In this document: positions 1-64,000 of the stretch, one piece after another
How positions within the stretch are numbered: the stretch's first letter is position 1
Layout: each line of letters begins with the position of its first letter
NCBI RefSeq assembly: GCF_008974265.1
Contig: NZ_BKZW01000001.1
Location: forward strand, 2,914,001-2,978,000
DNA length: 64,000 nt
Origin: Dictyobacter vulcani
GTDB lineage: Bacteria; Chloroflexota; Ktedonobacteria; Ktedonobacterales; Ktedonobacteraceae
Reading direction: 5' to 3'
Program-made: the position numbers and the translations under genes
Notes under the pieces: generated by a model
The model's input: only the letters and a program-made list of their open reading frames with translations
Told to the model about the DNA's origin: nothing
Database searches by the model: none

Positions 1-9
1 GCAGGCGAC

Positions 10-25
10 TCGCTAAAACTTGACA
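10..25 (+). promoter_or_regulatory. TCGCTAAAAC-TTGACA element (partial promoter)
   Basis: TCGCTAAAAC (10-19) abuts a perfect -35-type TTGACA (20-25). The same upstream element precedes TTGACA in the 16S rRNA promoter (27528) and the tRNA-Gln promoter (8950). No consensus -10 lies 16-18 nt downstream here (TAGAAT at 34-39 is too close), so promoter activity is uncertain. Confidence 0.35.
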
Positions 26-40
26 ACATACAATAGAATG

Positions 41-74
41 TTAAGGGCTTCCTATAAATGTAGGGAGCCCTTAA
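41..74. other. Inverted repeat, 14-bp stem
   Basis: Arms 41-54 and 61-74 pair over 14 bp with one G-U pair around a 6-nt loop (TAAATG). There is no T-tract on either side. It lies in the leader upstream of the cyclophilin gene and could be an RNA hairpin or the end of an upstream transcript. Confidence 0.5.
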
Positions 75-132
75 CCTGTAAGGGCGGTATCTAAGGAAAC
101 CGTGTTTTACGTAATTGGAAGGAGAAATATTC

Positions 133-645
133 TTGGCAAAGCAATATAGTGCTCCACCAGCAATGCAGATTGATCCGAGCAAAAAATACACAGCGATTTT
201 CCACACCGACAAAGGCGACATCACCGTCGACCTGTTCGCGGCTGAGGCTCCCAAGACCGTTAACAACTTTGTCTTCCTGGCTCGTGATGGTTTCTATAAC
301 AACACCACATTTCACCGTGTGATTGGTGGCTTCATGGCTCAGGGTGGAGATCCTGAGGGTTCCGGTCGTGGTGGCCCGGGCTATCGTTTTGACGACGAGA
401 AAGGCGCCTTAGCACTCAAGCATGAGGGCCCTGGTATCCTCTCGATGGCAAACGCTGGTCCCAACACCAACGGTTCCCAGTTCTTCCTGACCTATGATTC
501 TACGCCACACCTGAATGGTAAGCACGGCGTATTTGGAAAAGTCTCTCAGGGACTGGAAGTACTTCGCTCCCTGCGCGAACGTGATCCAATGCGCGACCGT
601 CGCCCTGGCGATACACTGCACTTTATCGAGATTGTCGAAAGCTAA
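133..645 (+). CDS. Peptidyl-prolyl cis-trans isomerase, cyclophilin type
   Basis: Cytoplasmic cyclophilin that speeds cis-trans isomerisation of Xaa-Pro bonds. The family signature is plain: FHRVIGGFMAQGGDPEGSGRGGPGYRF, read in parts as FHRVIGGFMAQGGD with the catalytic Arg, then NTNGSQFFLT and LNGKHGVFGKV. The length of about 170 residues is normal for a single-domain bacterial cyclophilin, and no signal peptide is visible. The start is placed at TTG 133 because GGAAGGAG (117-124) sits 8 nt before it; a TTG at 115 lies on top of that site. It stands alone with its own terminator at 665-705. Confidence 0.95.
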   Translation: MAKQYSAPPAMQIDPSKKYTAIFHTDKGDITVDLFAAEAPKTVNNFVFLARDGFYNNTTFHRVIGGFMAQGGDPEGSGRGGPGYRFDDEKGALALKHEGPGILSMANAGPNTNGSQFFLTYDSTPHLNGKHGVFGKVSQGLEVLRSLRERDPMRDRRPGDTLHFIEIVES

Positions 646-664
646 GCACGCTGTATCTGCTAAA

Positions 665-705
665 CTTCCCCGGCCCATATCCTGGACCGGGGAAGCATAT
701 TTTTG
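665..705 (+). terminator. Rho-independent terminator
   Basis: CTTCCCCGG (665-673) pairs perfectly with CCGGGGAAG (687-695) and is followed by a T-rich run (ATTTTT). It ends the cyclophilin transcript. Confidence 0.85.
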
Positions 706-726
706 AGCAGCAAGGAGAAAGTTTCC

Positions 727-1236
727 ATGAGCACAAATAGGGTTGAAACGGTGAAAACATTGATTGCAGCCCTGCAATCTGGAGATATGGAACTCGCAGC
801 CAGGATCCTTGACGACACATTTACCATGACCGGCTTTCTGCCAAAAGCCTTAAATAAAGAGCAATTTCTTAGTCTGCAAGATGCATTATTGTTGGCAATG
901 CCAGATCTTTCCTATGAACTTGCAGAGGTGGTACGTAGTGATAAGGGAGAAGATACAGTAACCGCCCATACCACACTGACAGGAACCCATACAGACACCC
1001 TCTCTCTGCCCCTGCCTGGCCTTGAGAGCATTCCTGCGACTGGTATACACGTGACACTGCCACAGACCACCATAACGTGTCAGGCAGCCCAGGGTAGAGT
1101 AAAACAATTGGATTTTGAAAACGTTACAGGTGGTGGCTTTTCTGGCTTACTGCAACAACTTGGCTCTGAACTACCACTTTTACAGAATGAATGGACCGAA
1201 CCCGATACTGGCGAGGATGACACAACTGTACAGTAA
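727..1236 (+). CDS. NTF2/SnoaL-like ester-cyclase-fold protein
   Basis: A 169-residue protein of the NTF2-like superfamily by appearance: an N-terminal helix (VKTLIAALQSGDMELAARILDDTFTM) followed by alternating hydrophobic strands typical of the cone-shaped alpha+beta fold seen in SnoaL-like and steroid-isomerase-like proteins. No catalytic residues can be assigned, so the substrate is unknown. ATG 727 is chosen because AAGGAG (712-717) lies 9 nt upstream; a TTG at 703 overlaps the preceding terminator. It could be a ligand-binding or stress protein. The family call is inferred from the pattern and is moderate. Confidence 0.6.
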   Translation: MSTNRVETVKTLIAALQSGDMELAARILDDTFTMTGFLPKALNKEQFLSLQDALLLAMPDLSYELAEVVRSDKGEDTVTAHTTLTGTHTDTLSLPLPGLESIPATGIHVTLPQTTITCQAAQGRVKQLDFENVTGGGFSGLLQQLGSELPLLQNEWTEPDTGEDDTTVQ

Positions 1237-1292
1237 ACGCCTGATGAAGAAGAGGAATACGAAGCATAGTTGCCGAAGGCGAGTGGGTAGAC

Positions 1293-1325
1293 AGGGACGG
1301 TCAGGCAACAAAACAAGCCGTCCCT
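1293..1325. terminator. Inverted repeat between convergent genes
   Basis: AGGGACGG (1293-1300) pairs with CCGTCCCT (1318-1325) across a 17-nt loop, between the convergent genes ending at 1236 and 1335. It lacks a T-tract, so its role as a bidirectional terminator is tentative. Confidence 0.4.
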
Positions 1326-1334
1326 ATGAACATG

Positions 1335-1916
1335 CTACTCGGCAGCGGCGGCACGTTTGGCCAGATAAAAAGGATGTTTCTTCGTGGACGTAAAGGCGCC
1401 CCAGAGGCCAAGTAGAGCTCCACTTAAAGCCCAGATCAATGTCCAGATAACCAGGCCAAGTATGAGGTTAGAGGCAGACGGACTTGTACTACTCATGCCA
1501 TTAGCAAAGCCTGGTATCATACTGATTAAGGCCGCGCCAAGATAAGAAATACCTCCAACCAGAGCTCCGGCATAGAACCCATACAGACGACTTACTGCAC
1601 GTTTCCCCACGAAAAAACCTGCCACAAACGATAGAATGAGACCTATAACATAACTCAAGCAGCCCAAACCTGTAACATATAAGGCCGTATTGTACGAGAT
1701 CTTATCACCCAGGCGAGCCACTTCTTGAAATGTCGAAGAATTCGCAAATTTGATAGCAACAGAAAGAACGGCAGCCAGTATGCCTCCCACGCATCCAATA
1801 CCCAGAGCTATTGCCAACCCATGTGGAGGTCGAGTCAACGGTTCATAATAGTCCCTATCATCAGGTTGAATAGATTCTGAGTTTGAGGCTGGATAATAAT
1901 TGTCCGAGTTTGACAT
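1335..1916 (-). CDS. Hypothetical four-helix membrane protein
   Basis: No family is recognised. The 193-residue product has a polar, Tyr/Asp/Ser-rich N-terminus of about 30 residues, then four hydrophobic segments near residues 33-55, 75-100, 110-135 and 150-172, rich in Gly and Ala, ending with a short basic tail (TSTKKHPFYLAKR). It is probably an integral inner-membrane protein with both ends in the cytoplasm. It follows the signal peptidase gene by 17 nt on the same strand and is likely co-transcribed. AGAGGGAA lies upstream of the ATG. Confidence 0.75.
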   Translation of the reverse strand: MSNSDNYYPASNSESIQPDDRDYYEPLTRPPHGLAIALGIGCVGGILAAVLSVAIKFANSSTFQEVARLGDKISYNTALYVTGLGCLSYVIGLILSFVAGFFVGKRAVSRLYGFYAGALVGGISYLGAALISMIPGFANGMSSTSPSASNLILGLVIWTLIWALSGALLGLWGAFTSTKKHPFYLAKRAAAAE

Positions 1917-1933
1917 CGTGCTTATGTTCCCTC

Positions 1934-2482
1934 TTATTTTTGTTTTGGAATGTCTTTGTAGACATCCGGATAGGTATTGATGGTATGAATAGTATTAAGC
2001 GGCCAGAAAACGAGAGCGGCCTTACCGACCATATAGTCCTTCGGCACAAAGCCCCAGGAACGCGAATCATCGCTGACCGGTCGATTATCCCCCATCACAA
2101 AATACTGGCCCGCCGGAACCTGCCAGCTCTGGCCTTCTTGATTAAAGGGAGCGCTGATATAAGGCTCCGTAAGAAGTTTACCATTGACCGTGACATGTTC
2201 ACGATCGATAGTAACAGTATCCCCGGGCAAGCCAATCACACGCTTGATAAAATCCTGGCGAACATCCTTGGGCCAATGGAAAACAACCACATCACCCCGT
2301 TCCGGTTCCTGGAATACATAGGCCAGCTTATTGACCATCACAAACTCATTTGTGACAAGTCCTGGTTGCATACTAGGTCCATCCACGCGATAGCTTTGAA
2401 CGACAAAGCGTACAACCAGAAAGATCACCAGGGCGAGTGCTATTATTTCGATAATCTCACGGATTAACTGTGAACGTTTCAA
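1934..2482 (-). CDS. lepB: Signal peptidase I (active copy)
   Basis: Membrane-bound leader peptidase that removes Sec/Tat signal peptides on the outer face of the membrane. One N-terminal transmembrane helix (about residues 10-28) precedes box B with the catalytic serine (VDGPSMQP, Ser37), box D with the general-base lysine (FIKRVIGLPGD, Lys80), and box E (GDNRPVSDDSR). The Ser/Lys dyad is complete. The start is TTG 2482, giving LKRSQLIRE read as Met; only a weak AAGAAAG site precedes it. It is the second gene of a tandem pair with the copy at 2586-3194, which is about 80% identical over the core. Confidence 0.95.
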   Translation of the reverse strand: MKRSQLIREIIEIIALALVIFLVVRFVVQSYRVDGPSMQPGLVTNEFVMVNKLAYVFQEPERGDVVVFHWPKDVRQDFIKRVIGLPGDTVTIDREHVTVNGKLLTEPYISAPFNQEGQSWQVPAGQYFVMGDNRPVSDDSRSWGFVPKDYMVGKAALVFWPLNTIHTINTYPDVYKDIPKQK

Positions 2483-2585
2483 CGCAAAAACTTTCTTGTG
2501 CTATGACAAAAATTACATACGTAGGACCAGTCATAGGATATCCAATTGAGGTCCTCTTTTTTTTACTGTTTCTTATTATAGCTGA

Positions 2586-3194
2586 TTAGTGCCTGGCTTT
2601 CACAACTTGCATAGCCTGTTTTCCCGAGATAGTGTGAGCAGCGGTCTTCTTTGGAGCCGGAATTTCTTTATAAGTATCCGAAAATGTATTAATAAAATGA
2701 ATAGTATTAAATGGCCAGAAGACCAGAGCAGCCTTGCCGACAAGGTAATCCTTCGGCACAAAGCCCCAGGAACGCGAATCATCGCTTCTCGGCCGATTAT
2801 CCCCCATCACAAAATACTGGCCAGCGGGAACCTGCCAGCTCTGGCCTTCCTGATTATAGGGAGCGCTGATATAGGTTTCCGTAAGGAGCTTACCATTAAC
2901 CGTGACATGTTCGCGATCAACCGTAACAGTATCTCCAGGCAAGCCAATCACACGTTTAATAAAATCCTGGTGAACGTCCCTGGGCGAATGGAAAACAATT
3001 ACATCACCCCGTTCCGGTTCCTGAAATACATAGGCCAGCTTATTAACCATCACAAACTCATTTGTGACAAGTCCTGGTTGCATACCAGGTTCATCCACGC
3101 GATAGCTTTGAACGACAAAGCGTACAACCAGAAAGATCACCAGAGCCAGAGCCAGTATTTCAACAACCTCACGGATTAATTGTGAACGTTTCAA
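2586..3194 (-). CDS. Signal peptidase I paralogue lacking the catalytic Ser
   Basis: This is a tandem duplicate of the downstream signal peptidase: same N-terminal helix, same box D lysine (FIKRVIGLPGD, Lys80) and the same SDDSRSWGF box E. The catalytic serine is replaced by glycine (VDEPGMQP). The codon is GGT at 3086-3084, where the sister gene has AGT, so one A-to-G change removes the nucleophile. The rest of the frame is intact, and a C-terminal tail of about 20 residues (from APKKTAAH) is unique to this copy. TTG 3194 is preferred as start because GAGAGG lies 7 nt upstream and it matches the sister start; an upstream in-frame start at 3317 would add 41 unrelated residues. It is likely inactive as a classical Ser/Lys peptidase. 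Confidence 0.9.
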   Translation of the reverse strand: MKRSQLIREVVEILALALVIFLVVRFVVQSYRVDEPGMQPGLVTNEFVMVNKLAYVFQEPERGDVIVFHSPRDVHQDFIKRVIGLPGDTVTVDREHVTVNGKLLTETYISAPYNQEGQSWQVPAGQYFVMGDNRPRSDDSRSWGFVPKDYLVGKAALVFWPFNTIHFINTFSDTYKEIPAPKKTAAHTISGKQAMQVVKARH

Positions 3195-3497
3195 CGCGAA
3201 ACCTCTCGTACTTTCTGGCTGGTCTGGATCAGATCCTGACAGCCGAATAATGCCACCAGCTTCAGCTTTTTGGCTATCTTTGTAATAGCTTGATGACCAC
3301 GAGATGCAAAAAAGCAAGTGAGAACCTTTCGATCTGTGGCACTCTTAAATCGATTGTGCTTGGTTCTGGAGCAGATAACAAGCTCATGGGTATATAGTAC
3401 TACTTCATTGGAACGAGCACAAAGGAGTAGCGAAGTCGAGAACGAAGGGCAAGAAAAAGCCATGAGCAATCAATTCAGCTATTATTGTAACTGCAGT
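3195..3497. other. Intergenic region, no gene seen
   Basis: About 300 bp between the glycosyltransferase 3' end and the signal peptidase paralogue, both on the minus strand. Only short unsupported reading frames are present. It presumably holds the promoter of the signal peptidase operon, but no clear -35/-10 pair was found. Confidence 0.4.
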
Positions 3498-5003
3498 TTA
3501 TAACTTTTTCTTTGAGAGGGAGGCAAGAAGCGCCTGATAGTTTTCAAGTAGGAGTAAAGCATAGTTGCGCCAGCCATAACGATGATCCAGCACTGTCGCC
3601 TCTTTTTCAGTATGTTTGAACACGCGCTTTGGGGCCAGCAAGAGAGCCTGAACAAGAGAAGAATGACTGTCAGGTGTGTAGAGAATACCTGCATGTGTCG
3701 GAAGAAGACCATGAAAGCGAGGTAAATTAGGAGAGATGACGACCCGCTCATACGAATAAAAAAGCATAGCTATAGCTGGTTCGCCAGCGGCCTTGACTTT
3801 ACAGTAAGGCATGACCACGGCATCGCAAGCGGTCACATAGATCGGTAGATCTTCTGGCCGATATTCAAGAAAGATATGTAATGCGGTATTTAAAGCCGCC
3901 CGCTTTACAATATGAGACGCCTCTTTTTTGTCCCGAGGGATTCCGACCAGGAGCAACTGGGGAGATAGAGACGCTGTCGCGGAAGACTTCAGGAGGAGTG
4001 CACGCATCTCAGAAAAAGCCTCAATGCATTGCAATACTTCGCGTTGCGTATGCATATGCATCAGGCAGAGATAGACATAATCGGTTCCTGTGGGTATACC
4101 AAGCTGGATTTGTGCCAGCGACTTACCAATAGTTGGAGGTAAAACCGCCCGTAGTCCCGGATATGCCAGAAAACACGAACGCTTCCGCCATGGATATTGT
4201 TGATAGAACTGTTCTGGCAGGCGTGTCGAAGTATACACAGTATGGCTGCAAGCAAAAATTTTACGCTCAAAAGCACGTCTGGATGCATGTGGTAGCGAGC
4301 GCACATTATGCCACCAGCCGCCAGTATCTGTACTGACTACAGCCAGTCCCAGTCGTTGAGCCAGCCAGAGCTTAAACAACAGATGTTGCCGTTGCCAATA
4401 ATTCAGCTCAAAAGCTCCGGGTCGATAAAAATGCACAATACCAATTGCCGCCTCTGAGTGGGCTCGATGGCGCCAGAGCCAGGAGAAAGGGATATCCGCA
4501 ACACTGGTATTACAATACACTCCCTGTTTTAATAAAGCCTGCACCTGCCATTCCGCATCCTGATCCTGTGCCTGAACAACCAGCACAAATGGACTATTAG
4601 CCAGCCTGGGTGCATGATTGCTCAACATCAATTGTTGTCGGATGCGACCCCAGATATGTGCCTGCTCCATAGCCGCTACAAGTCGCTCGCTGGTCGGTCT
4701 ATGGGCCAGTGAGAGTAACAGACGATGAATAAATAGCAGCGAGAGCAGTTCTCGTATCTCTGGAAGAAGAGAGCGCACCGTTTGCAACAAAGTGCCGCCC
4801 GTCACCTGCTGATAGCGTTCAATATCCGCATACTCAGCCAATATCTCCGAGCGTCCTTGCCAGTAAGCGCGGCCGACCAGGAAAGGGCGCGCCAGGCGTG
4901 CGGCCGAAACTCGATGCGCAACCTGTGCGCCCGGATCATACCAGACAGTATAATGTTGCTGCCGCAAGCGTCGACAAAGATCCAGTGCCTCAACATTTAT
5001 GGG
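3498..5003 (-). CDS. Glycosyltransferase, C-terminal GT4-like part (frameshifted from upstream gene)
   Basis: This is the second half of a two-domain glycosyltransferase. It begins with the tail of a GT2 domain (VEALDLCRRLRQ ... YDPGAQVAHRV ... GRAYWQGRS), which belongs directly after the upstream gene. It continues with a GT-B/GT4-like nucleotide-sugar domain at about residues 270-480, seen in QLLLVGIP, ALHIFLEYRPEDLPIYVTACDAVVMPY and AGEPAIAMLFYSYERVVISPN. The reading frame changes at a four-base C run (G run at 5001-5004 on the plus strand); one extra base there joins the halves smoothly. No plausible independent start exists: TTG 4967 has no ribosome site and lies mid-domain. Confidence 0.75.
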   Translation of the reverse strand, partial: PINVEALDLCRRLRQQHYTVWYDPGAQVAHRVSAARLARPFLVGRAYWQGRSEILAEYADIERYQQVTGGTLLQTVRSLLPEIRELLSLLFIHRLLLSLAHRPTSERLVAAMEQAHIWGRIRQQLMLSNHAPRLANSPFVLVVQAQDQDAEWQVQALLKQGVYCNTSVADIPFSWLWRHRAHSEAAIGIVHFYRPGAFELNYWQRQHLLFKLWLAQRLGLAVVSTDTGGWWHNVRSLPHASRRAFERKIFACSHTVYTSTRLPEQFYQQYPWRKRSCFLAYPGLRAVLPPTIGKSLAQIQLGIPTGTDYVYLCLMHMHTQREVLQCIEAFSEMRALLLKSSATASLSPQLLLVGIPRDKKEASHIVKRAALNTALHIFLEYRPEDLPIYVTACDAVVMPYCKVKAAGEPAIAMLFYSYERVVISPNLPRFHGLLPTHAGILYTPDSHSSLVQALLLAPKRVFKHTEKEATVLDHRYGWRNYALLLLENYQALLASLSKKKL

Positions 5004-5707
5004 GAATGTAAGCGTTTGGTCAGGAAAGGAGAGAAGCCGCCAACCTGTTGCAAGACCTGTCGCTTAAGCGAAAAACAGCTATTGCTAAAGCTCAGATCAT
5101 CCGGCAACTGTGTACGCGAATGAAACGGCACATAATAGCCAAAGGTCGGCAGCATATCATAGGTTAACCAGTAAGGTTTATAGGACTCCCAATGAAGATT
5201 CACACAGCCCCCAACCGCATCGGCCTGTGTCTCCTCATACGTCGCCAGCAAGCGTTCCAGGAAATACGGATCGACCAGCACATCATCATCCAAAAAGACC
5301 AGAATCTCGCCCGACGAGGATGTTATGCCAGTATTGCGTGCATAGGCCAGTCCATTACGTTCTTCCAACAAACAATGAATGCTCCATCGTTCTTCAAGCG
5401 AGCGCTGATAGACAGTATTCGCACTCAAATATGTCTGGATAGCATTAAAAGTCCCATCGGAAGAACCATTATCAACCACAATTACCTCAAAATATTGAGC
5501 AGGGAGCGACTGACGACGCAGGCTTGCCAGAGCAGCCAGAACCAGATTACGGCGATTATAGGTACAGATAATCACACTGAAGCGAAATGTGGTTCGTGCC
5601 TGCTGAGCGACCTCAGATTGTGCTTTTGCGCCAGTACGAAAAGCTCCGGTAGATCTTGTACGGATAGAAATAGGACCGGTATGTGAGAATGAATCGCGGA
5701 TACTCAT
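4997..5707 (-). CDS. Family 2 glycosyltransferase, N-terminal part (frameshifted)
   Basis: GT-A fold sugar transferase for surface polysaccharide or glycolipid assembly. Visible motifs are FSVIICTYNRRNLVLAAL at about residues 44-60, VVDNGSSDGTF, the diagnostic EILVFLDDDVLVDP containing the metal-binding DDD, and NSCFSLKRQVLQQVGGFSPF near the acceptor end. The frame stops abruptly after RLHSP, where related proteins continue into an E-x-x-L-C-R-R-L-R segment found at the start of the next gene. The ATG overlaps the flippase stop by 4 nt (ATGA), showing translational coupling. Substrate unknown. Confidence 0.85.
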   Translation of the reverse strand: MSIRDSFSHTGPISIRTRSTGAFRTGAKAQSEVAQQARTTFRFSVIICTYNRRNLVLAALASLRRQSLPAQYFEVIVVDNGSSDGTFNAIQTYLSANTVYQRSLEERWSIHCLLEERNGLAYARNTGITSSSGEILVFLDDDVLVDPYFLERLLATYEETQADAVGGCVNLHWESYKPYWLTYDMLPTFGYYVPFHSRTQLPDDLSFSNSCFSLKRQVLQQVGGFSPFLTKRLHSP

Positions 5708-7062
5708 CTTTCCTCCCTGTTACACTGGAGTAATGTTTCATGTTGCAGCAGGAGTTTTTTGCAGAGCATAATCGAAACGACAGCAGAAATAATCTGAGCA
5801 AGCGTACTGGCAAGAGCAGCCCCAACCATTCCCCAGAAAAAGACTAGAGGAAGAGCCAGCAAAATTTTCAGGCAGGCCACCCCAAGATTAAATTCCTGCT
5901 GGATGCGCTGAATACGCTGGATATCCTGATATTGTTGACTGGCCATATGAGTGAGTCCGACCGTCGCAATACTGCCAAAGACGGCCGCGATAAGCAGAAT
6001 ACGTAAAGGCTTCACCATAGGAAGATAAGCGATACCTAGAAAAAACGTCAGAATACCAGGACAGAGCACGATCATCAGCAGGCAGATCGGGACAGCCAGA
6101 AAAATAATGTAGCACGAGGTCTTAACAAACGCATCGTATTGATTGAGGTAGCGATGGCGAGGAAGATAACGCACCACCACAGGAAAAATCCATTGAGAAA
6201 AGAGCGACGGTGCCAGACCAATCAGCCTTGTACTGATAATTGCACTCAAGGCATAAAATCCCAGGTACTCAGAATTGTACCAGCAAGCCAGTAGCAGTAA
6301 CTCACTACGCTGCCAGACAATTGCATCGAGTGCAAAATGCAAACGCGAGAGCTGCATATTATGCACCAGACGCTCCTTAAGGAAAATGCCCGGTGCCAGA
6401 GCCTGTTTTAATGGGAGAAGATGCATCACACAGATCATTGAAAGTACAAGTGTGATCATATTAGAAAGCGCGCAGGATAAAATAAACGCTTCAATCGGTG
6501 TCCTGCTTATCTGAGTCGAGATAAGAGTAAAGAGCAACGTCAATAAATGGCCAAACAGATTAAGCATAATCAGCAGATCAGAGCGCCGCAGACTGCGTAG
6601 AGTAATGCCAGCCACGCTACTCAAAAGCAAAGGCAGGGTTGCCAGGCTCGACAGGAGCAGGAGTCCTGGTGTGAAATCATGAAAAATACGAGCCAGTACA
6701 AAAGAAAGAAGCAGATAGACCAGGCAATACCATAGAATACTCCAGTGTTGCCGACGCCAGAGAAAATAAAAAATGCCTGCCATCAAGCGTGGCGACTCGC
6801 GACTCTGTGTCGCAGCAATCTGGCGGCTCGCCAGGGTAGACATACCGGTTCCCAGGACTGGAATTGTGACCGTAGCCAACCACTGGGCAAACAGATAACT
6901 ACCAAACATATGCGGCCCCAGGATATGGGCAATCATAATATAAATGCTTACATTAATCAGTACAGAGCCAGCCCGGGCACTATTTGGCCAGACGCGTACA
7001 TAATTTCGATTCTTAGTAGAATCAGAATGATGCCCAATAATTATACGGGATTGTGCCACCAC
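5704..7062 (-). CDS. Polysaccharide flippase (MOP/Wzx-like)
   Basis: Integral membrane transporter of the MOP superfamily, most like O-antigen/teichoic-acid flippases that move lipid-linked oligosaccharides across the membrane. The 452-residue protein has about 12 hydrophobic segments. Early ones include GSVLINVSIYIMIAHILGPHMFGSY, where the ARILGPxxFG-like signature of the family is recognisable. The C-terminus ends in a short polar tail. It overlaps the downstream glycosyltransferase by 4 nt, so flippase and transferase are made from one message and probably serve one glycan. The extra polar N-terminal 25 residues may mean the true start is internal. Confidence 0.85.
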   Translation of the reverse strand: MVAQSRIIIGHHSDSTKNRNYVRVWPNSARAGSVLINVSIYIMIAHILGPHMFGSYLFAQWLATVTIPVLGTGMSTLASRQIAATQSRESPRLMAGIFYFLWRRQHWSILWYCLVYLLLSFVLARIFHDFTPGLLLLSSLATLPLLLSSVAGITLRSLRRSDLLIMLNLFGHLLTLLFTLISTQISRTPIEAFILSCALSNMITLVLSMICVMHLLPLKQALAPGIFLKERLVHNMQLSRLHFALDAIVWQRSELLLLACWYNSEYLGFYALSAIISTRLIGLAPSLFSQWIFPVVVRYLPRHRYLNQYDAFVKTSCYIIFLAVPICLLMIVLCPGILTFFLGIAYLPMVKPLRILLIAAVFGSIATVGLTHMASQQYQDIQRIQRIQQEFNLGVACLKILLALPLVFFWGMVGAALASTLAQIISAVVSIMLCKKLLLQHETLLQCNREER

Positions 7063-7124
7063 ATACCTCTTCCACCCAGCATACTATAAAAAAGCAATCG
7101 TGAACGCCGCTCACTCGCGGCCAG

Positions 7125-7433
7125 CTAGAAAATGGTCTCTGTATTAAGAAACAAAGCAAAGTCAGGATCCAGTGTGGTTATTTCAGCATCAAATTCATCA
7201 GTATCAGCAGAAGGAACAGCCTGGAATAGAAATGTTTCCTGGCTTACTGTGTGTTTGAGGACACGGGTAGCCAGTTCAACCAGAATATCAGGAGATGTAA
7301 AAAGCAGTCCAGGCGTATGAGGATTGAGGGCAGTGAGCGACTGCTGTTGCTTTGCTAACCGAAAAACATTCTCTGATGGAACCATTGCCAGCTCAGGATT
7401 CAAAGGAGCCAGCCAATCAATTGCATAATCCAT
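7125..7433 (-). CDS. Hypothetical protein
   Basis: Not recognised. The product of about 102 residues is acidic and soluble, with no transmembrane segment, and carries LNPELAMVPSENVFRLAKQQQ followed by a helical central part (DILVELATRVLKHTVSQETFLFQ). ATG 7433 is chosen because GGAGG lies about 10 nt upstream. It sits upstream of the flippase on the same strand, separated by 62 nt, and may belong to the same unit. Confidence 0.55.
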   Translation of the reverse strand: MDYAIDWLAPLNPELAMVPSENVFRLAKQQQSLTALNPHTPGLLFTSPDILVELATRVLKHTVSQETFLFQAVPSADTDEFDAEITTLDPDFALFLNTETIF

Positions 7434-7595
7434 GTGTACCAGACCTCCACCTCTTCTACTTTCACCACCGGATACAAGCATAATTGTACCATATTGTATC
7501 ATGATATGTAATAGAAAGCAGTGTCTGAGGTACTGGATTGGTTATAAGGCTGTTAATATTGGGGAGTTGGTGTTAAGAAGTCAGTGAAATAATAA

Positions 7596-7665
7596 GGAAG
7601 AGGCGGTGCATCGACATTGCGCGTGCAAAAGAAATAAGATGCGCAATGTTCACCGCTCTCTTCTT
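7596..7665 (-). terminator. Terminator hairpin of sigma factor gene
   Basis: On the minus strand GAGCGGTG.ACATTGCGC pairs with GCGCAATGT..CACCGCC across a loop rich in T, followed by CTCTTCCTTATT. It lies 26 nt after the sigma factor stop. Confidence 0.6.
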
Positions 7666-7690
7666 TGCGTATATAAGTCTGTACTTATCA

Positions 7691-8416
7691 TCAGGCAGCC
7701 GACGGCACAAGGCCAATAACAACCCGGGTGGAAACCTCTTCATCATCCATATTAGCTGTGCGCAATATGCGTCTGAGATTTGACAGGGCAGCCTGGATAC
7801 GTTTCTTTAACGTATTCTCTGAAGTTTGGAGTGTCTGAGACATTTCTGGTAATGTCATGCCATTGTAGTAATGAAGAACAATCACCACTCGCTGCTTTAC
7901 CGGTAAATTCTCAATAGCCCTGGCCAGATCCCAATCGCGTTCCATACGCCCCTTAAAATCATCTGCCGCCTGAGCCATCATATCGGTCTCTTGTTCGGAT
8001 AAAGCCTGACGCATAAAAGCAGTTGTACGTGCCACTCGACGTTTAAAACTGATACACTGATTGACCACAATACGCATCAGCCATGGACGAAGTGCTCCTG
8101 CTTTGCGCAGATCACTCAGATGATGCCAGGCCTGAATAAGAGCATCTTGCACCACATCCTCGGCAATATCGCGGTCACCGACAATCATCGATGCAGTTCG
8201 CAACATAAGAGTGCTATATTGATCAACGATCTCTCCAAATGCCGCGTGGTCGCCCTGAATGGCCCGCGTTACTAATAATTCCTGCTCTAAAACCTCAGCA
8301 TTATCCTGCGTTTCATCATTATTTTGTGAAGTGGCTTCAGTATTTATATCTGACACCTCTGTACTCTCATCAAGTACCAAGATGGTTTCTTGAGCCTGGG
8401 CTGTGGCTGTAGCCAT
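7691..8416 (-). CDS. ECF-type RNA polymerase sigma factor
   Basis: Sigma-70 family, extracytoplasmic-function class. After an acidic, low-complexity N-terminal extension of about 45 residues come region 2 (ITRAIQGDHAAFGEIVDQYS ... GDRDIAEDVVQDALIQAWHHL ... RPWLMRIVVNQCISFKRR) and region 4 (IENLPVKQRVVIVLHYYNGMTLPEMSQTLQ and KKRIQAALSNLRRIL, a helix-turn-helix). The start is ATG 8416, with AGGAGG 9 nt upstream; the longer frame from 8518 is unsupported. No anti-sigma gene lies next to it. The acidic extension and the C-terminal tail of about 20 residues are unusual and could be where regulation acts. Confidence 0.9.
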   Translation of the reverse strand: MATATAQAQETILVLDESTEVSDINTEATSQNNDETQDNAEVLEQELLVTRAIQGDHAAFGEIVDQYSTLMLRTASMIVGDRDIAEDVVQDALIQAWHHLSDLRKAGALRPWLMRIVVNQCISFKRRVARTTAFMRQALSEQETDMMAQAADDFKGRMERDWDLARAIENLPVKQRVVIVLHYYNGMTLPEMSQTLQTSENTLKKRIQAALSNLRRILRTANMDDEEVSTRVVIGLVPSAA

Positions 8417-8763
8417 TAGATTTGTCCTCCTGGTAGGGTTTGCTGTACAAACTATATACAGAAATATAACATACAGTATGCATGTGAACAAGGTGTGCCT
8501 GCTCATGAATTTGTGCATATATATGGTTTATGAAAACCACTGAACAGGCCAGGCCGACATACGATGCATAAGTACTGAGAGGAAGGAGCCATGAATGAAG
8601 GTGAGCGTGCTATAAAGAGCCTGGCAGCATATTTTTTTTAGCAAGCTAGCAGGAAAAAATCGTCAAAAAAAGAAATTTACTGCAGTATCAGGTATATTAA
8701 AAGATTGTGCAAACATTATGCATTTGAGGAGGCTATTTTGTTTAGCGAGGGAAAAACACGAAG

Positions 8764-8800
8764 AAGGCACAAAAAAAGAGAGGTAGCTAACTACCTCTCT
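8764..8800 (-). terminator. Terminator of tRNA-Gln
   Basis: A perfect 10-bp stem, AGAGAGGTAG (8777-8786) with CTACCTCTCT (8791-8800), 4-nt loop, followed on the minus strand by seven Ts (8771-8777). It begins 2 nt after the tRNA CCA end. Confidence 0.92.
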
Positions 8801-8801
8801 T

Positions 8802-8875
8802 TGGCTGGGGTACAGGGATTCGAACCCCAATTGACTGATCCAGAATCAGCTGTCCTACCGTTGAACGATACCCCA
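8802..8875 (-). tRNA. tRNA-Gln (CUG anticodon)
   Basis: A cloverleaf is readable on the minus strand: acceptor TGGGGTA/TACCCCA, D-arm with TTCAACGGTAGG, anticodon stem CTGA/TCAG around loop TTCTGGA giving anticodon CTG, and a T-arm with GGTTCGAATCC. Discriminator G and CCA are encoded (8802-8805). The length is 74 nt. It has a strong promoter upstream and a perfect terminator downstream, so it is a single-gene unit. Confidence 0.95.
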
Positions 8876-8907
8876 ATGTTTTCTTGCTCTCTCTCGAGCG
8901 CATAGGT

Positions 8908-8950
8908 ATAATACTCCATCCATTGATGGATGTCAAGAGCTTTTTAGCGA
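8908..8950 (-). promoter_or_regulatory. tRNA-Gln promoter with shared upstream element
   Basis: On the minus strand TTGACA (8936-8931), a 17-nt spacer and TATTAT (8913-8908). Immediately upstream is TCGCTAAAAAGC (8950-8939), the same 12-mer that precedes the -35 of the 16S rRNA promoter. Confidence 0.88.
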
Positions 8951-9113
8951 TTTATTAAAAATTGGAAAAATTCATCTAAATGATTGCCATTGAGGTCCAT
9001 TTAGGCATACAATAACGGTAGAATGCTGATAGATACAGCGTCCAAAGTATTTTTGAGCAATCGCTATTGATTGTAAATACACATAAAACGCGAATAGATG
9101 AAAGGATACGTCA

Positions 9114-10040
9114 ATGCGGAGTAAGATCACCGTAGTTGGAGCCGGTTTTGTGGGGAGTACGCTGGTACAGCGTATAGCAGAGCGAGACTATGCCGATGTC
9201 GTCATGTTCGACATCGTTCCTAATATGCCACAAGGCAAGGCTCTCGATATGCTCCAGGCCGGTCCTGTGCTTGGTTATGATACATTAATTACTGGTACCA
9301 ATGACTACGCCGATACAGCGGATTCAGATATTGTGGTAATTACCTCAGGATTTCCCCGCAAACCTGGCATGAGTCGTGACGATTTATTGAAGAAAAACCA
9401 GGAAATCGTCTCACAGGTAACCGAGCAGATCGTAAAATACTCACCCAACACTATCCTGATTGTTGTGACCAATCCATTAGATGCGATGGCCCAGGTAGCC
9501 TTAAAGGTCAGTGGCTTCCCTCGTGAGCGCGTACTGGGTATGGCAGGTGTACTGGATACATCACGTTTCCGTACATTTATTGCCCAGGAGCTGAATGCTT
9601 CCGTGCGTGATGTGCAGGCCTATGTATTAGGTGGTCATGGTGACACCATGGTACCCCTCTCCCGGCTCTGTACTGTTGCTGGAGTACCGATAACTGAACT
9701 ATTGCCAGCGGAGCGCATCGAACAGATTGTACAGCGCACACGAGATGGTGGAGCAGAGATAGTCAAACTGCTGGGTAATGGTAGTGCTTATTTCGCGCCC
9801 TCGGCATCAGCGCTACAGATGATCGATTCTATTATTCTCGACAAAAAGATGATTATGCCCTGTGCTATTTATCTGCAAGGCGAGTATGGTCTCAAAAACC
9901 TGTTTGTTGGAGTACCAGCCAAACTAGGTGCTAAAGGTCTGGAGCAGGTGATTGAAGTAGAGCTCCAGGAGCATGAGCGGACCCAACTCCAGAAATCAGC
10001 AGATGCAGTCAAAGAACTGGTAGAAGTTCTGGGTATCTAA
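9114..10040 (+). CDS. mdh: Malate dehydrogenase (LDH-like type)
   Basis: NAD-dependent malate dehydrogenase of the TCA cycle, cytoplasmic, in the lactate-dehydrogenase-like group at 308 residues. Visible features are the Rossmann motif GAGFVG (9-14), Asp33 for NAD preference, the mobile loop [13 protein letters not shown] with Arg82 and Arg88 (arginine at 82 marks malate over lactate), Asn120 in VTNPLDAM, Arg151 and the catalytic His175 in [15 protein letters not shown] lies 9 nt before the ATG. It is a single gene, ending in a hairpin shared with the convergent rsmI. Confidence 0.96.
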
Positions 10041-10073
10041 CCACTAATCCCGACTGCATTAGCCAGAGACACA

Positions 10074-10122
10074 GAGGAGGGATAGAAGCCTGAGCCTTTT
10101 ATTCTGGTTTCTATTCCTCCTC
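10074..10122. terminator. Bidirectional terminator mdh/rsmI
   Basis: GAGGAGGGATAGAA (10074-10087) pairs over 14 bp with TTCTATTCCTCCTC (10109-10122), one G-U pair. The right arm contains the rsmI stop and its last Glu codons, so coding and termination overlap. Confidence 0.7.
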
Positions 10123-10836
10123 TTCTTCCTCTTCTTCCAAATCAGGTGCTGGCTTTCCGCGTGTATTTTTGGCGGCCCCCTCAATGACCACGATATATTC
10201 ACCCTTCAATTTTGTCTGTTGAGGGAGAGCAGCCAGTAACGTCGAAAGCGTCCCCCGCTCCACCTTTTCAAACATCTTGGTAAGATCATTGGCCAGAGCA
10301 GCAGGGCGATCCCCAAACACCTCCAGGGCATCCTTCAAAAAGCCATCCAGGCGATAAGGACTCTCATAATAGATCAGCGTATGAGGAGCTTCCCGATCCA
10401 CTTCAAAAAACTTACGGCGGCCAACCGCTTTACGAGGAGGAAAGCCACGGAACGTGAAACTGTGGACAGGGAGACCTGAAAGAACAAGCGCCATCACAAA
10501 AGCCGTCGGGCCAGGAATCATCGTGAAATCCACTTCAGCCTGAATAGCTCGTCGTACCAGCGTAAAGCCAGGATCCGAGATACCAGGAGTCCCCGCATCA
10601 GTTACCACCGCAACTGATTGGCCTTGTTTGAGCAGATCCTCAATGCGTTGGCCAGCTCTTTGCTCATTATGCTCATGAAAAGCCATCTGAGGCTTTTGAA
10701 TATCAAAATGCTTTAGAAGCATACCCGTCTTGCGAGTATCTTCACTGGCCACGATATCAACCGAGCGTAGAATCTCCAATGCTCGCAGTGTAATATCATT
10801 AAGATTCCCAATAGGGGTAGCAACTAAATAGAGCAT
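10111..10836 (-). CDS. rsmI: 16S rRNA (cytidine-1402-2'-O)-methyltransferase
   Basis: SAM-dependent methyltransferase of the tetrapyrrole-methylase fold that 2'-O-methylates C1402 in the ribosomal P site. The N-terminus [23 protein letters not shown], read in parts, and [44 protein letters not shown] and FRGFPPRK are diagnostic. The family start [11 protein letters not shown] fixes ATG 10836; the 28 residues upstream of it overlap the synthetase gene and are not family sequence. The protein ends in a run of eight glutamates, encoded by repeated GAG/GAA codons that also form the terminator arm. It follows the acyl-CoA synthetase by 31 nt. Confidence 0.96.
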
Positions 10837-10867
10837 ATATGCCTTTCCATTTCTCCCAATCCTTGAA

Positions 10868-12454
10868 TTACGGACGTGCTTTTCCTGACTGACGCAGCTC
10901 CGACAATGTATCCAGCACATCAGGACGTTTCACTTTTAGCGTATGGGTACGAGGAAAGTCCTCTTCAGGCCAGACAGTAAAGCCCTTGATCTGTTGATGA
11001 GATGCCAGCGACTTATTGGCACCCTGGACAGCCGCCTTTCCCTGATTAGCATCTTCAAGCAAAAGAACCGCATGTACAGTTGAACCCTGATCTTTCTCAT
11101 TGAGACCAAAGACCACTGCCTCTTTCACCATCGGCTGCTGCTGTAAAACATTCTCAATATCCTCTGGATAGACATTCATGCCATTCGCCAGCACAATCAA
11201 ATTTTTCTTGCGACCTTTCAGGTACAGATTATGCTGTTTGTCAAGATAGCCCAGATCGCCCGTGGCATACCAGCCATTGCGAAACGCCGCCGCCGTCGCC
11301 TCGGGATTATTCCAGTAGCCGAGAGCCACATTGGGGCCGCGCACCTCAATCTCATTATCCTCCCCGATGCGCACCTCAACCCCCGGCAAAGCTTTTCCGA
11401 CAGACTCGATTGTATGATCATGGCGAGGATTCACCGAAATAACCGGCGAGCATTCCGTCGCCCCATAACCCTGAAGGACACGGAATCCCATGCGTTCCCA
11501 GGCATAACCGAGAGCAGGAGGCAAATGTGCACCACCGCTCACAAAAAAATTAAAATGACCACCAAAGCGTTTATGAACCGTAGAGAAGAGGTAGCGGCGC
11601 AAAAAGAAAGGTAACCGTCCGGCAACTTTATGCAACAATGCCCATTGCTTTTCTCTCTTCTGACGACGAACCTCACGTTCAATCCCATTCATAAACAATT
11701 GTAACGCCTGTGGAACCAGCACCATTCCAGTGATTGATTGTGTAACGAGTAATTTAAATAGTGTATCCGGTGAAAGCGAGCGTGCATAGACCACACTGGC
11801 ACCTGCATAAAGAATAGCAATCTCAATCGTCATTTCCAGCATATGAGAAAGCGGTAAAATAGAAAGCAGTCGATCCCTGGACGTAATTTGCACCACCTCA
11901 ACAGAAGCCATAGCATTTGAAACAATATTCTGATGAGAAAGCATAACCCCTTTTGGTTGACCTGTAGTGCCAGACGTAAAAACCAGTTCAGCTAGATCCT
12001 GTTCCTCGATTTTTGGTAGTTGAGCTGTATCTAAAGGAGCGGTTGGCAATGCATCAATATCGATGAATGGGAGAGAGTTTGAACGAAGGCTTGTATAATT
12101 TTTATGGGTCGTAATAAGAAAAGTTGCATCAGTAATTTCTACCAATCGCTGAAGAAAATCCTCCTTCGTATTTACATCAAGTGGAACGACAACTAAGCCA
12201 ACCAGGAGTGATCCGAAATAGGCAACTAACCAGTTCGAACAACTGGCAGACCAGATCATTACGCGTTGCCCCTTAGTCAGATTTTGCTGTTGTAGATAGC
12301 CAGCAAACAGTTGAACCTGTTCACGTAGCTCCTGATAGGTCAATGTAGCCATCTTATCATCTGCGAGTGGCTCGCTGAGGGCAGGTCGTGTGCTGAAACG
12401 ATCAGCAGAGCGCATCAATAAAAACGGAATAGTGCTCATATGGAGCTCATACAT
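10868..12454 (-). CDS. Long-chain acyl-CoA synthetase / AMP-dependent ligase
   Basis: ANL-superfamily adenylating enzyme, probably activating fatty acids to acyl-CoA via acyl-AMP. The P-loop [19 protein letters not shown] is at about residues 172-190, [14 protein letters not shown] in the middle, and the hinge region [23 protein letters not shown] near residue 400 with [11 protein letters not shown] after it. The catalytic C-terminal lysine may be that in [12 protein letters not shown]. The size (528 residues) is in the family range. Substrate chain length cannot be read from sequence. The start is either ATG 12454 or the in-frame ATG 15 nt later; neither has an ideally spaced site. Confidence 0.92.
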
Positions 12455-13133
12455 CCTTTCTCGGAGTCAGCGGTAAACAATTTACACCGTTGTAGGAAAA
12501 TATCCATGTTTCCCGGGCTGAATAGCATCAGAGAGGCTCTAATGATAGTGCATTATAGAGTAGTTGAGTTCTTTTTACCAGGGTTTACTGGATAATTAAT
12601 ATACAAGATGGAGGAAACCTGGATCATATCCAGGGACTAAATATTCTTATAGTTTTATTAATGCGCAGATTTTGACTCATTTATAGATCGCTTGCTATCT
12701 CTTTAAAGTGTGAACTCATGTATTGATATAGTTCGATATAACATCCAATTCAGTGTAGGAAGCATGCAAGTAAACTAAAATTGATTCGCAATAAATGAGT
12801 TGTTGATTCAAACAATATTTAATCAGTCTCTGCTTCATTGCTGTCAAAGATTATATAATAAAGCGAGGAAAAAAGTACAATATGGGTTGACTAGAATCGT
12901 AGTCTATGATAGACTACGAAATATGAAGTAATATCTAGCTATTTTTCTTATTGTAACATTCAAAATACTTAAAAGACTCTCTATTTTTTGAGAGTTACAC
13001 ATGAGGTAGCAAGAGTGTCACAGTAATGGGTGTGTATAGGAACTTTTTCAGAAAATAGCTGGTTTCCCATCGCTAATATTGAAGCTTCAAAACGAGAACG
13101 TTTAACATACTATAGAATTGAAAGGAACAGTTC
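12455..13133. other. AT-rich intergenic region between divergent genes
   Basis: About 680 bp with no supportable gene. It separates the acyl-CoA synthetase (minus) from the XRE-TPR regulator (plus) and holds one perfect palindrome (12898-12918) and a hairpin ACTCTC/GAGAGT near 12973-12991. Both genes' control regions must lie here. Confidence 0.5.
12898..12918. promoter_or_regulatory. Perfect 9-bp palindrome, candidate operator
   Basis: CGTAGTCTA (12898-12906), TGA, then TAGACTACG (12910-12918). It is a 21-bp dyad in AT-rich intergenic DNA, upstream of a helix-turn-helix regulator, as expected for a dimer binding site. No T-tract follows, so it is not a terminator. Confidence 0.5.
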
Positions 13134-14516
13134 ATGCCATCCCTTGAAACTGCAAATGTAGGGAAGGCTGTTGCCGCAAGAGTCGGTACGAATATTCGCG
13201 AGGTTCGTACGAAATTGGGCATGACTCAAGCTCAACTGGCCGCCCCCGAATTTTCCATCTCATACATTTCGGCCATTGAGCGCGGCAAAATACGTCCCTC
13301 CTTAAAAGCCCTCTCTATTCTCGCCCGCCGTCTGGATGTTCCACTGACCTTTCTCCTTGAGGGTTCTCCCTCTGGCGCTGCTGAAGCGCGCGCGGTCGGT
13401 TATTCACCAGCCGACACCGGTCCAGACCAGCGTGTAGACCTTGAACTGCTGCAAGCCAACGTCCTGGTACAGCAAGGTGATTATCAACTGGCTCAGGCAC
13501 TCTTGCAACCAATTCAACCTGAACGTGTCACCACCGATCAAGTGTACCGCCTCTATCTATTGCGAGGGCAGGTACATCTGGGCGAAAGTGAATATCAGGA
13601 TGCCGTGGTTGATCTGCGCACCGCTGTCGCCCAGGGCGAGGCACTAAACGATAGTGAATACATCGAACGGGCTCGTAATCTGCTAGGAAAAGCCTACTTT
13701 TTCCTCTATAACTATACTCTGGCTGTGGAAAATCATCTACGCTGCTATACAGCAATTGAAAATGGCCAGATTACAGATCCTGTTTTTTCTTTAGAAGTCT
13801 TCAGTAATCTGGCAAATGACTATTTCCGGTTAGGAGACTTAGAGAAAGCCATCACCTATTATCATCGTGCGTTAGAAACGCTAGATGCGCTGAATCGTGA
13901 TAGCAAAAGCTTTGCAAAGAAATACATGGACATCAGCCAGCACTATAAAACAGTGGGCAAACTGGCGATGGCTCGTGAATACGCGATGCAGAGCCTGGCC
14001 ATCTATGAGATGCGTGATGAGCAGCGCCTGGTGGGGATGACACACCAGCGTCTCGGCAAAGCTTTAGAGAAACAGCAAGATCTAGATGGTGCTGAAAAGG
14101 AATATCGTCAGGCTATCTCCATTGAGCGCGACTTGAACGATGAGATTTCAGCCTCGGTTTGTCACACCGGTCTGGCTGAGCTTTTACTCAAGCGTGGAAA
14201 ATCCCAGGAAGCCGAAACAGAAGCCCAGGAAGCCTTAAAGTATGCAGAGTCTGGTAGTGATGCACAGACGCAGGGGCAAGCTCTGATTGTGCTGGCCCAG
14301 ATTCGACATCAGATGGAAGACTATGATGCCGCCGACAAATACTTTAGCCAGGCTCTGGATTTGCTGGATGCTTCCAACGCGCATGAGATCGCAGCCGACG
14401 CCTACTTCCGTTATGCCAATTTATTGGAAGAGCGTGGAGACGTCAAACGCAGTCTGACCATCATCAAAAAAGCCTACGAACATCAGCGTCTGGGCAAGCG
14501 CGGTGATATCGAATAA
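13134..14516 (+). CDS. XRE-family regulator with TPR repeats
   Basis: DNA-binding helix-turn-helix at about residues 16-72 (REVRTKLGMTQAQLAAPEFSIS ... AIERGKIRPSLKALSILARRL), followed by tetratricopeptide repeats from about 100 to 450 (for example LGEALNDSEYIERARNLLGKAY-like units). The layout recalls Rgg/PlcR-type or Streptomyces-type XRE-TPR regulators in which the TPR part senses a peptide or partner protein; which ligand applies here is unknown. AGGAAC precedes the ATG. A near-identical architecture is encoded at 17417-18766 on the other strand, and a 24-bp hairpin ends this gene. Confidence 0.9.
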   Translation: MPSLETANVGKAVAARVGTNIREVRTKLGMTQAQLAAPEFSISYISAIERGKIRPSLKALSILARRLDVPLTFLLEGSPSGAAEARAVGYSPADTGPDQRVDLELLQANVLVQQGDYQLAQALLQPIQPERVTTDQVYRLYLLRGQVHLGESEYQDAVVDLRTAVAQGEALNDSEYIERARNLLGKAYFFLYNYTLAVENHLRCYTAIENGQITDPVFSLEVFSNLANDYFRLGDLEKAITYYHRALETLDALNRDSKSFAKKYMDISQHYKTVGKLAMAREYAMQSLAIYEMRDEQRLVGMTHQRLGKALEKQQDLDGAEKEYRQAISIERDLNDEISASVCHTGLAELLLKRGKSQEAETEAQEALKYAESGSDAQTQGQALIVLAQIRHQMEDYDAADKYFSQALDLLDASNAHEIAADAYFRYANLLEERGDVKRSLTIIKKAYEHQRLGKRGDIE

Positions 14517-14559
14517 GGAAAAAGGATCTCAAGCTAGATTTCTTTTATTCCAATCAGCA

Positions 14560-14619
14560 TAAACTGCGCTTCTGGGAAGGGATACATACAACGGAATCCC
14601 TTCCCAGAAGCGCAGTTTA
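14560..14619 (+). terminator. Perfect 24-bp inverted repeat, likely terminator
   Basis: Arms 14560-14583 and 14596-14619 are perfectly complementary over 24 bp with a 12-nt loop (ACATACAACGGA). It starts 43 nt after the XRE-TPR stop. The following T content is modest (TTGCGTCTTGC), so it may also protect the 3' end of the message. Confidence 0.75.
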
Positions 14620-14783
14620 TTGCGTCTTGCACGTCTGCAATATACAATGTACGAGAAAACGTGAACCTGAAAGCTTGTTTAGACTGTGTATATGACCTAT
14701 TCTGGTTCATCTCTGTAGTCTCTGCAGGGAAAGATACAAATATTTAATCTAATAGGAACGGCACCTCGGAGGAATATTCTGCA

Positions 14784-15685
14784 ATGCCATTTACAGCAAA
14801 TGACCTGAGGTATAGAGCTGAGCAAAGTTATCCATTACTCTATGCATATCTTCATCGAAACGCACAACGCTACCTGGGAGCCTTGAAGTACGACGCTTTC
14901 GAAGTTGATACAGTTATCGGGCACGTCGTAGAACAGCTCGTGCGCCTGGGTATTTTAGGGGGAGAAGACCGAACCCCAAAGGTGCATTAGATCAACTTAC
15001 AGATGCTCAATTCTACGCTTTTCTAAGTCGTAGTGTACGCAATAAAGCCATCGATCGTCTGCGCAAACGACGACTACAGATCAACTCGATCGCCGAAATC
15101 GATGGAAATGACGAAGAGGAGGGAGACACAAATCCTCTCAATGATGCAGTCGAGTCATTATGGGGAGAAATGCCCTTCTCGACACCCGAAGCCATTACCG
15201 TCCATATCGCCTCACAACGTGAGCTACGCAATATCTTGAAGCACTGCATCACCGTCCTGAGCGCCGCCCCCAACCAGTTACAGGCAGTAATGCAAGAATT
15301 ACAAGAAGTAGGAGCCGACGATCTGGTGCAGCTATTAGCTGAGGAGTTAGACTTCTCCTTCGCGTCCCCTATAAATCCTCATCTGAGTCAGCACAAAGAT
15401 CATGCCCACAAAAAATTACGACATTGTTTGCAGCAACAAAGTTCAAATTTGACAGTTACCGTCGCATTGCGTTTAACCATGTATACGACAAAGCATTCTA
15501 GCGAAAAGAATATACACGAGGTAGACATTCAGACACTCGCACAAAACGATTTAGCGAATAGTGATGTGAGGAAGGGCTTACAAGAGCTAACTACTGACGG
15601 TCTTCTCGATTGGCATGGCGAGGAGAAAGTACAGCTTACCTCAGCCCAATTGAAACGTCTATCCCGTTTCTATAAAGAAGAGTAG
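14784..15685 (+). CDS. Sigma-factor-like protein (frameshifted reading frame)
   Basis: Two frames belong together. The first (14784-14990) encodes MPFTANDLRYRAEQSY...VRLGILGG, the second runs in the next frame through QLTDAQFYAFLSRSVRNKAIDRLRKRRL to the stop at 15685. One extra G in the G5 run (14958-14962) or C in 14974-14977 joins them into about 300 residues. The segment LSRSVRNKAIDRLRKRR resembles the region 2.4 helix of ECF sigma factors, while the C-terminal part (LNVTVALRL...LDWHGEEKVQLTSAQLKRL style) is not a standard region 4. GGAGG precedes the ATG. The next gene, 34 nt on, encodes a zinc-motif anti-sigma-like protein, which supports the sigma reading. Family call tentative. Confidence 0.6.
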
Positions 15686-15719
15686 AGCCAGGTATCGGAC
15701 TCTGAAGGAGAAAGAATTT

Positions 15720-16768
15720 ATGACTGACGAGAAAAATTTCGGACAAGCCTCTGAGCTCCGAGGAAATTACAGTAAACTAGGACAATGGCTGCAGCAAGTT
15801 CTGCAGACACCTGGATCGCAGCTAACCGAAACCACAATGTTGGCAGAAGATAGCGATAGTCAGCTTGAACTGCAACTGAGTGGTGACTACCATATCTCTT
15901 TTTACCAGCAACTTCCTGACTTTATTATGGCTCTCCTTAATCATGATACCGATGCGGCAGTGCATTATGCTCCTTTACTCTTCCATCTGGCCGGTTGCCG
16001 AGAATGCCATTATGCTTATCTAGATCTTTATGATGCCATGCGAGCCGCCATTCAACCGCTGGGATCGCGTCCTTTATTAGGGCAAGGTACTCGCACCCTT
16101 GGGGCTACTCCCCATCGTATGCTTAGCCATCTGTGTCAGTCGCTGATCAGTCAAGGGGAAGCCATTTTGCGGCAGGCGCGTCATGACCATATTGCTAACG
16201 ATGAAGCTGCTCGCTCACTGTTACAACTTGCCCTGCGCATTAGTGCGCACATCACCCAGAGTAGCTTGCGCCGTCAGGCTTTAAAAGACCTGGTACGAGT
16301 TGCCACATTGTTTGGGGAAGCTACCGTGCCTCAAGGACTAACTTCGGATAGTCGTGCCTATACACCAATTATGGCAAGTGCAAGCGGAGTACGTAGAGGC
16401 AAGACCTTAAGTCGCACAGATAGTAGTTTACGAAATGGCGCAATTGATACTAACATGATCCACTTACAGTCGTATGGACTTGAAGGCAGCGTGGTCCAGC
16501 AAGGCGATACTTTAATATTGCATCTGCAGGACCTGGACGTATCCTTACGGGGTAAGTATGTCAACATCTCAGTTTTCCTGGGATCCCTGCTTGAGCCCGT
16601 GCGCTGGCGAGGGGTAATCCACATGCCATTCAGAGTGAAGGACCTGTCGACGAGAACGGCACCTTGATCACCCCCATTGGACAAACAGAGCTGCGCTTAA
16701 ATCAGTTAGAAGAGCGAAATCTGCTTGAAGCTATGTTCATGCTACTTGAAGTGCGCAAAATGGACTAA
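15720..16768 (+). CDS. Zinc-finger (anti-sigma-like) protein, frameshifted near 3' end
   Basis: The product carries H-x3-C-x2-C (His89, Cys93, Cys96 in LLFHLAGCRECHYAYLDLYDAM), the zinc signature of ZAS-type anti-sigma factors. No transmembrane helix is seen, so it would be soluble. The C-terminal part is strand-rich. The frame stops at 16667 (TRTAP), but one extra G in GGGG at 16611-16614 restores a continuation (HAIQSEGPVDENGTLITPIGQTELRLNQ, in parts) ending at TAA 16768, which overlaps the convergent moaC stop by 4 nt. AAGGAG lies 10 nt before ATG 15720. It probably regulates the upstream sigma-like protein (inference from order and motif). Confidence 0.65.
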
Positions 16769-17280
16769 TCTGGTTGAAATTTTACCGTTCCATTTTTGCC
16801 CCCACTTTTTTCAGCAATATATGCTTGTTCAAGGGTGATAGTTGTATCTACACCCTTACACATATCATAGATTGTGAGAGCCGCAATCGTCACAGCAGTT
16901 AACGCTTCCACATCGACCCCAGTCTTATAATGAGTTCGTGTACGTCCCTCAATAAAGATCAAGCCAGCCTTGCTATCAATAGTAAATTGTAAATCGATAT
17001 GCGTCATTGGTAGAGGATGGCAGAGTGGGATAATCTGAGGTGTTTGTTTAGCTGCCATAATACCCGCAATTTTAGCCACCTCCAACACACTTCCCTTGGC
17101 AATCTGATTACGTTCAATAAGCGTTAATGTGGTGGGTTGCATACGAACGCGTCCATGGGCAATCGCCTCGCGGACTGTTTCCGGACGGCCGGTGACATCC
17201 ACCATATGTATATTTCCGTGGTCATCCAGGTGAGTTAAATGGGCAGAATTTTCAGAGTGATCATCAGATCGTAGCGACAT
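16765..17280 (-). CDS. moaC: Cyclic pyranopterin monophosphate synthase
   Basis: Second step of molybdenum cofactor synthesis, turning 3',8-cyclo-GTP into cyclic pyranopterin monophosphate. Diagnostic segments are MVDVTGRPETVREAIAHG, KGSVLEVAKIAGIMAAKQT, LCHPLPMTHIDL and GVDVEALTAVTIAALTIYDMCKGVD with the Asp/Lys pair near the C-terminus. ATG 17280 is chosen because AAAGGGGG lies 8-9 nt upstream; the longer frame begins with a GTG inside that site. No other moa gene is adjacent, though fdhD (23628), needed by molybdoenzymes, is 6 kb away. Confidence 0.96.
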   Translation of the reverse strand: MSLRSDDHSENSAHLTHLDDHGNIHMVDVTGRPETVREAIAHGRVRMQPTTLTLIERNQIAKGSVLEVAKIAGIMAAKQTPQIIPLCHPLPMTHIDLQFTIDSKAGLIFIEGRTRTHYKTGVDVEALTAVTIAALTIYDMCKGVDTTITLEQAYIAEKSGGKNGTVKFQPD

Positions 17281-17344
17281 AAACTGTGCCCCCTTTCCGA
17301 GCACAGTATAGCATGGTCTTCAATCTGCAAGACCCGACATTGAT

Positions 17345-17397
17345 AACCAGGTAGGCATCAGAAGGAAACGACACCACACTCCGCTATCTACCTGGTT
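17345..17397 (-). terminator. Inverted repeat between XRE-TPR gene and moaC
   Basis: AACCAGGTAG (17345-17354) pairs perfectly with CTACCTGGTT (17388-17397) across 33 nt. It lies 20 nt after the XRE-TPR stop on the minus strand. No T-tract, so its termination role is uncertain. Confidence 0.4.
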
Positions 17398-17416
17398 GCG
17401 TGACTAACAATACTGT

Positions 17417-18766
17417 TTATTTCCCCAACTTTAAGCGACTTTGATAAGCACGTCTGATATGTGTAAAGGCCTCCCGCTCCTGACCAACCTCCTCCAATAA
17501 TTGAGCATAGCGTACAGACTCATTGGCAAGTTCTTCGTGGCTTTCAAGACGTTCCAGCATATCCAGACCGGACACAAAATGTCTGCCACCTTCTTCATTA
17601 TTCTTGCTTGCATACTCTATTCGACCGAGAATAATCAATGTATCAGCCATAATGATGGTATCACCAAAGGGTTGTGCCCGTTCCTGGGCCTCCAAAGCAT
17701 GCTTTCTGGCTTCCGTGAAATCCTGTTGTGTAAAATGCCATTCGGCCCGGCGAGCCAATAGACTGGCTTGAGTCAACTTATCCTGTTGAACCCCTGGAGC
17801 CTCCCAGGCTTGATCCAGATAAGCCCGGGCCTGAGTGCTATCCGTTTGCAGAACGGCATGACCCAGATAATGATAGAGTTCGCTACGCAAGCGCTTCATC
17901 ATATCAAGATTATGGAGCTGAATACTCTTATAAGCATATAACGTTGCTAATTCATGATCTTTCATCGTAGCATAATACTGACAAAGATTTGTGTAAGCAG
18001 CCTGAATACTCTGTGTCGACGTAAATTCTTCCGTGATCGCGAGAGCTTTATGGAACGCACCAAGTGCATCCTCAAAATTTTCCAGCCTGGTATAGTGTTG
18101 TCCCATCTGGATATAAATTTGTGCAGCAAAGAAAGGATCTTGAAGCCCGACCTCCTCTAACTGATTTAAGCAGCGCTGATGGGCCAACAACGCCTGAGCA
18201 TAATTGCGCATGGCTGCGTACGTTAAAGCTAACTGATGAAGAATGCGCAAATGTAGATATTGAGCATTCAGCTCTTGAGCTATCTGGACAGCTTCAGCAA
18301 GTACATACTCACTTTCTTGATATTTTGCTGCCTTGTAATAAGCCCAACCCACTAGAAAGCGTTGCTGCAATTGATGAGAGCGTTTCAGGCGTCGAGTCGA
18401 GATATGTTCGAGTAGTGAGATTGCTGGTTGAGTGTTTTCTTGTATAATTAGAATGTGAGCATCGAGTAAGCTTAACTCTACTTCATCTTCCTCGCGCTCG
18501 CTTAAAGCTGCAGCCGCACTGGTCCGATCCTCTTGCTGAGATTTATTGGGAAGAAGCTGAGTAGAGCTCATTCCAAGGCGCGCGGCAAGAATTTCTAATG
18601 CGCGGAGTGAAGGATGAATCTGTCCACGTTCTATTGCTGAGATGTAACTGACTGAGAAATCAGGAGCGGCAAGCTGGCTTTGAGTGTAATGCTGAGTGAT
18701 ACGTGCCGCCCGTAATTTTTCCCCTACCGATTTGCCAATCTTACTTGATGGTTGCTCAGGGGACAT
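17417..18766 (-). CDS. XRE-family regulator with TPR repeats
   Basis: Second member of the pair with the gene at 13134. The helix-turn-helix is at about residues 12-65 (LRAARITQHYTQSQLAAPDFSVSYISAIERGQIHPSLRALEIL, in parts), nearly the same recognition segment as its sister, followed by tetratricopeptide repeats over residues 95-445. The linker contains acidic EREEDEVELSLLDAHILI. AGGAGG lies 5 nt before the ATG. The two regulators flank the sigma-like/anti-sigma-like pair, face each other, and may bind similar sites, because the SYISAIERG helix region is shared. Confidence 0.9.
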   Translation of the reverse strand: MSPEQPSSKIGKSVGEKLRAARITQHYTQSQLAAPDFSVSYISAIERGQIHPSLRALEILAARLGMSSTQLLPNKSQQEDRTSAAAALSEREEDEVELSLLDAHILIIQENTQPAISLLEHISTRRLKRSHQLQQRFLVGWAYYKAAKYQESEYVLAEAVQIAQELNAQYLHLRILHQLALTYAAMRNYAQALLAHQRCLNQLEEVGLQDPFFAAQIYIQMGQHYTRLENFEDALGAFHKALAITEEFTSTQSIQAAYTNLCQYYATMKDHELATLYAYKSIQLHNLDMMKRLRSELYHYLGHAVLQTDSTQARAYLDQAWEAPGVQQDKLTQASLLARRAEWHFTQQDFTEARKHALEAQERAQPFGDTIIMADTLIILGRIEYASKNNEEGGRHFVSGLDMLERLESHEELANESVRYAQLLEEVGQEREAFTHIRRAYQSRLKLGK

Positions 18767-19653
18767 GTTGACCTCCTAAATGCAAGTTTTTTTTGTTAGA
18801 GAGTCAATAAATACACAAAATCCTGGTCAAATGTATTGTAAAATACAGTTATGTATAATGTCAATATGTTAGTGCAATCTGCATTCAAAAGATACTGTTA
18901 AATGCTAGCTTGTGTTACAAATAAATTTCTTGATTTACGCCCCTAATGACGATGTAATCAGTGTATGCATCAATATCGAAGATAATGAATTCCTCAAAAA
19001 GGTCGTACCATATATTCAAGCTATCGTGCGAGCAGGTTTACTTTGAGCTACAGTTTTACTGCTTGCTTTCTATTTGAATTACGCTCACCAGGAGTGAGAA
19101 GGATGCTCATGCAACAGACATGCTTGGAAAAGAGAATGAGAAATAGTGTAGAGAGTTTCAACTAAAACCAGCTGTCTTTTTACACAAGTTATCGGTATTT
19201 TGAGCTTAATTTTTCTACTGTTTGTCATTAATATACCAGTAAATCGACAACAGAAACACTCATTCAGCACACGTTATATATAGAGCAGAGGGTTAACGTA
19301 GGCAATTTCATAGAAGCAATTTTAGTGTAGAAGCATAGCAAATGTAACGTTATTTGACTGCAATGTCAGGCTTTTTCACAATCCTGTCAACGGCATGTTA
19401 TTAAAAAATTTCTGATATGTTATTGATTTGGGAATATATGTTACTGGTTGTACAATTGCGCAATTAGCTGCTCATGGTATAGTCTGCTATCTGGTATAAA
19501 ATAAACGGATAGAGGGTAAAGTTTCCAGCAAAATTAAATGGACAGATAAAGTACTATCTAACATAGATAGGAGTCCTATTGCAGAGAATTTTCAGAAAGC
19601 TGAAAGGAGCTCTGCATAAAAGTATAAAATCTGATATTTGAGGAGTACACGCT
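18767..19653. other. Long AT-rich intergenic region
   Basis: About 890 bp between the divergent XRE-TPR gene and aroC. No coding frame is supportable. It contains a perfect 12-bp palindrome AATTGCGCAATT (19454-19465). The aroC ribosome site is at the right end. Nothing else is recognised. Confidence 0.5.
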
Positions 19654-20817
19654 ATGTTTCGTTTTCTGACGGCAGGAGAATCCCATGGTCCCTGCTTAAC
19701 TATGATTGTTGAAGGTTTACCGGCTGGCTTAGAGGTTGAGAAAGAGATTGTGGATGCTGACTTGCGTAGACGGCAAGGCGGCTATGGGCGTGGTGGGCGC
19801 ATGAAGATTGAAAAGGACGCGATTCGCTTCCTGTCTGGCGTGAGGCATGGTAAAACCTTAGGTTCTCCCATTACATTGCAGGTAGAAAACCTGGATTGGG
19901 TGAACTGGGAAGAACGTATGAATGCAGCACCTGTAGAGGCAGAGATGGAGCCCGTGACACGTGTACGTCCAGGACATGCAGACTTTACAGGATCAGTAAA
20001 ATATGGTCACGATGATGTGCGCAACGTTATTGAGCGCTCCAGTTCACGTGAAACGGCGTCGCGTGTAGCGGTGGGCGGCTTGTGTCGCCAACTCCTTTCT
20101 CAATTTGGTATTTCAGTACACAGTCATGTCCTCTCTGTGGCTGGTGTAGGCTACGAAACGCCACGCGGTATGACAAAAGAAGCTTATTCAGAAGAGATGT
20201 GGCGTGCTGTTGAAGAATCGCCGATGCGCACCGCTGATGCTGCCCTGACTGAAAAAATGATTGCCCGCATTCTTGAAGCAAAGCGAGATGGTGATACCTG
20301 TGGTGGAGTATTTGAAGTAGTGGCGTTTGGGGTACCCATCGGACTTGGCACATTCAGCCAGTGGGACCGTCGGCTGAGTACCCGTGTGGGTATGGCGATG
20401 ATGAGTATTCCATCTGTCAAAGCTATGGAGATTGGTGCTGGCTTTGAAACAACGCGCACGACCGGTTCGCATGTACATGATGTGCTACGCCGAGAAGAAG
20501 ATGGCAGCTGGTCACACCCTACAAATAATGCAGGTGGGATCGAAGGTGGTATTTCAAACGGAGAACCGATCGTAGTGCGCGTGGGTGTCAAACCTATTCC
20601 TACACTGGCGCATCCGTTGCCTTCGGTGGATCTGGCGACTGGTGAAAATATTGATCAGAGTCGCTATGAGCGTAGTGATGTGTGTGTTGTACCAGCGGCA
20701 GGTGTGGTTGGTGAGGCTATGCTGGCTATTGTATTGACTGAAGCCCTGCTAGAAAAATTTGGTGGCGATAGTATTGAGGAGACTTTACGCAACTATCGTT
20801 CTTACTTGCAACAATAA
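19654..20817 (+). CDS. aroC: Chorismate synthase
   Basis: Last step of the shikimate pathway: 5-enolpyruvylshikimate-3-phosphate to chorismate, FMN-dependent. The N-terminus MFRFLTAGESHGPCLTMIVEG carries the GESHG signature; further on come RRRQGGYGRGGRM, RPGHADFTGSVKYGHDDVRNVIERSSSRETASRVA (in parts) with the conserved GH and RSSxRET elements, and GGIEGGISNGEPIVVRVGVKPIPT. The length of 387 residues is normal. GAGGAG sits 9 nt before the ATG. No other aro gene is next to it. Confidence 0.97.
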   Translation: MFRFLTAGESHGPCLTMIVEGLPAGLEVEKEIVDADLRRRQGGYGRGGRMKIEKDAIRFLSGVRHGKTLGSPITLQVENLDWVNWEERMNAAPVEAEMEPVTRVRPGHADFTGSVKYGHDDVRNVIERSSSRETASRVAVGGLCRQLLSQFGISVHSHVLSVAGVGYETPRGMTKEAYSEEMWRAVEESPMRTADAALTEKMIARILEAKRDGDTCGGVFEVVAFGVPIGLGTFSQWDRRLSTRVGMAMMSIPSVKAMEIGAGFETTRTTGSHVHDVLRREEDGSWSHPTNNAGGIEGGISNGEPIVVRVGVKPIPTLAHPLPSVDLATGENIDQSRYERSDVCVVPAAGVVGEAMLAIVLTEALLEKFGGDSIEETLRNYRSYLQQ

Positions 20818-20837
20818 TTATGTGTTTCTGGCAAGCT

Positions 20838-20880
20838 AAAGAAGAGGAAGAAAGCTGATTTTTTTCTCTTCTTTTTTTCC
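20838..20880 (+). terminator. Terminator of aroC
   Basis: AAAGAAGAG (20838-20846) pairs with CTCTTCTTT (20866-20874), with further A/T pairing inside the loop, followed by Ts. Confidence 0.65.
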
Positions 20881-21006
20881 GTTTTCATGATGTGCGATGG
20901 AATAATATAATGGAAGTGGTGTGCAGTTTATGACGCCACGTGCCTGCGGCGCTCACTTTTATGTCAGGGGGCTGACCAGGCTCAATAAAGGTTGGGGAAT
21001 GAGGAT

Positions 21007-22665
21007 GTGAGTAGTGGAAGGGAGGGTAGGCATATTAACGCGAATATTCGTAGATTAGTGCACTTTTTTTTATTATTGTTTATGGTTTTAAGTGGGGGGC
21101 TGGTCTACTGGCAAGTCATAATTGCTCCAGCAGTGACTGCCAATGTTCATAACCGACGCCACTGTATGCTACAAAACGCCCCGTTACGTGGCAGAATCCT
21201 GGATCGCAATGGTGTTGTACTGGCGGAGTCGGTTCCTGACAAAAGCGCACTGTGCGGTTATGTACGCCGCTATAGCGAGCCATCGTTAGCTGGACTGATT
21301 GGTTACTATGTACCTGAATATGGTTTGATCGATGGGATTGAGAAGCAGTACAGTAGTATCTTAAATGGTGAAGATAATCATCTTCCTCTGGAGGAATTGA
21401 TCAATCAAACTTTGCATCGCCATTTTATTGGCAACGATATCTATCTGACAATAGATGTCCGTATCCAGAGAAGCATTAATCGCCTTTTTACGGATTACCA
21501 TCCAAAGACCGATGCCCTTTATCAGCGTCCACCTTTCAAGAATATGGTATATGCCTCCAACCGTGGGGCAGCCATTGTTTCCAATCCTCGTACTGGTGAG
21601 ATCCTGGCGATCGTCAGTGCGCCAGGCTATGATCCTAATAGAATGGTACAAACACTCTCGCATAGTGATCTGTCCTATTTCGATAAAATCAATCAAAATC
21701 CGGATCAGCCATTACTGATGCGACCCCTTAAAGCTCGCTATGCTCCCGGCTCAATCTTCAAAACTGTTACCCTGATGGCCGCTTTAGACACTGGTGCAAC
21801 TACACTGGACCACCCATGGTCGCAACGTGAAGCTATTGGTCCAATTGTTTATGACGGCAGGCGCATTATGGGAGATAATCTCGGCTACGGCTTATACACC
21901 TTCCATTTTCCTATTACTACGGCATATGCCTATGCTAACTCGGATAATATCGTTTTTGCACAATTAGGAGTTAGTACTGGGAGGGAAACCTGGCTGGATT
22001 ATACACGGCGACTCTCCATTGATCAGGCACTGAACTTTGATGTGCCAACCGTACGTAGCAGTGTACAAAATGCCGATAAAAGCCCTTTAACCGTCCTGCA
22101 ACTGGCCAGTAATGCTTTTGGGCAGGGAGTTGATAATGTGACGCCTCTGCAGATGGTACTGGTAGATAATACTGTGGCTAATAATGGTATTTTGATGCGG
22201 CCAATGGTGCTGGCAAAAATCGTGGATAAAGATGAGAATCCGTTACAAATCTTTAGTCCTCAGATTTTGAATACTGTGGTGAGTAAAGAGACTGCCTACC
22301 AGGTGCGGCAGGCGATGAATGGCGTTACCACCTGCGGGAGTGGCTGGCGTTTGAATACTGTTTTTAGTTCTCCCGACGCGATTATTGGCAAAACCGGAAC
22401 GGCTGAGATTGGTGGAGGAAAAGAAGCGCATAGCTGGATGATAACGCAGGCCCCATTCTGGTCAACTGATCCAGATCAGGTTCCCGCCTTGAGCATTGTT
22501 GCAATGCGTGAGAATGCTGGAGAAGGAGTCTATGCTGTGGGACCAGCCATCTGGAAAATGTATCGAGAAATTTTTCGCCAGGGTTATATCAAGGTAACTT
22601 TACCACCCGGAAATAATCCTTATATGTATTGTCCCGCGCAGGGATTGTGGCAAACACACAGTTAG
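21007..22665 (+). CDS. Penicillin-binding protein, transpeptidase (FtsI/PBP2-like)
   Basis: Membrane-anchored D,D-transpeptidase that cross-links peptidoglycan. One N-terminal helix (RLVHFFLLLFMVLSGGLVYW) leads to a short dimerisation domain (PLRGRILDRNGVVLAES) and the penicillin-binding domain with the three active-site motifs: SIFK in YAPGSIFKTVTLM (Ser nucleophile), SDN in YANSDNIVF and KTG in IIGKTGTAEIGGG. The domain layout resembles PbpA of actinobacteria. The start is uncertain: GTG 21007 has GGGG about 9 nt upstream, while TTG 20992 lies directly after AAAGG. A TATAAT with weak upstream match is at 20906-20911. Confidence 0.92.
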   Translation: MSSGREGRHINANIRRLVHFFLLLFMVLSGGLVYWQVIIAPAVTANVHNRRHCMLQNAPLRGRILDRNGVVLAESVPDKSALCGYVRRYSEPSLAGLIGYYVPEYGLIDGIEKQYSSILNGEDNHLPLEELINQTLHRHFIGNDIYLTIDVRIQRSINRLFTDYHPKTDALYQRPPFKNMVYASNRGAAIVSNPRTGEILAIVSAPGYDPNRMVQTLSHSDLSYFDKINQNPDQPLLMRPLKARYAPGSIFKTVTLMAALDTGATTLDHPWSQREAIGPIVYDGRRIMGDNLGYGLYTFHFPITTAYAYANSDNIVFAQLGVSTGRETWLDYTRRLSIDQALNFDVPTVRSSVQNADKSPLTVLQLASNAFGQGVDNVTPLQMVLVDNTVANNGILMRPMVLAKIVDKDENPLQIFSPQILNTVVSKETAYQVRQAMNGVTTCGSGWRLNTVFSSPDAIIGKTGTAEIGGGKEAHSWMITQAPFWSTDPDQVPALSIVAMRENAGEGVYAVGPAIWKMYREIFRQGYIKVTLPPGNNPYMYCPAQGLWQTHS

Positions 22666-22684
22666 CCGCAGAAATCAGCAGCGT

Positions 22685-23137
22685 TTACGACTTTTGTTCC
22701 TCTTGTTGGATACTATCCCAACAAGTATTACAGTAACCTGCGGCTACCAGGCCAAGAGAGAGACCATGAAACTGATATTGTTTTTGTAGTTGCTCATTTA
22801 AGTTTCCCAGTAGCGACTGATCCAGATGGAAGGTAACGCGGCAGCGACGGCAGATCAGGTGATGATGTGCGTGTCCATCAACTGTTTCGTACATAGGCTG
22901 TTCACCTGGTAGATGGCTTTCATGGATCAGATCGACACTTTTGAGCAAATCTAAGGTGCGATATACCGTTGAAAGGCTGACATATGGATTCTGTTGTTGA
23001 ACCCTTTCCATGATTTGATCAATGCTTAAATGAGCATCAGCTTCCTGAATGACGCGTAAAATCATATGGCGCTGTGGTGTTAAACGATAACCCCGCTGGC
23101 GCAATATGGCATCGCTGGATTGAATGAATGATTGCAT
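22685..23137 (-). CDS. Fur-family transcriptional regulator
   Basis: Metal- or peroxide-sensing repressor, 150 residues. The winged helix is in RQRGYRLTPQRHMILRVIQEADAHLSIDQIMERV and YVSLSTVYRTLDLLKSVDLI. The metal site is in DGHAHHHLICRRC, with a second CxxC pair (YCNTCW) near the C-terminus forming the structural zinc site. Whether the sensed signal is iron, zinc or peroxide cannot be told. AGGGAT precedes the ATG. It is transcribed away from the fdhD unit and ends 20 nt from the convergent PBP gene. Confidence 0.93.
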   Translation of the reverse strand: MQSFIQSSDAILRQRGYRLTPQRHMILRVIQEADAHLSIDQIMERVQQQNPYVSLSTVYRTLDLLKSVDLIHESHLPGEQPMYETVDGHAHHHLICRRCRVTFHLDQSLLGNLNEQLQKQYQFHGLSLGLVAAGYCNTCWDSIQQEEQKS

Positions 23138-23179
23138 ACTGATCCCTACCCATGCTATGTGCTAAACAATAGTACACGT

Positions 23180-23208
23180 ATCCTAACATGCACCGTAGTG
23201 ACCGTCAA
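23180..23208 (-). promoter_or_regulatory. Promoter of Fur-family gene
   Basis: On the minus strand TTGACG (23208-23203), 17-nt spacer, TAGGAT (23185-23180), about 40 nt before the ATG. Confidence 0.6.
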
Positions 23209-23361
23209 CGTACTTTCTGTATCCTCTTAAATAGATGCCTGGACTTCCTGGCTAAGCGGGCAAGGATGAAAAAATAGCATTGCGCACCTGCGAGAAAAGG
23301 TCTGTGTAGCGTTTATTTTCTATAAATAAATATACTATGCAAAGTTACAGAAGGTAAGAAT

Positions 23362-23631
23362 ATGGTACACTGGGAACACCGGTATTTACTGGGAACAATG
23401 GTTTTTTCTGTTGTTGGAAACGTTATCCGTGACTTTGATGAAGAGTATGAAGCATGGCGTTGGTTGGAGAGCGAAGGCTGGGGATTGGTTGCGATTGAGC
23501 CACCTGATCCAGTTCGGCCTGGTGCTTGTAAATATTACTTCAAGCGTCAAAGCCCCTTCCCATCCCGGCCGGTTCCGATCCCGGAAGCGTATCCAATTGT
23601 TGAAGAAAGACGAAGAAGTAGGCGCGTATGA
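23362..23631 (+). CDS. Hypothetical protein translationally coupled to fdhD
   Basis: No family recognised. The 89-residue product begins MVHWEHRYLLGTMVFSVVGN and has a Trp-rich middle (YEAWRWLESEGWG), then a proline-rich, basic tail. The look is of a small soluble protein. Its stop overlaps the fdhD start by 4 nt (ATGA at 23628-23631), which supports that it is translated and co-regulated with fdhD. Confidence 0.7.
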   Translation: MVHWEHRYLLGTMVFSVVGNVIRDFDEEYEAWRWLESEGWGLVAIEPPDPVRPGACKYYFKRQSPFPSRPVPIPEAYPIVEERRRSRRV

Positions 23632-24491
23632 CACTTGCAGGTTCCTGGCGTTCCGCATTAGATCCACAACGTGTAATGGAAATGGATGTGGTGCGCTGGC
23701 AAGATGAAGATGCGGCATCCTGTGCAGAGCATTTGACCGTTGAAGAACCGTTCGAGATTCGCCTTGGACATCAGAGTCTGGCTGTAATTATGCGTACACC
23801 TGGACATGACGCGGAACTGGCACTTGGATTTCTACTGTCGGAAGGCATTATCCAGGATGCGCAGGACGTCCTTTCCATTCAAAACGAACTGGATGAAGAG
23901 GGTTTGCCTCTGGCTAATGTGTTGAATGTAACATTACGTCATGCCCAACAGCAGGCCGCCATGCAAGCTCATCCAGCCACATTTGAACGGCATTTTGCTG
24001 TATCTGCAAGTTGTGGTTTATGTGGTAAGAATAGCATTGCTGATCTCATGCTCACAGTTCCTGCTTTAGAGCCCGACCAATTGCATATATCTGCTGAAAC
24101 GTGCTATGGACTGGCAGAGCAATTGAATGCTCAGCAAGCAGTTTTTCGTCATACTGGTGGTTTGCATGCAGCAGGACTCTTCACTGATCAGGGAAAGCTT
24201 CTGGCCTTGCGTGAAGATATTGGCCGTCATAATGCTGTTGATAAGTTAATCGGCTACGGTTTGCAACAGGAAATATTTCCCTACACCACGAATATCCTGA
24301 TGGTAAGTGGTCGGACCTCCTTTGAGATCATTCAAAAAGCTTTATTAGCGCGTATTCCTTGCGTGGCGGCGATCTCCGCACCATCAAGTATGGCGGTTGA
24401 ACTGGCAGAACAAGGTGGGATCACCTTAATAGGATTTTTGCGTAACCGTTCGATGAATGTCTATACTCATCCCGAACGTATTGTCCAATAG
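23628..24491 (+). CDS. fdhD: Formate dehydrogenase accessory sulfurtransferase
   Basis: Cytoplasmic FdhD, which passes sulfur from a cysteine desulfurase to the bis-MGD cofactor so that formate dehydrogenases become active. The paired cysteines Cys129 and Cys132 lie in SCGLCGKNSI. The flanking family segments PGHDAELALGFLLSEGII, FRHTGGLHAAGLF, REDIGRHNAVDKLIG and GRTSFEIIQKAL are all present. Length 287 is typical. The formate dehydrogenase itself is not in the window; moaC is. It is the second gene of a coupled pair. Confidence 0.96.
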   Translation: MTLAGSWRSALDPQRVMEMDVVRWQDEDAASCAEHLTVEEPFEIRLGHQSLAVIMRTPGHDAELALGFLLSEGIIQDAQDVLSIQNELDEEGLPLANVLNVTLRHAQQQAAMQAHPATFERHFAVSASCGLCGKNSIADLMLTVPALEPDQLHISAETCYGLAEQLNAQQAVFRHTGGLHAAGLFTDQGKLLALREDIGRHNAVDKLIGYGLQQEIFPYTTNILMVSGRTSFEIIQKALLARIPCVAAISAPSSMAVELAEQGGITLIGFLRNRSMNVYTHPERIVQ

Positions 24492-24504
24492 CCACAGTGG
24501 ACCC

Positions 24505-24534
24505 TTGTGAATAGCCCTGGATATAAGCTATAAT
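24505..24534 (+). promoter_or_regulatory. Promoter of mnmE (leaderless transcript expected)
   Basis: TTGTGA (24505-24510), 18-nt spacer, perfect TATAAT (24529-24534). The mnmE ATG starts at 24542, 7 nt after the -10, which is where transcription would begin. Confidence 0.65.
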
Positions 24535-24541
24535 TCGGCCT

Positions 24542-25969
24542 ATGCATAACGATACAATTGCTGCTATTGCTACTCCCCCTGGTGTAGGCGGAGTCGGCAT
24601 CATACGAGTGAGTGGAAGTGAAGCATTTGAGACAGTATTACCTCTCTTAAAGCGTCCTGGCGGCGCCACTGGTCTTCCTCCCTCACATAAGCTAACTTAT
24701 GGACACATCATAGATCCCAAAAGTCAGGAGATCCTGGATGAGGTCCTGGTTGCCTTTATGCATGCTCCACACACCTATACCCGAGAGCATGTGGTTGAGA
24801 TCCAGGGCCATGGTGGTCCACTCATCTTACGGCGTATCTTGCGTACTGTCCTGGCGCAGGGGGCACGGATGGCTAATCCCGGTGAGTTTACCATGCGAGC
24901 CTTTTTGAATGGACGTCTGGATCTAGCCCAGGCTGAAGCGGTCATGGATCTGATTGAATCTGAGACCGAGGCTGGTCAGCGTCTGGCCCTGCAACAATTA
25001 CAGGGACGAATATCAGAGCAGGTGCAGCAGGCACGACATACGATTCTTGGTGTCATTGCCCGTATTGAGGCCAGCATCGATTTTCCTGAGGATGATATCC
25101 CGACTCCTCAGGCTCAGGAACTCAGTCCATTGATTGCGGATGCGCAGAAGCAAGTTTCCCTTCTTTTAGCAGGTTCCGACCAGGGGCGGCTCTATCGTCA
25201 GGGATTGCGTACTGCTATTATTGGTCGTCCGAATGTAGGAAAATCTAGTCTCTTAAATGCTTTTTTGCGTACTGAGCGAGCGATTGTCACGCCAATTGCT
25301 GGTACCACCCGCGACACCGTCGAAGAAATCGCCAATCTACGCGGTATTCCGCTCCACCTTATTGATACCGCCGGTATTACGCCCACGGATGATCCTGTTG
25401 AGCGTATTGGTGTGCAGAGAAGTCGAGCCGCAGCCGAAAGTGCCGATGTAGTATTACTAGTCTTTGATTCTTCCGAACCATTAACAGAGCAGGATCGCCA
25501 GGTATGTGCAGAAGTACAGGCTATGGGATTCAATGTACAGGCAGCTGATGAAGAGACAACGGCTCGCAAACGTCCGGTCCTGTTAATTTTAAATAAGTCA
25601 GACCTGGAGCAAAAGATTGAGGTAAGCGAGCTACAGAAGCTCTGGCCAGAAGGTATCTTTATCCACACCTCCACATTATCTGATGTGGGTCTACAACAGT
25701 TAGAGGATACGCTGGCGCAGCATGTGCTGGCGGGACGAAACCTTTATAGTGAGAGTGTGCTGATAACCAGTACACGCCATCAGGAAGCGTTACGCAGGGC
25801 CAATGAGCATCTCACGGCCTCGTTTGGCTCCTTAGAACAGAATGTACCCCTTGATTTTGTTTCTATCGATTTACGAGCAGCCTATGACTCATTAGGAGAA
25901 GTCACTGGTGAAACAGCCAGCGAAGATTTATTAGATAAAATCTTTAGCGAGTTCTGTATAGGAAAATAA
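24542..25969 (+). CDS. mnmE: tRNA modification GTPase MnmE
   Basis: With MnmG it makes the cmnm5 group on U34 of certain tRNAs. The N-terminus (NDTIAAIATPPGVGGVGIIRVSG) matches the family exactly, so ATG 24542 is secure. Domains in order: folate-binding (1-120), helical (about 120-215 and C-terminus), G domain with GRPNVGKSSLLN (G1), DTAG-like LIDTAGI (G3), LNKSD (G4). The C-terminal FCIGK has the catalytic-type cysteine. No ribosome site is visible upstream, and the promoter -10 is 7 nt before the ATG. Length 475 is normal. Confidence 0.97.
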   Translation: MHNDTIAAIATPPGVGGVGIIRVSGSEAFETVLPLLKRPGGATGLPPSHKLTYGHIIDPKSQEILDEVLVAFMHAPHTYTREHVVEIQGHGGPLILRRILRTVLAQGARMANPGEFTMRAFLNGRLDLAQAEAVMDLIESETEAGQRLALQQLQGRISEQVQQARHTILGVIARIEASIDFPEDDIPTPQAQELSPLIADAQKQVSLLLAGSDQGRLYRQGLRTAIIGRPNVGKSSLLNAFLRTERAIVTPIAGTTRDTVEEIANLRGIPLHLIDTAGITPTDDPVERIGVQRSRAAAESADVVLLVFDSSEPLTEQDRQVCAEVQAMGFNVQAADEETTARKRPVLLILNKSDLEQKIEVSELQKLWPEGIFIHTSTLSDVGLQQLEDTLAQHVLAGRNLYSESVLITSTRHQEALRRANEHLTASFGSLEQNVPLDFVSIDLRAAYDSLGEVTGETASEDLLDKIFSEFCIGK

Positions 25970-26136
25970 GCCGGCTGTATCGTCTACCAGTGAAGGAAGT
26001 TTGTTTCTTCAGCAGAAGTTTGCAATGCGCGTGTATTTGTAATCTATTTGTTGCGCATTGGCGTAAAACTTCCATAAACCTATACTTATTTTTGAATAAT
26101 CCCTTCTTTTATCAAAAAATAAAGGTAAATGACGAC

Positions 26137-27371
26137 GTGAATAGACTGACGACTTTTTTAGCTAAACTGAAAAAACCTGGCAATGCGGCAATTGCTATTG
26201 TTGCAGTGATCTGTATTATCCTGGCTGTAGTTTCTTATCGCCTGGTTAGTGCATCACCCGATCAACCGAGAGCTGTAGCAACGCCAGTGATCAAAGCGAC
26301 TCCGACACCTCAGCCCACCGCCACGCCAAAAGTAAAGGCCTCGCCTACGCCTGCACCACTCATTTTGCCCGTCCAGGATCGATCCAAAGTACTGGGTATT
26401 GCCGGCGAGCCTGGAACTAACTACGCAGGAATCCCCTGGATACGTTTGAGCCACCCAACCTGTGGTTGGGGGAATTTGCGAGGCGCGATATTAAAGAAAA
26501 CGATTCAGGATTATCATCATAAAGGTATACGTGTCCTCTTTTCTATCTGCCAATCCACGAACTTGTATGACACTGCGAAATTTGACGATGCAGCCAGTGC
26601 CTACCCAGATGCGGTGCAGTGTGGTAATGAGCAGATGAAACAAGATGCAGCGGTCTCATTCTTATATGTGCCACCAGCCAATTTCGCTAAATTTTATGAT
26701 CTCTGCGAGAGTGCAATCCATAAAGTCCGACCGCAAACCCCGGTAATTCTCGGTTCGCTGGACCCGCATGTCGCTGGAGCCGATTATCAGTTACTGGTCA
26801 ATCAAGCCAGCTACTTAGATCAAATGCAAACAGCGATGAATACCAGCGTTCATCCAGGTGGGCACTGGAACTGGCATAACCAGATTATTGGCCTTATCGA
26901 CAGCTGGCATAATGGCTGGGGCGGGGCAGATAATCTGAATGGTCTTTTCGATTTCTGGTCACAGCAATTTCAGCTTGATAAAGGGCAGCTGGGCAACCAC
27001 CTGTGGGTGATTGAAGGCACTGGATGTTTTAAAGGTTGTGGTATTAATATCGATAGCCCATATGAACTGGCCGTCTCACATATTATGACCCTGATTAGCG
27101 ATGTACAAACCGTAAGGCAATACAAGGTACCTCTTTCTTCTACTTTAGCGGAAAAGATTTTTATGATCAGGGACTCAACTGGCCAATTGGTATCCTGGAC
27201 ATTCAAGGTCACCCAAAGCCTATACGGCAGGATATGGGCATGGGCGGGCGTACATTAACACTTACCTGTGGTAATAAAGCTGTCAATGTCGCCGATCAGC
27301 TACAATTGTTATCCAGACTCTATAGTGGCTGCGCATTACCGGCTGATTATGTCAATACATTAAGCAGTTAG
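26137..27371 (+). CDS. Secreted glycosidase-like protein (frameshifted)
   Basis: The likely start is GTG 26137 with AAAGG 11 nt upstream. An N-terminal transmembrane or signal segment (AAIAIVAVICIILAVVSYRLV) is followed by a Thr/Pro/Ala linker (TPTPQPTATPKVKASPTPAP) and a globular extracellular domain. It looks like a TIM-barrel glycosidase of clan A (IRLSHPTCGWGN ... HPGGHWNWHNQIIGLIDSWHNGWGG ... HLWVIEGTGCF), but the family and the catalytic pair cannot be named. The frame shifts in TTT at 27134-27136: one extra T gives PLFFYFSGKDFYDQGLNWPIG and continues to TAG 27371. Several cysteines suggest disulfides outside the cell. Confidence 0.65.
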
Positions 27372-27386
27372 CTACAGACAAAAACG

Positions 27387-27433
27387 AAAATGGTCCGACA
27401 CAGCACATTTGTTCCGTGTCGGACCATTTTTTA
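27387..27433 (+). terminator. Strong terminator
   Basis: AAAATGGTCCGACAC (27387-27401) pairs perfectly over 15 bp with GTGTCGGACCATTTT (27416-27430), 14-nt loop, then TTTATGG. Its position 15 nt after TAG 27371 supports the frameshift-corrected 3' end of the preceding gene. Confidence 0.9.
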
Positions 27434-27527
27434 TGGTTAAAAATCTGGTAGTGAGTTCAGTTGGATCGAGAAAAGAACGACCTCGGCTGAATGTAGAGGC
27501 GCAATAAATTTGGGAAACAAAAAAAAC

Positions 27528-27569
27528 TCGCTAAAAAGCCTTGACAAAGCTATTTTGAAATGTTATAGT
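27528..27569 (+). promoter_or_regulatory. rRNA promoter P1 with upstream element
   Basis: TTGACA (27541-27546), exactly 17 nt, TATAGT (27564-27569). TCGCTAAAAAGCC (27528-27540) directly abuts the -35 and is preceded by a run of As (27520-27526), like an UP element. The 12-mer TCGCTAAAAAGC is shared with the tRNA-Gln promoter. Confidence 0.9.
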
Positions 27570-28040
27570 AATTGAGCTGTCGCAAAACAACATCTTGTAG
27601 TTACGCCACGCTAAAGTGGCTTCCTCAGGGATTCAAAATTCCCCGTAGTGAGAATGTTCAATTTATAAAGTTTTTATGACTTTGTGGTTGAATGCTTGAA
27701 TCGTCTCTCATAAGAGAAAAAATGAGGCAAGAAAATCTCGTTGAGAAAGTACTTGACAAACAACTACAAGTATGCGATACTAACGAAGCTGAAGCGAGAT
27801 CCACAGTGAGATCGCAAAGTACCTTGACAACTGAAGAGTGGAAAGCAGAACAGCAACTGGAACAACATAAATCGTTTCTAGTTTCCTGTCAATTCGATCC
27901 TAATGTATGCAAGTATATTAGTGATCAACAATAATCTGCGAACAATTACAGCCAATGTTGTAAAACTTTGGCCATGGTCGCAACTTCACATGCAATTGAC
28001 ATACCTCCGCGTGAGTGTATGTTTGTATAAACGCAACAAT
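27570..28040 (+). other. rRNA operon leader
   Basis: A 470-nt transcribed leader before 16S. It holds a small hairpin GCCAC/GTGGC (27605-27620), the second promoter, and a repeated segment AAGTAC(C)TTGACAA (around 27748 and 27817). A reading frame at 27692-27934 has no ribosome site and is not considered a gene. Confidence 0.6.
27753..27781 (+). promoter_or_regulatory. rRNA promoter P2
   Basis: TTGACA (27753-27758), 17 nt, GATACT (27776-27781), inside the leader about 210 nt after P1. Confidence 0.65.
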
Positions 28041-32784
<4,744 letters not shown>

Positions 32785-32821
32785 ATCAGTATCTTCATCG
32801 TGGACACTCGCGTGAGTGCAC

Positions 32822-32886
32822 TCGGCTTCAGCTCATCGGCTGGCAGAGGCGCTCGGCAAAATTGAGGATAAACGGTATTGCAGTTG
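32822..32886 (+). other. Right strand of 23S processing stem; no 5S gene
   Basis: GCTCGGCAAAATTGAGG and ATAAACGGTATTGCAGTTG (32851-32886) are complementary to the spacer before 23S. The 120 nt between the 23S end and the terminator are filled by this stem; no 5S rRNA sequence is present. Confidence 0.8.
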
Positions 32887-32904
32887 GATATAAGTGACAA
32901 TTGG

Positions 32905-32933
32905 GGGTTTGCTATTCAGCAAATCCTTTTTTT
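32905..32933 (+). terminator. rRNA operon terminator
   Basis: GGGTTTGCT (32905-32913) pairs with AGCAAATCC (32918-32926), 4-nt loop, then seven Ts. It ends only 8 nt before the AAAGGAG of the next gene. Confidence 0.85.
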
Positions 32934-32954
32934 GCGTTTTAAAGGAGCAGTGAA

Positions 32955-33830
32955 ATGCTCATAGACTTTCATACACACATATTTCCTCCCGATGTTTGTA
33001 GGCATCGAGAGCGGTATTGTGAGCGCGATCCCTGGTTTAATGCGTTATATACTAATCCTCGTGCCAGTCTGGCCTCGGCTGAAGATCTGATCGCTGAAAT
33101 GGATAGTTCTGGGGTGGACGCTGCTGTCACATTCTCCTTTGGTTGGACCGATCCGGTACTTATTGAAGAATCCAATAGTTATGTGCTTGATGCTATGCGT
33201 CGTTATCCTGGTCGCATTTATGGTATGGCTGTTTTACAGCCTACTGCTGGCCAGCGCGCTTTACGTGAGCTAGAGCGTTGCGCTCAGGCTGGTATGATTG
33301 GGCTTGGCGAACTCATGCCCCATGGGCAGGGCTACTCTCTGAGTGATATTCGTTTACTGACACCTGTGATGGATATCGTGCGTCACTATCAGTTGCTTGT
33401 TCTCTCTCATTGTAGCGAGCCCGTTGGTCATATCTATCCTGGCAAAGGTAACGTCTCTGTACAGGACATTGTGACTTTTTTGACAGCCTTTCCTGGAGTA
33501 CGTTTTATCGCAGCCCACTGGGGTGGTGGCTTACCTTTTTATACATTAATGCCAGAAATCAAGCAAATAGCCTCTCATGTGTGGTATGATACTGCTGCAA
33601 CACCATATTTATATCGGCCAGAGATCTTTCCAACGGTCGCACGCCTGGTCGGTGCTGAACGCATTCTTTTTGCCAGTGATTATGGACTTTTGCGGCAAAA
33701 GCGCGTGATCAGCCATATCCGACAATCCGGACTGGAGGCTGAAGAGCTAGCTATGGTTCTGGGAAATAATGCCCGGCAGTTGTTAAGTCTCTATGATCCT
33801 GTTCTACGTGATGCATCATCCCAATTGTAA
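32955..33830 (+). CDS. Amidohydrolase-family metal-dependent hydrolase
   Basis: A 291-residue TIM-barrel hydrolase of the amidohydrolase_2 type. Metal ligands expected from the family are visible: the N-terminal HTH in MLIDFHTHIFPPD, the central histidines in VLSHCSEP and FIAAHWGGGLPF, and the C-terminal Asp in ILFASDYG. Such proteins include decarboxylases (ACMSD-like) and lactonases; the substrate cannot be told. AAAGGAG (32941-32947) lies 7 nt before the ATG. The rRNA terminator sits within its leader, so transcription must come from readthrough or a promoter inside the 3' part of the rRNA unit. Confidence 0.85.
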   Translation: MLIDFHTHIFPPDVCRHRERYCERDPWFNALYTNPRASLASAEDLIAEMDSSGVDAAVTFSFGWTDPVLIEESNSYVLDAMRRYPGRIYGMAVLQPTAGQRALRELERCAQAGMIGLGELMPHGQGYSLSDIRLLTPVMDIVRHYQLLVLSHCSEPVGHIYPGKGNVSVQDIVTFLTAFPGVRFIAAHWGGGLPFYTLMPEIKQIASHVWYDTAATPYLYRPEIFPTVARLVGAERILFASDYGLLRQKRVISHIRQSGLEAEELAMVLGNNARQLLSLYDPVLRDASSQL

Positions 33831-33873
33831 TCTGAGTTTATCGCTAGTCCTTTAAGGTTGAGGTATTTTCATT

Positions 33874-34836
33874 ATGCGAGTAGTTTCTCTTGGTAGTGGC
33901 AGTAGTGGTAATGCGTTTCTCGTTGAGGCGGGTCCTCAAGGGCGCACAAAGCTGTTACTGGACGCAGGGCTGAGTACTCGCATGTTAACAACGCGTCTGG
34001 CTGCTGTAGGCGTCTCTCTGTCCCAGATTCAAGCTATCCTGGTGACACATGAACATAGCGATCACGTTCAGGGTATTCCCACCCTCCTCAAACTATACAC
34101 TATGCCAGTTATCGCTGATATTAAAACCCTCACGGCGATTCAGGATGGTTTAAGAACCGGAGTATGGCGTACAGACTCCGGTAGAGTTGTCCGCGCAAAA
34201 TTAGATCCAGATCCTGCTGAGCCAGTTGCTATTACAACGACTGAAGTACCAGATACTAGCAGGTTGGTTCGAGAGGCGGCCGGGCAAGTGATCGTTCCAA
34301 ATACGCCAGCATCCATCAGGATACCGCATCAGGTATTGCCCGCGGGATCGCGTCTCAAGATTGGTGATATCGAGATAACCTCATTTGCTATTTCTCATGA
34401 TGCTAGCGCCCCCTGTGGTTTTCTCCTGGAGGCTGGAGGTTGTCGTGTGTGTCTGGTCACGGATAGTGGCGAAGTTACCCCAACAATGTTAGAGCATATG
34501 CAGCATGCTGATCTCTTAATTCTAGAATCAAACCATGATCGTGAACGCCTCTGGCGTGGACCTTATCCCTGGCACCTGAAAAACCGTATCCTCAGTCCTA
34601 CCGGGCATCTCTCCAACGATCAGGCTGGTGAAGCTATTGTACAAATCTGGCGTGAAAGTGGAATGCGCTGGCTCTGGCTGGCCCATTTAAGCCGCACCAA
34701 CAACACGCCAACGCTGGCACTGGAAAGCATGCGCCTGTATCTACGTGCTGCACGGGTAAATATGGCTCATATTAAAATTGCTGCTCTTCCCCCCACATCA
34801 GGTCAAACCTGGGACTCAACCCAATTATGGCAATAA
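33874..34836 (+). CDS. MBL-fold metallo-hydrolase (YycJ/WalJ-like)
   Basis: Metallo-beta-lactamase fold, cytoplasmic. The N-terminus VVSLGSGSSGNAFLVEAG and the metal motif VTHEHSDHVQG match the YycJ/WalJ group, nuclease-like proteins linked in Firmicutes to cell-wall and DNA processes. Further ligands are FAISHDA and LVTDSGEV, then LILESNHD and GHLSNDQAGEAI. It is 320 residues, about 50 longer than usual because of an inserted segment near residues 88-150 (GVWRTDSGRVVRAKLDPD onward). It follows the amidohydrolase by 43 nt, likely one operon. Confidence 0.88.
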   Translation: MRVVSLGSGSSGNAFLVEAGPQGRTKLLLDAGLSTRMLTTRLAAVGVSLSQIQAILVTHEHSDHVQGIPTLLKLYTMPVIADIKTLTAIQDGLRTGVWRTDSGRVVRAKLDPDPAEPVAITTTEVPDTSRLVREAAGQVIVPNTPASIRIPHQVLPAGSRLKIGDIEITSFAISHDASAPCGFLLEAGGCRVCLVTDSGEVTPTMLEHMQHADLLILESNHDRERLWRGPYPWHLKNRILSPTGHLSNDQAGEAIVQIWRESGMRWLWLAHLSRTNNTPTLALESMRLYLRAARVNMAHIKIAALPPTSGQTWDSTQLWQ

Positions 34837-34849
34837 TCTATTGGTTTCA

Positions 34850-37800
34850 TTATCTTAGTGTGCTTGCTTTCTCCTGCAACGCCTGCTGTACACGCTCAAT
34901 AGCTGGCCTGGCATCCAGAGACTCATAGAAGCCGAGGGCTTGTTCCAGATAGCAGCGTTTGAGACTGACGTCGCTATCGCGTTTTTCCTGGCTCGTCTGT
35001 GTCTCGGCTCGATATTGATAGAGCAAGCCTAAATTATATAATGTGTGGGCACGCTCCCAGGGAAGATCTAGTTTTTCGCAGTAATCATGAGAAAGACGCA
35101 AATCTTCCTCGGCTAAATCTAATTGGCCTTTAAACATATACATGCGACCGCGTGCACGTAGCGCTACCGCCAGACTCTTACGAGATCCAGATTCTATGCA
35201 CAGCTGTATGGTGCGGTTGAGCAAATCTTCTTTGCCTTCAATGTTCCGGGTTGTCACAAGCAAATCTACCAACGTTGACATGATGGCTGGATCTGGAAAT
35301 GGTTCGCTATGGATGAATTTATCCTGATAGTCTGCCAGAGCTCGTGTCCAATCTTCTTGTGCTAGATGGATGGCATGCATTTTTGTATCAATTGAAGTAT
35401 TTTCATCCAGAGTAGCACGCTCATTTTGTTGAGTTAATAAGCGCTTGTATTGCTGTGTATATTTGTCACCCTCTTCCAGTTTTCCATGATGGTAAGCAAT
35501 CGTTGCCAGCGTTTCCAGCGCCCATAATTGCCGCTTCTCATCCTGTTGATATTTTTCAATAAATTGCAGGATCTCTAGAGCTACCTGTCTGGCATTGTCC
35601 CAGCGATTCCAGCGTTGCCACACCCGCATACGTCCGACCATAGTCGTCAGTACCATGCCAGGACTCTCCATGGTCCGCGCATTGCTTCCAGCACGGCCAT
35701 AGTAGTTTAACGCCGTAGCATACTCGGCAACCTGCTCATAAGAAATTCCCAGCGAGACATAAAGATCATAGAGTTCTTCTCGATCTGTAATCAGATGCTC
35801 AAGTTTAAGTCGCCGCTCCTGGAGCTCGATAGATTTGGTATAGCGGTGATATTCAAAGTTGATAAAGCCCATCGCATCCAGCGTAAGCGAGAGCGTCCGT
35901 GGGTTATTTAATTCTTCGGCCATGTGTAAGGCCTGATGCCCACTCTGCAAGGCTTGATCTGCCAGCTTATTTTTCTTGTCACTTGGAGCTTTACTTAGTT
36001 GACGAATATACCAGAAGGCCTGATAGGTCAGAAAGGCAATATATTGGCGGCTGGTGGGTGTCCCTTCCAGCAGTTTTAAGCCCGCGTTGATATATTTGCG
36101 CACCTCTTTAGGATCTGGTGGCACATCGAAGCGAGCCAGCCAGCGTGTTGCCAGCAGCGATAGGAGCTCATAGAGCTTTAGTAAATGACCATTGTCGGGT
36201 GGGACATCAGTATCAGTAGCCAATTGTAAGGCGCGGCGCAACTGATGCCAGGCTTCATCAAGATCACCACGCTGGGTATGGGCCTCTCCCACCTTGGCGA
36301 GCATCTTGCTGCGGTCCAGCGCATTGGCGTGACCATCGTTGAGGAGCTCAAAAGCATCTTTATAGGCCTGTAAGGCTCGTAGTCCATAGTAGCTATCCAT
36401 GGCTTGATCGCCTGTCAACTCTAAGTACTTGACTGCTCGATCGCGTAAATCACGACGGGTCAGACGAACCGGAGGGGCAGTGGGCTGTTGCTGATTGTAT
36501 ATCTCGATATAATCGATTGCTGCATTGGGAGACCACGTTGCGAGTGCCCGTTGATAATGATAGGCGATCAATTCAACAAAATCAGCTTGTTGATTGCTGG
36601 TTTGCTCATGTAACCAGAGCGCGAGCCGCGCATGCTCACGCGAGCGTCTCTGTCGCGGCACGTTATTATAAACCACATCACGGATCAAGATATGTTTAAA
36701 GATAAATGCCCGGTCAGGTTTGGTGGGCGTGGCTGCCTTAATGCTTATTTCTGCGATAAAATCTCGCCGTATCAATGCGACCAGCGCCTCTACGACCTCT
36801 TCTGGCCGGAAGCCCTGAGCTAATTCCAGCAATGTTGACAACCAGAAGGTACGTCCAATAATTGAGCTATGCTGGAGTATTAACTTCTCGGTCGGATTGA
36901 GCAGATCGACACGAGCGGCCAGTACACCTTGAATCGTATCAGGCACATGTGGCAGCGGGATTAAATATGGATTACTGAGCATACCCTCTTCCAGTGCCTC
37001 ACTGGCAACACTCTGCACGGGTTGACCTAAATCACTTAGCGTACTTTGTTTGGGAGACTCTACATGCCAGTAACTTTGTCCCCGGGCCTGATTTTCTCCC
37101 CGCACGAGAATACCTTGATCAATGAACATACGCACAATCTCTTCCACAAAGAAAGGATTGCCTTCAGAACGGGCCAGGATGGTGTAGCGCAACGCCTCCG
37201 GTAATTCACTGGTATTCAACAGTGCATCGACCAGATCACTGCTCTCCTCCCAATTAAGCGAGTCCAGTTCAATTGTAGTAAAGTTACGATGGCCACCACC
37301 CCAGTCGCGGCGGTGCTCTAGAAAATCAGGCCGGGCCGGACAGATAAAGAGCAGTGGTACGGATGTAATCCGGTCTGTCAGATATTCAAATAAGTCCAGG
37401 AGAGCTTCATCTGCCCATTGTAAATCATCGATCACGATAATCAGTGGCTGTAGTTCACCCAGGGCCTCTAATAAGACACGCCAGGCCCTTAGCAGCGCTC
37501 CCTGAGCACTACTCTGTTTGATTGTAGATGTGCGCATAGTTGTCTGCGCTTCAGGCTTAGGGCGTTCGTTATAGTCTGGCTCCTCAGAGGAACTTTCCTT
37601 CCCTAATAGTCCACGGCCAATACGGCGTAGCAATGTTTCAGCAATCTCTTCGGGTGATTTATTGCATCCTGCTCTGGCAAACGTTATCCGCAAGAATTCA
37701 ATAAAGCGTTGCTGGACAATTTCACTGGTATCCCCATCCTGTACATGGAGAATGCTGCGCAGGATCTCAATTAAGGGCCAGTAGGTCAAACCCTCTCCAT

Positions 37801-38908
37801 ATGGAGGACAGCGACCTTTGAGGACCAATGGGGGCTGTAATTTGCCCATTGCGGATGCACTCTTGACGAGTTCTTGTTCACGTTTAATGAATTCACGCAC
37901 CAGACGGGACTTGCCAATACCGGGTGTACCTAAAATTGTGATCAGGTGCGGCCTGCGCTCTGTCTGTACCCGGGCATAGCTGGCATGCATCAATGTCAAT
38001 TCTAGATCGCGACCTACCAGCGGGGTATTATTACCTGTTAGCCCTCTTGGATGCTGTGTGATGATTGGCGTGGCTTGTCGCAGTCCCTGCACTACATAGC
38101 CCGAGATAGGTTCAGCTTTGCCTTTAAGATGCAGAGGTGCAATCGCTTTAAAGTCAAACACTTCTCGGCTTGAGTGGTAAGTGCGTTCGCCTACCAGGAT
38201 GGTATCAGGCATGGCCATCTGCTGTAGTCGTGCCGCTATATTGACGGCATCCCCCGTGATCAGGAAATCCTGGTGCTGGGTGGCCGTTGATCCTGTGGCA
38301 GCTACCTCACCAGTATTGATACCAATGCGCATTTGTAAGCGCGTCGCCTCTGGATCGCGTCCCAGCCGTTGCTCATTGAAAATTGTCAGTGCTGCATGCA
38401 TATCCAGAGCGGCTCGAATGGCACGATCAGGATCATCTTCATGCGTGACTGGTGTGCCAAAGACAGCCATGACGGCATCCCCGATATACTTTTCTACTGT
38501 ACCATCGTGCTTGCGAATCTGAGCTGTCATCAGGTTGAAGTAGCCAGTTAAAATGGCGCGCATATCTTCTGGATCCAGGCGGTCTGCCAGTGGCGTTGAG
38601 CCGGTAATATCGGCAAACATTACTGTCACTATACGTCGTTCTTCAGATGAAACAAGCAATGAGGAGCTAGCCTGTGCCGGAATCGCTTCCAGCATAGGTT
38701 GTGTCTCGCCTGCATTCACCACTGGTCCAGATGAAATTAGGATGCTCGGATTATGATTGCTTGCGAGGGCCGTTCCGCATTCCATACAAAATTTGGCACC
38801 AGTTGGATTGACGGTGCCGCAGTTGGGACAACCGAGTAGACGAGTTCCACATTCCATACAAAATTTGGCATGAGAAGGATTAACTGTTTGGCAATTAGGG
38901 CAGCGCAT
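34850..38908 (-). CDS. Adenylate/guanylate cyclase with AAA ATPase and TPR domains
   Basis: A 1352-residue multidomain sensor/regulator, no transmembrane segment. Two zinc ribbons open it (CPNCQTVN...FCMECG and CPNCGTVN...FCMECG, residues 3-45). A class III nucleotide cyclase follows (about 90-275) with both metal aspartates, Asp100 in FADITGST and Asp144 in [12 protein letters not shown], and NIAARL (Asn223, Arg227). Then a P-loop ATPase (GTPGIGKS, 327-334; Walker [17 protein letters not shown]) of the MalT/AAA_16 type, and tetratricopeptide repeats from about 790 to the end. Likely cAMP-type signalling gated by ATPase/TPR partners; the ligand is unknown. It converges on the MBL gene. Confidence 0.92.
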
Positions 38909-39228
38909 ACAAATCCAGTTTTTTCTGTTATTTCTTTGCTATGAATTGTTCTACTATATCGTTCTCTATTGTACAACACCTCAGTTAGGAATGAAAACTT
39001 TTGATTGAAGTCAATTGGAAGGTTTTGTTGAGGATTGGTGTTGTGAATTATGTATGTTAGTAAGGAGCTTATAATAAAACATATTATAAGCTGATAAATT
39101 GTCTGGTAATGATGCAACCTATAGAATTGAATGGCATCAAGTTTTATATAGGTGAAAGCTTGCGCACTTTCTACTTGACGTTTTTATCTTTGTTCCGTAC
39201 TATGGATGTTGATGAAGGGAGATGCATT

Positions 39229-39786
39229 ATGCAGCGAGATTTTTTCGTGGAGAGTCGTAGCTATGATAAATTGCTACGTGGGACGTGGCGAGCATATAAG
39301 TTAAATGGTGAGCTCCAAATTGGTAATGAGCAAGCCGCAACCGGACATGATGAGTGTATTCGACTCTGGTTACCTGCTGGCACTCCAATGAACTGGGCAT
39401 CCGGGACACGTAAATTGCGCAATAATTGTGTACAATTTTTCTGGCCTGATCGCTGGTATATGTTAAGCGCTTTTTACAATGAAGATAGCTTAATTCATAC
39501 TTACGCAAATATTATTCATCCTGCCCAGATTATGTTGGATCGGCTCTCTTACATAGATTTAGATCTAAGCACACTGGTCAAGCCGGATACGAGCTATGAA
39601 GTATTAACCCAGGCTGAATTTGATCATATGGCAGCGACTTTGCATTATGATGAGCAGACGCGCGTGAGCTCATTGATGGCCTTACAAACGATTACCAGCA
39701 CTATCCAGCGGAGCATTGGCCTTTTTGCAGCCGTACCGCATCGTTTGAATCTTAGCCAGTTACATAGCACCTGCAATCCATCATGA
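39229..39786 (+). CDS. DUF402 family protein
   Basis: About 185 residues. The signature of the DUF402/FomD-NtdP fold is visible: a tryptophan-rich N-terminal barrel (RLWLPAGTPMNWASG, FFWPDRWYMLSAFYNE) and the conserved acidic centre YIDLDLSTLVKPDTSYEVLTQAEFDHM, where Asp residues bind metal. Known members are nucleotide diphosphatases (Sa1684, FomD). The product here is untested. ATG 39229 is chosen because GAAGGGAG lies 8 nt upstream; the longer frame from 39109 begins with non-family residues. Confidence 0.8.
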   Translation: MQRDFFVESRSYDKLLRGTWRAYKLNGELQIGNEQAATGHDECIRLWLPAGTPMNWASGTRKLRNNCVQFFWPDRWYMLSAFYNEDSLIHTYANIIHPAQIMLDRLSYIDLDLSTLVKPDTSYEVLTQAEFDHMAATLHYDEQTRVSSLMALQTITSTIQRSIGLFAAVPHRLNLSQLHSTCNPS

Positions 39787-39899
39787 CATGTTATTGCAAA
39801 ACAATCGTGGGCGTCGCCTGGTTGTTGCCAGCCGCGTGTATATGATTGAATAGTACTGGTATACCCGAATTTTCAATGAAGAAGAAGGAAAAAAAGACT

Positions 39900-40310
39900 A
39901 TGCCCAGACGCATTGATCATGTAGCTATTATTGTACGTAACCTTGAGCAGGCACTGTCCTTTTATCGCGATACACTGGGAATCGTCCCTGGCGAGATCCA
40001 GGAAGTGCCGACCGAGCAGGTGCGTATCGCTTTTCTCCCTCTTGGGGGTCCAGAGGGAAGTCAGTTAGAGCTGATTGAGCCAACCCCCGCCAATGTCAGC
40101 CTGAATAAATTCCTGGATAAGCGTGGTGAAGGCCTCCATCATGTCTGTCTGGAGGTCGAAAATGTAGATGCGTCCCTGGAGAGTCTGAAAGAGAAAGGGG
40201 CTGCCGTCATGGATCAGCAGCCTCGTCTGGCAGCTGAAGGGCGAGCCATCTTCCTTCATCCTAAAAGCTCCAATGGTGTGCTGTTAGAGTTATTGGAAAA
40301 ACCTGAATAG
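39900..40310 (+). CDS. mce: Methylmalonyl-CoA epimerase
   Basis: VOC-fold metalloenzyme that interconverts (R)- and (S)-methylmalonyl-CoA, used in propionyl-CoA or odd-chain/branched amino-acid breakdown. RRIDHVAIIVRNLEQALSFYRDTLG, QLELIEP, GLHHVCLEV and GVLLELLEKPE supply the metal ligands His, Gln/Glu and His in the usual order. The start ATG 39900 follows GAAGGA by 10 nt; 136 residues is typical. A TTG 54 nt upstream is in frame but adds a lysine-rich stretch with no family match. Mutase subunits are not in this window. Confidence 0.93.
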   Translation: MPRRIDHVAIIVRNLEQALSFYRDTLGIVPGEIQEVPTEQVRIAFLPLGGPEGSQLELIEPTPANVSLNKFLDKRGEGLHHVCLEVENVDASLESLKEKGAAVMDQQPRLAAEGRAIFLHPKSSNGVLLELLEKPE

Positions 40311-40514
40311 CTTTGACCCTTTCCACTTGTGCTATTGATCAGGTCACAACGCAGGCAGGTGCATAGACGTAGTAGTAGTAGTAGGAAAGGCGTTTGTGCC
40401 GATCATGTATGGTTGAAGATAAGGCAGAAAGTACATAAACTGTCTATTCTCTATCCTATCTGCTGTACAATATTGATATAATGAGCTAAAAAAGTAGCTA
40501 GTAGAGAAAGAATT

Positions 40515-41252
40515 GTGATAAATCAGCCCCCCATAGGTCAGGAAGCGATTATTGCAGCGAATCTTACCCGGGTACGTGCGCGCATCGCTGAAGCAGCGCA
40601 GCGCGCCGGACGCAATCCGGAAACTATCACGCTTGTTGCTGTCTCCAAAACCAAACCACTCGAAGTGATAAAGGTGGCATATAATTTAGGGATAAGGGAT
40701 TTTGGCGAGAATCGCGTACAGGAAGCTCTGGAAAAGCAGGCGGCTTTTTCTCCATCAGATCTCCGCTGGCATATGATCGGGCACCTGCAGACCAATAAAG
40801 CACAGAAGGTCTGTGGTTCTTTTGCATATATTCATAGTGTTGATAGTCTGCATGTAGCCTTAGCTCTGCAAAGGGCTGCTGAAAAGAAACTTCATGTAGA
40901 TGAAACCGAGGTGCAGCAAACTGTATTGTTGCAGGTGAATATTTCAGGGGAAACCACTAAAGAAGGCATGACCATTGAAGATGCGCCTGCTATTGCACGC
41001 CAACTGCTCCCTCTGTCACATCTAAAAGTGCAGGGTTTGATGACAGTTGCTCCTCTGGTGGATGATCCAGAGCAGGTGCGTTCGGTGTTTCGAGCACTGC
41101 GTCAGTTGCGTGATAAGCTGCGTCAGGAAGTCCCTGAACATTCCTGGGAACAGCTTTCAATGGGAATGACTGACGACTATCATATTGCTATTGAAGAGGG
41201 TGCAACTATTGTGCGTGTCGGGCGTGCAATCTTTGGTGAGCGTGTCAAATAA
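40515..41252 (+). CDS. YggS/PROSC family PLP-homeostasis protein
   Basis: Pyridoxal-phosphate-binding protein of the alanine-racemase-like fold III, needed for PLP balance rather than catalysis. The PLP lysine is in LVAVSKTKP, followed by DFGENRVQEA, WHMIGHLQTNKAQKV, VLLQVNISGETTKEG, GLMTVAP and LSMGMTDDYHIAIEEGATIVRVGRAIFGER (in parts). 245 residues. The start is GTG 40515. It heads a cluster with yggT and yggU homologues, the common bacterial arrangement next to division genes. Confidence 0.95.
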   Translation: MINQPPIGQEAIIAANLTRVRARIAEAAQRAGRNPETITLVAVSKTKPLEVIKVAYNLGIRDFGENRVQEALEKQAAFSPSDLRWHMIGHLQTNKAQKVCGSFAYIHSVDSLHVALALQRAAEKKLHVDETEVQQTVLLQVNISGETTKEGMTIEDAPAIARQLLPLSHLKVQGLMTVAPLVDDPEQVRSVFRALRQLRDKLRQEVPEHSWEQLSMGMTDDYHIAIEEGATIVRVGRAIFGERVK

Positions 41253-41332
41253 TTATGAGGCGAGGATCATAGCAGGCCTTTGGATTGGCAGCTATGCAGT
41301 TGGCAACCGATGGCGTAAAAAGGAGATTCTGC

Positions 41333-41827
41333 ATGAAAATTGATGACATCCTGTTTAGCCGCAGAACACGACAAAATCATGCCCTTGAGCATGCGACATT
41401 TACCATCATGGGAACTATGGACCCCTCTTTAAGCGCGAGTGCTCGCTCAAACGCGGATGGCTTTACGATCTTTGGAGATGTGGACCTGGGTCTCCTGAGG
41501 CGTGCTCTGGATGAGGCGCTTATGCGTTTACTGGCTGGTGAGGCTGAGTTGGCCATCCATCCTAATTGTGGGACCAATCTGGCTGTCGGTGTCTCCATGG
41601 TCACAATTGGCACATTACTGGGCATGGCCTCCAGTAACAATCGAACCCGGGTTGCGTCCGCGACGGCTTCTTCTGTGGCCGGTTGGATGGCTGCGCGACC
41701 GCTTGGTGAATATGTGCAAAAACATTTTACGACTTTGCCCGATCTGGCTGGTGTCCGTGTTACGGATATTACACGTCGTAAATTGTTTGGCTTTACCTTT
41801 ATCGAAGTACGTACTATTCAGGAGTAA
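41333..41827 (+). CDS. DUF6391-type membrane-associated protein
   Basis: A 164-residue protein with RQNHALEHATFTIM near the N-terminus, the NHALEHAT motif typical of the DUF6391 group (function unknown). A central glycine-rich hydrophobic segment (NLAVGVSMVTIGTLLGMASS) and VASATASSVAGWMAARPLG suggest membrane contact. AAAAGGAG lies 8 nt before ATG 41333; the longer frame from 41285 is unsupported. It is inserted between yggS and yggT homologues, stopping 2 nt before the yggT start, so it is co-transcribed with them. Family name from motif memory. Confidence 0.75.
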   Translation: MKIDDILFSRRTRQNHALEHATFTIMGTMDPSLSASARSNADGFTIFGDVDLGLLRRALDEALMRLLAGEAELAIHPNCGTNLAVGVSMVTIGTLLGMASSNNRTRVASATASSVAGWMAARPLGEYVQKHFTTLPDLAGVRVTDITRRKLFGFTFIEVRTIQE

Positions 41828-41829
41828 TT

Positions 41830-42117
41830 ATGTATACGCCACCACCTTTGCCTGTGCCCATTTTTTCGATCCTGATTAACTATGGCATCAGCTTCTTGAT
41901 CCTGGCAATGCTGGTTCGTGCTATTGCCTCAATGTTTCGTATGGACGAGCGCTATGCCTTTATTCGTTTCCTGGCCCGCTTGACTGATCCTTTCATCGAG
42001 CCTGCGCGGCGCGTTATCCGCCAGACCTGGGTGTTAGATCTGTCATTTATGGTGACCTGGTTTATGCTCATGATTGTGCAGCATTTGCTGTTGCAAGCTC
42101 TTCCCATCGGATGGTAA
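41830..42117 (+). CDS. YggT family membrane protein
   Basis: A 95-residue protein with two hydrophobic segments (ILINYGISFLILAMLVRAIASMF and DLSFMVTWFMLMIVQHLLLQAL). The stretch RFLARLTDPFIEPARRVI is the hallmark of YggT. YggT proteins are linked to ion or osmotic balance and division-site assembly; no enzyme activity is known. AGGAG lies 5 nt before the ATG, and the gene is 3 nt from the yggU homologue. Confidence 0.93.
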   Translation: MYTPPPLPVPIFSILINYGISFLILAMLVRAIASMFRMDERYAFIRFLARLTDPFIEPARRVIRQTWVLDLSFMVTWFMLMIVQHLLLQALPIGW

Positions 42118-42120
42118 AAA

Positions 42121-42381
42121 ATGTTGATCTCGATCCGGGTGGTGCCACGCAGTGGAAAAAATACTTTGGAATGGGAAGGTGAGGGACTAAAGGCGCGTTT
42201 AACGGCTCCCCCGGTGGAGGGAGCGGCTAATCAAGCTTTAATTGCCCTACTCTCCAGTCAACTGTCGATTCCAAAGCGGGCTATCACGATTGTGCGCGGG
42301 ATCACTGGCAGGCAGAAGGTGGTAGCTATTGAGCAACTCACTCCAGCAGAGATGGAGCAGAAGTTGCCGAAAAAAGAATGA
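42121..42381 (+). CDS. DUF167 (YggU) family protein
   Basis: An 86-residue small cytoplasmic protein. RVVPRSGKNTLEWEGEGLKARLTAPPVEGAANQALIALLS (in parts), with PPVEGAANQAL as the family signature. Function unknown in general; its fixed association with yggS and yggT suggests a common process. The IS element begins 10 nt after its stop. Confidence 0.93.
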   Translation: MLISIRVVPRSGKNTLEWEGEGLKARLTAPPVEGAANQALIALLSSQLSIPKRAITIVRGITGRQKVVAIEQLTPAEMEQKLPKKE

Positions 42382-42434
42382 CCGGCCAGTTAAAAACATG
42401 AGTCATCCCAGATTTTAGGGATGAGCTTGTGAAA

Positions 42435-42477
42435 GAAGCGAGCATTTCTCCTCAAGAAGTGGAGAAATGCTCGCTTC
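42435..42477 (-). terminator. Perfect 17-bp hairpin inside IS left end
   Basis: GAAGCGAGCATTTCTCC (42435-42451) and GGAGAAATGCTCGCTTC (42461-42477), 9-nt loop. It lies after the transposase 3' end and probably stops transcription at the IS boundary. Confidence 0.65.
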
Positions 42478-42753
42478 AGTTCTCTCCAAGAAAAGCGGTT
42501 GATGAAGTGCTTCTTGCTGGTGATCTCCTTCTCCTAGAAAACCAACGGGAGAAAAGAGAACAGAACGAAGACGTGTTCACACCAAGAGCATCACCTCGGT
42601 TTCCAGCGAGAAAACAGGCATCCATGTTTTGTGTGCGATCGCTCCATATGCTGGTTGCGATCGTTGTGCTGGATGAACACCGGTCACACGCCCCCGCGGT
42701 CAGGCAGTCCTGGCCATGGAATGGTTCAGCGGTGGTGCAGGCTCAACGCCTCA

Positions 42754-43671
42754 TCAGAGCATGGTCACCGAGACCGTTGGCTGGCCTCGGCCCGACAGGG
42801 ACTCCCAGTGCGGAGGCACACTTTGCCACAGCCGGCTCAGCGCCATGCGCATCCGCGCAAAGGGAGCATGAGCCTGTCGGCAATGGCGACCCGTTCGATG
42901 ACAGTAGCGGCGCAGCAGCCAGCGGCGCAAGAGCGTGTAAAACGGCGCCAGCAAGGTGAGCAGAAATGCGTACGCCAGTGCTGCCAGCAGCAAGAGTTTT
43001 TCCCGTGGTTCCCACTCCCACACACGGGGGCTTTGGAAGGCCAACTCACTTTTGTTCTCTTTCCAGGTTAATTCGATTTGCCAGCGACGGGCATACGCAA
43101 ACATGATCCTCCAAGCATCGTCCGCATTGGCGATCGGCTCAGCGGTGAGCAGATACCAAGGGAGGCCACCTTTGCGTCGGGCTACCACCAACCACAATGG
43201 TTGTTCACGATGGTCTGGGTGCGTAACGGGCAAAGCGAGAATGCTGGCCATGACCCACTGGTGACGACGGCAATCCCAGACCAGACGTTGTTGCCATCCC
43301 CGTTTGCCACGTGCGATTTTCCAGGCAGCGCGCCGTTGGCCTTGTTCATCCACCAGCTGATAGTCTTTTTTCCAACGCAATACAAAACGAAGCGAGAAGG
43401 CCACGAGCAAACCAAGCCAGAAACTGCTGGCGAAGCCTTGGTCAAAGACATGCATCACCTCGCGCCCCCAGAGCAGAACTCCTTGCAGCAACAGCTTGGC
43501 TTGCTCATCGCGTTTGAAGGAGGCACGCGCCCCGCGGCTGGTCCACCAGCGCATGCAGGCCAACGCTGGAGGGTCAGCCGACTGGTCGCAGCCCACCAGG
43601 ACTACCGCTAGCCAATGAAGGCCAGGCACAAAAATGGGGCCACGAGGCGGGGTGTAGTAGCCCTTCTTCAC
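42754..43671 (-). CDS. Transposase, C-terminal part (IS4-like)
   Basis: Catalytic C-terminal half of the DDE transposase. It begins GYYTPPRGPIFVPGLHWLAVVLVG, contains the second Asp in VFDQGFASSFWLG and the Glu in ARRWQIELTWKENKSELAFQ (the Y-x2-R-W-x-I-E-x6-K signature of the IS4 group). The GTG start overlaps the stop of the N-terminal frame by 4 nt (GTGA). One added base near 43686-43692 would join the two frames to read SSKAARLTHVKKGYY, so either a deletion or programmed frameshifting is involved. Confidence 0.85.
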   Translation of the reverse strand: MKKGYYTPPRGPIFVPGLHWLAVVLVGCDQSADPPALACMRWWTSRGARASFKRDEQAKLLLQGVLLWGREVMHVFDQGFASSFWLGLLVAFSLRFVLRWKKDYQLVDEQGQRRAAWKIARGKRGWQQRLVWDCRRHQWVMASILALPVTHPDHREQPLWLVVARRKGGLPWYLLTAEPIANADDAWRIMFAYARRWQIELTWKENKSELAFQSPRVWEWEPREKLLLLAALAYAFLLTLLAPFYTLLRRWLLRRYCHRTGRHCRQAHAPFARMRMALSRLWQSVPPHWESLSGRGQPTVSVTML

Positions 43672-44165
43672 ATGGGTAAGTCGAGCCGCGCCTTACTGGA
43701 GCGCACCGGACCAAGATCGTCAGAAGCGATACTTTCCGGCTTCTCCCAAGCGCTCTCATCCCAGAGCGCCAGCGCATCCATTCCAGCCTGTTTCCACGTC
43801 GCCAAACGTTGGGTGGCTCGATGCCAGAGATAGGATCGGATCAGCTCGGCAGACCATTTGGAACAATGCAACAGACGCGAAAGGCGCTTGGTGCCAGCTG
43901 GGGCTTTGTCTGGCGTGTCGAGATAGCCACCCATTTCTGAGAGGAGCAAGCCATTCACTCGATCACGGAAAGTCAAAATCACCACCACGGTTTGCAACAA
44001 CGTTCGCACGAGCCGCTTATCAATGCGGGTATCGACTTCGATGAGCAAGGGTGCAAGAAACTGAGCAAGACTCCCATACAATCCCTGGGCCATCTTGTCT
44101 GGAGGATATGGTGGAACTTGTGGCTCCTCAAGCCGTGTGAGATACTGAGAAGACATGAAAAACAC
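43668..44165 (-). CDS. Transposase, N-terminal part (IS4-like)
   Basis: N-terminal helical domain (LAPLLIEVDTRIDKRLVRTLLQTVVVILTFRDRVNGLLLSEMGGYL, in parts; TKRLSRLLHCSKWSAELIRSYLW) followed by the first catalytic Asp in DALALWDESAWEKPESI. The frame then runs out in RSSKARLDLPM. AGGAGG lies shortly before the ATG, just inside the right terminal repeat. Confidence 0.85.
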   Translation of the reverse strand: MFFMSSQYLTRLEEPQVPPYPPDKMAQGLYGSLAQFLAPLLIEVDTRIDKRLVRTLLQTVVVILTFRDRVNGLLLSEMGGYLDTPDKAPAGTKRLSRLLHCSKWSAELIRSYLWHRATQRLATWKQAGMDALALWDESAWEKPESIASDDLGPVRSSKARLDLPM

Positions 44166-44271
44166 CTCCTGGATTGACTGAATATTCGTTACTTTCTTCA
44201 GTCTCTCTCGGAAGGTGTCTTTTTACAAGCCCGACCTTAAAATTCGGGATGACTCATGTTTTTAGTTGAAC

Positions 44272-47136
44272 TTATTTGACCAGGAAAGTACCTGCACCAA
44301 GGGCGTTTTCCATGTGGACACGACCCATGTCATCAAAGTAGAGAACAATCACGGCCTTATCGACGGGATCGCCGTTTTGACCGAAGGTAATTTGTCCACT
44401 GACTCCTTGCAGTCCCGAGATTTTTGTCAGGGCTTGCTGTAGATCGGTACTTTTTAACGTGGTTCCCCCATTAAGCGCCTGTTTGGCGCTGGTGAGTAAG
44501 GCCAGCATGGCGTCATAAGAGAGGATAACGTTATTGGTTGGTCTGATATAGCCATAGACCGCAGCTGGCTTTGTTCCCTTATAGTCGGCGATATAATCCT
44601 GGAAGAAAGCCGGCTTTTTTGAGCTCTGATTGAGTATATCCCATTCATCGGGATAGGCAAAAGCGGTGAAGTGCATGCGATAAAGATCCTGATGGGCGCT
44701 GGCAGGATACCCTCCCAGTTCATAAAGTGCATCGCCACCCAGAATCTCTGTCTTTGCCAGTTGTGGATAATTGTGAATGTCAGCCAGTAAGGTACCCATG
44801 TCATTTGAATAACCAGCAAAATAGATCATACCTGGATCTGTGGTAAGCTTCTGGAGACCAGCAATGATTGATGCTTTGTTATCTTTATGATACTTAATCA
44901 CATCAGTGACCTGGCCGCCAATATTGGTTGCCGCAAAGGCGTTCTGGAAATCGCTGCCAAGGCTCTGACTGTATGAATCTCCATCATCCATAAACACAAC
45001 GGCTTTTTGCAACTTCAGTTTATTTTTTGCATAGGTTGCGGCTACGCTGGCTTCGGTCAGGTTAGATGGCGAGACGCGGAAAAAGTAGGGCGAGCGACCA
45101 CTTAAGGTATCGCTAGAGGCGGTAGCCGAAACCATTGGTATATGGTTCGCAGTCAGTATATCGGCGGCATTCTCAGCATGTGAGCTGAAGGACCAGCCCA
45201 TCACACCAGCAATAGTATGATCTTTGGCAGCCGCCTGTACAATCTGATTGGCAACCGTCGTGGCATTTCCTGAGTCGCTACCCGTGTTGGCGATAATCAG
45301 GCGTATTTGAACGCTGCCGAGCGTATTTTTACTGTTCCATTCGTGCTGGGCAACGTATGCACCTTGCAGATTATCATGACCCACGCCAGCATTTGTACCG
45401 GTGAGAATTGTGCCAACCACAAAGGTCACATAGGGATTGCCAGAAGACATTACACGCAGATTCTCCTGATAGATATGTGCTTCAGCATCGCTGGAATCGC
45501 TATTGATGGCACCATTCCAGTATGTTCCGGCCTGGCTTTTGTTGCCCTGTGCCATTGCCTGGATCGCCTTCGCTTTATAATCTGCATTTGTGCGCTGGGT
45601 ATCAAAGGCATAGTTACCATCGCTTAAGCCAATCGCCTCGCCTTTGATAGTGGTAACACTGATCGGATTGCTATTATTTTGTCCACCACCTGCATTGGTC
45701 TTGCCAGTATTCCCGATTGGTTGGGCGCCACCTCCCGGTGGTGTGGGGGTACCCAGATGTGGAAGGACAAAGATGAGAGCACCGATAATAATGAGTACTA
45801 CCACCAGGAGCAGGAAGCTCCAGAGAATATAGTTGTTGTCTTTCCTGGGTTGCATCCGGGCGGGAGGATACATTCCCCCCATTTGCTGTTGCTGCTGTTG
45901 CCGCAGTGGTCTGGGTTGCTGGACCTGATTGCTGGCCTGCGATCTTATTGAACTGTGGGCTGGCTGATTAGCTGCACTATAGCCAGTGGCATAAGCTGGA
46001 CCAGCGTTGTTGGCCGGTGCTGGACTGGCCGGTGCCTTTGGTGGGGTTGCTAATGGACGCGATGAGCCTAGCAAGTAAGAACTGGTATCCCCATTGGCAT
46101 GAAAGCGTTGCTGTAATAAGCTATCGACCTCCCGCTTCATTGCGCCTGCATTCTGAAAACGTTTATTGACATCAATCGTCAACGCCTTGTCCAGGATGCG
46201 CTCCAACTCAGGAGACAACTGGGGATTCAAGCTTCGCACCTTCGGATAATTAAAAGGTGGATAATTGCGTGGATCGCGATTCGTGACCAGATGATGTATC
46301 GTGGCAGCCAGCGCATAGAGATCCGAGCGTGGATCAGCGTTGCCTTGATATTGTTCTGGTGGTGCATACCCGGGTGTTCCCAGTGCCGTTGTCTGTTTGC
46401 GTTTGGCATGCTTGGCTTCATCTGCACGGGCAATACCGAAGTCTACCAGCCGGGCTCGTTTATCCCGATTGCTGATAATAATATTGGCTGGCTTAATATC
46501 ACGGTGAACAATGGCTGGTTTCTGTTCTCCCAGGTATTCCAGGATATCGAGGACCTGTGCCATATAGGTCAGAGCCTCTTGTTCGGCCATCGGCTTATTT
46601 GTGCGTTCCATATAGTCTTCGAGATTTTCACCTGGTGCATATTCTTGCACCATATAATAGCGTGATCCTTCCTGAAAACTATCGGTAACGGTTGGAATCA
46701 GAGGATGATCCAGGCTGGCGAGCGTATCAACCTCACGTTCAAAGTTACGCTCATCCTCCCGGCGCTGTTCAGGATCATTTTCATCTGAAATCAGTTCTTT
46801 AATGACCACCCGCTTATTAGAAACGCGTGTATCGCGTGCCAGAACGGCTGCGCCCATGCCACCTTGTCCCAGTACCTGTTCAACCACATAACGGCCATTC
46901 TGGAGTTTGGCGTTAGGGGCCAGGGTGCTGGATACACCATGGCCTCCTCCTGTTGTCGTACCAGTACCGCCGCTATTGCTACCTGCTATCTGTGTTGGGG
47001 CGGTCATTGGCTGCTTGTTTGGTTTTGCCTGCGCAACTACCGTTTGATTGCCAGCTGTTGCGTCTAAATAACCACCACAATTGGCACAAAAGGTTTCATC
47101 TGCCTGATTATCTGTACCGCAAAAAGGACATTTCAT
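44272..47136 (-). CDS. Receptor-like Ser/Thr kinase with solute-binding domain
   Basis: A 954-residue transmembrane kinase. N-terminal zinc ribbon CPFCGTDN...FCANCG (3-20), Hanks kinase at about 82-345 with VIK (Lys113), HRDIKPAN (Asp213) and DFG (Asp232), a Pro/Gln-rich juxtamembrane region including QQQQQQ (413-418), a single helix (436-460), then an extracellular branched-chain-amino-acid-type periplasmic-binding fold from about 568 (PYVTFVVGTILTGTNAGVGHDNLQGAYVAQ) to the end. The outside domain likely senses an amino acid or small ligand and controls the inside kinase (inference). The paralogue at 47235 is immediately upstream. Confidence 0.93.
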   Translation of the reverse strand: MKCPFCGTDNQADETFCANCGGYLDATAGNQTVVAQAKPNKQPMTAPTQIAGSNSGGTGTTTGGGHGVSSTLAPNAKLQNGRYVVEQVLGQGGMGAAVLARDTRVSNKRVVIKELISDENDPEQRREDERNFEREVDTLASLDHPLIPTVTDSFQEGSRYYMVQEYAPGENLEDYMERTNKPMAEQEALTYMAQVLDILEYLGEQKPAIVHRDIKPANIIISNRDKRARLVDFGIARADEAKHAKRKQTTALGTPGYAPPEQYQGNADPRSDLYALAATIHHLVTNRDPRNYPPFNYPKVRSLNPQLSPELERILDKALTIDVNKRFQNAGAMKREVDSLLQQRFHANGDTSSYLLGSSRPLATPPKAPASPAPANNAGPAYATGYSAANQPAHSSIRSQASNQVQQPRPLRQQQQQQMGGMYPPARMQPRKDNNYILWSFLLLVVVLIIIGALIFVLPHLGTPTPPGGGAQPIGNTGKTNAGGGQNNSNPISVTTIKGEAIGLSDGNYAFDTQRTNADYKAKAIQAMAQGNKSQAGTYWNGAINSDSSDAEAHIYQENLRVMSSGNPYVTFVVGTILTGTNAGVGHDNLQGAYVAQHEWNSKNTLGSVQIRLIIANTGSDSGNATTVANQIVQAAAKDHTIAGVMGWSFSSHAENAADILTANHIPMVSATASSDTLSGRSPYFFRVSPSNLTEASVAATYAKNKLKLQKAVVFMDDGDSYSQSLGSDFQNAFAATNIGGQVTDVIKYHKDNKASIIAGLQKLTTDPGMIYFAGYSNDMGTLLADIHNYPQLAKTEILGGDALYELGGYPASAHQDLYRMHFTAFAYPDEWDILNQSSKKPAFFQDYIADYKGTKPAAVYGYIRPTNNVILSYDAMLALLTSAKQALNGGTTLKSTDLQQALTKISGLQGVSGQITFGQNGDPVDKAVIVLYFDDMGRVHMENALGAGTFLVK

Positions 47137-47196
47137 AGTCGTGCCTATTATTCCAATCTCGTAGCTACAAAGAATGTTGTGATCATATTATACAAT

Positions 47197-47226
47197 CTCA
47201 ATCTCGATCTCGATCTCGATCTCGAT
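47197..47226. repeat. Hexanucleotide repeat between kinase paralogues
   Basis: CTCAAT followed by four CTCGAT units (47197-47226). It lies 8 nt beyond the stop of the upstream kinase (47235) and 60 nt before the ATG of the downstream one, so copy number changes would alter the spacing or the leader. Confidence 0.85.
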
Positions 47227-47234
47227 TTTAATTT

Positions 47235-50060
47235 CTACTTCAAAAAGCGGCCAAGTGGCGTCGGATCCATATGGATGCGCCCCATAGAGTCAGTGTATAA
47301 GACTAGAATTGTCTTTTCCACTGGATCTCCATTTGGTCCAAGGTTGATTTGTCCGCTCACTCCTTGAATACTATTTGCGCCATTGATTTTTAGCAAGGCC
47401 TGCCGTAGATCTTGAGGTGTCGGTTGTTTTTTTCCTGTATTCAAGGCCATATTGTACGCAGTAAGCAAGGTAACGGTTGCATCATAGGAGAGAATAACAT
47501 CATTGGCCGCGCGCGTATAGCCATAGGCGCCACCTGGATGTTGTCCATCAGGATTAAAGGCTGCTGAATATTCAGAAAAGAATATTGGCTTCTGTGCGCT
47601 TAACTTGAAGACATCCCATTCGTCAGGATAAGCAAATGATGTGAAGCGCAAACGATTGAAGTTTGCTCGTGCGCTACTCTGGTAGCCTCCTAACTGGTAC
47701 AGCGCATCGCCACCCATAATTGGTAAATTACCAGGAGGGAGATTGCTGAGTACTGTACTGACATCAGTGGCGTAACCAGAGAAGTAGATCATATCAACTT
47801 TTTGCGTTAATGTATCCCGAATGGCTTTAGCAATACTGTTCTGGTTGCCAATGGTGTACTGCTCCTTGATTATCTTGTTTTTGTCTACACCCTCAAATTG
47901 CTGACGGAAATCCTCAGCCAGACTCTGGCTATAACTATCGCTGGGATCATAGAACATGGCGACGGTTTTGGCATGTAGATCCTTCTCGGCATAGAGCGCT
48001 CCCTGGATCCCCTGTTGTTTATTGTTAGGTGCGACCCGGAAAAAGTAAGGTGATGCATTGATGAGTGCATCGCTGGATGCGGTTTGAGAAACCATTGGGA
48101 TCTGACCCTTACTTAAGGTCTGGATTGCGGCCTGAGTACGGCCACTGTATGGCCAGCCCATCACTCCTACAAAGGTAGGATCTGCTTGCTGCAAGCGTAC
48201 GATTTGTTGTGTGACCTGGGGGACATAATCTGTCTTGCTACCAGAGTTAGCGATCAGCAGGCGGACCAATGTGCCATTGGCGAGCCGGGCCGAGTCATTG
48301 AATTCCTTTTGCGCGACATAAGCTCCCTGTAAATCTTCCCTGCCCGTACCAACCTGATCGCCACTAAGCATGGTTGCGACTACCAGTGTTACATAGGGGG
48401 TTCCTGAATTGATGACGCGAATATCCTCTTTATAGATGAGTGCCTCGGCATCATTAGAGGTCTGGCTTGTGGCCTCATTGAGGAAGGAGGTAGCCGCATT
48501 AGGATTATCTTTATGCTGTTTGAGTTGTTGGGCTGCCTGCGTTTTCAACGAACCGTCTGCCAGCGTTGTATCAATGGCAACCGTTCCATCACTAATCCCG
48601 ATTGGCTCTCCATTCATCATCGTGACCCCGATACCATTATCTGCCGTTTTATTTGCGCCCAGATAGCTATAGGTTGCAAATAAGCCGGCCCCGATGAGCA
48701 AGAACACCAGTAGCAAGATCAAGAAGATTAATCCAGTACGGCGTTTTTTCGGGGGGCGCTGATAGTTTGGCTGTGGTTGGTATTGTCCCAACTGAGGTTG
48801 TGATGATGGATATGGCGTGACCGGATTTGGTACCGGCTGATAAGCATAGTTTGGCCCAGATTGATTGTTTATGTTTGGTAACGGCTGAACCGGCGTCATG
48901 AGCGGTCCACCTATGCCGACAAATGGCGTGACTGGTGGCGGTGGGGGCAGACCAGCCGATATCTGAGATTGTTGGGTTACTTGAGATGATGGATTTGGAC
49001 CAGCTACTTGTGTCATCGTCTGGCCTGGATTAGATGTGGGATTTGGGTTTGTGAGCGCACGCATAGGACCCGAGGTACCCAGAGTATAACTATCGAGATT
49101 CCCTGAGATACCAAAACGTTGTCGTAGGAGCGTGTCAATTTCCTGCTTCATAGTAGTGGCACTTTGAAAGCGTTGATTAATATCATTATTAAGCGCTTTG
49201 GTCAGGATTCCCTCAATCTCGGGTGAGAGTTGGGGATTGAGTGAGCGTGCCGCTGAATAATAAAAAGGCGGGTAATTGCGTGGATCGCGGTTGGTTAATA
49301 TATGGTGCAGTGTTGCCGCCAGTGCATAGAGATCCGAGCGTGGATCGGCATTGCCTTGATATTGCTCAGGTGGAGCATATCCTGGTGTTCCTAATGCTGA
49401 GGTCTGTTTGCGTTGCGCGTTTTTTATCTCTTCGGCCCTGGCAATGCCAAAGTCGACCAGGTGTGCCCGGCGATCTTTAGAGCCGATGATAATATTCGCG
49501 GGCTTGATATCTCGATGCACAATAGGTGGCATTTGCTGTGATAAATAATCAAGTACATCGAGTATTTCAGATGCACAGATCAACGCATCCCGTTCTGGCA
49601 TGGGCTGTTGAAGACGATTCAGGCGTTCCTCAAGGTTTTCGCCATCCACATATTCTTGCACCATAAAGTAGCGCGTGCCCTCTTGGAAATGATCTGTGAC
49701 ATTCGGTACCAGTGGATGATCAATGTGCGCCAGCGTGGCTACTTCGCGCTTGAAATTGCGCACGTCTTCTAAGCGTCTATCTTGATCCACATTATCGGAA
49801 ATTAATTCTTTAATAACTACAGGTTTACTGTCCAGGCGAATATCTGTCGCGAGTAGTGCTGCTCCCATACCGCCCTGGCCAAGAATCTTTTTTACTACGT
49901 AACGGCCACCCTGAAGGCGTGAGCCCGAGCTTAAAGAACTTGATACTACGGTCCCGCTATTTGAAGGCGTAGATGTTGATGGTGAAGTTACGTTGTTCCC
50001 GCAATTCCCGCAAAAACGCACACCATTCCGAAGTTCTGTGCCGCAGTAAGGACAATTCAT
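47235..50060 (-). CDS. Receptor-like Ser/Thr kinase with solute-binding domain (paralogue)
   Basis: Same architecture as the gene at 44272: zinc ribbon CPYCGTEL...FCGNCG (3-20), kinase (52-315) with VIK (Lys84), HRDIKPAN (Asp184), DFG (Asp203), a long Pro/Gln/Asn-rich linker, one helix (443-466), and an extracellular periplasmic-binding fold (YVTLVVATMLSGDQVGTGREDLQGAYVAQ) to the end. The kinase and binding domains are closely alike between copies, while the linker and the residues lining the binding fold differ, so they may see different ligands. 941 residues. The ATG is the probable start. Confidence 0.93.
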   Translation of the reverse strand: MNCPYCGTELRNGVRFCGNCGNNVTSPSTSTPSNSGTVVSSSLSSGSRLQGGRYVVKKILGQGGMGAALLATDIRLDSKPVVIKELISDNVDQDRRLEDVRNFKREVATLAHIDHPLVPNVTDHFQEGTRYFMVQEYVDGENLEERLNRLQQPMPERDALICASEILDVLDYLSQQMPPIVHRDIKPANIIIGSKDRRAHLVDFGIARAEEIKNAQRKQTSALGTPGYAPPEQYQGNADPRSDLYALAATLHHILTNRDPRNYPPFYYSAARSLNPQLSPEIEGILTKALNNDINQRFQSATTMKQEIDTLLRQRFGISGNLDSYTLGTSGPMRALTNPNPTSNPGQTMTQVAGPNPSSQVTQQSQISAGLPPPPPVTPFVGIGGPLMTPVQPLPNINNQSGPNYAYQPVPNPVTPYPSSQPQLGQYQPQPNYQRPPKKRRTGLIFLILLLVFLLIGAGLFATYSYLGANKTADNGIGVTMMNGEPIGISDGTVAIDTTLADGSLKTQAAQQLKQHKDNPNAATSFLNEATSQTSNDAEALIYKEDIRVINSGTPYVTLVVATMLSGDQVGTGREDLQGAYVAQKEFNDSARLANGTLVRLLIANSGSKTDYVPQVTQQIVRLQQADPTFVGVMGWPYSGRTQAAIQTLSKGQIPMVSQTASSDALINASPYFFRVAPNNKQQGIQGALYAEKDLHAKTVAMFYDPSDSYSQSLAEDFRQQFEGVDKNKIIKEQYTIGNQNSIAKAIRDTLTQKVDMIYFSGYATDVSTVLSNLPPGNLPIMGGDALYQLGGYQSSARANFNRLRFTSFAYPDEWDVFKLSAQKPIFFSEYSAAFNPDGQHPGGAYGYTRAANDVILSYDATVTLLTAYNMALNTGKKQPTPQDLRQALLKINGANSIQGVSGQINLGPNGDPVEKTILVLYTDSMGRIHMDPTPLGRFLK

Positions 50061-50504
50061 CTTTCTGCCTGCCTTCTAAGACGAAAACAAGATGTTGCTT
50101 TCATCTTGCAATGGTAATAACTCTCCAATGCATAATTCACATATGTTACGGCATGTCAGCTCTTATCTGTCCAATTAACCTGATCATGTAGAATTGGATT
50201 CATCTAACATCTATGAAAGACGTTAAAAAGAGTCATCTACAAAATAAGACCAAAATAAATTCTTTAGATGGACAATTGATAGGCTGTCTTCTATTGACAT
50301 GTCTCTGATTTTTCCAGGATTAAAAATAAGTATTGCTTCACTCTTGATCGTAAGGAGAACAGAAAAGATCTGTAGCTTCTTGTATACACGAGTAGAAAAA
50401 TTATACTAGGTTTCTGGATAGAAGTCGAGCACCGCACGATGCAAACAGGCATGTTACTATTACATACGTAATCTTACCTGAAAAGTTAAAATGAGGGCTG
50501 GGAA
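50061..50504. other. Intergenic region, no gene seen
   Basis: About 440 bp between the kinase paralogue and the rhodanese terminator, AT-rich. The kinase promoter should lie here on the minus strand, but no good -35/-10 was identified. Confidence 0.4.
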
Positions 50505-50544
50505 CAAAAAAAGACCCTGCTCGAACAATGTCGTTAGCAGGGTC
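50505..50544 (-). terminator. Terminator of rhodanese gene
   Basis: On the minus strand GACCCTGCT (50544-50536) pairs perfectly with AGCAGGGTC (50521-50513), 14-nt loop, then seven Ts (50512-50506). Confidence 0.9.
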
Positions 50545-50584
50545 AAAATGTACAGGGACAAAATATTCTATCCCTACAAAGGAT

Positions 50585-51427
50585 TTAGCGCTCGATTGGT
50601 GAGCGGACAAGACTGCCCCATTCGGTCCAGGAACCATCATAGTTGCGGACATTTTTGAAGCCTAACAAGCGAGTCAACACAAACCATGTGTGAGCTGAAC
50701 GCTCACCGATGCGGCAGTAAGAGACCACATTCTTATCTGGTGTGATGTCTTTGTTTTTGTAGATTTCGCTCAACTCTTCGGCTGATTTAAAGGTGCCGTC
50801 AGCATTGGCTGTCACTGCCCAGGGAATATTTTTAGCGCCTGGGATATGACCGGCACGCTGTGCACCCTCCTGGGGATAGTTGACCATGTGCAGTAATTCA
50901 CCACTGTACTCCTGTGGCGAGCGCACATCAATCAGGCGAACATTGGTGTCGTTTAATCCGGCCAGAACCTGATCGCGGAATGCACGAATGCTCTCATCAG
51001 CAGGCTGGGCATGGTAGGTGGTAGCTGCGTAATGAGGTACCTCTTTTGTGTATGGGCGGCCCTCAGCCTCCCACTTTGTGCGGCCACCATTGAGGAGCTT
51101 CAGATTTTTATGGCCGTACTGGGTGAACAACCAGTATGAGTAAGCAGCGTACCAGTTGTTGCGATCACCATAGAGCACGATGGTTGTGTCGTTGGTAATA
51201 CCCCATTTGCTGAAAAGCTTCTCAAGCCCTTCCTGGTCAACAAAGTCGCGACTCAGGGGATTCTGGACATCAACGTGCCAGTCGAGTTTAACTGCTCCTG
51301 GAATGTGGCCGATTTCGTACAGCAGTACGTCTTCATCGGCTTCAATCAAGCGAACATTGGAATCATTTAAATGGTCTGCAACCCAACTTGAATCGACAAG
51401 TGCCTCGGGATGTGCATACTCAGACAT
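50585..51427 (-). CDS. Thiosulfate/3-mercaptopyruvate sulfurtransferase
   Basis: Two-domain rhodanese of 280 residues. The N-terminal domain (to about 130) lacks the active cysteine; the C-terminal one (from about 150) holds [13 protein letters not shown], with the persulfide cysteine Cys238 and the CRIGER loop typical of thiosulfate sulfurtransferases. Family marks [11 protein letters not shown] and [11 protein letters not shown] are present. ATG 51427 is chosen because AGGAGG lies 8 nt upstream; an upstream in-frame start at 51466 overlaps the leader. It has its own promoter and terminator. Confidence 0.94.
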
Positions 51428-51495
51428 ATGTCTGGCCTCCTTGTAATCAGCTTCTATTGTTGACATAGTTGATCAATATTCAAAACTTCTACTGT

Positions 51496-51525
51496 AGTAT
51501 AGAAGCTGGACATGGCCCATGTCAA
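51496..51525 (-). promoter_or_regulatory. Promoter of rhodanese gene with overlapping palindrome
   Basis: On the minus strand TTGACA (51525-51520), 18 nt, TATACT (51501-51496). GACATG-GCC-CATGTC (51509-51523) is a perfect 6-bp dyad covering part of the -35 and the spacer, so it is a good repressor-site candidate. Confidence 0.7.
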
Positions 51526-51776
51526 GGGAAAACTGTACAATTTTTACCCTTTTATATGGAATTCTTGACTGTGCCAGCGGTCCTTTAGCCTTAATCTTCT
51601 CATCTATTCTGTGGAGATGCAACAGTCAGCAGTGCGGATTGTCGCACCCTAAATGCTTATAAAAGCATCTTGTGTTGTGTATACTGTTACAGTGTCAGGC
51701 AAAAATCAGCATTTTCGCCTTCGTAGATTGTTCTTATCCGGGTGTGGGTAGTTGTTTGTTTTGATGGGAGTTGTGC

Positions 51777-53633
51777 ATGGCTGCGACACGTTCTTCTAAT
51801 TCTAAGCCAACCAAAACCTCTGAGGAAAAATTTAGTCTCGCCCAGGTCTTTGTTGCTTTTGCCAGTTTACCACGTGTCTTTCGCCTGGTCTGGTCGGCCA
51901 GTGCTCCGATGACGCTTATACTGGGGGGCCTGAGTATTTTACGCGGGTTAACTCCTGCGGTCAGTGTCTCAATTACTCAGGTTGTGATTGATAGCGTTAT
52001 TCGTGGTATTCGTATTCACTCGATTGCCCCGATCTGGTTGCCTGTGGGTTTACAACTTGCAGTCAGTCTGGTCGATCGTGTGTTTGCTAACGCCAATAAC
52101 ATTGTGCAGCAGTTGCTACAGGACAAAGTATTAAATCATACGCAACTTATGATTCTACGTAAGACAAATACGTTGGACCTATCTTCATTTGAAAATGCTG
52201 AATTTTACGATAAGCTCCAGCAGGCGGCGACACAGACCAACTACAAGCCGGTCTCAATGATTTCGCAAACTTTTGAGTTAATGCGTACAACAATCACACT
52301 GGTTGCGATGCTCAGTTTATTGCTGCAGCTCTCCTGGTGGCTGGCGCTCGTGGCTTTCATACTGCCCATTCCGTCATTTATTGCCAGCAGCAAGTATAGC
52401 TGGTATGGCTATCGCTTGATGCGCCATGAAGCTCCTGAGCGACGTAAGATGCTATACATTAATAAAGTCATGACTGTGGATGACTACAATAAAGAGATCA
52501 AGCTGTTTAATCTGGGGAATTTCTTTATCGGCCGCTATATAGGCTTGATGACGAACTTCTATGAGGATGGCAAAAAGATTCTGGTGCCACGCCAGTTGAA
52601 TAATCTCTTGTGGTCTTCGCTTACAGTTATTGCCAACTCTGGTATCTATCTCTATGTCGCTCTTCAGGCGGTTCTGGGCCGCATCTCGTTGGGGGCCTTG
52701 AGTAAGTATACCCAGGCTTCTATCCAGGCAGGAACAAGCTTTCAGGGCATTCTGGATGGTGTCTCAAATGTGTATGAGAATGCCTTATTTGTCAACACAT
52801 TGTTTGAGTTTCTGCAATACGTACCTACGATTGTGCCTCCTGAAAAGCCAGTCAAAGTACCGATACAAGAGGATAGTAATGGATTGGATTTAGAGTTTCG
52901 GGACGTGAGCTTTACCTATCCTGGCAAAACGGAACCTACCTTGCGCCATGTGAGCTTTACAGTGCGGGCAGGTGAGTCGATCGCGCTGGTTGGTCGTAAC
53001 GGTGCCGGTAAAACCACGCTGGTCAAGCTATTAACGCGCCTGTATGATCCAGATGAAGGCGAGATTCTGATTGGGGGCCTCAATATTCGCAACTACGATT
53101 TTGCTGATTTGCGTCAGTATGTAGGCGTTATTTTTCAGGATTTTGCGAAATATCAGATGACAGCTCGGGAAAATATTGGGATTGGACGTGTGGTTGATAT
53201 TGATAATCTGGAAGATGTTAAGGCTTCTGCCAGTAAAAGTGGGGCTGATGAAGTGATTGAGGGGCTGGATGAAGGCTATGAGTCGATGCTGGGCCATTGG
53301 TTTAAGGATGGAACACAGCTCAGTGGTGGCGAATGGCAAAAAGTTGCGTTGGCGCGAGCTTTTATGCGTGATGCGCGTATTTTGATCCTGGATGAACCCA
53401 CCAGTGCGCTGGATCCACAGGCCGAATATGATGTGTTTACGCGCTTTCGCCATCTGACTTCCGGGAAAACGGCTATTTTTATCAGTCATCGCTTCAGTAC
53501 TGTGCGTCTGGCTGATCGCATTTTTGTGATTGAACATGGGGATATCATTGAGAGTGGTTCACATCAGGAATTGATGCAGCGCGATGGCCGTTATGCCGAA
53601 CTATTTAATTTACAGGCCCAGGCGTATCGATAG
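51777..53633 (+). CDS. ABC transporter, fused permease/ATP-binding protein
   Basis: Type IV exporter half-transporter, likely acting as a dimer. The membrane domain (residues about 30-330) has six hydrophobic segments, the nucleotide-binding domain (from about 365) has Walker A GRNGAGKTTL, the signature LSGGEWQKVALARA, Walker B ILILDEPTSALD and the switch histidine in FISHRFS. The cargo (lipid, peptide or drug) cannot be told. GGGAG lies 6 nt before ATG 51777. The permease half is longer than strictly needed, with an N-terminal Ser/Lys-rich tail. Confidence 0.94.
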   Translation: MAATRSSNSKPTKTSEEKFSLAQVFVAFASLPRVFRLVWSASAPMTLILGGLSILRGLTPAVSVSITQVVIDSVIRGIRIHSIAPIWLPVGLQLAVSLVDRVFANANNIVQQLLQDKVLNHTQLMILRKTNTLDLSSFENAEFYDKLQQAATQTNYKPVSMISQTFELMRTTITLVAMLSLLLQLSWWLALVAFILPIPSFIASSKYSWYGYRLMRHEAPERRKMLYINKVMTVDDYNKEIKLFNLGNFFIGRYIGLMTNFYEDGKKILVPRQLNNLLWSSLTVIANSGIYLYVALQAVLGRISLGALSKYTQASIQAGTSFQGILDGVSNVYENALFVNTLFEFLQYVPTIVPPEKPVKVPIQEDSNGLDLEFRDVSFTYPGKTEPTLRHVSFTVRAGESIALVGRNGAGKTTLVKLLTRLYDPDEGEILIGGLNIRNYDFADLRQYVGVIFQDFAKYQMTARENIGIGRVVDIDNLEDVKASASKSGADEVIEGLDEGYESMLGHWFKDGTQLSGGEWQKVALARAFMRDARILILDEPTSALDPQAEYDVFTRFRHLTSGKTAIFISHRFSTVRLADRIFVIEHGDIIESGSHQELMQRDGRYAELFNLQAQAYR

Positions 53634-53677
53634 CCTGTAAATTAATAGTCCGGATAAGATGTGTTGGAGAAAGAAGT

Positions 53678-54751
53678 TTACTTAAGGATCACTCCCAGGC
53701 CGTTTTTGATCTTTGAAAGATCATAGATGCCTCCAGTTTGCTCATAGCCACTGAGAAAAGGATCATCGGCTATGAGCATGGGGGTATCCAGATCGATGAA
53801 GCGAAAGCCTCCCAGACCCGCAGCAAAATGAGCCGCGGCACTGATGGCCAGGCGGGACTCAATCATGGCTCCGATCATGAGTTGCATATGGGCCGCCCGG
53901 CAAAGGGCGGCGATGTCTAATGCCTCGACAATACCTGTTTTCATCAGCTTGATATTGATGACATTGGCAGCCGCGCTGTTAATGATATGTGAGACTGCGC
54001 CCAGGCTACTCGCACTCTCATCTGCCGCGATGGGAACGCTGGTATGCTGCATGATATAGCGCATGCCGGCCAGATCATCCTTTGGGACTGGTTGCTCGAA
54101 TAACAGTGGGCGAATGTCCCGGTCTTCCAGCGCTTCCAGGCAGAGCAGGGCTTCATTAGGTGTATAGCCCTGATTGGCATCCAGGGTGATACCCAGATGT
54201 GGGGCACCACTACGAATGGCTTCGACACGACTGACATCTTCACGCAGGTCATCACCAACTTTAACTTTAATCGTGGTGATACCCCGTTTGACGATCTCTT
54301 CTGCTAACTGGTAGCCCCGTTCGGCCGAGACCAGTGGAATACTCATATCGGTTTCGACCTGTGAGCTTGCCCCACCAAAAAATGCATAGAGGGGCATGCT
54401 ACTGGAACGAGTTAGAGCATCGAGAATAGCCATCTCGATACCAGCACAGGCCGTCATCTGACTGAAATACAGGCTGCGAACTAATCTGGACAATGTGCGC
54501 CAGTGCGCAACATCCAGTCCGGTCAGAAGGTCAATACAACCTCTGGCAGTTGCGAGTACCGTTTCCTGTGATTCGCCAGTACTGGGTGGAAAAGGGGCAC
54601 ACTCGCCGTAGCCCACACTTCCATCCTGCAAGGTAATCGTAATCAGGACGTTGCGTGCCTCTGTGATGCTGCCAGTTGCAATCGCGAACGGCTCAAGTAA
54701 CGGCAGGTTTAAGGGTTCTACCGTCATTGAACGAATAGTGGTGCGGGCCAT
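53678..54751 (-). CDS. Dipeptide (L-Ala-D/L-Glu) epimerase
   Basis: Enolase superfamily, 357 residues. The barrel carries the catalytic lysines in TTIKVKVG and NIKLMKTG, and the metal ligands in LDANQGY, LFEQPV and AADESA. This K-x-K/D/E/D/K arrangement defines the AEE group, which epimerises L-Ala-D-Glu released from murein. Its position after murF and ddl (21 nt gap) supports a murein-peptide role rather than a different substrate. AAAGGAG lies 5 nt before the ATG. Confidence 0.92.
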   Translation of the reverse strand: MARTTIRSMTVEPLNLPLLEPFAIATGSITEARNVLITITLQDGSVGYGECAPFPPSTGESQETVLATARGCIDLLTGLDVAHWRTLSRLVRSLYFSQMTACAGIEMAILDALTRSSSMPLYAFFGGASSQVETDMSIPLVSAERGYQLAEEIVKRGITTIKVKVGDDLREDVSRVEAIRSGAPHLGITLDANQGYTPNEALLCLEALEDRDIRPLLFEQPVPKDDLAGMRYIMQHTSVPIAADESASSLGAVSHIINSAAANVINIKLMKTGIVEALDIAALCRAAHMQLMIGAMIESRLAISAAAHFAAGLGGFRFIDLDTPMLIADDPFLSGYEQTGGIYDLSKIKNGLGVILK

Positions 54752-54772
54752 ATGCGCTCCTTTGGTGACACT

Positions 54773-55894
54773 TTAAAAACTCGTGCGGTTCCTCTGACGA
54801 TCCTCATAGCGTTCCAGCGCCAACTCGATCAAGCGATCTAAGAGTTCTGTATAAGGCAGGCCGCTGGCCTCCCATAATTTGGGATACATACTGACCTCGG
54901 TAAAACCTGGAAATGTGTTGACCTCGTTAATATAGACTTTTTCGGTATCCTTATCAATAAAAAAGTCTACGCGCGAGAGGCCATTCAGATCCAGGGCCTG
55001 GAAGGCTTTAACCGCATAGCGGCGCATCTCTTCAGATGTCTGTTGAGTGAGATTGGCAGGAATCGTGACGGTGGATTTGTTGTCGATATATTTGGCATTG
55101 TAGTCATAGAAATCATTGCTGGCCTCCACTTCTCCGACTACCGAAGCCAGGGGCTCATCGTTTCCTAGTACCGCACACTCGAACTCACGGCAGTTGATGT
55201 TTTGCTCGATAATGATCTTACGATCATATTCTGCCGCTACACGCATGGCATGTTCCAGCTCCTGACGATTGCGCGCTTTGTTGATGCCTACGCTGGAACC
55301 CAGATTGACGGGTTTGACAAAATTGGGATAACCGAGCTGCTCTTCGATCTCGTCCATGATCTCTTCTGGAGAGCGTTCCCACTGATTGCGGCGATAGACC
55401 AGATACTTCACATTGGGCAAGCCCGCGGTTTCAAAGATCATTTTCATCTTCTCTTTGTCCATGCCCACGGCGGCTCCGAGTACACCACAACCGACATAAG
55501 GAACATTGGCCATCTCCAGCAGACCTTGTAGCGTACCATCTTCACCATAGGTACCATGCAGGACCGGGAAGATGACGTCCAGTTTTCCATTGTCGCCGAG
55601 CTGTGCTCCTTGCTTGAGGGGGATGAGACGACCAAGGGTGGGATCACCAGTAAAGGTGACGCTGGTCACGTTAGCGTTCTGATTGTCTGTCTCTACAGTT
55701 TGTCCGGCTGCCAGAAGTTGTGCTGGTTCGGTACCCAGGAGCCATTGGCCTGCTTTGGTAATGCCAATGGGCACAACTTCATATTTTTCTGGATTGAGAT
55801 TGTCCATGATTGCTTTGGCCGAGGACAGTGATACCTCGTGCTCACCTGAACGACCCCCAAATACAATCCCCACACGGATCTTTTTTTGCGACAT
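54773..55894 (-). CDS. ddl: D-alanine--D-alanine ligase
   Basis: ATP-grasp ligase producing D-Ala-D-Ala for the peptidoglycan pentapeptide. VGIVFGGRSGEHEVSLSSAKAI is the N-terminal signature; then PVLHGTYGEDGTLQGLLE, YVGCGVLGAAVGMDKEKMK, FVKPVNLGSSVGI, GLSRVDFFI and YINEVNTFPGFTEVSMYPKLW follow in order. The omega-loop side, with Tyr in the expected place, suggests a normal (D-Ala) rather than lactate ligase. AAAGGA lies 6 nt before the ATG. Middle gene of the murF-ddl-epimerase unit. Confidence 0.96.
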   Translation of the reverse strand: MSQKKIRVGIVFGGRSGEHEVSLSSAKAIMDNLNPEKYEVVPIGITKAGQWLLGTEPAQLLAAGQTVETDNQNANVTSVTFTGDPTLGRLIPLKQGAQLGDNGKLDVIFPVLHGTYGEDGTLQGLLEMANVPYVGCGVLGAAVGMDKEKMKMIFETAGLPNVKYLVYRRNQWERSPEEIMDEIEEQLGYPNFVKPVNLGSSVGINKARNRQELEHAMRVAAEYDRKIIIEQNINCREFECAVLGNDEPLASVVGEVEASNDFYDYNAKYIDNKSTVTIPANLTQQTSEEMRRYAVKAFQALDLNGLSRVDFFIDKDTEKVYINEVNTFPGFTEVSMYPKLWEASGLPYTELLDRLIELALERYEDRQRNRTSF

Positions 55895-55922
55895 TGTATA
55901 TCCTTTCTATCTGGATAGATAG

Positions 55923-57350
55923 TTATGCTTGTAGTAAGGCAAGTAACGTATCCATACCCAGTCCCAGTGACGCTTTGAGTAATACCAGATCACTGCTTTT
56001 AACTTGATCTTTTAAAAGATCTGCTACAGCTCGTTTGGCTGCTTCTAATTCCGCTGGATTTTCCAGTCTGGCGGAGTAGTAGTAGGCGTTATTTTCTGGC
56101 ATGCCTGCGGCGATGGCACCTTCGACGTAGAAGCGCGCTTGCTCACCAATGGCTACCACATAATCAACCAGTTCGGCGAGCTCTTTACCCGTTTCGTAGT
56201 GTTCTTCACGGGCATAGGAACCTAATTCTAAAATATCTCCCAGCACGGCCCAACGTTTTCCTGTGCTGTCCATGTGGGCTTCGTGCATGGTTTTCGCGAT
56301 CGCCACAATTGATTGGCGATTAGCGTTATAGCTATCGTCGATCAGTGTGCTGCCATTAGGACCTGCTTTGAGCTCTCCGCGCCGTTTAAAGGCTCGTAGT
56401 TCCTCTAATGCTGATTTGATCTGCTCCATTGGCATACCGGCGGCCAGACCAACGGCAGCGGCTGCCAGGGCAATAGTGATGCCATGTTCGCCGGGAATGT
56501 GCAATTGGATGCGCGTCTGGTTCCCCTGATATGTTAACGTAAAGCTGCGGCCAAGTAGTGTATCGCCACCAATCTCACTGGCGCGCACCATGGCATCTTC
56601 AGCGGTCCCATAAGAAAGAATCCGGGCCTGTGTCTTCGTACTCATCGCACGTACTCTGTGATCATCATAATTCAGAATGGCGATACCGTCAGGTGTCAAG
56701 GCCTGGACCAATTCGCTCTTGGCCTGGGCGATACGTTCTCGACTGCCGAAATATTCTATATGGGATGTGCCTACATTAGTGATGAGTGACCAATCAGGTC
56801 TGGTGATCGTGCAGAGCCAGGCTAACTCTCCTACCCATTGGGCTCCCATTTCTAGCACAGCATAGCGATGCTGTTCTTCCAACCGGAGCAGGGTCAGGGG
56901 AAAACCAATCTCTGTATTATAAGAGGCCTGCGTCTTAAGCGTTGGGGCCAGGCGTTCCAATACGGTCGCGACTGCCTCTTTAGTGCTCGTCTTGCCATTG
57001 CTACCAGTGATACCAATATAGGTGGTTTCTGGTTGACGTTGCGTTCTGGTGCGTGCGGTTGCATGCAGGGCCTCAACAACATCGGGCACAATGATCTGGA
57101 TGAAATCCTCGGGAACATCGGCTACTTCTTCTGTGCAGAGCGCGCCAATGGCGCCTGCTCTGGCGGCAGCAGCAATAAAACGATGTCCATCTACTCGCTG
57201 CCCTTTGAGCGCAATAAAAAGATCTCCGGGCACGATTTGACGATTATCATGGTGGGCTGAATGAAAGACGAGATGTGGATCGGGCGCTGCATGACTGACG
57301 ATGCGAGCCTTTCCAGCAGTACCTTGCAGTATGTCATTGAGGGTGAACAT
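55923..57350 (-). CDS. murF: UDP-N-acetylmuramoyl-tripeptide--D-alanyl-D-alanine ligase
   Basis: Adds the D-Ala-D-Ala dipeptide to UDP-MurNAc-tripeptide. The P-loop ITGSNGKTSTKEAV (114-127) is followed by the Mur-ligase segments EMGAQWVGELAWLCTI, NVGTSHIEYFGSRERIAQAKSELV and DDSYNANRQSI. 475 residues, three-domain size. AAAGGA lies 9 nt before the ATG. It heads the operon, with ddl starting 28 nt after its stop, so the dipeptide and its acceptor are made together. Confidence 0.96.
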   Translation of the reverse strand: MFTLNDILQGTAGKARIVSHAAPDPHLVFHSAHHDNRQIVPGDLFIALKGQRVDGHRFIAAAARAGAIGALCTEEVADVPEDFIQIIVPDVVEALHATARTRTQRQPETTYIGITGSNGKTSTKEAVATVLERLAPTLKTQASYNTEIGFPLTLLRLEEQHRYAVLEMGAQWVGELAWLCTITRPDWSLITNVGTSHIEYFGSRERIAQAKSELVQALTPDGIAILNYDDHRVRAMSTKTQARILSYGTAEDAMVRASEIGGDTLLGRSFTLTYQGNQTRIQLHIPGEHGITIALAAAAVGLAAGMPMEQIKSALEELRAFKRRGELKAGPNGSTLIDDSYNANRQSIVAIAKTMHEAHMDSTGKRWAVLGDILELGSYAREEHYETGKELAELVDYVVAIGEQARFYVEGAIAAGMPENNAYYYSARLENPAELEAAKRAVADLLKDQVKSSDLVLLKASLGLGMDTLLALLQA

Positions 57351-57528
57351 GCTGTTGTATCCTTTGCAATTCTACTGTACTTTGAGCTGATTATATCATG
57401 GTTGGCTAATCGCGTCGCTGTCGAGCATCTGATGATAGATTGAGGTAACAGAATTGGTTGAGAGTGAATGAATTTTTTTGGGCGACTCAAAAAAAGATTG
57501 CAAAAACGTAGCATTTCTAAATAAGGTA

Positions 57529-57537
57529 TGGTATAAT
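57529..57537 (+). promoter_or_regulatory. Extended -10 promoter for zinc-ribbon/rpsU unit
   Basis: TGGTATAAT: a TGN extension directly before a perfect TATAAT (57532-57537), with no good -35. It lies about 110 nt before the ATG at 57649. Confidence 0.65.
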
Positions 57538-57648
57538 CCCAAGATACTGTATAGCACTTAGTTGCTTTCAATGGCTGATCCGTGAAAGCTGTGCGTTACA
57601 GAGATAGACCTTTAATGGGATTTTAGACCCAAGAATTGAGAAGCATTT

Positions 57649-57999
57649 ATGTCATTCACAGATCAGACGTTGGTTTGCCGAGACTGCAATCAGGAATTCA
57701 CCTTTACCGCTGGCGAGCAAGAATTTTATGCTAGCCGTGGGCTAACAAACAATCCATCACGCTGCCCATCATGCCGCGCCGCTCGTAAGAGCAGCATGGG
57801 TGATCGCTCCCGTCCATCCCGCGGTGGCAACGACGGTGGCTACCGTGAACCCCGCCAGATGTATACCGCGATCTGCGCAAGTTGTGGTAATGAGGCTCAG
57901 GTTCCTTTCCAGCCCCGTGAAGATCGCCCGGTTTATTGTAGCGATTGCTACCAGCCTCGCACCGCAAGCCGCGGTGGTGATCGCCGATCGCGCTGGTAA
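57649..57999 (+). CDS. Zinc-ribbon protein
   Basis: A 116-residue protein with two CxxC-CxxC zinc modules: LVCRDCNQEFTFTAGEQEFYASRGL...RCPSCRAARK (residues 9-44) and YTAICASCGNEAQVPFQPREDRPVYCSDCYQP (about 74-105). The basic, Gly-rich linker (SRGGNDGGYR) looks like a nucleic-acid-binding tail. Such proteins are common in Chloroflexi and often flank translation genes; the function is unknown. It precedes rpsU by 3 nt, so the two are co-expressed. Confidence 0.88.
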   Translation: MSFTDQTLVCRDCNQEFTFTAGEQEFYASRGLTNNPSRCPSCRAARKSSMGDRSRPSRGGNDGGYREPRQMYTAICASCGNEAQVPFQPREDRPVYCSDCYQPRTASRGGDRRSRW

Positions 58000-58002
58000 G
58001 CT

Positions 58003-58188
58003 ATGAGTGAAATTGTCATTCAAGCCGGTGAGTCGTTTGAACTTGCGCTGAAACGATTCAACCGTAAAGTGCAGAACGCGGGTATCCTTGCTGAGGCCCG
58101 TCGTCGCAGATATTATGAGAGCCCACAGTCTCGTCGTAAACGGAAGGCAGAAGCCGCTCGTCGCAAACAGCGTCGTTCTCGTTTCTAA
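58003..58188 (+). CDS. rpsU: 30S ribosomal protein S21
   Basis: A 61-residue basic protein. SFELALKRFNRKVQNAGILAEARRRRYYESP (in parts) and the Arg/Lys-rich C-terminus (RRKRKAEAARRKQRRSRF) are family marks. S21 helps the 30S subunit in initiation at mRNA. Short linker to the upstream zinc-ribbon gene; terminator at 58242. Confidence 0.97.
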   Translation: MSEIVIQAGESFELALKRFNRKVQNAGILAEARRRRYYESPQSRRKRKAEAARRKQRRSRF

Positions 58189-58241
58189 ATTCTTGCAGGC
58201 AGTATCTTTGCAGTCAACGTAACACAACGTCAATAAAAGGC

Positions 58242-58276
58242 GCGCACATAGAAAAAGTCTATGGTGTGCGCTTTTT
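58242..58276 (+). terminator. Terminator of rpsU
   Basis: GCGCACATAGA (58242-58252) pairs with TCTATGgTGTGCGC (58258-58271) with a small bulge, then TTTTTATTTT. Confidence 0.85.
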
Positions 58277-58311
58277 ATTTTATGTTTTTTTGCTAATTAA
58301 ATATTAGTCAC

Positions 58312-58340
58312 TTGACAAAAGGAAGCGTTTGTGATAATCT
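58312..58340 (+). promoter_or_regulatory. Promoter of YceI-family gene
   Basis: TTGACA (58312-58317) and, at 17 nt, TAATCT (58335-58340); GATAAT overlaps it at 15 nt. The ATG is about 65 nt downstream. Confidence 0.65.
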
Positions 58341-58404
58341 GTCACTAACGTAAATGAAGTCGCTAACATTTGGTTAGCAAAAAACCTGGAGGTTTATTTT
58401 TATC

Positions 58405-58929
58405 ATGGCATGGACAATTGATGCTTCGCATTCACATATTGGTTTTGCTGTACGCCACATGGTGGTGAGCACCGTTCGTGGACAGTTCAACGCTGTTCGT
58501 GGTACCTTGAACCTGGATGAGGCAAATCCTGCTGCTTCCTCGGTTGAGGCTGAAGTTGATGCCGCCAGCATCGACACCCATGATGGCAACCGTGATGGTC
58601 ACCTGCGCTCAGCTGATTTCTTCGATGTTGAGAAGTTCCCAACCATCACTTTCAAAAGCACCAAAGTTGAAAACAGCGATGGCGACTACAAAGTAACCGG
58701 TGATTTTACCATGCATGGTGTTACTAAATCAGTCACCTTCGATGTTGAGTACTCCGGTTTCGTCCGCGATCCTTATGGTCTGGACCGCGCTGGTTTCTCC
58801 GCTCAGACCAAAATCAATCGTAAAGACTTCGGCCTGACCTGGGGCGCACTGCTGGAGACCGGCGGCGCTGTCCTTAGCGATGAAGTAAAACTCAATCTGG
58901 AGTTTGAGGCCACACAGCAGCCTGCATAA
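58405..58929 (+). CDS. YceI-family lipid-binding-like protein
   Basis: A 174-residue lipocalin-like beta-barrel. Visible are MAWTIDASHSHIGFAVRHMVVSTVRGQF (in parts), HLRSADFFDVEKFPTITFKSTKVE and LVGDFTMHGVTKSVTFDVE-like strands, with RDPYGLDRAGFSAQTKINRKDFGL. YceI proteins bind polyprenoid or amphiphile ligands. No signal peptide is seen, so this one is probably cytoplasmic. Codons are strongly biased (for example AAC, ACC, GTC), suggesting high expression. AGGAGG lies before the ATG; a perfect terminator follows. Confidence 0.95.
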   Translation: MAWTIDASHSHIGFAVRHMVVSTVRGQFNAVRGTLNLDEANPAASSVEAEVDAASIDTHDGNRDGHLRSADFFDVEKFPTITFKSTKVENSDGDYKVTGDFTMHGVTKSVTFDVEYSGFVRDPYGLDRAGFSAQTKINRKDFGLTWGALLETGGAVLSDEVKLNLEFEATQQPA

Positions 58930-58950
58930 CTCAGCAAATTTTCTATAGAA

Positions 58951-59003
58951 GCCAGGGGTCGAGCGTACTCGTATCAAGGAGTACGCTCGACCCCTGGCTT
59001 TTT
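58951..59003 (+). terminator. Strong terminator of YceI-family gene
   Basis: Arms 58951-58970 and 58979-58998 pair perfectly over 20 bp with an 8-nt loop (GTATCAAG), followed by TTTTT. Confidence 0.95.
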
Positions 59004-59131
59004 GCTGGGATAGCACCTGCGCCATTGTGGATATGCTATCAGGAAGGCAATGTTGTGGCATACAATAGGGATGAACAAAAAAGTCAGACCTGCCATAGAT
59101 TCAGAATATGTGCTAAAGGAGTATGTGTACT

Positions 59132-60112
59132 ATGCGAGCTGTTATTATTACCAGGTCCGGTGGACCAGAAGTATTAGAGGTACAATCGGTTGAGACGCCT
59201 GAGCCATTTGGAGATTGGGTGCGCGTGCGGATACGCGCGGCTGGCTTAAATCGAGCGGACCTTGCGCAGCGGGCGGGTTTTTATCCAGCCCCTCCGGGCT
59301 ATCCAGAGAATATTCCCGGTTTGGAGTTTGCTGGTGAGGTGGATGCGGTTGGACCTATGGTACGACGTTGGAAGCCTGGTCAGCGCGTGATGGGTATTAC
59401 TGGTGGTGGTGGACAGGCAGAATATATCCTGTCCCATCAAGATATGTTGATTGAGATTCCTGAGAACCTGGATTTCGTGCAGGCGGCGGCTGTTCCTGAA
59501 GTGTTTATGACGGCACATGATGCCTTGTTTACTCAGGCTGGCCTGAAAATGGGCGAGCGTTTACTGGTGCATGCCGTTGGAAGTGGTGTGGGTACGGCAG
59601 CTGTGCAACTGGCTCATGCTGCCGGTGCAACCGTTTATGGTACTTCTCGTACCAGCTCTAAACTGGAGCGTGCAAAGGCCCTGGGATTAGAAGTAGGCTT
59701 ATCCGATCAGAATTTTGCGGCCGAGATCAAGCAGTTGACAAAGGATGAAGGGGTGCATGTGGTGTTAGATTTTATTGGCGCTGCCTATATGGAGCAGAAT
59801 CTGACAGCGCTGGCTCCCTGGGGACGGCTGGTATTTCTGGCGACACTGGGTGGAACTCAGGCAGATGTCAATCTGGGATTGGTGATGGCGAAGCGACTAC
59901 AGATTCGAGGCTGCACCTTGCGTTCACGTACCCTGGAGGAGAAACTGGCCGTGACACGGCATTTTGCTACTCAGGTGATGCCTCTCCTTGCCAGTGGCAG
60001 TGTCTTTCCTATTGTGGAGGAGGTTTTCCCGTTACACGAGATTGGCCGAGCTCATGGTGTCATGGCTGAAAATCGCAATTTCGGCAAACTGATTGTGCGC
60101 CTCGACGATTAA
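59132..60112 (+). CDS. NAD(P)H:quinone oxidoreductase (zeta-crystallin-like MDR)
   Basis: Medium-chain dehydrogenase/reductase without the catalytic zinc ligands, the quinone-oxidoreductase type. MRAVIITRSGGPEVLEVQ opens it, then GLNRADLAQRAGFYP and PGLEFAGEVDAVGP, and the nucleotide-binding motif HAVGSGVGTAAVQLA. Substrate unknown (quinone or enoyl compound). ATG 59132 is chosen because AAAGGAG lies 10 nt upstream; the ATG at 59123 is too close to it. 326 residues, usual length. Confidence 0.93.
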   Translation: MRAVIITRSGGPEVLEVQSVETPEPFGDWVRVRIRAAGLNRADLAQRAGFYPAPPGYPENIPGLEFAGEVDAVGPMVRRWKPGQRVMGITGGGGQAEYILSHQDMLIEIPENLDFVQAAAVPEVFMTAHDALFTQAGLKMGERLLVHAVGSGVGTAAVQLAHAAGATVYGTSRTSSKLERAKALGLEVGLSDQNFAAEIKQLTKDEGVHVVLDFIGAAYMEQNLTALAPWGRLVFLATLGGTQADVNLGLVMAKRLQIRGCTLRSRTLEEKLAVTRHFATQVMPLLASGSVFPIVEEVFPLHEIGRAHGVMAENRNFGKLIVRLDD

Positions 60113-60205
60113 GAAGGTGTCTGACTTTCATTCCAGTGGCGTAGTGAGCCTCAAACCTGCATCGGGATGCTGACGCCCTTGATCTCTGTTGTGTGGTGTT
60201 GCATC

Positions 60206-60227
60206 AGGAGCGCAATGCGCTCCTTTT
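60206..60227 (+). terminator. Terminator of quinone oxidoreductase gene
   Basis: AGGAGCGC-AAT-GCGCTCCT (60206-60224), then TTT. The stem is a perfect 8-bp repeat with a 3-nt loop. It ends next to the convergent membrane-protein gene. Confidence 0.7.
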
Positions 60228-60228
60228 G

Positions 60229-60765
60229 CTATCTACCTGATCGTTTGGATGCAGATTTGCGATAAGACATTCTTGGTGTTGTGAGCGGTACTGGTAATTC
60301 GTATGGCTTATGCATCAGGGCATCTGTGATTGTGCGTGCAATTAAATTATTGCGCTCCTCTCCTTCCGGTAATGAGGATGAGATAACACGGATGATTTCG
60401 TAAACATTGAGTTCATTGGCTTCTCGCCGTAATTCTTTGGCATAGTGGTCAGCACGTTTATTAGCGGTACGGGCTTGAGTGATGATCAGTTGTTGGGTAA
60501 CCCCGGTAACGATATTCGCGATGGTGAGAGCCCATTTTTCACTGCTGTTTACAAATAGCGTGTTGGTATAGAGGAGAAAAAGTAAGATGGTTCCTAAAAT
60601 GAACAATGTACCGGTGATAGCAATAATAAGACTGGTAAAGAACCAGCATTGTGCCTCGAAACGGCTTTGCTGATACATTTGCTCAAGAGCCATACCCTCA
60701 TCTGGGAGGTATGACTCTTGTGTGCGTCGAGAAGAAGATGGTCTGGCGTTATTGCTTTTTTCCAT
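60229..60765 (-). CDS. Two-helix membrane protein (TRADD-N-associated-like domain)
   Basis: About 178 residues. It has two hydrophobic segments (CWFFTSLIIAITGTLFILGTILLFLLY and WALTIANIVTGVTQQLII) followed by a charged amphipathic helix (ARTANKRADHYAKELRREANELNVYEIIRVISS). The pattern, W-F-x-S-L...x...helix pair...A-x-x-R-x-D-x-Y-x-x-E-L, resembles the two-transmembrane domain found next to TRADD-N in predicted conflict or signalling proteins; this is inference from pattern. ATG 60765 is chosen; GGAGGGG is 12 nt upstream. A related gene lies 70 nt upstream. Confidence 0.65.
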   Translation of the reverse strand: MEKSNNARPSSSRRTQESYLPDEGMALEQMYQQSRFEAQCWFFTSLIIAITGTLFILGTILLFLLYTNTLFVNSSEKWALTIANIVTGVTQQLIITQARTANKRADHYAKELRREANELNVYEIIRVISSSLPEGEERNNLIARTITDALMHKPYELPVPLTTPRMSYRKSASKRSGR

Positions 60766-60834
60766 TGTATTCCCATACCCCTCCTGGCCCATCCTGGACA
60801 TCTGCAATCCTCATCGCGTTATACAGGCGAGAAT

Positions 60835-61560
60835 TCACCCTTCTGGAAACGGTTCCTTGTGGAATTCTGCTGTCTCCAGATCTGTCTGCTGCTTTGGGAG
60901 ACCTAATGAGGTAGAAATTAAAGTCTTTTGCAGCAGTTGTTTGTGTGTATCATCAATTTTGAGTTGGGCAATAAATTGTGTAATCATTGAAAAATTGCGT
61001 ACATCATTGAAACCTTTAAGATAAAGGTCCACCTGTTCATTCGCCTGTTGGGTTTGACGAAAGAACCAGGCAGTGATAATGATATTCAAAACATTGGCAA
61101 GAATAATAGCGCAAATAATTGGCTGCATATGTATATTGAGTGGTAGGGAATATAAAACAACAGGTAGAAAGACTGAAAGAAGTAAGATACCGGCTCCGAT
61201 AGTAGCGGTTAGAAAACTACGATGAAACCATTGACTGGCTTCCTGCTGACGTTCGGTATACAGTTTTTCCAGTAAGGTTGTTTTTCGTTGGGCTGCTCCG
61301 ACAATGCGTTGATAGGCTTTTTCATGTGGAATGTGCATCACGCGTTTATGGCATTTTCCTTTATTTTCAGCTTCAGTGTCAGCTTCCAGAGCATTGACAA
61401 TAACTGTTCCTGCCTCATCAACCTCAATATTGAGATCTACTGGAGCTACGATCTCATCATCCACTACTGCATTACGAGCGATATCATTTAAGATGGCTTT
61501 TCTGACTGGAGGTTGTTCCGCCGTTATTGATTGAGTAGTGTGATACGAGTGGATGGTCAT
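60835..61560 (-). CDS. Two-helix membrane protein, relative of the gene at 60229
   Basis: A 241-residue protein. The N-terminal 80 residues are acidic and probably cytoplasmic (VDDEIVAPVDLNIEVDEAGTVIVN, EADTEAENKG). Then come a helix (KTTLLEKLYTERQQEASQWFHRSFLTA), two transmembrane segments (ATIGAGILLLSVFLPVVLYSLPL and PIICAIILANVLNIIITAWFF) and a polar amphipathic region (ANEQVDLYLKGFNDVRNFSMITQF). The same order and spacing as the downstream gene argue for a duplication with divergence. AAAGGAG lies 9 nt before the ATG. Function unknown. Confidence 0.7.
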   Translation of the reverse strand: MTIHSYHTTQSITAEQPPVRKAILNDIARNAVVDDEIVAPVDLNIEVDEAGTVIVNALEADTEAENKGKCHKRVMHIPHEKAYQRIVGAAQRKTTLLEKLYTERQQEASQWFHRSFLTATIGAGILLLSVFLPVVLYSLPLNIHMQPIICAIILANVLNIIITAWFFRQTQQANEQVDLYLKGFNDVRNFSMITQFIAQLKIDDTHKQLLQKTLISTSLGLPKQQTDLETAEFHKEPFPEG

Positions 61561-61890
61561 GCCTTAGTCTCCTTTCATACACCCCCTACAATGTCCACAT
61601 TGCCCTGTGCGCAGTCTATTCGGCTAAACTCCATACAGAACACCCTGTTTTGGAAAAGGACTAATGACCCGAGTATCAATAATATGTAGCAAGCGTGTGA
61701 GCAGCGTTCATAATTGTGCTATTTGCTTTATTTTCCTGATTGCTGCTCGATAAAATGATCAAATGATTTATTGTTTAGTTTATAGCATTTTAAATTCTAT
61801 TTGTCAAATTGTTGCATTTGCATGTGTATTTTGTTTGTAGAATGGATTGGAGTTTGGATTGAGGGAGTGACTAATGCAGATCGAAGAGGA
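61561..61890. other. Intergenic region, AT-rich, no gene seen
   Basis: About 330 bp between two minus-strand genes. A small plus-strand frame (61801-62037) has no ribosome site and is rejected. Probably holds the promoter of the two-helix membrane-protein pair. Confidence 0.4.
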
Positions 61891-61926
61891 ATGCTGAAGA
61901 TGAGCGTATTTACTCATCTTCAGCAT
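61891..61926 (-). terminator. Perfect 14-bp hairpin over a stop codon
   Basis: ATGCTGAAGATGAG (61891-61904) and CTCATCTTCAGCAT (61913-61926), 8-nt loop. The right arm encodes the last residues of the minus-strand protein (NAEDE) and the stop lies in the loop. No strong T-tract follows. Confidence 0.55.
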
Positions 61927-62722
61927 TATAGAATGTTTCAAGTGATTGCTGATAGCTTTGTTCTAGTTGGGTCATACATTTGTGCCATTGATTATCTAGC
62001 AAGAGCGTGGGACGCGGTATTGATGGTTGGCGGTTGAGTGTATTCAGTATTTCTGGAGGGGAGTGGATTCCGAAGGCAGCTAGATTGTACGTGGCGATCT
62101 GCCGGGCATTGTCATGCCAGATTGTGGTGACAACCTCACTTACTTCATGACTGGTAAAAATACTCTGATTGGGAAGTTGTTGCTTGAATTTATGCCATAG
62201 CAGGTTGACGCGTGATGCACTCATGAGCACATCGGTGTGTAGATGGGTACAGAGCATAAGGTGGCGCCAGATCGCCTGACGCTGTAACTTGGCAAAGGTG
62301 CGTGCATCCTGGAAGATTTCACTTTGTGCATCAAGATAGGTCGCGTCAAGGGTGTTTTTTGCGGCCTGGTAGCGTGCATAGGAGAGGTGCAGATTATGCA
62401 AGGCGGAATAAAGATAAAGGAGGTGCCTGGTCAGATCCTGCAGGACAATATCAAAATCAATTTCGGTGCGTGCCAGGTGTATATGGAGCGGTTCTGTAAT
62501 CGAGACATTATACATGTCCTCTTGAGGCAGATTTTCGAGTAAGGCCAGATGGGCCTGGCCTATTTGTGCCGTTACGGTTGCATCTACGATCAGGCTAACG
62601 CCAGTGTGTATTCTACTTGAGCCTCCATACACACAGAGTGCTCCTGCGGTTGCGAGTATCTTTGCCACCTCAATATTGGCAGATGCGCACTGTTCTATGC
62701 TATGTTCATCCTGTATCCTCAT
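61910..62722 (-). CDS. Hypothetical protein
   Basis: No family recognised. The product of about 270 residues is mostly helical (LYLYSALHNLHLSYARYQAAKNTLDATYLDAQSEIFQDARTFAKLQRQ, in parts). It has an early strand-rich part (ALCVYGGSSRIHTGVSLIVDATVTAQIG), no transmembrane segment and no signal peptide. ATG 62722 is chosen because AGGAG lies 8 nt upstream; a frame from 62752 would add 10 residues. It is 349 nt from the membrane-protein pair and on the same strand, but no operon link is clear. Confidence 0.65.
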   Translation of the reverse strand: MRIQDEHSIEQCASANIEVAKILATAGALCVYGGSSRIHTGVSLIVDATVTAQIGQAHLALLENLPQEDMYNVSITEPLHIHLARTEIDFDIVLQDLTRHLLYLYSALHNLHLSYARYQAAKNTLDATYLDAQSEIFQDARTFAKLQRQAIWRHLMLCTHLHTDVLMSASRVNLLWHKFKQQLPNQSIFTSHEVSEVVTTIWHDNARQIATYNLAAFGIHSPPEILNTLNRQPSIPRPTLLLDNQWHKCMTQLEQSYQQSLETFYNAEDE

Positions 62723-62858
62723 GGATTGAACTCCTGTAGTGTTCTGAGGCATATTACTGCTGCTGGTTTCTTTGCGCTAGAAGAATCTTTCTTCCAGGCA
62801 AGCATAGCATGGCAGATTGAAATGAACGTTCCTCCGAAGGATGGAATAAGTAGATCGA

Positions 62859-63635
62859 CTATGAATTAGCTGGTATGAATTTGCTATCGACTGGTTCCAA
62901 TATCAGAAGTCCCGTGCGTGGTTCTGTTCCCGTTACACGTGCCACACTGAAACTACCGTTTTGCCGCAGACAAAAGTCGATATCCTCGCTAAGTCCATGC
63001 GCAATGACCTGGGCGGCTGAATGACAATATGCAGCCAGTTTGGAAGGCGGATAGAGTTGATATAATCCACTGGCGGCTGTAACACTTTCATGACAGGTGA
63101 TATCTGGCTCTTGCCGCTGTATTTCTTGTGCGAGATAACCGGCACAAATTGTATCGTCGAGGGCGAAATAATTATTTTCGGCGGCACAGACAATGGCGAT
63201 ATTACTGTGTTGACGGCGTGCGCAGTCCAGTGCATATGCTGTTACTGCCCGGGCATTATAAAAGCAACCGGCCAGGCGTAAACTTTGTGCAGGGCAGGCA
63301 TAGAAGGCGCGGGTACCATTGGTGGTGGTCAGAATCAATTCTCGCTGGCTGAGGTTGGCCCGTGAGAATTGTACCGGTGAGTTGCCATAGTCAAAGCCGG
63401 GTAACGGCTGGACATTACGTTCTCCACAGAGCAGACGGCCCGGAAGCAATCGGGCCGCCTCACGAGCCTGTTCGACCGTGTTGGCGGCCAGTATACGTTG
63501 CGCCCCCTGATCAAAGATCGCGGTGATCGCGGTGGTTGCGCGTATCAGATCAACGACAATGTAGATATCCTCAACCGCAGGATCAGTGGCCTGGATATCC
63601 GCCGGGCTCATATGAATGGTTAAGTTCACTATCAC
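62859..63635 (-). CDS. comB: 2-phosphosulfolactate phosphatase (ComB)
   Basis: ComB-family Mg-dependent phosphatase, which converts 2-phosphosulfolactate to sulfolactate in the archaeal/bacterial coenzyme M route; in many bacteria the physiological role is not known. Motifs: DIYIVVDLIRATTAI, LLCGERNVQPLPGFDYGNSP, ELILTTTNGTRAF and IVCAAENNYFALDDTICAGYLAQ. 258 residues. No partner coenzyme M genes are in the window. The C-terminal basic part RVTGTEPRTGLLILEPVDS is slightly longer than usual. Confidence 0.92.
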   Translation of the reverse strand: MIVNLTIHMSPADIQATDPAVEDIYIVVDLIRATTAITAIFDQGAQRILAANTVEQAREAARLLPGRLLCGERNVQPLPGFDYGNSPVQFSRANLSQRELILTTTNGTRAFYACPAQSLRLAGCFYNARAVTAYALDCARRQHSNIAIVCAAENNYFALDDTICAGYLAQEIQRQEPDITCHESVTAASGLYQLYPPSKLAAYCHSAAQVIAHGLSEDIDFCLRQNGSFSVARVTGTEPRTGLLILEPVDSKFIPANS

Positions 63636-63701
63636 ATCCTGAATAATGCTGTTTATTTTACTATGTATCCTCAGCTTATTTTATCATTACTGGATGTATG
63701 T

Positions 63702-64000
63702 TTATGGTAGAGAATTCTGGACTAATGCTAGTTTTAGCTGTGTATCGCGTATACTTTCCGTAGAGCCACTGAGTGGTAAGGCCAGTTGAACCTGCTGTAT
63801 ATGACGTTCCGGTGTCTGAATCCAGCCACGTCCTGGAACTGTTTCAGCTGGCAGGATGGTAGCTCCGAATAGTTCATGATTTTGTCGATTGCTTAAGCCA
63901 AGTCCAATTCTGGTCGGACATTTGCTGATAAGTTCCTGGGGAAGCTGGCGCGGGCCAGTCTCGGTGGAGGTGATGATCAGATAAACTCCCAATGCACGTG
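63702..64000 (-). CDS. FtsK/SpoIIIE-type ATPase, C-terminal end (partial)
   Basis: Only the C-terminus is in the window; the frame stays open to the right edge, so the gene continues to higher coordinates on the minus strand. RALGVYLIITSTETGPRQLPQELISKCPTRIGLGLSNRQNH (in parts) matches the last motor motif of FtsK/EccC ATPases, where an invariant Arg/Ile pattern closes the hexamer. PAETVPGRGWIQTPERHIQQVQLALPLSG is like the end of EccC (type VII secretion) more than FtsK. Which of the two cannot be decided without upstream sequence. Confidence 0.75.
   Translation of the reverse strand, partial: RALGVYLIITSTETGPRQLPQELISKCPTRIGLGLSNRQNHELFGATILPAETVPGRGWIQTPERHIQQVQLALPLSGSTESIRDTQLKLALVQNSLP

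Follow-up and report, generated by a model that had tools for sequence, protein, structure and literature searches.

We identified two adjacent lepB genes on the minus strand of the Dictyobacter vulcani window (the whole stretch of 64,000 nucleotides that was analyzed). The upstream gene, copy B, encodes a type I signal peptidase (SPase I) paralogue that lacks the catalytic serine and is almost certainly non-catalytic. Dead LepB copies are maintained by purifying selection in related genomes of the order Ktedonobacterales, which makes a non-catalytic role for copy B credible. We put the chance that copy B has been retained and recruited as a non-catalytic partner at about even, and it is nearly as likely that the gene is in early decay.

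Table 1. Features of the tandem lepB locus of D. vulcani (positions in the window)
Feature	Positions	Strand	Description
Uncharacterised membrane protein gene	1335..1916	-	Directly downstream of lepB; locus conserved across the family
Copy A	1934..2482	-	LepB, presumed active; Ser37-Lys80 dyad intact and no change at the 42 conserved positions
Copy A promoter	2575..2603	-	GTGAAA-17-TATAAT; conserved upstream of lepB in four relatives
Copy B	2586..3194	-	LepB (type I signal peptidase fold) paralogue, predicted non-catalytic; 202 aa, TTG start
Copy B C-terminal tail	2589..2648	-	Residues 183-202; runs into the copy A promoter region
Copy B Lys80 codon	2955..2957	-	AAA; general-base lysine, retained (sequence and alignment)
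Codons 18-49 of copy B	3048..3143 (copy A: 2336-2431)	-	Zero synonymous differences from copy A; probable gene-conversion tract that includes the Ser box
Altered Ser box of copy B	3084..3092	-	Codons 35-37, GAA CCT GGT (Glu-Pro-Gly) replacing Gly-Pro-Ser
Copy B ribosome-binding site	3202..3207	-	GAGAGG; conserved with relatives (alignment)
Degraded counterpart of the lepB promoter	3282..3310	-	TTTGCA-17-TATTAC, upstream of copy B (upstream-region alignment)

A preliminary description of this DNA had recognized the pair as duplicated LepB genes and had delimited copy B, and both points are borne out. The two copies are 87% identical and group together in both of our trees, and the TTG start of copy B (3194-3192) is common to the four same-genus relatives. 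These relatives (Dictyobacter arantiisoli, D. aurantiacus, D. kobayashii and strain brp13) each have one lepB, with both Ser and Lys, at the orthologous locus, flanked on one side by a membrane-protein gene (4/4) and on the other by a glycosyltransferase gene (3/4). Copy B was seen in one genome only, that of D. vulcani (7.4 Mb). A fresh duplication was rejected based on a dS of about 0.44 between the copies (dN 0.069). We also rejected the possibility that copy B is an orthologue of an older dead clade present in the genus, as it groups with copy A. The membrane protein gene downstream of the pair has no Pfam match; it tracks lepB across the family and is likely an operon partner. Upstream of copy B, the glycosyltransferase gene (3498-5707, minus strand) carries a frameshift near 4997 that splits it, compared with the single 740-aa gene of D. 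aurantiacus, and is either a true pseudogene or the product of an assembly indel.

The loss of the nucleophile is evident from the Ser box. At codon 37 copy B has GGT (Gly, 3086-3084) and copy A has AGT (Ser, 2374-2372), exactly as had been noted. The one-base change from Ser to Gly is accompanied by a second missense change that the preliminary description did not include, GGA to GAA (Gly35Glu, 3092-3090), two codons earlier. Together they convert VDGPSMQP to VDEPGMQP. Both Gly35 and Ser37 are invariant in seven outgroup orthologues, and both changes map to the copy B branch. The altered box contains no Ser, Thr or Cys, and a replacement nucleophile within it was therefore rejected.

The remainder of the protein is well conserved. 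We defined a set of 42 positions, each kept in at least 90% of 122 dyad-bearing (active) homologues from the order. Copy B keeps 40 of these, the only departures being Ser37 and the box glycine, and the GDN box is unchanged; the earlier observation that the lysine and all other boxes are kept thus holds. Among the features of an active S26 type I signal peptidase, copy B has the family homology (172.8 bits against PF10502 in a Pfam profile search, 161.5 bits against TIGR02227) and the general-base lysine, and has Gly37 in place of the SM-box catalytic serine. In an AF2 model the SPase fold is kept, and a Foldseek comparison with the PDB matches it to both SPase I and SipA, with a TMt of 0.81 to the non-catalytic SipA. 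By sequence and structural model, copy B thus combines the SPase fold with an incomplete Ser-Lys dyad, as SpsA and SipA do. From the chemistry of the dyad we infer that copy B is unable to cleave; its expression, its substrate binding and any partner role are putative.

The regulatory sequences of the two copies differ. The lepB upstream motif common to the relatives is GTGAAA-17/18-TATAAT with AATC(A/G)GC preceding the -10 box; it is intact in copy A (2603-2575) and sits further upstream in brp13. The corresponding promoter of copy B is degraded, and the leader, including the ribosome-binding site, aligns well with those of relatives. Copy B might still be transcribed at a low level or through read-through from upstream. 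The copy A promoter supplies the final codons of copy B: GTG AAA GCC AGG CAC TAA is its -35 box and spacer, and the tail is therefore a read-through into the promoter and leader of copy A. It is predicted to be disordered (pLDDT below 50 in the AF2 model). A C-terminal tail of about 20 residues does exist, as had been proposed; it consists of translated DNA from that promoter and leader, and we rejected a new functional domain.

The dN/dS comparison with relatives that the preliminary description had suggested was extended by codon-model fits, using a home-made GY94-type likelihood and not PAML. The estimate of omega for copy B is 0.27 without a clock and 0.20 when both copies are given the same synonymous age, compared with a background of 0.07; the protein has evolved about three times faster than its relatives. 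Equality with the background is rejected (2dlnL about 6-7), and omega = 1 is excluded only under the clock, where it is worse by 15 lnL (2dlnL 1.8 without it). The synonymous differences between A and B are unevenly distributed, with none in codons 18-49 and 34 in the other 150 codons, whereas other species pairs show 12-15 in codons 18-49. A run-length shuffle of the differences gives p = 0.02 for this tract. The pattern suggests recent gene conversion between the copies. Because the Ser box lies within the tract, the serine was probably lost late, in agreement with the earlier remark that the change could be recent. If so, most of the history of constraint on copy B is that of an active enzyme.

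Dead copies of lepB are widespread in the order. We scored Ser, Lys and the GDN-box Gly in 150 S26 proteins from 47 genomes, a sample of the S26 genes of these genomes. Ser and/or Lys are missing in 28 of the proteins, spread over 26 genomes. We estimate that these represent roughly six to eight separate origins, some deep nodes of the trees being weak. One group in family f2 (three genomes) has Lys replaced by Gln and the GDN Gly by Asn, and a second in family f4 (nine genomes) has Lys replaced by Arg or Gly. A third includes all five Dictyobacter-genus genomes, Ktedonosporobacter rubrisoli and one MAG, and carries an NDN box (bootstrap 84 in one tree, local support 0.95 in the other). A fourth is found in Ktedonobacter spp. 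and Thermosporothrix, and there are single cases in genomes G009, G010 and G011 in addition to copy B. In G010, which belongs to another genus and has other dyad-bearing S26 genes, the gene at the orthologous lepB locus (L177, about 7418-7873) has Thr for Ser and Asp for the GDN Gly and keeps the Lys.

The dead copies share a pattern of losses. The Ser-box Gly is lost in 24 of the 28 and is present in 115 of the 122 active copies, and a [D/E]-x-G-M sequence arose three times, in copy B, G009 and Ktedonosporobacter. The GDN Gly is lost in 18 of 25 copies without Lys compared with 1 of 125 with it, which fits the structural reason given for SipA, in which this glycine makes room for the lysine (PMC4049620). 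Outside the order, the dyad is present in 58/58 and 37/38 Chloroflexota homologues in two sets that may overlap, the exception having a Cys. The dyad is thus missing in 1 of 96 outside compared with 28 of 150 inside (Fisher's p = 7e-6, ignoring relatedness). The exception with Cys for the catalytic Ser (L270, genome G149) keeps the Lys.

Among the dead clades, those amenable to testing are under purifying selection comparable to that on active copies. In the Dictyobacter group omega is 0.09 (active copies: 0.073), and fixing omega at 1 costs 164 lnL. Pairwise values for the f2, f4 and Ktedonobacter groups range from 0.03 to 0.17, with omega = 1 rejected in each, although several pairs are synonymously saturated. 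The dead copy is often close to an active one. In the sister families f2 and f4, 10 of the 12 genomes with a dead copy have it immediately downstream of an active one on the same strand, at a distance of tens of bases to about 150 nt; the other two have no active copy within the roughly 1 kb inspected. Ktedonobacter and Thermosporothrix have theirs at the locus of the D. vulcani pair, one gene downstream of the active copy. Every dead copy tested scores well above the cut-off of TIGR02227, the NCBI signal peptidase I equivalog model, and annotation by that model therefore hides them.

The dead gene of the Dictyobacter genus is syntenic in 5/5 genomes, where it adjoins two adjacent hemE (uroporphyrinogen decarboxylase) genes (L176:6196-7269 and 4985-6184). 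The first hemE has the motif MRQAGH and the second MRQAGR. This dead lepB also adjoins a gene for a protein kinase that carries a Rieske domain at its C terminus (Pfam Pkinase and Rieske; L176:8290-10065). In D. kobayashii (L100:6823-9095) both hemE genes are apparently broken into overlapping frames, suggesting assembly indel errors.

A few Gram-positive genera are known to have signal peptidase homologues that are non-catalytic; to our knowledge, a role has been defined only for SipA. In Staphylococcus aureus, spsA presumably adjoins spsB, much as copy B adjoins copy A. No paper linking Ktedonobacter, Dictyobacter or Ktedonobacteria to inactive signal peptidases was found in a search that left most subscription journals outside its reach.

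The S. aureus pair resembles copies B and A in consisting of two SPase I homologues, one deficient in the dyad and the other, SpsB, the working Ser-Lys enzyme; SpsA is dispensable (PMC12445088). However, SpsA lacks both catalytic residues and copy B lacks only the Ser, and the two are expected to be of independent origin. SipA (LepA) of Streptococcus pyogenes (4n31) keeps the SPase fold and peptide groove, has the dyad replaced (Ser by Asp, Lys by Gly) and is required for pilus polymerisation (PMC4049620). Its invariant Gly272 is replaced by Asn (PMC4049620), similar to the NDN box seen in the dead clade of Dictyobacter. SipA is encoded in a pilus cluster with a sortase, whereas copy B and the Ktedonobacterial dead copies examined are not, and these are much closer in sequence to active SPases than to SipA. 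Membership of copy B in the SipA pilus-assembly family was rejected, as the match to SipA is much weaker than that to active SPases and the neighbours encode glycosyltransferases, a PPIase and the membrane protein. Copy B shares the fold, the membrane anchor and all boxes except the Ser box with housekeeping enzymes such as E. coli LepB and S. aureus SpsB, and differs from them in the absence of the nucleophile.

We propose that tandem duplication of the housekeeping lepB in the D. vulcani lineage gave rise to both copies, with copy A retaining the ancestral promoter and the dyad as the working enzyme. Copy B would have been kept for a long period, probably partly homogenised with copy A by gene conversion, before losing the nucleophile and the nearby glycine. 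What remains is predicted to be anchored in the membrane and to have an intact signal-peptide groove. Any function would most likely be a non-catalytic one, holding preproteins or binding and modulating copy A, in line with the putative role of the conserved dead copies elsewhere in the order. Copy B has lost exactly those catalysis-specific residues, the Ser and the box Gly, that independent dead lineages lose, which favors a retained non-catalytic protein. However, it still has Lys80 and the GDN Gly, unlike most established dead copies. A narrower form of this proposal, in which copy B is a regulatory or dominant-negative decoy that binds the preproteins of copy A uncut and so sets the rate of processing, is consistent with the close similarity and linkage of the two genes and with the intact conserved groove positions. 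We consider it unlikely, as dead copies elsewhere lie downstream of the active gene and not upstream.

The main competing explanation, only slightly less probable than retention, is that copy B is a duplicate in early decay, with promoter and nucleophile gone and a frame still open only because little time has elapsed; it would be idle or contribute a little inert protein. The degraded promoter, the raised omega and the restriction of copy B to one species favor decay, as do the probably late loss of Ser and the overlap of the tail with the copy A promoter. An open frame had earlier been taken to indicate a non-catalytic role rather than a fresh pseudogene; given the read-through tail and these other features, it is weak evidence of function. 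That part of the argument is weaker than first put, and the role draws its credibility from the precedent of relatives that keep dead copies under purifying selection. This precedent counts against decay, as do the kept ribosome-binding site, an omega below 1 under the clock, and the confinement of losses at conserved positions to those specific to catalysis. An assembly or sequencing error is a very improbable source of the Ser-to-Gly change. Only a single assembly is available and the frameshift in the neighboring glycosyltransferase gene could be an indel error, but a miscall would have to account for two separate substitutions in one box that both match the pattern of other dead copies.

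The order-wide context is more interesting than copy B itself. Tentatively, and with somewhat less than even confidence, we suggest that the non-catalytic LepBs of Ktedonobacterales are standing partners of signal peptidase that arose through duplication and dyad loss on about six or more occasions, often adjoining an active copy, and that copy B is the youngest of them, caught in mid-recruitment. The repeated origins and strong constraint of these proteins, often beside the active enzyme, provide a natural series that runs from copy B, which has only just lost its Ser, to copies without Ser, Lys and the supporting glycine. Through comparison along this series, the role of a signal peptidase that does not cut becomes testable.

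Follow-up and report, generated by a model that had tools for sequence, protein, structure and literature searches.

A 12-base word shared by two stable-RNA promoters of Dictyobacter vulcani very probably belongs to an ordinary UP element with two subsites

Two stable-RNA promoters and the word they share

The window (the whole 64,000-nucleotide stretch of the Dictyobacter vulcani genome analyzed here) carries a tRNA-Gln(CUG) gene on its minus strand and an rRNA operon on its plus strand. Both are preceded by consensus promoters containing the 12-mer TCGCTAAAAAGC. The features of the two loci are the following, the UP subsites being predicted ones.

8802..8875, minus strand: tRNA-Gln(CUG) gene
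8908..8913, minus strand: -10 box TATTAT of the tRNA-Gln promoter, with a 17-bp spacer (sequence and congener comparison)
8931..8936, minus strand: -35 box TTGACA of the tRNA-Gln promoter, kept in congeners
8941..8945, minus strand: putative proximal UP subsite of the tRNA-Gln promoter, A-tract AAAAA, core of the 12-mer at 8939-8950 (from the profile of 35 tRNA promoters)
8951..8963, minus strand: putative distal UP subsite of the tRNA-Gln promoter, A/T block AATTTTTAATAAA, the block being kept in three congeners
27515..27526, plus strand: putative distal UP subsite of rRNA P1, an A-rich run
27533..27537, plus strand: putative proximal UP subsite of rRNA P1, A-tract, core of the 12-mer at 27528-27539
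27541..27569, plus strand: rRNA P1 core promoter TTGACA-17-TATAGT, with orthologous promoters in three congeners
27728..27781, plus strand: rRNA P2, with UP-like A-tracts, TTGACA at 27753-27758, a 17-bp spacer and GATACT at 27776-27781
28041..29517, plus strand: 16S rRNA gene, P1 lying about 500 bp upstream

TCGCTAAAAAGC is found in two exact copies in the entire genome (7,415,204 bp, about 7.4 Mb), both at stable-RNA promoters: copy 1 at 8939-8950 (minus strand) in the tRNA-Gln(CUG) promoter, and copy 2 at 27528-27539 (plus strand) in P1 of one rRNA operon. Sequence matching in the window and the genome bears out the first-pass annotation in that both copies are real and each stands at a consensus TTGACA-17 stable-RNA promoter, continued by TATTAT for tRNA-Gln and by TATAGT for rRNA P1. 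The word had also been described as abutting the -35 box at the same position in both promoters; in fact it is separated from TTGACA by 2 nt (TC) at tRNA-Gln and by 1 nt (C) at rRNA P1, which gives offsets to the -35 box that differ by 1 nt. A recent duplication of a promoter segment was rejected since the likeness ends at the 12-mer and the gap to the -35 box differs. Within the window, the 12-mer allowing up to two mismatches is not enriched (9 found versus 5.7 expected).

The genome contains nine 16S genes and 64 tRNA matches. The 12-mer is present at one of the nine rRNA operons, that of the window, and missing from the eight others; it is present at one of about 60 tRNAs and, among 35 distinct consensus tRNA promoters, at that of tRNA-Gln(CUG) only. 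With 2 of about 50 promoters carrying it, the word is not a site common to most members of a regulon. The annotation would have given up a regulator if the 12-mer had turned up at many positions unrelated to promoters; this did not occur, there being only the two copies genome-wide, and the regulator idea is weakened by the opposite observation, namely the absence of the 12-mer from the other stable-RNA promoters.

Each of the nine rRNA operons has one or more TTGACA promoters with A-tracts, and eight have two in tandem; the P2 arrangement is found in eight of the nine operons, and also in congeners. The P1 of the window's operon is atypical, with TATAGT at about -500 versus CATAAT at about -590 in the other operons; in one operon the only promoter lies at -206. 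The 16S leader holds CCTTGACAACTGAAGAGTGGAAAG at 27822-27850, and a similar CCTTGACAACTAAATA lies upstream of 23S in other operons (reverse strand); this element looks like a conserved leader or spacer motif (boxA-like or processing) and not like a promoter. At the tRNA-Gln locus, the promoter spacer (8914-8930) contains a dyad, CATCCATTGATGGATG, which is disrupted in one congener; its half adjoining the -10 box, CAATGGATGGAG, is kept in all three close congeners and nearly so in a fourth.

Positions of A-tracts upstream of the -35 box

Promoters were identified by consensus, and positions were counted relative to the -35 box. For comparison, we used a small set of 24 other consensus promoters from an 864-kb stretch (the window's rRNA P1 included) and 358 bare TTGACA sites without a -10 box. 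In the 35 distinct tRNA promoters, A reaches 71-77% at -20 to -17, the distal subsite, and 51-85% at -9 to -5, the proximal one, while between them (-14 to -10) bases are mixed and A accounts for only 14-34%. The pattern shared by most of the tRNA promoters and by promoters of all nine rRNA operons is AAAA at -20 to -17 together with AAAAA at -9 to -5, and an additional A-rich block is seen near -36 relative to the -35 box in the tRNA promoter profile. A proximal subsite was scored when at least four of its five positions were A, and a distal one when at least five of its six positions were A or T. Both subsites are present in 49% of the tRNA promoters versus 12% of the other consensus promoters (n=24) and 1% of the bare TTGACA sites (n=358), the difference between tRNA and other promoters giving p=0.0002 for each subsite. 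With leave-one-out scores, 79% of the tRNA promoters lie above the 95th percentile of bare TTGACA sites, and about one fifth have no clear UP profile. Across the nine rRNA operons, the profile was found in most P1 and all P2 promoters detected. Two near-identical non-tRNA promoters, C1:3290807 (L080) and C1:3359823 (L084), also have full UP elements, AAAATCTAAAAATTCGTTGAAAATCTAC followed by TTGACAACAGATGTTTTATATAAT.

The two promoters sharing the 12-mer follow this pattern closely, with UP scores of 12.6 for tRNA-Gln and 13.0 for rRNA P1, each reached by 0.3% of bare TTGACA sites. A third, near copy of the word had been placed next to TTGACA at 10-25 and grouped with them. The letters described are present there; the kinship with this promoter class did not stand, and the resemblance appears coincidental. 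This TTGACA has no TAnnnT at 15-19 nt downstream, hence no -10 box, and the UP-profile score of the 25 bases upstream is one that 42% of bare TTGACA sites also reach. Its CGCTAA is not conserved in congeners, in which AACTTGACA and the inverted repeat following it are. On these three grounds we excluded 10-25 from this promoter class. The repeat itself, TTAAGGGCTTCCTATAAATGTAGGGAGCCCTTAA, is a near-perfect inverted repeat at 41-74, between the conserved AACTTGACA and a peptidyl-prolyl isomerase gene; it is kept in three congeners, once per genome there, and is possibly an operator or leader hairpin of that gene.

Conservation among relatives and chance level of the identity

The orthologous tRNA-Gln promoters of three congeners have CTCTCAAAAAAACCTC, CTCAATAAAAAGCGC and CTCTTACAAAACCC ahead of TTGACA, and their orthologous rRNA P1 promoters have GGGTGAAAACCC, GGGCAAAAAACC and TCCTGAAAAGGC. 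At both sets of orthologous promoters the 12-mer is not retained; the -35 box, the -10 box and the A-tracts are. A second genome of the genus displays the same A-tract profile, 78% of its 18 tRNA promoters scoring above the 95th percentile of bare sites. In another family of the same order, one genome (G027) has six recognisable consensus tRNA promoters, and none of the six has the UP profile, so our claim is limited to the genus and part of the family. Among 40 relatives, CGCTAAAAN followed by TTGACA after a gap of 0-4 occurs in just three other genomes, none of the same genus. A GTDB scan covering 84,980 species, in a collection that may omit the source genome and near relatives, returned 29 matches to TCGCTAAAAAGC-N(0-3)-TTGACA in unrelated phyla, when a rough calculation from about 257 Gb, both strands, four possible gaps and 18 fixed bases predicts about 30 by chance. 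The 12-mer was thus rejected as a lineage-wide motif.

The identity of 12 bases had been judged very unlikely by chance, which is correct for random DNA and much less so between two UP elements. Under a position-profile null, some promoter pair shares 12 bases at nearly equal offset in 2% of simulations, and when the real A-runs are kept and the flanks randomised, some pair shares 12 bases in 9%. The TCGCT and GC flanks of the A-tract are not conserved, and we take their identity at both promoters for a modest coincidence. GCTAAAA is found at 3-4 stable-RNA promoters versus about one expected (P about 0.02 for at least four) and at none of the 18 tRNA promoters of one congener, and TCGCTAAAAA is seen again in the rRNA P1 of one congener, where it occupies the distal position. 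We regard the GCTAAAA excess and the TCGCTAAAAA recurrence as weak, after-the-fact signals, with which a slight preference is conceivable.

UP element and alternative readings

As in an UP element, the bases just before the -35 box (from about -60 to -38) are rich in A and T at both promoters. Taking -36 as the first position of the -35 box, the profile peaks at roughly -45 to -41 and -56 to -53, in agreement with the two subsites of an UP element, a proximal AAA near -43 to -41 and a distal AAA/W block near -57 to -51, spaced by about one helical turn. As also expected of UP elements, the pattern is enriched at strong stable-RNA promoters compared with other promoters. The only RpoA C-terminal domain (CTD) found in the genome aligns with 39% identity to the E. 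coli alpha CTD and has the motifs VR..NCLK and N.G.KSL.E intact; these presumably cover R265, N268, C269, N294, G296, K298, S299 and E302, so that an alpha CTD with the DNA-contact residues is available. The placement of the A-tracts, the excess of this profile at stable-RNA promoters, its persistence within the genus and these contact residues lead us to conclude, with high confidence, that at both stable-RNA promoters the 12-mer belongs to an ordinary UP element with two subsites. Judged from the sequence, the 12-mer itself would not be the functional unit, the shared feature being the two-part A-tract pattern, and the UP element is of an already known kind, no special new control site.

The published consensus of UP elements is AAAWWTWTTTTNNNAAA, its subsites having their centres around -42 and -52 (PMC2412878), either subsite can work alone (PMC4390567), and in the rrnB P1 structure R265 and N294 of the alpha CTD enter the minor groove (PMC7822876). 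Like the E. coli rrn P1 UP element, the one described here has a pair of A/T subsites immediately before the -35 box, the proximal A-tract near -42 and the distal one near -52 to -55, occurs at rRNA and tRNA promoters and is accompanied by an intact alpha CTD. The distal subsite differs, being mostly AAAAWW here versus a longer T-rich AWWTWTTTT in E. coli, as does the presence of UP-like A-tracts at both tandem promoters P1 and P2. By analogy with E. coli, the two A-tracts, which immediately precede consensus sigma70-type -35 boxes and are spaced by roughly one helical turn, would offer a narrow minor groove to the CTDs of both alpha subunits of RNA polymerase. These CTDs most likely bind the two A-tracts, and this binding would recruit the polymerase and raise transcription of tRNA and rRNA genes with no additional regulator involved.

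The first-pass annotation had proposed either an UP-element variant or the site of a growth-rate regulator. The former was right in kind, both subsites of an UP element being recognisable in the sequence; the latter finds no support, given the lack of the 12-mer at eight rRNA operons, at all other tRNA promoters and at the congener orthologues. More broadly, a dedicated stable-RNA regulator of this lineage could have TCGCTAAAAAGC or GCTAAAAA as its operator, which we consider highly improbable. Although both genomic 12-mers stand at stable-RNA promoters and GCTAAAA is mildly over-represented there, the 12-mer stands at one of nine rRNA operons and one of about 60 tRNAs, its two copies are shifted by 1 nt, it is missing from the orthologous promoters in three congeners and from 18 tRNA promoters of one congener, and the 29 database matches, in a collection that may omit near relatives, are scattered over unrelated phyla in about the number expected by chance. 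Fis sites, the growth-rate regulator sites of E. coli rrn, likewise lie upstream of rRNA promoters; they are 15-bp dyads of degenerate sequence, situated farther upstream than the UP element, whereas the 12-mer has no dyad and sits in the UP position. No dedicated regulator has to be invoked for the shared word.

At the other extreme, the A-rich words might be functionless and shared by pure chance, in keeping with the lack of conservation of the exact 12-mer between species; this too is very unlikely, given how far from random the A-tract positions are at stable-RNA promoters, with bare TTGACA sites as the reference, and given that a congener keeps them. A-tracts spaced by about 11 bp can bend DNA, and their spacing here, together with the extra A-rich block near -36 relative to the -35 box, would suit an action chiefly through intrinsic curvature or a nucleoid protein instead of the alpha CTD. 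However, the A-tracts lie at the positions of the alpha CTD subsites and the genome encodes an intact alpha CTD, and we give this reading hardly any weight. Scarcely probable as well is that GCT directly before the A-tract (GCTAAAAA) is favoured by a protein particular to the lineage or by an alpha CTD of altered specificity; if true, this preference would co-tune a subset of this species' stable-RNA promoters.

The UP element thus remains our preferred explanation, and it provides a clear two-subsite UP profile for the tRNA and rRNA promoters of a large-genome lineage. Apart from this lineage profile, the analogy with E. coli would confirm a textbook mechanism.
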